Shown here: piece by piece, positions 1 to 21,097 of the stretch
Layout: each line of letters begins with the position of its first letter
Position numbering within the stretch: position 1 is the first letter of the stretch
Virus record (IMG/VR): IMGVR_UViG_3300006805_000196
Coordinates: 1 to 21,097 of that record
Direction: 5' to 3' (one strand)
DNA from: a virus
DNA length: 21,097 nucleotides
Notes under the pieces: generated by a model
What the model saw: only the letters and a program-made list of their open reading frames with translations
The model's database searches: none
What the model was told of the DNA's origin: nothing
Program-made: the position numbers and the translations under genes

Positions 1-334
1 CCGGAGGGATGGTCGGCGATGCCGGCGTTGTGATGTCGTAAATCGCCCCGTTGGAAGCCGCAAACAGCTTTGCCGTGCCGCCGGACTTGTAGGACATCAG
101 CGTCTCGACTACACGGGCGCTTACCGTCGCGTGGCGCGTCGCCCCCCCGCGCACCACGACGCCAGTCTGCGTCGGCCGCCAGTTTTCCAGAACGATGGCC
201 GCGCCGGGCTGCGCCAGCGCAAGGCTCTCTGACGCCACCCAACCACGGATCGGGGCCGGGAACGTGTAATGCTGATACGTGGGTGCTGCCGGAGCCTTGT
301 AGCGCGGCGCGACGCGGGCCTCGCGTACCCTCAT
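1..334 (-). CDS. Phage virion protein, N-terminal part (possible DNA-stabilisation/tail protein)
   Basis: This is an open frame that begins with ATG at 334 and runs off the left edge, giving the first 111 residues. Its start overlaps the stop of the adaptor gene to its right (ATGA), as elsewhere in this operon. The visible part is a basic N-terminus followed by an aromatic stretch and a GAAIVLENWRPTQTG-like motif and then GG.TRH. An 'NW.P' motif near the N-terminus after head-tail adaptors is common in large podoviral proteins such as the P22 gp10-type stabilisation proteins. That functional link is inference from position and style; the coding call is firm. The full length cannot be seen. 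Confidence 0.7.
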   Translation of the reverse strand, partial: MRVREARVAPRYKAPAAPTYQHYTFPAPIRGWVASESLALAQPGAAIVLENWRPTQTGVVVRGGATRHATVSARVVETLMSYKSGGTAKLFAASNGAIYDITTPASPTIPP

Positions 335-945
335 GGCGTGCGCCCTCTGTCATCGAAGGATGCAAGGTCGTTCAGTGCGGCTTCGTACTCCGCTTGATGG
401 TCCTGGTAGTCCATGCCCTTGTGCCTGCGCCAGCGCCAGATCACGCCGAGCAACACAAGCTCGTCAGGGATGACCGGAACGTCGCTATCGCTTGCCCACG
501 CGGCCGAATTCGCCGTCGCGTTCCAGTTTTTTGACTGGTAATGCACGGTGGCAGTAGCCGCATCGGCAAGGTACGGCCAGAATTCCATCTCTGTGCCGCG
601 AAGGCGGAAGAACCGTGGAGTGCCGGCCGTAGCGGGTAGCGCGTTCCATTCGTCGGCCGAGAGCCCGCCACGGAGCGGGGCGCTGCTGTAAATGACGGAC
701 GTTCCCTGCTGAAGCCGCGCGAAGTCCGAAGGCAGGGAATGCACCTTCGCCGTCCCGTCGCCGGTCAGCGTCGTACTCTGCTGCATCTGGCCCCAATCAA
801 CGCGACGTGCGATTTCCCTGCACGCGTCTGTCGAGAACTGGACGATTTCGAGCGCGTCCTGGTCGGTGTTCGCTACGACGGCGTCAAAGGGCGCGACGCC
901 GACGTTCTTGGCCGCCGCTTTGGCGATTTCAAGGATGGTCATCAT
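331..945 (-). CDS. Head-tail adaptor protein (SU10-type adaptor-like), second copy
   Basis: A 204-aa protein that probably sits in the ring between portal and tail. It starts with a helical segment (ILEIAKAAAKNVGV) and continues with a D..ALEIVQFSTDACREIARRVDWGQM pattern, then a LPSDFARL motif near residue 72 and an aromatic FWPYL patch near 122. This order (helix, VDW, LP.DF) is typical of podoviral connector/adaptor proteins. It overlaps the downstream gene by ATGA, and its own start overlaps the stop of the upstream adaptor by 4 nt. Together with the 196-aa neighbour it makes a tandem pair of adaptor-like genes. Two Met codons start the frame; the first was kept because it gives the coupled overlap. 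The family assignment is from recognised motifs, not a search. Confidence 0.75.
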   Translation of the reverse strand: MMTILEIAKAAAKNVGVAPFDAVVANTDQDALEIVQFSTDACREIARRVDWGQMQQSTTLTGDGTAKVHSLPSDFARLQQGTSVIYSSAPLRGGLSADEWNALPATAGTPRFFRLRGTEMEFWPYLADAATATVHYQSKNWNATANSAAWASDSDVPVIPDELVLLGVIWRWRRHKGMDYQDHQAEYEAALNDLASFDDRGRTP

Positions 946-1532
946 GGCGTGACACCCTGAACCCGCACGACACCGTCGCCATAACGGGCGCGATCATCGT
1001 CAACCTTCATGTTGCCCATGGCCGAAACGAGCATCCTGCCGCATTCCGACGCCTTTTCCGGGTCGTTCAGGAAGTTGGCGGCTTCAACGGCGACCGCGTA
1101 GAGATAGACCGCCGGATATGTCGCCAGCAGCCAATTCGAAGTCGTCAGGCTGGTCGTTAGCGTCGAAAGCTTGGCGTAATAGGTGCAATCCCTGTCGCCT
1201 GTCAGACCGTAGATATAGACCGACGCGTCATCGATCGCATACGATTGGTACTGCGATCCGGAGAGCTTGGTCTGGGAAATTGTCACCTGCCGCATCACGC
1301 GGTCCTGCGCATCGTAGACGTGCAGCATTTCGAGGAAATCTGTCGGCAGGGTCGCAACGCCGGATGCGAAGGTAAGCGTCGCGTCGGTAAGCTGCTTGCG
1401 GTGGCGAAGCTTGGTGTTCAGCATGGCCTCGGCGGACTGCACAAGGCGCGGGAACACGTCGGAGATAGCGCGGTTGCCGACCTTTTCGGAGACGGCAAGG
1501 CGGAGGTCGAGATAGTCGCTATACGCTGCCAT
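942..1532 (-). CDS. Head-tail adaptor protein (SU10-type adaptor), first copy
   Basis: A 196-aa protein with the typical features of phage adaptor proteins: an N-terminal YSDYLDLRLAVSE motif, a helical RLVQSAEAMLNTKLRHR segment, a LPTDFLEMLHVYD strand, and a C-terminal YLYAVAVEAANFLNDPEKA helix followed by an acidic DDDRARYGDG segment. In this family the protein binds under the portal and forms the neck of a short-tailed phage. The gene follows the small 108-aa gene with a 14-nt overlap and is coupled to the second adaptor by ATGA. It lies five genes after the major capsid gene's end, where head completion genes are expected. Confidence 0.8.
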   Translation of the reverse strand: MAAYSDYLDLRLAVSEKVGNRAISDVFPRLVQSAEAMLNTKLRHRKQLTDATLTFASGVATLPTDFLEMLHVYDAQDRVMRQVTISQTKLSGSQYQSYAIDDASVYIYGLTGDRDCTYYAKLSTLTTSLTTSNWLLATYPAVYLYAVAVEAANFLNDPEKASECGRMLVSAMGNMKVDDDRARYGDGVVRVQGVTP

Positions 1533-1845
1533 CCTTGGTCCTCCAGGCGCGGTTGTCGCTGTCGTTCAGCCAACGGGAGACGAACTTGTCGTCACCACCA
1601 CCAACAGCTTGGGCCATGCCGCTATCGAAAAATGTGTTGAGCGGGATGGAAGCGATTTGATGGTAGTCGCCGGCCCACCCCCGGCGGGCGATGTTGCGCT
1701 GTTCAGCGTTCACATCGATAAGGCTTTGGACGGGGTAGTCCGTGCGATACACGATCTTCTCGCCGTCGTAGTAACTCCAGACGGAACGGCCGGTCTCGTA
1801 GTCGTAATCGACCAGTTGGAAGCCGTTTTCGTCACGAATCGTCAT
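1519..1845 (-). CDS. Conserved-looking phage head-region protein, 108 aa
   Basis: I do not recognise a named family. The 108-aa protein is acidic and aromatic at its N-terminus (LVDYDYETGRSVWSYYDGEK) and ends with a striking motif, SRWLNDSDNRAWRTKDGSV, rich in Asn, Asp and Arg. There is no signal peptide or membrane segment. It starts at ATG 1845, overlapping the stop of the 57-aa gene by 4 nt, and its end overlaps the adaptor gene by 14 nt. Its place between capsid and adaptor genes suggests a virion or head-completion role; this is inference from position only. Confidence 0.75.
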   Translation of the reverse strand: MTIRDENGFQLVDYDYETGRSVWSYYDGEKIVYRTDYPVQSLIDVNAEQRNIARRGWAGDYHQIASIPLNTFFDSGMAQAVGGGDDKFVSRWLNDSDNRAWRTKDGSV

Positions 1846-2015
1846 TTCTTGGCGTCTTCCTTGACGCGGGACAGCGCGCCGGATTCGATGCCGTCAAGCG
1901 CGGCTTCAACCGGCACGTCGATTTCAGTCCCCTTGCGGTGGCGAACGACATCGCCGTTGTCGGCCTTGGCCCCGAAGTCGCGATTGATGCGCACTTTCAC
2001 CAGTTTCTCAGCCAT
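1842..2015 (-). CDS. Small basic/acidic head-operon protein, 57 aa
   Basis: A short gene of 57 codons. The ATG at 2015 was chosen because GGAG lies about 7 nt upstream; an in-frame ATG at 2027 would add only four residues, and the longer upstream frame lies on the shadow of the neighbouring gene and terminator. The product has the form of a small beta-rich protein (MAEKLVKVRINRDFG, then VVRHRKGTEIDVP) like the small 'phage protein' found after capsid genes in many tailed phages. Function unknown. It is the first gene after the internal terminator at 2031-2058, so its expression needs readthrough or its own promoter. Confidence 0.7.
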   Translation of the reverse strand: MAEKLVKVRINRDFGAKADNGDVVRHRKGTEIDVPVEAALDGIESGALSRVKEDAKK

Positions 2016-2030
2016 CGGGCTCTCCATGAG

Positions 2031-2058
2031 AAAAGGGGCCAGCCCGTAGGCCAGCCCC
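2031..2058 (-). terminator. Rho-independent terminator inside the head operon
   Basis: On the minus strand the sequence reads GGGGCTGGCC-TACG-GGCTGGCCCC followed by TTTT. This is a 10-bp stem including two G-U pairs, capped by a UACG tetraloop of the stable UNCG type, with a short U tract. It lies 24 nt after the stop of the 138-aa gene and 16 nt before the start of the 57-aa gene. It probably lowers transcription of the adaptor and tail genes relative to the capsid genes, unless antitermination acts. Confidence 0.8.
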
Positions 2059-2082
2059 TCTCGTTTCTGTCCTGCCGCGCGA

Positions 2083-2499
2083 TTACTGGTCGGCGAACGT
2101 CGGCGCACTGGCGGCAGCGACGACGCCGCTGAGGCACCAATTGACGCCGTTGGTGCATTCCACCCGAACACGCGTGCCGGGCTCTGGGACCAGGACGTTG
2201 CATTTCGAATTGGAATTGCCGTCCGGGCCAATCGAGTCAGCGGCCGGGGCGTCGTCGACATAGAGAAGCCCACCGATGAAGTAGTTGGTGTTCGACCCCG
2301 TATTGAGCTGCCAGTCCTGGGCATCCGCCGCCACGCCGGCATACACGAACTCGAACCACAGGCCCTGATCGGCCGTGGGGAGCGAGATCACGATGTCGGC
2401 CGTGAGGTCGGGGATGTAGTGGACCATGCCGGTATTGTACGCCTGCACCGTATAGGTCGCGGCGTCCGGGATGGTGATGGTTTCGTAAGCAAGAGGCAT
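2083..2499 (-). CDS. Probable capsid decoration or head-associated protein, 138 aa
   Basis: The gene starts at ATG 2499 with a clear GGAG ribosome site 8 nt upstream and lies 12 nt after the major capsid gene. The 138-aa product is rich in Thr, Asn, Val and Gly and looks all-beta (TITIPDAATYTVQAYNTG, then FEFVYAG, and a C-terminal RVRVECTNGVNWCLSG strand pair). It has two cysteines in the last third and ends in an Ala-rich tail. Small beta-rich proteins directly after a capsid gene are often head decoration or cement proteins. That is inference from position and composition. A strong terminator follows the gene, so it shares the high-level capsid transcript. Confidence 0.65.
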   Translation of the reverse strand: MPLAYETITIPDAATYTVQAYNTGMVHYIPDLTADIVISLPTADQGLWFEFVYAGVAADAQDWQLNTGSNTNYFIGGLLYVDDAPAADSIGPDGNSNSKCNVLVPEPGTRVRVECTNGVNWCLSGVVAAASAPTFADQ

Positions 2500-2511
2500 C
2501 GTCGTATCTCC

Positions 2512-3504
2512 TTAGCTCGAAGCCGTGAGGCCGTAGAGATCGGCAGCGACGCCGAGCCCGCGCTCATTCTTGACCTTCAGCGTGCCTTCGCCGATGATCA
2601 CGCCCTTGTCGGCGTCGCCGGTCTTGGCGACATCCTTGTCTTCCTGGATCTTGCGGAGCCACATGAATTCCATGAACTCCGTGTCGATGAAGAAGGCGTT
2701 TCGCGCGACGGCCGCCGAGGCAGCCTGCACGCGGTTCGGCATGATCGTGACCTTGCCGAACGGGCCTTCGTACATGTCGGCGTTCGCCACGATGCTGTTG
2801 CCCTTGCCGGAGTTGGCGGCATAGCGGAACGACGCGACGTTGGTGTCCGACATGAAGGTGACGAAGACCGACTTCACGTAGGGCGACACGGAGACCACCT
2901 TGAAGTTGGCGCCCTCTTCGTAGCCCTGCTTCATCACGTCGTCGAGAATCACCTTGGTGAAGGCGCGCTGCGTGCCGTTGGTCGCCGCCACGGTAAGGCC
3001 CGTGCCGGAATTGAAGCCGCCGTTGGAACCGCCAGCGTCGCGGTTCGCGTTGGTTTCGATCCAGGTCGGGAGACCGCCGAACTCGCGCGTCGCACCGCCA
3101 ACGGAGGCGTTGTTGGTGACGATGGCCAGTTCCACGTCCTTGCGGACTTCGACGCCCTTCTTGAGCTTCTGGTACTTGCGCTTCTGGACGTTGCCGGCTT
3201 CAGAAACGACTTCCTGCGTGCCGGAGATGATCCAGGTCTTGCGCATGATCTGGGTGTAGTTGCCCAGCCGCTCCGGCGGGGTGATGGCGCCGAAGTTGTA
3301 TTCGTTGCCTTCCGGCTGGATGTTCTCGGCGGGAGCCGCCAGCTCGTCAGTCTCCCACTCGGGGTGGACCGACTCGCACTTGCCCTTGGGGATCATGCTG
3401 TAGATGGGCGTATCTTCGGGCGTGATGCGCGGCACCACGTCCGACAGTTCTTCCCTGTTACCGACCGCCGAGGTGGTAACGAAGGTGTTTGCCACAGAGG
3501 CCAT
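2512..3504 (-). CDS. Major capsid protein, SU10 major head protein family
   Basis: The 330-aa product forms the icosahedral shell. Diagnostic features are the N-terminal NTFVTTSAVGNREELSDVV and ITPEDTPIYSMIPKG motifs, then HPEWETDELAAP near residue 47 and NYTQIMRKTWIISGTQEVV near 81-100, followed by a charged helix with KRKYQKLKKGVEVRKD. This order is that of the SU10-type (DUF5309) capsid proteins of short-tailed phages. The length is normal for the family. The gene follows the scaffold gene with a GGAG site about 8 nt before ATG, as expected for a highly translated gene. Confidence 0.9.
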   Translation of the reverse strand: MASVANTFVTTSAVGNREELSDVVPRITPEDTPIYSMIPKGKCESVHPEWETDELAAPAENIQPEGNEYNFGAITPPERLGNYTQIMRKTWIISGTQEVVSEAGNVQKRKYQKLKKGVEVRKDVELAIVTNNASVGGATREFGGLPTWIETNANRDAGGSNGGFNSGTGLTVAATNGTQRAFTKVILDDVMKQGYEEGANFKVVSVSPYVKSVFVTFMSDTNVASFRYAANSGKGNSIVANADMYEGPFGKVTIMPNRVQAASAAVARNAFFIDTEFMEFMWLRKIQEDKDVAKTGDADKGVIIGEGTLKVKNERGLGVAADLYGLTASS

Positions 3505-3528
3505 AGCCTTGTCTCCGATTTTTGATGA

Positions 3529-4509
3529 TCAATCGAAGTCGATGGACAACGCGTCCTGGATCGACCCGGTTCGGGACAGCTTCTGCATCGCCTCACGGTT
3601 CTTGACCGCCTTGTCGGCTCCCGTTTTCTGCCGCTTGACAGGGGTTACGGGCGGGACATTCGCGACCTTCTGCTTCACCGTTTCCTTCGCCTTTTCGGCA
3701 GCCATGCCCTTCTTGGCCCAATACCCGAGCACAAGAAGCCGATGGTCCGCCACGCCCCTCAATTCGGCCTCTGAAAAGCCGACCGAAGTCGCGCCTTCCA
3801 TGACCTGCTTGAAGAACTCGGCCCTGCCCTTTTCGTGCGCCGTCATCGGCATGGCTTCGACCAGTTTCTGGCTTTCTTCGGCCAGCTTGGTCTTCTGCGT
3901 GTCCGCGTCGAGCGTCGACTTGACCTCTTTCGACTTTGTGCCGAGGTCGAGCAGTTCCTGGACCTTTGCCATCGCGGCGTCGTACTGTGCCTTCTGGGCG
4001 ATGTACTGAGCCGGATTCGTGGTCGCCAGGACGAGATCGGGTTCGCTTGGCAGCGATTTGGCGATGAAGTCGGTAAAGACTTCAACCGTTTGCGTTACAC
4101 GCGCCGTCAACGCGTCAAGCTCGGTTCGCTTGGTAGCGACTTCCTGGCTCTTTCGCGTGAAATCCGACTGCCGCAGATAGCCTTGCTTCAGTTCCGAGAG
4201 CGGAATCTGAGCGCCGTCACGCAGCGTAACGAGAACATCGTCTTTGACCGCCGGCGTGTCTTCGCCTTCGTCATCGGTCGTCTCGTCGTCGGCATTCTCC
4301 GACTCTTGGGCCTCTTCTTCGGATTCCGTTTCCGGTTGATCCGTCGCGCCCTCATCTGTCTCTTCTGCGGTCTCGGCCTCGGGCTGGGTCTGCTGGGTGT
4401 TCTGATCGTCGTCAGAGTCCGCAAATGACCAGTTGGCCGGGTTATCGATCGAAGAGAGGTCGGCGTTATCAGTCCCGCCCGCAAGCAGGTTGTTGGTTTC
4501 GCCATCCAT
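3529..4509 (-). CDS. Capsid scaffolding protein
   Basis: A 326-aa, strongly acidic protein. Residues about 40-90 are almost entirely Glu, Asp, Gln and Thr (low complexity), followed by a conserved-looking VLVTLRDGAQIPLSELKQGYL segment near residue 92 and a helical, probably coiled-coil middle and C-terminus ending in a basic PVKRQKTGADKAVKNRE stretch. Acidic N-terminus, helical body and basic C-terminal capsid-binding tail are typical of scaffolding proteins of tailed phages. It lies directly upstream of the capsid gene and downstream of the portal, the standard position. The LRDG...L.EL.QGYLRQSDFTRK motif is widespread in phage scaffolds. Confidence 0.85.
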   Translation of the reverse strand: MDGETNNLLAGGTDNADLSSIDNPANWSFADSDDDQNTQQTQPEAETAEETDEGATDQPETESEEEAQESENADDETTDDEGEDTPAVKDDVLVTLRDGAQIPLSELKQGYLRQSDFTRKSQEVATKRTELDALTARVTQTVEVFTDFIAKSLPSEPDLVLATTNPAQYIAQKAQYDAAMAKVQELLDLGTKSKEVKSTLDADTQKTKLAEESQKLVEAMPMTAHEKGRAEFFKQVMEGATSVGFSEAELRGVADHRLLVLGYWAKKGMAAEKAKETVKQKVANVPPVTPVKRQKTGADKAVKNREAMQKLSRTGSIQDALSIDFD

Positions 4510-4540
4510 GTTTCAGGTAGTCCTTGTGATCCGCGCGGCC

Positions 4541-4774
4541 CTATGCCGGCGCGGCTTTCCTCGGCGGATTGTTGCGAAGCGCTGCTTCGCAGTTCTGCCG
4601 GAAAGATCGTATGGCCCTGACCTCGGCTGCTGCCGCCTGTCTGGCCTCATGGTCAGCCATCGGAGCGTAAACGCACCTGTCGACGGCTTCCTTCTCAAGC
4701 TTGCCCATGATTTCGGCCATGAGCGCGTTATTGAGGATTTGTTCGGCGAGGGCGCGGCGGTCTTCGTCCGTCAC
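4541..4774 (-). CDS. Small helical protein between portal and scaffold, 77 aa
   Basis: The gene begins with GTG at 4774, and this start overlaps the portal stop as GTGA. The 77-aa product is predicted all-helical, with an N-terminal acidic helix (TDEDRRALAEQILNNALMAEI) and a C-terminal Arg/Ala-rich tail (RNNPPRKAAPA). No catalytic motif is seen. Small genes in this slot are common in podoviral head modules, and their role is mostly unknown; a portal- or scaffold-associated function is only a guess. Confidence 0.7.
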   Translation of the reverse strand: MTDEDRRALAEQILNNALMAEIMGKLEKEAVDRCVYAPMADHEARQAAAAEVRAIRSFRQNCEAALRNNPPRKAAPA

Positions 4775-6918
4775 GCTGCTTCCCTGTCGTTCCGCTCAAA
4801 CGCCTTGCCAATGGACGCGGCCTGTGCCTTCGCAATGTCGCTTTGACGCTGCTTCTCAGCACGGGCATCCTCACGGTCCATGCGCTCACGCTCAAGCATG
4901 ATTTCCGCCGCAAGCTTCTCACGCTCGAACGCTATACGCTGAGCTTCCTTCGCCGCATCGGCCTGCAATGCCTCACGCTGGGCAATGGACGTGGCCTGGA
5001 TTTCCTTGTCCTTCACGATCAGGTCGGCCTCCATCTGGGCCTTCTCCTTGTCGCGCGACGCCATCATCTTGGCCTGCTCAAGCTGCATCTGCGCCTGGAT
5101 TTTCATCTGCTCTGGGTTCTGCTGATTGCGCATCGCTTCAAGCTTGGCCTTAACCTCCTCCGGGTCCGGCTCATTGAAGTACATCTCCGGGGTGCGCAGC
5201 CCAGCCGCCTCGACAAGCTTCGAAACCGCGTTGAACACGTTCTCCGGCTTGATGAACGGGTTGTCGGGGCCGAAGCCCGCCAGAAGCTTCTCCTGGATCA
5301 TGATGACCTGCTGCATGACCAGCATGTCGCGCTCTCGCGTGCCGGCGCCAAGGCCCGTATTGACCACGCAATCCATCTCCGCGTTCCACTGGCGCGGATC
5401 GAACGTCACCCAATCATCGCGAAGCCGCACGGTGCGCGGAACGTCCTGATGGCGGATTACGAGGCGTAGAAGGCCTTTGAAGAAACCCTTCAGACCCTGC
5501 GCGATGGTGCGGACCATCATCTCGGTCTGGCCGATGCCGGCTTGTTCCACCAGCGCCGTTGCCTTGGCCGTCATATTCTGGAGCGCATCCGGGGCCATGC
5601 CGGACGACGCGTCGGAAATACCCGTGCGGTCCGTCGCCTCGTTATCGAGATACTCCAGCATGGCGAAGGAGTCCTTGGCCATGAACGGAACCTGATTGTA
5701 CCCAACGGCGGCGCGGACATCGACGCCCTGACCGACGCGGATTGGCAACCCGAACGCCGGGTTCATCACCGCGTTCATGTTTTCCACCGTTCCCTCCTGG
5801 ACGATGGGCTGGAGGTTGTTCTGCCAGTAGATGTTATCCAGCGTCTGGCGCAGCAGCACCGTCTTGATGCGCTGCACCTCGGCGATGTCGTCGGCGATCG
5901 AATTCCCCTCCCACTGGTGGGGGCGGCGCTCGGCTACGATGTCGTAGAACTGGACCTCGTCACACTCCTCATTGTCCAGCAGGTTCTTTTCGCCGATGCC
6001 CCCCGCAAAGCACATGCGGCGCAGTTCGGCCATGCCGTCATCGTCCATGTCGAGACGCACATAGAGCTCGTAGTAGTCGACTTCCTGCAAGGCAGGGTCA
6101 GGGGCGGTCTTGTCCGTCGTGTTCTCTTCGCGGCGGGTCTGGCGCTCTACGTCCTCTTCCATGGAGTCGGCGCCAGCAATCGGCAGAGCGTAGATCACGT
6201 CCTTGTCGTAGCCCATGGACACGAGATCAGTGCGGCGAAGGCGCGTCTTCTGGCCCACGATAGGGCTATCCTCGATGCACGTCGCGTCTGGGTGGATCAG
6301 GAACTCCTCAAGCGGCACACAGGCCGCCATGATCCTGCCCTGAGGCACGCGGCGCTTGATCTTCGCATCATGCACCTTGACCGGCATTGGCCCGTCCGGA
6401 GTGTCGACCATCTCCTCGCGCTCGGTGTGCTCTATGACATCCACAGAGTCATCCTGGGCTAACTGGACGAATGCCTCGTCAGTAAGCCCGCTATGGCGCG
6501 AGAACGACACTTTGACGCTGTCGTCATACCAGGCTTTCAGGATGCCGTTGCGGAGCCGCAGCGCGTCGTGAACAGCATCGTGGATCGCGTCGTAGCCCTT
6601 GCTCTCGGGCAGAATGACATGATTGATGTAGTCCGTCGCCTGCCCAGCCTGCTCTTCATCCCCTTTGCCGCCGGGCTTGTATTCCACCACCTGGTCGTTG
6701 CCCATGATGGTACGGATGACCGCCGGCAAAACCTTCTTGACCATGGCGCGGACATCGCGGGACACGACCTTTGACCGGCCTTCGTCGGACGGCGTATCGC
6801 GCATCACGCCATCGTAATATTCCATGGCCCGGATGCGATCCGTCGATAGCTGGTCGCGGTAGCTTTCGCAGTCCTTGACCAGATCGAACACAATCGGGAT
6901 GGCGGCGGATTCGTTCAT
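4771..6918 (-). CDS. Portal protein (podovirus type)
   Basis: A 715-aa protein forming the dodecameric DNA entry ring. ATG 6918 is chosen because it overlaps the terminase stop (ATGA); the frame is open further upstream but only over terminase sequence. The N-terminal part (about 1-130) carries the SKVVSRDVRAMVKKVLPAVIR and VVEYKPGGKGDEEQA motifs characteristic of SU10/P22-like portals. A central part holds the stem and wing region (ATALVEQAGIGQTEMMVRTIAQG). The last 120 residues are a long charged coiled coil (Gln, Glu, Lys, Arg rich), comparable to the C-terminal barrel helices of P22 portal. Length near 700 aa fits this class and is much longer than siphovirus portals. Confidence 0.9.
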   Translation of the reverse strand: MNESAAIPIVFDLVKDCESYRDQLSTDRIRAMEYYDGVMRDTPSDEGRSKVVSRDVRAMVKKVLPAVIRTIMGNDQVVEYKPGGKGDEEQAGQATDYINHVILPESKGYDAIHDAVHDALRLRNGILKAWYDDSVKVSFSRHSGLTDEAFVQLAQDDSVDVIEHTEREEMVDTPDGPMPVKVHDAKIKRRVPQGRIMAACVPLEEFLIHPDATCIEDSPIVGQKTRLRRTDLVSMGYDKDVIYALPIAGADSMEEDVERQTRREENTTDKTAPDPALQEVDYYELYVRLDMDDDGMAELRRMCFAGGIGEKNLLDNEECDEVQFYDIVAERRPHQWEGNSIADDIAEVQRIKTVLLRQTLDNIYWQNNLQPIVQEGTVENMNAVMNPAFGLPIRVGQGVDVRAAVGYNQVPFMAKDSFAMLEYLDNEATDRTGISDASSGMAPDALQNMTAKATALVEQAGIGQTEMMVRTIAQGLKGFFKGLLRLVIRHQDVPRTVRLRDDWVTFDPRQWNAEMDCVVNTGLGAGTRERDMLVMQQVIMIQEKLLAGFGPDNPFIKPENVFNAVSKLVEAAGLRTPEMYFNEPDPEEVKAKLEAMRNQQNPEQMKIQAQMQLEQAKMMASRDKEKAQMEADLIVKDKEIQATSIAQREALQADAAKEAQRIAFEREKLAAEIMLERERMDREDARAEKQRQSDIAKAQAASIGKAFERNDREAA

Positions 6919-8186
6919 CAGACTATTTTCCTCGGAACGAATTTCGTGTTGTCGTTCGCCTTGGGCTCTTCGTAGGCAACAGCCATCAGGCCAGCCGCAT
7001 CTGCACCGTGCGACGCCCAATCATGTTCAGGGCCAAGGCCGATGTTGCGGTCTTCGTCCCGCTTTTCGTGATACCAGCCCAGCGCCTTCAACCCCGCGTC
7101 GGTGGTCTGCTCATTGAACCACATTGCCGGGAAGACGCGGCGCATGGCCTCGACGCGCTTCATGGCGGCGCCCTTGCCTTGGTTCGGAATGGTTCGAACC
7201 TTGAAGCCGGCGGCCCTGATATGGTCCTCGAAGCGGATGGCCGTCACAGCATCCCGCTTGTCCCCGTCATGGGGCAGGATGCACTCGGCTTTCTCGTATC
7301 CATTCGACCGCAGCCATTCGAGATGCGCGCCCAGCGGCTGGCCTTCTGCCTCGTAGTAGTCCAGCACGAGAATGGAGCGGCCGACGAACTGCGAAATCCA
7401 GATTGCCGTCGCGTCCGATACGCCGATGTCCCAGAATGCCTTGATGGGCATGAGCGGATCGCGAGCAACGCGGCCTATGCGCTTTTGCTGACGAGCTTCG
7501 GCAAGGTGGCGGGCATAGTATGCGCCGGCCATCACCGTCGCGTACCCTCCCTCCCAGATGTGGTCGTACTGGTCAGGATTGCTTTTGAGGCAATCAAGCC
7601 TCTCCTGCTCCAGGACGCTCGGGAACCATGGGTTGTCAGACCAGTTGGCCCGGATGGTCACGGCGCCCGTAGGCGTATCCTTGCCGCGGAGCATCATGTC
7701 TACCGGGTCTTTCTCCCGGCGCGGGTTCCACGAGAACCACAGTTCCGAACCTTCCTCGCTAATCGTCGGGCGAAGAAGTGACAGTGACCGGGAGGACAGT
7801 GTTTGTGCCTCCTCGATCCATGCCACATGAAACCCCTCAAGCGACTTGATCGACTCCGCTGTGTGGTCCTGCATGCCCTGGAAAATGATCAGCCCGTTGC
7901 CCGGCGTGATGATGAGTTCCCGCTGCACGTCGAAGGACTGACCGACGCCCAGGTCCTCTATCTTCGTCTCGATTAGCCGCTTTGCCGATTCCTTGAGGGT
8001 CTTCTGAACTTCGCGGATGCAAACGGCGCGGAGACCGGGCTGCATGATCGCGCGCTCGACAAGAGCCTCGGCGAAGAAGTGCGATTTGCCAGAGCCTCGA
8101 CCTCCCCACGCCCCTTTATAGCGCGCTGGCGCTAGAAGCGGCTCGAAGACAGGGGCTGTCCGGATTTCAATAGTTATGGCGGACAA
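6918..8186 (-). CDS. terL: Terminase large subunit
   Basis: A 422-aa DNA-packaging motor. The ATPase part has Walker A GGRGSGKS at residues 28-35, Walker B VAWIEEA at 121-127 with the catalytic Glu, and the coupling motif FSWNPR near 151. The C-terminal RNase H-like nuclease has acidic residues in FWDIG (D253), HDGD (D307) and SHGADAAG (D396). The architecture resembles PBSX/phage terminases of about 420 aa. The start is TTG at 8186, the first start codon after an in-frame stop, and it overlaps the small-subunit gene by 20 nt; no other ATG or GTG fits before the Walker region. The stop overlaps the portal start. Confidence 0.93.
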   Translation of the reverse strand: MSAITIEIRTAPVFEPLLAPARYKGAWGGRGSGKSHFFAEALVERAIMQPGLRAVCIREVQKTLKESAKRLIETKIEDLGVGQSFDVQRELIITPGNGLIIFQGMQDHTAESIKSLEGFHVAWIEEAQTLSSRSLSLLRPTISEEGSELWFSWNPRREKDPVDMMLRGKDTPTGAVTIRANWSDNPWFPSVLEQERLDCLKSNPDQYDHIWEGGYATVMAGAYYARHLAEARQQKRIGRVARDPLMPIKAFWDIGVSDATAIWISQFVGRSILVLDYYEAEGQPLGAHLEWLRSNGYEKAECILPHDGDKRDAVTAIRFEDHIRAAGFKVRTIPNQGKGAAMKRVEAMRRVFPAMWFNEQTTDAGLKALGWYHEKRDEDRNIGLGPEHDWASHGADAAGLMAVAYEEPKANDNTKFVPRKIV

Positions 8187-8430
8187 TGATGCGCCTGACC
8201 TCAGTCACTACAGGCGGATCGTTTTCATCGCCACCGATGATGCCCTGAGGCACCTTGCCGTCGAGACGGTCGGCAACCTCTTTGATCGCCTGTATGTCAC
8301 CGCCAACCGCCAATTCGACCAGCTTGTCAGCCACGGCGCGAAGCTTGTCCCGCCCCTCATCATGCGCCTCTTTGATGGCGATGTTGAGCATGTTGGCGAA
8401 GGACTTTTCCTTGGGAGGACGTCCAGCCAT
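8167..8430 (-). CDS. Putative small terminase subunit / terminase-associated protein, 87 aa
   Basis: An 87-aa protein directly upstream of and overlapping terL. It starts GRPPKEKSFANML and has a helical middle (KLVELAVGGDIQAIKEVADRLDGK) typical of short proteins that precede terL in rhizobial prophages, where the GRP(P)KE start and the GD..AI.E.ADRLDGK motif are common. It is shorter than classical small subunits, and a clear helix-turn-helix is not obvious. A GGTGG-like ribosome site precedes ATG 8430. The call as small terminase rests mainly on position; the coding call is strong. Confidence 0.7.
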   Translation of the reverse strand: MAGRPPKEKSFANMLNIAIKEAHDEGRDKLRAVADKLVELAVGGDIQAIKEVADRLDGKVPQGIIGGDENDPPVVTEVRRIIVRHNY

Positions 8431-8507
8431 TTAAATCCACCTAACTGATTGTTCTGTCTTGAACTGGTTTGCATGGCGGGCGCCTGGCATGTCGCCTCGC
8501 TATAGGC

Positions 8508-8573
8508 TTTGCCCGCCTCTCATGCCGCTATGGTCAGGGAGAGACGCTTGTTTATCCGGCTGGGGCGGGCAAA
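8508..8573. repeat. 10-bp perfect inverted repeat upstream of the terminase genes
   Basis: TTTGCCCGCC at 8508-8517 is matched by its exact reverse complement GGCGGGCAAA at 8564-8573, with 46 nt between the arms. It lies in the gene-free stretch before the terminase genes, where packaging (pac or cos) sites are often found. As an RNA it would give a long-loop hairpin without a U tract, so a terminator is unlikely. Function not known. Confidence 0.45.
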
Positions 8574-8683
8574 CTGTGAGGGAAATTGGGCATGAAAGCC
8601 CTTCACGCGGTGGCGAGGTCCGCGCATTGGCCCGGCGAGTGTTCCCGTTGACTAAGGTCCGCCCGGCAGCCTGCAAATCGCCT

Positions 8684-8724
8684 GTACCGATGTGGTACTA
8701 CAATACCGTGCGGTACGTCAATAC
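8684..8724 (-). promoter_or_regulatory. Palindrome cluster and possible promoter for the head operon
   Basis: The stretch holds GTACC-N5-GGTAC (8684-8698) and the perfect palindrome TACCG-TG-CGGTA (8704-8715), followed by another ATACC half-site at 8721-8725. On the minus strand, TTGACG (8721-8716) could serve as a -35 box, with a weak TACC-type -10 box 17-18 nt further on. The sites lie between the HTH gene and the terminase genes, so a regulator-controlled late promoter is plausible. The rest of 8431-8725 shows no gene I would support. Confidence 0.4.
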
Positions 8725-8725
8725 C

Positions 8726-8920
8726 TCACTCGCCGTATGGCGTCATCCTGTGGAGAAGCGCGCGGCAGGCAAGCGCTGTCCTACGATCCGCGCCGTCGCG
8801 CTTCATGCGCACGACGGTATCGGCTGAAATATCGAGCAGCCGCCCACATTCCGCGTCTGAACGGGCAAGGCCAGCCGAACGCATATCGGCGAGCCATGCG
8901 CTGAAAGACGCGGCGGTCAT
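8726..8920 (-). CDS. Small helix-turn-helix regulator, 64 aa
   Basis: A 64-aa protein that starts at ATG 8920, overlapping the stop of the 72-aa gene (ATGA); the longer open frame upstream lies on top of that gene and was not used. Residues about 20-42 (SDAECGRLLDISADTVVRMKRDG) read as a helix-turn-helix of the short phage Cro/transposon type, followed by a helical tail (RRTALACRALLHRM). It is the last gene of a three-gene set that begins at the promoter near 9487-9515 and lies just before the palindrome cluster at 8684-8724, which could be its operator. Target and role are inferred. Confidence 0.65.
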   Translation of the reverse strand: MTAASFSAWLADMRSAGLARSDAECGRLLDISADTVVRMKRDGADRRTALACRALLHRMTPYGE

Positions 8921-9135
8921 GATGCAGCAAACTCGCCAATGGCGTATTTTGCCAATTCGGACGGTGTCATGTCCGGGTTCTCCCGAGAATGGCGCATGAT
9001 GCGGCTGTATCGTCCGTCGCCGTCGAAAAAGCACTTGTCAGCGTAGTGCTTACCGTATTCAAGCATGACCACCTCCCAAGCATATTGCGCCTTAAGCTCA
9101 AAATGCATGGCGCTGGTATGATGTGCTTTTACCAT
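8917..9135 (-). CDS. Hypothetical phage protein, 72 aa
   Basis: I do not recognise the family. The gene begins at ATG 9135 with a GGAGGATCGG ribosome site and ends in an ATGA overlap with the HTH gene. The 72-aa product is rich in His, Tyr, Met and charged residues and looks helical; it has one short conserved-looking stretch, PDMTPSELAKYAIGEF, at the C-terminus. No signal or membrane segment. It is co-transcribed with the ParB-like and HTH genes. Confidence 0.65.
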   Translation of the reverse strand: MVKAHHTSAMHFELKAQYAWEVVMLEYGKHYADKCFFDGDGRYSRIMRHSRENPDMTPSELAKYAIGEFAAS

Positions 9136-9145
9136 CCGATCCTCC

Positions 9146-9460
9146 TCACCAAACGTAATTTCCGGTCTCGACGAAGCGATATTCGCCGTCGATCATGTGC
9201 GCCGCCAGAAAGTCTTCCACTTGGCCGACGTCCAGAAGGGCGATAGTGTCGTTGTCGCGCACTGTCTGAATTATGAATTCCGCGTCAACACCCGCAACCT
9301 TGGCGGCTTCGAGTGAATGATGACCATCGACGACGACCTGATACTCAATGCCATCAACGACGAAGACCGGCGAAACCTGAACCTCGAAATCGCCAGAGGC
9401 AATCTTGGAGGCAACGATCTCATCGTCGCGATGCTCTTGGGCTGAGATCAGGTGGGCCAT
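9146..9460 (-). CDS. ParB-like domain protein, 104 aa
   Basis: A 104-aa protein with a core typical of ParB/sulfiredoxin-fold nucleotide-binding domains: a beta strand (EVQVSPVFVVDGIEYQVVV) leading into DGHHSLEAAKVAGV at residues about 44-58. The DGHHR/SL.AA motif is the phosphate-binding box of this fold, in which ParB-like proteins bind CTP and others cut DNA. There is no DNA-binding HTH domain, so this is a stand-alone small version. ATG 9460 has a GGGAG ribosome site and lies about 20 nt after the predicted transcription start of the 9487-9515 promoter. Biochemical role unknown. Confidence 0.6.
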   Translation of the reverse strand: MAHLISAQEHRDDEIVASKIASGDFEVQVSPVFVVDGIEYQVVVDGHHSLEAAKVAGVDAEFIIQTVRDNDTIALLDVGQVEDFLAAHMIDGEYRFVETGNYVW

Positions 9461-9486
9461 TTGCGTTCTCCCTTGTTGATGACCTA

Positions 9487-9515
9487 AACATACGCAATCT
9501 GCGGACGGTCGTCAA
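9487..9515 (-). promoter_or_regulatory. Sigma-70-type promoter for the ParB-like/HTH genes
   Basis: On the minus strand TTGACG (9515-9510) is followed after exactly 17 nt by TATGTT (9492-9487). These are good matches to -35 and -10 boxes. The predicted transcript starts about 20 nt before ATG 9460 and includes its ribosome site. Confidence 0.65.
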
Positions 9516-9541
9516 GGGCTTTCATATTTATTTTGCGGATT

Positions 9542-10093
9542 TCACGCCGCCGCGACGATGGCATCGCGCTTGACCCACGTCCTTCCGAGCGCTCCAAGGT
9601 CGATCTGCACCCTATCCGCCCCGTTCGTCCTGACCACTTCGGCCGTGACGCCGTCCAGTATTTCGTTCAGCTTGACGACCAGCACCTTCGCCCCATTTGG
9701 GAAATCTCGGTCAAGGCTTTCGCCGTGGTGTTTGCGGGCCGCGCGGGTGTCGTCGAACTTCATGTCGATTTCGTCGTCGAGAATGGCCGCGACGAGGTCG
9801 CTTTGAACCGGGATTGGCCATCCCTGGCATTCGATGAAGCTTTCCACGCCCTCGCAGGCGCGCACCTTGCCGAAATGCTTCTCCGCGTTCATGCCGACGA
9901 ACAGATAGCGCAGCAGCAGCGGGCGCTCGATTGTCCTGTAAGTGTTGGTGCGCTTGTTCCATATCTCGACACGAGAGCGGGGCAGGTACACGTCGAAGCC
10001 GGCCGCGCGGATGTTGGCGCTCGCCTTCTCCTCGCACTTGATGTTGGTGCGGACGACGTACCAGGCCTTCGACGTGTCGATGGATAGCTTCAT
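9542..10093 (-). CDS. NusG-like transcription antitermination protein
   Basis: A 183-aa protein. Residues about 9-110 form an NGN domain: the AWYVVRTNIKCEEKASANI start is the NusG hallmark, followed by GFDVYLPRSR and the RPLLLRYLFVGM strand. Residues about 130-176 resemble a KOW segment (PNGAKVLVV ... AEVVRTNGADRVQIDLGALG). NusG family members bind RNA polymerase and alter pausing and termination. Start ATG 10093 overlaps the stop of the preceding gene (ATGA). It lies just upstream of the regulator and head modules, so a role in late-gene readthrough is reasonable, but unproven. It is a phage paralogue, not the host nusG, because secE and ribosomal genes are absent here. Confidence 0.8.
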   Translation of the reverse strand: MKLSIDTSKAWYVVRTNIKCEEKASANIRAAGFDVYLPRSRVEIWNKRTNTYRTIERPLLLRYLFVGMNAEKHFGKVRACEGVESFIECQGWPIPVQSDLVAAILDDEIDMKFDDTRAARKHHGESLDRDFPNGAKVLVVKLNEILDGVTAEVVRTNGADRVQIDLGALGRTWVKRDAIVAAA

Positions 10094-10506
10094 TCGGCTT
10101 CTCCACGCAGATTGGCGAGGTCTTGTTCCCACCAACTCCGTTGACGTATTTCGCTCACAGCGCGATTCCGAGTTCTGATCATCGACACTTTGTGCCGCAT
10201 GGATACCGACCGCAGCGCATCCACCTCGTACCGGAAAATTTCGGCGGCATTTTCAATGCGGTTTAGCCGCTCTTGTTCGATTTCCGCCGTTGTCCTGAAG
10301 CCTGACAGGCGCTTGACCAATTCTGCGATGCGCGACGCCCTACTCGGCTCCGCACCGGAGGCAAAGGCAACCCCCCCATAACCGCCTGCCATAGGCAGGG
10401 ACATCCCTGACGAAACAAGCGGCTCGACAACGCTTTTTGCGGCGGCTGGTCCGGCTACTGCTGCCCCACCCATAAGCCCGAAGAATTTGCGTCGAGACGC
10501 TTTCAT
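10090..10506 (-). CDS. Protein with Tat-like N-terminal signal, 138 aa
   Basis: The N-terminus reads MKASRRKFFGLMGGAAVAG then PAAA-KS: a twin-arginine motif (SRRKFF), a hydrophobic stretch and an A-x-A-type cleavage site, as in Tat signal peptides. The remainder (about 55-138) is charged and helical with regularly spaced Arg and Glu (AEIEQERLNRIENAAEIFRYEVD) and may form a coiled coil. No enzyme motif is seen. The gene starts immediately after the stop of the 150-aa gene and overlaps the NusG-like gene by ATGA. Whether it is exported, or the motif is a chance basic start, cannot be told. Confidence 0.7.
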   Translation of the reverse strand: MKASRRKFFGLMGGAAVAGPAAAKSVVEPLVSSGMSLPMAGGYGGVAFASGAEPSRASRIAELVKRLSGFRTTAEIEQERLNRIENAAEIFRYEVDALRSVSMRHKVSMIRTRNRAVSEIRQRSWWEQDLANLRGEAE

Positions 10507-10959
10507 TCAGTCTGATCCCTTGCGTATGGCGGCGGCGAATGGCTTTGCAAACGATGCCTCTCCTGCCCAGCCATTATCCCCGCCGTTCGCCTGATAAATT
10601 GCATCTGCCTCGGGCAAATAGGAAAATGCCCACTCGTTTTCCGCACCTACAGTGAAAAACGCATTCCCATCCAGAAGCGCTAGAGTTTCGGCAATTGGAA
10701 GTAGCTTTCTTCGCTCAACTTCAGAGAATTGTTCTTTGCTTCTCCACCCACCTTTCGGTTCCAATATTGAATATGGCCTTCCTCCCCACCGCTCCCGCTC
10801 CCTTTCCTCCCCGCGCTTTTCTGCGGCGAGCAACGCTTCGGTAGCCACGCCTACAGCCTCTTCGGAGAAAACGATGGTTCGAAGAACTTCTCCGCTCGTT
10901 GTGATGAATGGCGCAAGCCTTTCCAGCAAGTCTTTCGTCTTGTCCGGTATCTCGGTCAT
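10507..10959 (-). CDS. Hypothetical protein, 150 aa
   Basis: I do not recognise this family. The 150-aa product has an N-terminal helical half with an acidic/basic linker (LLAAEKRGEERERERWGGRPYS) and a C-terminal half with aromatic motifs (NEWAFSYLPEAD and GWAGEASFAKPF). The DNA is visibly poorer in GC than its neighbours (parts of 10681-10740 are near 40%), which hints at a separate origin. It starts at ATG 10959, overlapping the stop of the 45-aa gene, with GGGAG upstream. The stop is directly adjacent to the start of the Tat-like gene. Confidence 0.65.
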   Translation of the reverse strand: MTEIPDKTKDLLERLAPFITTSGEVLRTIVFSEEAVGVATEALLAAEKRGEERERERWGGRPYSILEPKGGWRSKEQFSEVERRKLLPIAETLALLDGNAFFTVGAENEWAFSYLPEADAIYQANGGDNGWAGEASFAKPFAAAIRKGSD

Positions 10960-11093
10960 GATTGGCTCCCCGTGCGAAGACGCCCATACGGGTCACACGG
11001 AACCCACTTCCAACGCCCCGGGCTTGTCGGGACTGGACGAATGTAGTGCGGAACTAGCCACATGTAGGCTGCGAGGATGAGTCCAGCGTTCAT
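10956..11093 (-). CDS. Small protein, 45 aa, with hydrophobic start
   Basis: A short gene too small for most gene finders. ATG 11093 overlaps the stop of the 94-aa gene, and its own stop overlaps the start of the 150-aa gene, so both junctions are ATGA. A GGAG ribosome site lies 6 nt upstream. The product starts MNAGLILAAYMWLVPHYIRP, a short membrane-like segment, and continues with a Pro/Trp/Arg-rich tail. Function unknown; it may be a small membrane protein. Confidence 0.55.
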   Translation of the reverse strand: MNAGLILAAYMWLVPHYIRPVPTSPGRWKWVPCDPYGRLRTGSQS

Positions 11094-11374
11094 GATTGGC
11101 TCCTGATGGCGGCGGCGTACTTACGCGGGCGCTTCGCCATCGCAATCTTGGCGGCTTCGTGCATCTCTAGCGTGGCTCTCTCGTGGACGACGGCTTCGTA
11201 GGCCTCGATACCTGCACGGGACTCATACTCGGCGTCACGAACCAGATCGCTGTCGATCCCCGCGAAGAACACGCCGACATCATTGCCGTACATTCCCGGC
11301 TCGCAGTCGTAGTAGCGGGCTTTGAGGATCGCTCTCGCCACGCGCTCAACCATGTCGTCGGAGGTGGTGGTCAT
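11090..11374 (-). CDS. Hypothetical phage protein, 94 aa
   Basis: A 94-aa protein beginning MTTTSDDMVERVARAILKARY, a start common in small phage proteins of Hyphomicrobiales. The middle is acidic (GVFFAGIDSDLVRDAEYESRAG) and the C-terminus basic (AKIAMAKRPRKYAAAIR). No known catalytic motif is seen. Both ends are coupled to neighbours by ATGA. It is part of the replication-region operon, but no function can be inferred. Confidence 0.65.
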   Translation of the reverse strand: MTTTSDDMVERVARAILKARYYDCEPGMYGNDVGVFFAGIDSDLVRDAEYESRAGIEAYEAVVHERATLEMHEAAKIAMAKRPRKYAAAIRSQS

Positions 11375-11829
11375 CTGACGCCCCTGAGATAGCGGCCCAT
11401 CTTGGCGCGCTTGACGGGGTAGACATCACGACCGTGCATCGATGTCGTGTGATCGCGTCCTCCCATCAATTTGCCGATCTGTGGCAGGGAAAGCGCCGTA
11501 AGGCGGCAGGCCCAATACATGATGAACTGGCGCGCAAAGACCAATTCCCTGTTCCGCCGGTTGCTGTTCAACTCCGAACGAGTGACGCGGAACAGCTTCA
11601 TGGCCCGCTCCTCGATTGAACGGTAGGTATGCCGGAACGGGACGCCAGCGGCCTTGCGTGCCTCGGTAACGGCGGCTCTCCTCTCCTCGGCGACGCGCAC
11701 CTGCGCAATCCGCGCTTCCCACGCGATCCGCTCGGCTTCCTTGCGCCGTTCCCGTTCGGCAGCAAGGCGCTTTGAAAGTATGTCCTGCGATCCAGCAACT
11801 GTGTTCCTGTAGGCGACCATGAACGCCAT
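11371..11829 (-). CDS. Phage protein with DnaA domain IV (DNA-binding)
   Basis: A 152-aa protein. Residues about 20-60 are a charged helix rich in Glu, Arg and Ala (likely coiled coil). Residues about 67-145 match the C-terminal DNA-binding domain of the replication initiator DnaA: a helix with RELVFARQFIMYWACRLTALS, then LPQIGKLMGGRDHTTSMHG at 115-133, which includes the GGRDHTTS/VxHG signature that contacts the DnaA box. There is no AAA+ ATPase. Start ATG 11829 has GGAG 7 nt upstream; an in-frame ATG lies three codons later. In phages such proteins may recruit host replication proteins to the phage origin or compete for DnaA boxes; this is inference. Confidence 0.8.
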   Translation of the reverse strand: MAFMVAYRNTVAGSQDILSKRLAAERERRKEAERIAWEARIAQVRVAEERRAAVTEARKAAGVPFRHTYRSIEERAMKLFRVTRSELNSNRRNRELVFARQFIMYWACRLTALSLPQIGKLMGGRDHTTSMHGRDVYPVKRAKMGRYLRGVR

Positions 11830-11830
11830 G

Positions 11831-12373
11831 CTACGCTCCTGCTTTCTGTCTCTCGAATCTGACCTGCGCGAGCCGGAAGCTGCGCGGCAATGACTTCGGT
11901 GCATCCGGCAGCATTGCGACCAACTCCGGATCAAGCGTCGCGTAGGACTCGGCTCTCGCCTTCTCGTCGTAACTTTCGCAGAAGCGCCGATAGATGGCGG
12001 CGACACGCGCCCGCGCTTCAGGCGTCCTCGCAGCCTCAAACGCATCAATTTCAGCACGGAACCGCCGCTGTTCTTCTCGCTGGCGTTCCCTGCGCACGTG
12101 CTCTGCAATGGGCCTCTGCGCTTCATCGCACAACCTGCGAAGTTCGACAGGGCTCGGGAAGAACGTGTGCCCTAAATGACCTCGCATCACCGATTTGACA
12201 GCCTCGGAAAGCGCATAGCGGGTCACATTTTCCAGCGCGACGAAGTACATCCTCTGGTCCATTTCCGCGTCGTCAGCCGCTCGCGAGGGTAAGCCGGCGA
12301 GGGAAGCCAGGGCCTGCAAAACCTGTGCTTCCGTTGCCCGCGTTGTGGTGTCATGTCTCTGTGCCGGTAGCAT
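11831..12373 (-). CDS. Replication-region protein, 180 aa
   Basis: The 180-aa product has a helical N-terminal part (VLQALASLAGLPS), a middle with HTFFPSPVELRRLCDE at about 69-84, and a highly charged Arg/Glu helix (AEHVRRERQREEQRRFRAE). The FFPSPVELR motif is frequent in phage proteins encoded next to replication initiators in Hyphomicrobiales. A helicase-loader-like role is possible from position, but no ATPase motif is present. The start ATG 12373 has GAGG 7 nt upstream. Its stop (TAG) is one nucleotide before the DnaA-domain gene and its start overlaps the upstream gene by 23 nt. Confidence 0.7.
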   Translation of the reverse strand: MLPAQRHDTTTRATEAQVLQALASLAGLPSRAADDAEMDQRMYFVALENVTRYALSEAVKSVMRGHLGHTFFPSPVELRRLCDEAQRPIAEHVRRERQREEQRRFRAEIDAFEAARTPEARARVAAIYRRFCESYDEKARAESYATLDPELVAMLPDAPKSLPRSFRLAQVRFERQKAGA

Positions 12374-12665
12374 CGTCCGTCCTCATTGCCGCGAGTTGCA
12401 TTCTGGCGAGTTCGCCCGCGTTTCTCGGCTTCGTTGGCCTGATGTCACGCACCCATGATGCGGAGAAGCCCTGCCACGCCCGTTCGATCATCAGTTCTGC
12501 GGCTTCGTTGGCGTTGCCCCACTCGGCGAAGCGCTTGGCGAGGAGCTTGGCCGCCAGAACTGTCAGCGGCTTCTTGATCGTCACGCGGCGGTGCTCGATG
12601 ACGCCTATGGCGTGCTCTTCATCGAGAACGGAAAGGAGAGCGTCTAGGATTGCCTGTTGGCTCAT
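12351..12665 (-). CDS. Hypothetical phage protein, 104 aa
   Basis: The 104-aa product is helical and basic, with SQQAILDALLSVLDEEHAIG at the start and VTIKKPLTVLAAKLLAKRF in the middle; a WGNANEAAELMIERAWQGF segment follows. Family not recognised. ATG 12665 is chosen because AGGAG lies 8 nt upstream. The frame is open further to ATG 12728, which would overlap the upstream gene (ATGA) and add 21 residues, but those are Arg/Gly rich and less protein-like. It shares the replication-region operon. Confidence 0.6.
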   Translation of the reverse strand: MSQQAILDALLSVLDEEHAIGVIEHRRVTIKKPLTVLAAKLLAKRFAEWGNANEAAELMIERAWQGFSASWVRDIRPTKPRNAGELARMQLAAMRTDDATGTET

Positions 12666-12724
12666 GCCGCCATCTCCTGATGCTCCTGAATGACGACGAC
12701 GCAGGCCGGGCCTGGGAGGATTGA

Positions 12725-13630
12725 TCATGCCGCTCTCTTTCGCGCAAACTTGTCCAATACGCGCCGGCACTCGATACAGACCCTTGCTCGCCCGAACGGG
12801 CCGCCCTTGTTCTTGCAGAAATAATCAAGTGTTTTGATCTCGCCGCAGTGCGAGCACGACAAAACGTCGTCACAGGATTCTTGCGCTATCGAGACAATGA
12901 TGCTCGGGTTCTCTTTCTTGATGCACCAGTCAAGTTTTCCGATCGAAAACCATCTGTCATCGATGTCGACTGCCTTCTTGATCGCGTCACACAACGTGTC
13001 GACGACATTGATGGCATCGCTCTTGTGGTCTGGCTTCTCGACATAGAATGAAACCCAAACTTTGTTTTGCGCGACGCGTCGTCCCGCTAGCGCGGACGTG
13101 ACTGCTCGCTGCACTTGCGCGTCGAATTTTCTAACCTCTTGGAGCATGTAGACGGCGCCGCCAGGATTTAACCGCCAACGCCTATTCTTCGACGCATTGT
13201 TGCTGTAAGGGATGCTGAACGTTACAGACCATTCCATCGACGGTTCGTCGAAAATGTCTGTTAGCCGCGTTTTCTGCTTTCCTCTGTTTGCCTTGATCCA
13301 GTCGATTGCCTCATTTCTGGTCTCGGCCCGCCTCACAACGGCATCGCCTGATGCCGTCTGCTGGGCCTTATAACTACAGTCTTCGCAATATTTGCGGCGC
13401 TTCCACTTTGACCTGAACGAAACCCCGCAGCGGGAACAAACTTTTTCCTCCTCACGGAGGGACTGAGCGCCATCCCGTTGTGGAAATTTGTCTCTATAGC
13501 GACGGCACAGCGCGTTAATGCAATATGGCGTAGTGGAAAATGCTGCGGCTATGTCATTGACCCTGACATTCTGCGCCCACATCTGCGAAATGACATCAAT
13601 TTGTCTGTCGGTCGGAATAAACTTCTTCAT
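12725..13630 (-). CDS. RusA-like Holliday junction resolvase fused to HTH and two zinc ribbons
   Basis: A 301-aa, multi-domain protein. Residues about 7-46 read as a GcrA-like helix-turn-helix (TDRQIDVISQMWAQNVRVNDI). A first Cys4 ribbon has C65, C68, C82 and C85. Residues about 131-249 form a RusA-like domain: VTFSIPYSNNASKNRRW then KPD-N3-DAINVVDTLCDAIKKA and DDRWF, giving acidic residues D201, D205, D211, D215 and D224/D225 as in the RusA catalytic centre. A second Cys4 ribbon has C259, C262, C285 and C288. RusA cuts four-way junctions during phage replication and recombination. RusA proteins are usually about 120 aa with no such additions. Start ATG 13630 overlaps the end of the RusA fragment. 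GC content appears lower than in neighbours. Confidence 0.8.
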   Translation of the reverse strand: MKKFIPTDRQIDVISQMWAQNVRVNDIAAAFSTTPYCINALCRRYRDKFPQRDGAQSLREEEKVCSRCGVSFRSKWKRRKYCEDCSYKAQQTASGDAVVRRAETRNEAIDWIKANRGKQKTRLTDIFDEPSMEWSVTFSIPYSNNASKNRRWRLNPGGAVYMLQEVRKFDAQVQRAVTSALAGRRVAQNKVWVSFYVEKPDHKSDAINVVDTLCDAIKKAVDIDDRWFSIGKLDWCIKKENPSIIVSIAQESCDDVLSCSHCGEIKTLDYFCKNKGGPFGRARVCIECRRVLDKFARKRAA

Positions 13631-13746
13631 TCAAAGACCTCGTTCTGCCATGCGAGATAGCGCTTGGTAGGAACTCGGCCGCGACCCGCTACGTTGGTGA
13701 AGCAGGCCGAGAGCGGGACAGGCGCGGGAAGTTCGATGCGTGTCAT
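13627..13746 (-). pseudogene. RusA N-terminal remnant or micro-gene, 39 aa
   Basis: A 39-codon frame, MTRIELPAPVPLSACFTNVAG then RVPTKRYLAW, that looks like the first third of a standard RusA resolvase (strand, 'N..F/TN..G.GR..TK.Y..W'). It stops at TGA (13627-13629) overlapping the ATG of the 301-aa gene, and its ATG overlaps the methyltransferase stop; a GAGG site lies 7 nt upstream. The remaining RusA catalytic part is missing in this frame. It is best read as a RusA gene truncated by recombination that brought in the chimeric RusA gene. A functional short peptide is possible because start, ribosome site and ATGA junctions are intact. Confidence 0.6.
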
Positions 13747-14456
13747 TCTGCTGCCTCACCGAATAGAGGCTGCTGGACGGGCTGGGGAGCCGGTGCGGAG
13801 ACAAACATATCAGGGCGGTCGTAGGCGTCCTGAATGCGGCGACACATCGTGTCGAAGTGATGCCTCTCACGTTCAATCCCGATGAACTGCAGGCGACGCT
13901 TGACACATGCGACACCTGTCGTTCCGCTGCCCGCATATGGGTCGAGGACAATGCTCACCGGCGCCGGGAGATGGGATAGACACCACTCCATGACCCCAAG
14001 CGGCTTCTGTGTCAGATGGAAGCGTTCCTCCTTGCCCTTGCGGAGCATCCCGTTCCACATCCAGTTGATGCGGCGAACGGCCTTGTCCAGATTTGTCCAA
14101 GCCAACTCGCAGTCAGCAAAGTCGTTAGCGCCATTTTCCTTGTCCCACACAAGCCAGCATTTGGACGGGGGTAGGCTGAAATAGTTGCCGCCAAAGATGA
14201 TCTGCCAATCCGAGTTGGCGAGCATCCATTCGATGATGGCCGGGTCTGCGGGCTCCTGATCCCAATCGTCATGCCCATAATCGCCGGAGGCTGCGGCATT
14301 CCCGCGCGTCCGATTCTTCGCGGCGCTCTCGCCGATCCCGTAGGGCGGATCTGACACGCACGCATCGACACGGCCGAGGCTCGCGATGATGTCGCGATTG
14401 TCGCCAAGCAGCAGCCGGCAGCCGCCTATCACGACCTCTTTGCGGATAGCGCTCAT
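13743..14456 (-). CDS. DNA methyltransferase (probable N6-adenine, DPPY type)
   Basis: A 237-aa protein that transfers methyl groups from S-adenosylmethionine to DNA bases. The catalytic motif SDPPYG lies at residues 35-40, a HLTQKP motif at 147-152, and the SAM-binding DPYAGSGTTG at 172-181; the order (catalytic before SAM-binding) is that of the beta class, such as CcrM-like enzymes. The target recognition part lies between them. Start ATG 14456 overlaps the upstream stop (ATGA) with GGAGG near it. No restriction partner is encoded, so it is an orphan enzyme; likely roles are protection of phage DNA or control of replication and regulation. The target sequence cannot be read from the protein. 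Confidence 0.88.
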   Translation of the reverse strand: MSAIRKEVVIGGCRLLLGDNRDIIASLGRVDACVSDPPYGIGESAAKNRTRGNAAASGDYGHDDWDQEPADPAIIEWMLANSDWQIIFGGNYFSLPPSKCWLVWDKENGANDFADCELAWTNLDKAVRRINWMWNGMLRKGKEERFHLTQKPLGVMEWCLSHLPAPVSIVLDPYAGSGTTGVACVKRRLQFIGIERERHHFDTMCRRIQDAYDRPDMFVSAPAPQPVQQPLFGEAAE

Positions 14457-14641
14457 ACCGCCTCCGTCACCTTCATGAAGAGCCATGCAAGCGTGCCGAT
14501 CACAGCCGCAAAACTGCCGAACGCCCCATATTTCCACCACCACGGGATAACCGGGATGTCAGTCGTGATGTCAGGCTCGCACTCACAGTGCCCGCCGCAT
14601 TTGCAGTCGGGCCAGAGTTGGCAGTCGTCGTGTCCGTTCAT
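14453..14641 (-). CDS. Small membrane protein with cysteine-rich N-terminus, 62 aa
   Basis: ATG 14641 is preceded by a GGGG(ATAAC) ribosome-like site; the frame is open a little further upstream, but the extra residues are poorly protein-like. The N-terminal half has CQLWPDCKCGGHCECE, five cysteines in 16 residues, then a Pro/Ile linker and a hydrophobic segment WKYGAFGSFAAVIGTLAWLF, one likely membrane helix with a short tail. It overlaps the methyltransferase by ATGA. It may bind metal at the membrane face. Holin-like spanin or superinfection roles are possible but not supported by motif. Confidence 0.6.
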   Translation of the reverse strand: MNGHDDCQLWPDCKCGGHCECEPDITTDIPVIPWWWKYGAFGSFAAVIGTLAWLFMKVTEAV

Positions 14642-14690
14642 GTTATCCCCACCCATGAGGATTGCACCCTGGCCGTGTGCTGGCACTCGC

Positions 14691-15230
14691 TCAAAAGGCG
14701 TATTCCTTGGTTTCTTCTCTTCCGCTCGCGCCTAGCGCTACTTCTGCCGGCGACACACACCCGCCTGGTGTGTAGTACCCGTTCCGATAGCAGCGGTCCT
14801 CGGCGACGCCTTCAACCCAGAAGCAGGTGCCGCAAACGCGCTTCGCCGGCTCGTCGAGCGCTCGCATATCCGCCGGCCGAACCCTCACGAGAAGTTGGTC
14901 GTTCTGCGTAAAAACGTCCTTTGCTTCGACGCCTTCGCCGTGTACGTCGATACCGTGGTCGACCTGAACGATGAACTTTGCGCCACTCTCGCGTAAAACC
15001 GTCCCACTAAACTGCAAACGCGTGGTGGCTTCATCATACCCACCGCATTTGTCCCACAGGGTCCAATGAAACGAGATGCGCTGGCCTTGATGAAACAGCG
15101 CCTTTCGATCAGCGCACCGGAATTTAATGCTGTAGACAGAAAGCCCGCGCAATCCGTCTGCGATTTCCTTGCGGCGCTGGCACGTCGCCTTGTCGACAGC
15201 GCAGTTTGTACATGAAGCGTAGTGCGTCAC
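14691..15230 (-). CDS. Cysteine-rich phage protein, 179 aa
   Basis: The start is GTG 15230, which has a perfect AAGGAG site 6 nt upstream; the GTG at 15245 overlaps the upstream stop but lies upstream of that site. The N-terminus carries YASCTNCAVDKATC and the C-terminal third VCGTCFWVEGVAEDRCY, two cysteine clusters that probably bind zinc. Between them is a beta-rich part (FIVQVDHGIDVHGEGVEAKDVF) like the small all-beta domains seen in several phage proteins. The family is not recognised and no catalytic residues are apparent. Confidence 0.65.
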   Translation of the reverse strand: MTHYASCTNCAVDKATCQRRKEIADGLRGLSVYSIKFRCADRKALFHQGQRISFHWTLWDKCGGYDEATTRLQFSGTVLRESGAKFIVQVDHGIDVHGEGVEAKDVFTQNDQLLVRVRPADMRALDEPAKRVCGTCFWVEGVAEDRCYRNGYYTPGGCVSPAEVALGASGREETKEYAF

Positions 15231-15241
15231 GTCGTTCTCCT

Positions 15242-15445
15242 TCACACCGGATGATGGAATAAGTCGCCGTCGTTCTCGGGGATGATGACGCCGAGGGCTT
15301 CGAACGCGACAGATTCAGCCGATTGCGCCTGCTCACGGCGGCGTCGCTCGACTTCCTCGACGTAGCGGGCGGTCGAGATGACACCCGCATCCGCCCATGC
15401 TTTGAGCGTGTCTATGTCTACGTCGGGGAGAGGCGTGGTGTTCAT
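15242..15445 (-). CDS. Hypothetical phage protein, 67 aa
   Basis: A 67-aa protein starting at ATG 15445, which overlaps the stop of the 91-aa gene (ATGA). It has an acidic start (DVDIDTLKAWADAGVIS), an Arg/Glu helix (YVEEVERRRREQAQ) and an acidic tail ending DLFHHPV. No known family. The longer open frame upstream overlaps the neighbour and is not used. Confidence 0.6.
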   Translation of the reverse strand: MNTTPLPDVDIDTLKAWADAGVISTARYVEEVERRRREQAQSAESVAFEALGVIIPENDGDLFHHPV

Positions 15446-15717
15446 GACGACGCCTTCCGTGCTGCGAGCATGGCGTCGGCGGCGATGTAAGCCGTCCGCG
15501 CGATGTTTCCCCAATGCTCGCGAAGCGCCTCGTCAATGTCGTATTGATCGGCATCGATACTAACGTCCAAGGCTCCGTTATCGGTTGCCGCGCCGACTAG
15601 GAATTGGCCCGCGAAGTAGTCTCGGAGGCTCATACCAGGTGAGTGGTATTTCGGGTTGCCATGGCCCTCGCCTTCGCTTGGGAAAGCCGGCCCGCCGTCG
15701 TCGATCTTGTCAGTCAT
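15442..15717 (-). CDS. Conserved small phage protein (GGPAFP/LRDYFAGQ type), 91 aa
   Basis: A 91-aa protein beginning MTDKIDDGGPAFPS and continuing MSLRDYFAGQFLVGAATDNG and ARTAYIAADAMLAARKA. The GGPAFPS...GMSLRDYFA pattern is widespread in phages and prophages of proteobacteria. Its function is unknown. ATG 15717 with GGAG upstream is used; the upstream part of the frame is Arg-rich shadow sequence. Both ends fit the coupled operon. Confidence 0.75.
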   Translation of the reverse strand: MTDKIDDGGPAFPSEGEGHGNPKYHSPGMSLRDYFAGQFLVGAATDNGALDVSIDADQYDIDEALREHWGNIARTAYIAADAMLAARKASS

Positions 15718-15739
15718 GGTCACTCTCCATCTCCTCGCT

Positions 15740-15973
15740 TCACGTCGTCTCGCCAGCGCTGGTAGAAGGCGCGCGACGGTTGAAAAATGCATAGATGTCG
15801 CCATCAGACATTTCGAGCGCATCGTTGCGAGCCAAGCGCGGCCATGTTGCGCCGCAACACCCACATTCGAACGTGATAGTATCGCCGCCGTGTATCTCAG
15901 ACGGCGGGTAGTCGCGGTCATCAATCCTGACGCCGCAGAATGGGCATGGAAGAAGCTTCTCAGTCATCGTCAT
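15740..15973 (-). CDS. Lar-like zinc-ribbon protein, 77 aa
   Basis: Starts EKLLPCPFCG, then FECGCCGATWPR and ends AFFNRRA: two CxxC pairs forming a zinc ribbon, with a trailing '.FN.RA' motif that echoes the 'WN.R' end of Lar/restriction-alleviation-like phage proteins. In E. coli, Lar modulates type I restriction; for most homologues the activity is untested. ATG 15973 overlaps the upstream stop; a second in-frame ATG lies at 15967. A role in countering host restriction is inference from family resemblance. Confidence 0.65.
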   Translation of the reverse strand: MTMTEKLLPCPFCGVRIDDRDYPPSEIHGGDTITFECGCCGATWPRLARNDALEMSDGDIYAFFNRRAPSTSAGETT

Positions 15974-16326
15974 GCCCTCCCTTTCCGCGTCGCGCGCGCC
16001 TTCTCAATGCGCGCAGCAAGACGGCGAGCCTCGCGCTCCAAATCTTCAAGATTATCATTCTCGTTCAGCGCCTTCTCGACTGAGATTTCGTGCTGGAGTT
16101 TCGCGACCTGCCTCTGGCATAGATCGAGGTATGCGCCCCTGATGCGGGCAAACAAACCCGCTTCGACCGTCTTCGCGCGGCCCGTTCGAATGTGGTTCAA
16201 CGTCCAGAACGGCAAACCGTAGCTGGCTTCGAGACGCGATAGCGCACTCTCCTGATCACCCCACCCACGGGTTTCCGCCTCGACCATGCGCCGGACGTAG
16301 CCAGCCGCCATTTCCGCGCTACTCAT
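15970..16326 (-). CDS. Conserved helical phage protein, 118 aa
   Basis: A 118-aa protein with AEMAAGYVRRMVEAETRGWGDQE at the start, LEASYGLPFWTLNHIRTGRAKTVEAGLFARI in the middle and a long charged C-terminal helix ending in a basic tail. The segment 'YGLPFWTLNHIRTGRAKTV' resembles the helix-turn-helix-like region of a protein family common in rhizobial prophages, so DNA binding is plausible. ATG 16326 with GGAG 9 nt upstream is used; ATG 16362 would add 12 residues. It is the first gene of the leftward run ending near 14453, opposite to a plus-strand gene. Confidence 0.65.
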   Translation of the reverse strand: MSSAEMAAGYVRRMVEAETRGWGDQESALSRLEASYGLPFWTLNHIRTGRAKTVEAGLFARIRGAYLDLCQRQVAKLQHEISVEKALNENDNLEDLEREARRLAARIEKARATRKGRA

Positions 16327-16380
16327 GACTTTGCGCTCCGTATGCTCGTTTTCTCTGCACATGCTTCCGATGATCCTTCG

Positions 16381-16398
16381 CTACGGTTTGACCCGTAG
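16381..16398. repeat. Short inverted repeat between divergent genes
   Basis: CTACGG-TTTGAC-CCGTAG, 6-bp arms with a 6-nt spacer, lies in the 97-nt gap between the divergent genes that start at 16326 and 16424. It could be an operator for either gene. No convincing -35/-10 pair was placed. Confidence 0.35.
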
Positions 16399-16423
16399 AC
16401 AGGAACACGGAAGGACTTGACTG

Positions 16424-16666
16424 ATGCGCATTCAGACCCGCCAAGATCACGATGCGCGTCAGTTGGACTTGTTTTCGCGGCAAGCGGCATCTTCCCCCAG
16501 GGGGAGAAAGCCGTTGCTGCCGGCGAACGATAATCAGAGGCCATCATTGTCCCTCCCAATTCCGCGCCCGTTGACACGGGTCGAGGTCGAGAGAGCGGCC
16601 GAACTGGATAGAATGCTCGCGCTCAGAAGCGCGCTGCGACGAGCGATGGAAAAGCCGCAGAAGTAG
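16424..16666 (+). CDS. Small basic protein on the opposite strand, 80 aa
   Basis: A plus-strand gene with ATG 16424 preceded by GAAGGA about 10 nt upstream. The product has an N-terminal QDHDARQLDLFSRQAA segment, a Pro/Asn-rich linker (LLPANDNQRPSL, a motif common in proteins of Hyphomicrobiales) and a basic helical end (ELDRMLALRSALRRAMEK). No family is recognised. The reverse-strand frame across this stretch has no protein-like features. Being alone and opposite to the surrounding operon, it may be a moron expressed in the lysogen. Confidence 0.55.
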   Translation: MRIQTRQDHDARQLDLFSRQAASSPRGRKPLLPANDNQRPSLSLPIPRPLTRVEVERAAELDRMLALRSALRRAMEKPQK

Positions 16667-16689
16667 CCGGATGGCGTCGAGTAGCGCGG

Positions 16690-16860
16690 TCATTTGCGGC
16701 CACCGAGCACATACAAAATCTGCCCAACGCCGCAGCAGACAAAGACGAGAACCAATGCAGCGCCTGCATTACGTGCCGGATAATAGCCGGACACCAGAGA
16801 CGCGGTGAAAACAGCCGCCATGAAATACCAGTACAGTGCTGCCTTCTGGTCGCCAGTCAT
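16690..16860 (-). CDS. Small membrane protein, 56 aa, two membrane segments
   Basis: A short gene that starts at ATG 16860 (overlapping the stop of the 109-aa gene as ATGA) and ends at TGA 16690. The product reads MTGDQKAALYWYFMAAVFTA, then YYPARNAG and a second hydrophobic stretch AALVLVFVCCGVGQILYVL, ending GGRK. Two membrane helices with a short polar loop is the layout of small holins and of small superinfection-exclusion proteins. No lysis genes lie nearby, so the role is open. Confidence 0.6.
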   Translation of the reverse strand: MTGDQKAALYWYFMAAVFTASLVSGYYPARNAGAALVLVFVCCGVGQILYVLGGRK

Positions 16861-17186
16861 GCGGCACCTTTCCCGCCAGGGAACACAATCAATTCCCCCT
16901 TGGGTTTCGATTGAGTCGGTTCGTCTTCGAGATCAGGTAACGGTCCGCCGGCCAGCCAAACTGCAACGGATGCCTTCTGTCGCGTCGCGTACATCGACAT
17001 CCACGAATCGGAATATCCAGGATGGCCGATCAGTTTTGCCTGCCGAACGCCAAAGCCATTCTCGCGAAGGACCCACCATCCGTGGTACTCATCGCCAGTC
17101 GGCTGTCCGTCTCTCACAATTCGAGTAAACCCATGGACACGGCCCACGTATCGCATTGGGAACTTCGCAAAAAAGTCGCGTATCAT
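16857..17186 (-). CDS. Hypothetical phage protein, 109 aa
   Basis: A 109-aa protein with N-terminal RDFFAKFPMRYVGRVHGFTR, a Trp-rich middle (GDEYHGWWVLRENGFG) and a Gly/Pro/Lys-rich C-terminus. Family not recognised; no membrane segment or metal site. It is coupled by ATGA at both ends to its neighbours, in the order Cys-rich protein, this gene, small membrane protein. Confidence 0.65.
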   Translation of the reverse strand: MIRDFFAKFPMRYVGRVHGFTRIVRDGQPTGDEYHGWWVLRENGFGVRQAKLIGHPGYSDSWMSMYATRQKASVAVWLAGGPLPDLEDEPTQSKPKGELIVFPGGKGAA

Positions 17187-17572
17187 GCGTCTACCCTCTC
17201 TTCCGGAGAGACGAGGACGCGAGCACGTTTCGCCTTTACAAGGAGGCGACCAAACCCAAACGCTAAGCCGCGAACCTCATCAGGAGCCTGTTCATATGCC
17301 GCCGTGATGATGTTCTTCGCGTCATCGACGAGATTGCCGTGAGACCAACAAAAGCATGGGATGTTGATCGAAACGAACCGCCGAATGCCAACGCAATGGC
17401 TGCATGTCCTCGGCTGGTAGCTATACCCGTCATGTACCCCAAAAGCGTATTCGTGGGTTTCTCCGACAGCGATCTTCTTGTCGCATTCGTAGCAACGATA
17501 CTCTTTCCGAGCCTTCACCATGCGGCTCGAATAGACATCCGGGCTCTCGTAATCGCAGTAGCAGTCAATCAC
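17183..17572 (-). CDS. Cysteine-rich zinc-binding phage protein, 129 aa
   Basis: Start is GTG 17572, with GGAG 7 nt upstream inside the end of the preceding gene. The product has CYCDY, then KEYRCYECDKKIAVGETHEY and PRTCSHCVG and CFCWSHG, several CxxC/CxC pairs typical of the 'R.ARK.HRCYEC...I..GE' phage proteins that bind zinc. The C-terminal half is helical and basic. Function unknown. The start overlaps the upstream gene by 8 nt. Confidence 0.7.
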   Translation of the reverse strand: MIDCYCDYESPDVYSSRMVKARKEYRCYECDKKIAVGETHEYAFGVHDGYSYQPRTCSHCVGIRRFVSINIPCFCWSHGNLVDDAKNIITAAYEQAPDEVRGLAFGFGRLLVKAKRARVLVSPEERVDA

Positions 17573-17780
17573 GGCGCATCTCCTGAGAAAAAGCCGGGAC
17601 GGGCGCGGTATCGCCGAGGGGTGCGTTCGCGCCCGTCCCGATCAGCGACGGGGAGGAAGTCGTCGCCGATAGTGACCAGAACAGATATGCGATGAAGCCG
17701 AGAGCAACGGCAGCGGCGACAAGCGCGCTCGCCAGGAATGCTCCCATGTCTTCATATGAGAGGTCTTCGTGAGGGTTCAT
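17565..17780 (-). CDS. Small single-pass membrane protein, 71 aa
   Basis: A 71-aa protein with an acidic N-terminus (NPHEDLSYEDMGAFLAS), one hydrophobic segment (ALVAAAVALGFIAYLFWSL) at about 19-37 and a Ser/Pro-rich tail. ATG 17780 has a GAGGTGG ribosome site and overlaps the upstream stop (ATGA). It probably sits in the inner membrane with the tail outside. No family recognised. Confidence 0.6.
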   Translation of the reverse strand: MNPHEDLSYEDMGAFLASALVAAAVALGFIAYLFWSLSATTSSPSLIGTGANAPLGDTAPVPAFSQEMRRD

Positions 17781-18094
17781 GCTGCCACCTCACTTGCGGA
17801 GCCGCTCTCGTGCTCTTTCCAGTAGAAGACACGGCAATTTTCGAAGACACGGAACCCATGCCTGTACTCTTGCTCGTCAACCTCAAGGGGCAGATCAAGC
17901 GCTACACGGTAGGCAAGGCGCGTGTCGGCGTGCATCTTCAGCACATCCCACGCACCGCTCTCTTTGAGTTTCTGAACGCGCTTTGTAGCCGCACCTTTCG
18001 GCCGCCCCAAGTCGTGCTGGCCGATGTAGTCTCCCACCGCGTCAAAATACGCGACGAGAAACAGGTCGTCTTCGAAAGACCATCGCTTGCTCAT
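17777..18094 (-). CDS. Possible Myb/SANT-like DNA-binding protein, 105 aa
   Basis: The N-terminal 55 residues (KRWSFEDDLFLVAYFDAVGDY then HDLGRPKGAATKRVQKLKESG) read as a three-helix SANT/Myb-like fold with a Trp-initiated first helix and a basic third helix, suggesting DNA binding. The C-terminal half is acidic with aromatic residues (EQEYRHGFRVFENCRVFYWKEH). ATG 18094 has GGGGTGG upstream. It is the first clear gene of the leftward run. The Myb-like assignment is by pattern only. Confidence 0.6.
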   Translation of the reverse strand: MSKRWSFEDDLFLVAYFDAVGDYIGQHDLGRPKGAATKRVQKLKESGAWDVLKMHADTRLAYRVALDLPLEVDEQEYRHGFRVFENCRVFYWKEHESGSASEVAA

Positions 18095-18219
18095 GCTGCC
18101 ACCCCGCGCGCGTTAACCGTCCGGACACCATGCCGATTTTCGCCGCTGAAATCGTTTGCCAGCCCACGAGTTAGGCTGTGAGATGACCTTGCAATTTCAA
18201 AGCATTGAGGGTCATCATT

Positions 18220-18471
18220 ATGAATCGAGATTGCGCAGTTCTTGCCGAACCTTTCGCCGTTCCGGATGTATACGTGACCGGGCTGTGGAATATCGAGCCG
18301 CTCGGACATGGCGATGCGCGGTTTACCTTCTACACAATCAGGCGCGGAGAGCCGGAACTTGCCGCCAGCCTCATTGCACCGCTCGCTGCCATACCGCCCG
18401 CTATACTCATGGGCTTTCGCGCTATTGGCGTGTCCTCGTGCGGGACGTGCAGGGTGTTGAAGGGGCAGTAG
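18220..18471 (+). CDS. Conserved-looking small protein on the plus strand, 83 aa
   Basis: ATG 18220 has GAGGG 8 nt upstream. The 83-aa product reads as a compact alpha/beta protein: AEPFAVPDVYVTGLWNIEP, then DARFTFYTIRRGEPELAAS and LIAPLAAIPPAILMGFRAIG, a pattern I associate with small proteins of Hyphomicrobiales and their phages (strand pair with RFTFYT, then a PL.AIP helix). It ends with CGTCRVLKG. A minus-strand frame covers the same DNA; the plus frame is preferred because its protein is more natural and its GC by codon position fits. It is isolated between leftward genes, and convergent with the Cro-like gene. Confidence 0.6.
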   Translation: MNRDCAVLAEPFAVPDVYVTGLWNIEPLGHGDARFTFYTIRRGEPELAASLIAPLAAIPPAILMGFRAIGVSSCGTCRVLKGQ

Positions 18472-18473
18472 GG

Positions 18474-18668
18474 TCACGACCGCGCCTCCGCGAAATCCCG
18501 CGCACTGACCTTTCCCTTCGTGAACCGCTCCAATGCGAGCAGCGCTTCGAAGTCTGGGCGATTACGCCCGAGGCGCCAGCGCGCCACCGTCGACCTGTCC
18601 CGGTTGACGTGAGGCGCGACATCGGCGTCTGTCAGGCGCTTGGCTTCCATGTACTCGGCTAGGGTCAT
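18474..18668 (-). CDS. Cro-like helix-turn-helix regulator, 64 aa
   Basis: A 64-aa DNA-binding protein starting at ATG 18668. Its HTH covers about residues 12-35 (TDADVAPHVNRDRSTVARWRLG), with the NRDRSTVARWRxG recognition helix typical of Cro/C1-type proteins. It is divergent from the CI-like gene across 93 nt and likely competes with it for the GTGCAT-type operators. The predicted promoter (18676-18704) ends 7 nt before ATG, so the mRNA may be leaderless; no ribosome site is seen. The longer upstream frame crosses the control region and was rejected. Confidence 0.75.
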   Translation of the reverse strand: MTLAEYMEAKRLTDADVAPHVNRDRSTVARWRLGRNRPDFEALLALERFTKGKVSARDFAEARS

Positions 18669-18675
18669 GAGAGCC

Positions 18676-18704
18676 AATGTGCATCCTATGCACGTTCTTG
18701 TCAA
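18676..18704 (-). promoter_or_regulatory. Promoter of the Cro-like gene with embedded operator
   Basis: On the minus strand TTGACA (18704-18699), 17 nt, then CACATT (18681-18676). The spacer and -10 box contain the perfect palindrome GTGCAT-CCT-ATGCAC (18679-18693). A related half-conserved site, GTGCAT-GGG-GTGCCG, lies at 18712-18726. Binding at the palindrome would block RNA polymerase. Confidence 0.7.
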
Positions 18705-18761
18705 GCGCGTTGTGCATGGGGTGCCGTGGATTTTTTTTGCACCTGCACAGAAACTCTCTCC

Positions 18762-19097
18762 ATGAAAAAGAGAGTGGCCCACAAACCCGCGCTTCGGCGG
18801 ACCTATCTCAGGGAATGGCGCGAGTTCCGGAACCTGACGCAGGAGCAGGCCGCCGAACGTCTCGGAATCGACCGTTCGCATTTGAGCAAGGTTGAACGCC
18901 GCCAGGTTCCCTATAGCCAAGGACTGATCGAAGCCGCCGCCGAGGCCTACGCTTGCGAACCGACCGACATCCTCGGCGTGAACCCACTTGTCGCAGGCGA
19001 GGTTGTCGACCTGACCAAGATCCTCCGCGATGCCGACCCCGTGACGCGGGCCGAAGTGCTGGGCTACGTGAAAGGCCGTCTGAAGCTGGTTTCCTGA
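18762..19097 (+). CDS. CI-like phage repressor, single HTH domain, 111 aa
   Basis: The N-terminal half is an HTH_3/Xre-type domain (about residues 12-70: LREWREFRNLTQEQAAERLGI then DRSHLSKVERRQVPYSQGLI). The C-terminal part is a short helical segment (LTKILRDADPVTRAEVLGYVKG), probably for dimerisation. There is no LexA/CI-type peptidase domain, so SOS-driven self-cleavage is not expected. ATG 18762 is used; a GTG at 18726 in frame lies inside the operator region. No ribosome site precedes ATG (AACTCTCTCC), so leaderless or weak initiation is likely. Divergence from the Cro-like gene marks this as the lysis-lysogeny switch. Confidence 0.75.
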   Translation: MKKRVAHKPALRRTYLREWREFRNLTQEQAAERLGIDRSHLSKVERRQVPYSQGLIEAAAEAYACEPTDILGVNPLVAGEVVDLTKILRDADPVTRAEVLGYVKGRLKLVS

Positions 19098-19120
19098 TCG
19101 TCAGGCAATAAGGTGTCTAA

Positions 19121-19594
19121 ATGACGGTCCTGTGGAGCCATCAAGACAACGCCGGTCCTGCCAGCGCCAAGCATCCGTGAAGCCGATATACCCGACAGGT
19201 CGGTTTGTTATCCGGGCCGCTACCCGGCTGTGGGCGACATCCTCCCGCTGGTCAGGCGGTGCAAACGGAACGCTGTCACTTACAAGGTGTCGAGAACGGC
19301 CCTTCGGCCGGGATCCACATTTGGTCCTGTCGTTATCCCGAGGATTGCAAGTCCTTCGTCGGGCGGGCCGTCACCCCCGTCCAGCTTCGTCCGATTCGTG
19401 ATGGAACCGGCAACATGGGTGATTTCATCGACCGAATGATCGGTGACGGCGGGCCAAACCACGGGAAAGACCGTCGTCTCCAGCGCTTGAAACGCAATCT
19501 CTTGCCGGGAACCTCCGAGCAGACGCAAGAAATCACGATTTTCGCGCCGCGAGACGCAATATCCTGTTGCAAGGCCGGAAGTGTTACTGTATAA
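19121..19594 (+). pseudogene. Possible broken gene downstream of the repressor
   Basis: The stretch 19098-19620 has no clean gene. ATG 19121 has AAGG 7 nt upstream and opens MTVLWSHQDNAGPASAKHP, ending in TGA at 19178. The same frame then stays open from 19181 to TAA 19592-19594. By codon-position GC (counted by eye), the +1 frame fits coding better for about 19182-19286 (74% GC3 against about 52%), while the original frame fits better from 19287 on (about 70%). This pattern suggests a gene with two compensating shifts or a decayed gene. Encoded pieces include GIHIWSCRYPEDCKSFVG and GNMGDFIDRMIGDG. No family is recognised. A minus-strand frame here fits less well. Confidence 0.35.
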
Positions 19595-19620
19595 CATTTC
19601 CTGTTCTATACCCGTCTCGC

Positions 19621-19657
19621 GCCCCGGCAGGATCATTCCTCCGGGGCCTTTCTTTTT
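19621..19657 (+). terminator. Rho-independent terminator after the repressor unit
   Basis: GCCCCGG-C-AGGA-TCAT-TCCT-CCGGGGC forms an 11-bp stem with one bulge and a 4-nt loop, followed by CTTTCTTTTT. It ends the plus-strand transcript of the repressor and the region after it, and separates it from the next unit that starts near 19738. Confidence 0.85.
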
Positions 19658-19686
19658 GCACATCGCCGCCGCGCCGTCAAGAAAAT

Positions 19687-19737
19687 GTGCAATGGGTGCA
19701 CTTTTCTGTTGACGTGCTCGTGCATATGGTGCACATT
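19687..19737 (+). promoter_or_regulatory. Promoter and two operators for the DUF7666-like unit
   Basis: TTGACG (19709-19714), 17 nt, then CACATT (19732-19737). Operator A, GTGCAA-TGG-GTGCAC (19687-19701), lies just upstream of the -35 box. Operator B, GTGCAT-ATG-GTGCAC (19720-19734), overlaps the spacer and -10 box. The transcript would start near 19745, ahead of the AGGAG ribosome site of the gene at 19764. The layout matches the promoter at 18676-18704. Confidence 0.7.
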
Positions 19738-19763
19738 GTCTCCCATCAACACAGGAGACGGAC

Positions 19764-20450
19764 ATGGCGCGCGCCAAGAAAGCAACGGAAACGACACAGA
19801 CGATTCGGGCCATCAAGGGCTTCGACGCCGATATGAAGTGTCGCGGATTTCAGTTCGAGGTCGGCAAGACCTACGATCACAAGGGCGAGGTGGAATGCTG
19901 TTCGTCCGGCTTCCACGCCTGTGACGGTTCCCCGATGGACGTGTGGGGCTACTACGGACCTGTCGATGATGGCGTCAGGCTGTCGCGCTATGCGGCTGTC
20001 TCAATGGCGGGCGCTATCAGCCGTGAAGGACAGAATGACAGCAAACTCGCAAGCGGTCGCATTACCATCGAGGCGGAAATCACGCTGCGGCAGTTCGTCA
20101 AGAAAGCCGTTGATTGGCTGATTGACGCGACGAAAGGCAAAGCAGAAAGCGGCAACTACGCGCGGATCGGTTCCAGCGGCAACTCCGCGCGGATCGGTTC
20201 CAGCGGCAACTCCGCGCGGATCGGTTCCAGCGGCAACTCCGCGCAGATCGTGGCTGACGGTAAGAACAGCGTCGTCGCGTCGGCCGGTGCCGGAACGACC
20301 GTTTCAGGCGCGGTTGGCCTTTGGATTTCCATTGCCGAGTTCAGGGGCGGCAAATGCGTCGGCTTCGCTACTGGCTGCATCGGTCAGGACGGCCTTGAAG
20401 CAGGCGTCCCGTACATCGCGCGGGGCGGGAAGTTGGTTCCCGCCTCCTAA
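19764..20450 (+). CDS. DUF7666-like phage protein with Gly-Asn-Ser repeat region, 228 aa
   Basis: ATG 19764 has AGGAG 8 nt upstream. Residues about 14-120 match the DUF7666-type domain: IRAIKGFDADMKCRGFQFEVG, KTYDHKGEVECC, SSGFHACDGSPMDVWGYYGP, then SKLASGRITIEAEITLRQF. Residues 130-161 hold tandem nine-residue units of the form GN(S/Y)ARIGSS, followed by a Val/Ala/Gly-rich, possibly beta-solenoid stretch and a C-terminal GKCVGFATGCIG domain. Proteins of this kind are common in phages; their function is not established. Operators shared with the switch region suggest control by its regulators. Confidence 0.75.
   Translation: MARAKKATETTQTIRAIKGFDADMKCRGFQFEVGKTYDHKGEVECCSSGFHACDGSPMDVWGYYGPVDDGVRLSRYAAVSMAGAISREGQNDSKLASGRITIEAEITLRQFVKKAVDWLIDATKGKAESGNYARIGSSGNSARIGSSGNSARIGSSGNSAQIVADGKNSVVASAGAGTTVSGAVGLWISIAEFRGGKCVGFATGCIGQDGLEAGVPYIARGGKLVPAS
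20151..20250 (+). repeat. 27-bp tandem repeat inside the DUF7666-like gene
   Basis: Units of 27 bp start at 20151, 20178, 20205 and 20232 (the last partial and diverged). Units 2 and 3 are identical and unit 1 differs by one base. Each codes for GN(S/Y)ARIGSS, so the repeat stays in frame and can vary in copy number without breaking the gene. Confidence 0.85.
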
Positions 20451-20477
20451 GCCGTCACTCCTGAACAGGAGAGCAAC

Positions 20478-20921
20478 ATGAGCCGTGCATTAACCTATGA
20501 CGAAGTGAAGGCCATGCATCCGTGCGACAACAGTTTCCGTCGCGTGTCGAAACTGCTCGGCGGCAAGGACGGATGGAACGGCAACCAAATCAGCGCGGCG
20601 GATGCTCGTGCCGCTGGGTGCTCTTTCGATGACATCGTGTGGATCGCCTCGGAAGTCGCCAGGAAGGACGCTGACGTAGAGCGCCGGCTGCGCCTGTGGA
20701 TGGCGGACTGCGCCGCCCGCGTCCTGCACATCTACGAGAAGACAGGAACAAGCGAGGCCCCGCGCAACGCTATCATTGCAGCGCGCCAGTTTGCGCGCGG
20801 TGAGATTGACAACGCCGCGAGTGACGCCGCGAGGGCCGCCGCGAGGGCCGCCGCGAGGGCCGCCGCGAGGGACGCCGCCCGCGCCGACTTCAACCGCCGC
20901 GTCGAGGAACTGTTCGCATGA
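20478..20921 (+). CDS. Phage protein with Ala/Arg repeat tail, 147 aa
   Basis: ATG 20478 has GGAG 7 nt upstream, 27 nt after the DUF7666-like stop, so both are likely one transcript. The N-terminal 100 residues are mixed alpha/beta (LTYDEVKAMHPCDNSFRRV, then DIVWIASEVARKDADVERRL and LWMADCAARVLHIYEK). The C-terminal part is a helix of DAAR/AAAR units (116-135) ending ADFNRRVEELFA. The 'WM.DCAARVL...AIIAARQFARGEI' pattern followed by Ala-rich helix resembles phage proteins annotated as putative immunity proteins; that label is not proven. Confidence 0.65.
   Translation: MSRALTYDEVKAMHPCDNSFRRVSKLLGGKDGWNGNQISAADARAAGCSFDDIVWIASEVARKDADVERRLRLWMADCAARVLHIYEKTGTSEAPRNAIIAARQFARGEIDNAASDAARAAARAAARAAARDAARADFNRRVEELFA
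20823..20882 (+). repeat. 12-bp tandem repeat coding for (A/D)AAR
   Basis: Five 12-bp units from 20823: the central three are identical GCC-GCC-GCG-AGG, the first and last are GAC variants, the last with changed third and fourth codons. They encode a regular four-residue helix repeat at the end of the 147-aa protein. Confidence 0.8.
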
Positions 20922-21097
20922 GCGCCGCCACAAAACTGACGCCGGCCATGCTGCGCGAACTGCGCTCGTTCGCGCGCGACGGCAATCCGTCCGACCCGGC
21001 CGACTGGGAACACGCGCCCGAAAGCCTATGGTTCCACGCCCGCGAGCGCGTCATAACCGCGCTTATTGAACGCGGCCTGCTTGACAAGGATCTTGAG
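20918..21097 (+). CDS. Hypothetical protein, N-terminal part, cut by the window end
   Basis: ATG 20918 overlaps the stop of the 147-aa gene (ATGA). Sixty residues are visible: LTPAMLRELRSFARDG, then PSDPADWEHAPESLWFHARER and ALIERGLLDKD, with no stop before the right edge. The pattern (short helical repeats ending in GLL) resembles small phage winged-helix-like or 'ER-GLL' proteins, where two short helices precede a turn. No function can be given. Confidence 0.55.
   Translation, partial: MSAATKLTPAMLRELRSFARDGNPSDPADWEHAPESLWFHARERVITALIERGLLDKDLE

Follow-up and report, generated by a model that had tools for sequence, protein, structure and literature searches.

The DNA analyzed here, a 21,097-bp virus record that we call the window, appears to come from a temperate podovirus and to hold its immunity region, which has a lambda-type layout and in which the promoters PR and PL would both be under operators of a CI/Cro pair. 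We put the probability of this reading, which is drawn from sequence comparison, at about 0.88; a weak -10 element and the lack of a cleavable domain in the CI of the window speak against it. Control of both promoters by one switch regulator is strongly supported by the comparisons below. The terminase, portal and capsid genes are nearest those of temperate-type podoviruses (EBPR podovirus 2, Sulfitobacter phage phiGT1 and Bradyrhizobium phage ppBeUSDA76-2). Promoter P1 reads leftward into a Cro-like gene and then into lytic genes; a helix-turn-helix (HTH) gene is divergent from the Cro-like gene and is followed by a terminator and then by promoter P2, in repressor orientation. Since this gene order and orientation are those of PR-cro, cI and PL in lambda, P1 was named PR and P2 was named PL. 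Two genes of the PL operon are visible in the window, and the contig ends after the second of them. Coordinates are collected in Table 1. Neither Rfam families nor tRNA genes were found by scanning the window.

Table 1. Features of the putative immunity region, with positions in the window
Feature	Position	Strand	Basis and remarks
Cro-like HTH gene, 64 aa	18474..18668	-	Pfam HTH_31, 27.7 bits, over cut-off
P1/PR promoter	18676..18704	-	-35 TTGACA 18704-18699, -10 CACATT 18681-18676; from sequence and geometry in relatives
OR1 GTGCATCCTATGCAC	18679..18693	.	exact 15-bp site; overlaps PR spacer and -10
OR2	18712..18726	.	half-conserved, 2 mismatches; 33 bp from OR1
HTH gene, 111 aa, putative CI-type repressor	18762..19097	+	Pfam HTH_31, 1.9e-12
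Predicted intrinsic terminator of cI transcript, ahead of PL	19621..19657	+	11-pair stem, then CCTTTCTTTTT; MFE -22.1, z -3.9
OL2 GTGCAATGGGTGCAC	19687..19701	.	exact 15-bp site; 33 bp from OL1
P2/PL promoter	19709..19737	+	-35 TTGACG 19709-19714, -10 CACATT 19732-19737; predicted start A19745
OL1 GTGCATATGGTGCAC	19720..19734	.	exact 15-bp site; overlaps PL spacer and -10
Hairpin GTCTCC 19738-19743 / GGAGAC 19754-19759	19738..19759	+	straddles predicted PL start; folding and arm-swap test
DUF7666 protein, first PL gene	19764..20450	+	PF24703, 4.4e-31, 107.7 bits, cut-off 27
Imm5-like protein, 147 aa, Ala/Arg-rich, second PL gene	20478..20921	+	PF21805, 34.8 bits, cut-off 25

The two promoters lie on opposite strands and have TTGAC-N6-GTGCA-N5-TGCAC-ATTG in common. 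Read on the minus strand from 18704 to 18675, P1 is TTGACA AGAAC GTGCATAGGATGCAC ATTG, while P2, read on the plus strand from 19709 to 19738, is TTGACG TGCTC GTGCATATGGTGCAC ATTG, and the spacer to CACATT is 17 nt at both. The original prediction had described this likeness as TTGAC(A/G)-N5-GTGCAT-N3-(A/G)TGCAC-ATTG with CACATT as the -10, and we found it exactly so, together with the two further 15-bp sites it had placed at 18712-18726 (half conserved) and 19687-19701. Its judgment that chance similarity is unlikely agrees with the statistics: the full TTGAC module occurs twice in the window and not at all in 1000 shuffled windows, and GTGCA-N5-TGCAC occurs three times against 0.03 per dinucleotide shuffle. 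Three features go beyond what had been described. The second site is exactly 33 bp upstream of the first, start to start, in both modules; the likeness of P1 and P2 extends past the -10 (CTCYCAT); and a hairpin at PL contains the Shine-Dalgarno of the DUF7666 gene in its 3' arm. The kept half of OR2 adjoins the -35, as it does in other short-CI relatives. The -10 CACATT is weak, with three of six consensus positions, and a sigma-70 scan called no promoter at P1 or P2.

Scans of viral contigs with the regulator proteins recovered a sister contig only. Relatives were collected with a DNA-only operator pattern, so that the presence of sites in them is by construction, whereas their flanking genes, second sites and absence of sites elsewhere are not. 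The pattern matched 41 stretches of viral contigs; a CI-like gene adjoins in 22 of these, and 19 of the 22 have a divergent Cro-like gene too. The remaining stretches, nearly all without a second site, are probably chance matches. When the pattern was tightened to require two sites, it matched 24 viral and 16 genome stretches; Nitrobacter winogradskyi, Sphingomonas and Sphingopyxis are among the genome matches. In the 30 independent PL modules counted after removal of near-duplicates, PL follows cI on its strand at a distance of 22-2425 bp, and paired sites are mostly 33-35 bp apart. Full modules on both sides, as in the window, are present in L007, L009, L161 and L164. DUF7666 belongs to the PL operon in L007 as well. 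L161 and L164, which were matched later, share both the PL hairpin and the cro ATG geometry described below.

Two checks proposed with the original prediction, a comparison with related phages and a motif scan of phage and host genomes, came out in its favor. Some 30 independent phages and prophages, mostly of Alphaproteobacteria where a host is named, conserve the module next to a CI/Cro pair, and the scanned host genomes show no excess of the motif. Each of 16 phage records (15-57 kb) has two to four exact sites, all in the immunity region, and the reversed control pattern has none in these records. Site counts in four bacterial genomes that harbor a prophage (4-4.8 Mb) do not rise above the control level outside that prophage. 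When the module was made stricter by requiring AT behind the site, 0/399 and 2/397 genomes of two orders contained it (2/796), and one of the two matches is a known Nitrobacter prophage. A pair of 15-bp palindromes, spaced 33-35 bp around a -35, may serve as a simple searchable signature for the switches of little-studied alphaproteobacterial temperate phages and prophages, one which distinguishes PR from PL.

The original prediction also suggested that the switch regulator silences the genes at 19764-20921 and treated them as accessory genes. The coupling is supported by the approximately 30 phages and by operators and recognition helices that are swapped together; the accessory framing is not. 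From the position and orientation of P2 and from the downstream genes of relatives, whose PL operons carry ERF, YqaJ, SSB, RecT, Rad52 and integrase, the DUF7666 and Imm5-like genes most plausibly open an early left operon like that of lambda. One could also imagine that the second module arose by a recent tandem-type duplication and that 19764-20921 is a separately acquired cassette with a copied promoter. The 67-bp promoter stretches of P1 and P2 are 63% identical (42/67), and DUF7666 is mobile: at least 333 viral contigs carry it, in most cases away from the GTGCA operator, and so do 3/385 genomes. However, P1 and P2 agree at 23/25 of the -35 and operator positions and at 19/42 elsewhere, so their likeness is concentrated at functional positions. 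Twin modules recur in divergent phages with varied downstream genes, mostly for recombination and integrase, which suggests that PL is old and that its cargo changes. In addition, PL-equivalent operators stand at the same place without DUF7666 (e.g. L006, L009, L021 and L027). We consider a copied promoter very improbable and retain the early left operon.

A Pfam search did not find a Peptidase_S24 domain in the 111-aa protein. By sequence it is a CI-type repressor, and because of the missing domain it is filed under lambda-like layout and not as a lambda-family repressor. Long CI homologues at the same place have HTH and Peptidase_S24 domains (shown for L027, L030 and L011). According to the proposed mechanism, the 111-aa CI and the 64-aa Cro-like protein would read the same GTGCA-N5-TGCAC operators, possibly with cooperativity. 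Two sites 33 bp apart would act around the -35 of PR, the promoter of cro and of the lytic genes that are read leftward, and two more around the -35 of PL, which serves the DUF7666 and Imm5-like genes. In the lysogen, CI at these sites would keep PR and PL off, and upon induction or infection both would fire, presumably as early promoters.

Common reading of one operator by CI and Cro predicts that recognition helices match within an operator group and differ between groups. This pattern was found: [DE]RS..SK goes with GTGCA, S[ST][VI]SQ with TTCAGTC, and other helices with other operators. From one heteroimmune phage to another, the operators at PR and PL are exchanged along with both recognition helices. 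L103 carries TTCGCA-N3-TGCGAA once at cro and twice at PL ahead of DUF7666, and its PL sites show the same geometry (34 bp apart with TTGACG between). L128, L134, L138 and L075 each repeat an operator of their own in the cro-cI gap and upstream of DUF7666 or its operon. The DUF7666 of L075 is 85% identical to that of the window over the best segment, and the TTCAGTC operator of this phage is common to Rhizobium phage RHph_I1_23 and Sinorhizobium phage PBC5. Among heteroimmune loci, a de novo paired-operator scan recovered L103 only; the other operators were identified by their repeats. CI and Cro probably both read the shared operator and both exert control, as far as helix and operator sequences can tell. 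If Cro alone read the sites, the DUF7666 unit would be a lytic-phase target; both promoters overlap sites and Cro helices are more uniform than those of CI, as such a scheme would have it. Yet the CI helices share [DE]RS with Cro and change together with them between groups, and the operators are centered on the CI gene in every phage, which makes Cro-only reading highly unlikely. Recognition helices may predict superinfection immunity groups.

The layout is a new operator group of an already known kind. Lambda likewise has divergent cI and cro genes, one set of operators at PR and another at PL, which follows cI on the same strand, and a PL operon of recombination genes and integrase such as those seen in relatives of the window. 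Sphingomonas-type prophages (L027, L011, L030, L053, L067 and L070), which have a long CI, also resemble lambda in having three OR sites, spaced 33/35 bp, and two OL sites; short-CI phages keep only half of the middle OR site. Unlike lambda, the group of the window has GTGCA-N5-TGCAC operators 33-35 bp apart with the -35 between them, and the window itself combines a short CI without Peptidase_S24, a probably leaderless cro, a hairpin straddling the PL start and DUF7666 as first PL gene. The repressor arrangement of Rhizobium phage 16-3 differs from that of the window. This phage of an alphaproteobacterium has two OL and two OR sites as here (oL1, oL2, oR1 and oR2, cited in PMC12429752), with a different operator sequence. 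The immB region of N15, phiKO2 and PY54 also has sets of OR and OL sites, but there OL is upstream of repA and the operators are others (PMC4488713).

With TTGAC as -35 and a 17-nt spacer, the predicted start of transcription is some 9 nt beyond the proximal operator. In 26 of the 30 PL modules, an A is at this position or within one base of it. At PR, the predicted start coincides with the A of the cro ATG, which suggests that the cro mRNA is probably leaderless. The cro ATG is 9-11 nt after the operator in nine independent PR modules, with no ribosome site upstream. A leaderless cro mRNA has been shown experimentally in PY54 (PMC4488713).

The 5' arm of the PL hairpin in the window is upstream of the predicted start. 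RNA containing this left arm folds over the Shine-Dalgarno with an MFE of -8.8 kcal, compared with 0 for RNA from 19745. Most PLs have an inverted repeat after the operator, with a right arm that contains or adjoins the Shine-Dalgarno and a left arm mostly before the predicted start. When arms were swapped over the 30 phages, own arms gave -11.6 kcal versus -8.2 +/- 0.4 kcal for swapped arms (0/20,000 permutations). With only those left-arm bases kept that precede the start, the values were -7.6 versus -6.0 +/- 0.3 (0/20,000), and the signal stays with bases 0-6 after the operator alone (10/20,000). Controls with the first bases of PL's own RNA, with the operator and with PR were not significant. 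These paired arms could simply form an ordinary stabilizing or regulatory stem at the 5' end of the PL mRNA, with the start 8-10 nt further upstream than predicted; the arms are real, and the poor -10 means that the start is not fixable from sequence alone. We find this unlikely: promoter geometry demands a start about 9 nt after the operator, where the A is so frequent at PL, and the same geometry falls on the cro ATG at PR. Moreover, 164 of 238 hairpin pairs involve a base that precedes the predicted start, and bases 0-6 suffice for the signal.

A start inside the inverted repeat suggests another role for the hairpin. PL's own transcript would miss the left arm and expose the Shine-Dalgarno, while RNA reading in from cI would fold over the Shine-Dalgarno of the first gene, leaving PL genes untranslated in the lysogen despite read-through. 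Such an RNA-level lock, acting in several immunity groups on top of the repressor, is a tentative proposal to which we give slightly less than even odds. Over 27 phages the Shine-Dalgarno was unpaired at 0.21 in read-through RNA and 0.38 in PL RNA (p 0.015), compared with 0.43 and 0.47 for control gene starts; this modest overall change in exposure weighs against the lock. In the window a terminator already stands between cI and PL, and read-through may be small. The hairpin is also unclear at three of the 30 PLs (L017, L042 and L059), and among heteroimmune PL leaders it is present in six of nine, without a clear one in L138, L154 and L155. In L033, TTTTT comes after the hairpin, which would work as a terminator there.

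A comparable device is known from T4. RNA from an upstream promoter hides the ribosome site of I-TevI, whose own late promoter starts too late for the stem to form (PMC2988022). The PL hairpin resembles those of T4 I-TevI, e and soc (PMC2988022) in that the Shine-Dalgarno is paired in upstream-initiated RNA, at PL according to folding. In T4 a promoter inside the hairpin makes RNA with a free ribosome site; at PL, a start inside the hairpin is predicted from promoter geometry. The T4 hairpins serve the timing of late genes in a lytic phage, whereas lysogenic silence is proposed for PL. We found no description of a start-straddling hairpin at PL in the open-access literature, and the pairing of this hairpin with the Shine-Dalgarno of its own phage is the new part of the system. 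It offers a testable way in which phages may stop cI read-through from waking PL genes where cI adjoins PL. If true, two things would keep PL silent in the lysogen: the repressor itself and the folded form of the transcript from its own gene.

DUF7666 was considered as a fixed partner of the GTGCA operator and rejected as such, since other DUF7666 phages are without GTGCA sites. Several of these have an operator of their own at PR and PL. A divergent HTH pair was found upstream of DUF7666 in only 9/75 loci, so PL is one context among others for this domain and not the rule. This domain, which is widespread in phages and has no known function, stands first or nearly first after PL in several immunity groups and is thereby placed among early genes. 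The N-terminal domain gave a confident structure model. Compared with the PDB, the model had no meaningful match (best E 0.9; a PARP14 fragment had 1.1 with probability 0.23), and it matched only other viral DUF7666 and giant-virus proteins. No mention of DUF7666 was found in the open-access literature. A nine-residue repeat of the SSGNSARIG type is present four times in the DUF7666 of the window (20147-20240), more than 15 times in L075 (4380-4876) and about 14 times in L007.

Other arrangements were also noted during this work. Clostridial matches (L047-L060) were rejected as members of this phage switch; what they resemble is an autoregulated gene for an HTH-nucleotidyltransferase protein, unrelated to the switch but under a similar operator. 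They have two GTGCA sites 32-33 bp apart around TTGACA ahead of an HTH gene, and in most the HTH is fused to a minimal nucleotidyltransferase (GSYAKGNAGxSSDVDLL). L020 (1576-5929) and others carry at least 12 near-identical GTGCAATGATTGCAC-type sites, most of them 14 nt after TTGACA and directly followed by C-ATG-ACG-ACG, which looks like a group of scattered genes that share one operator and are apparently leaderless. Six tandem GTGCAAAAWTTGCAC-like palindromes occur in L109 (6132-6268). In the window, a protein encoded on the minus strand at 9542-10135, upstream of structural genes, matches phage transcription antiterminator families (phrog_6386), and the inverted repeat GGAAGTGTTACTGTATAACATTTCC with 10-bp arms is present at 19577-19601, between cI and the cI terminator.
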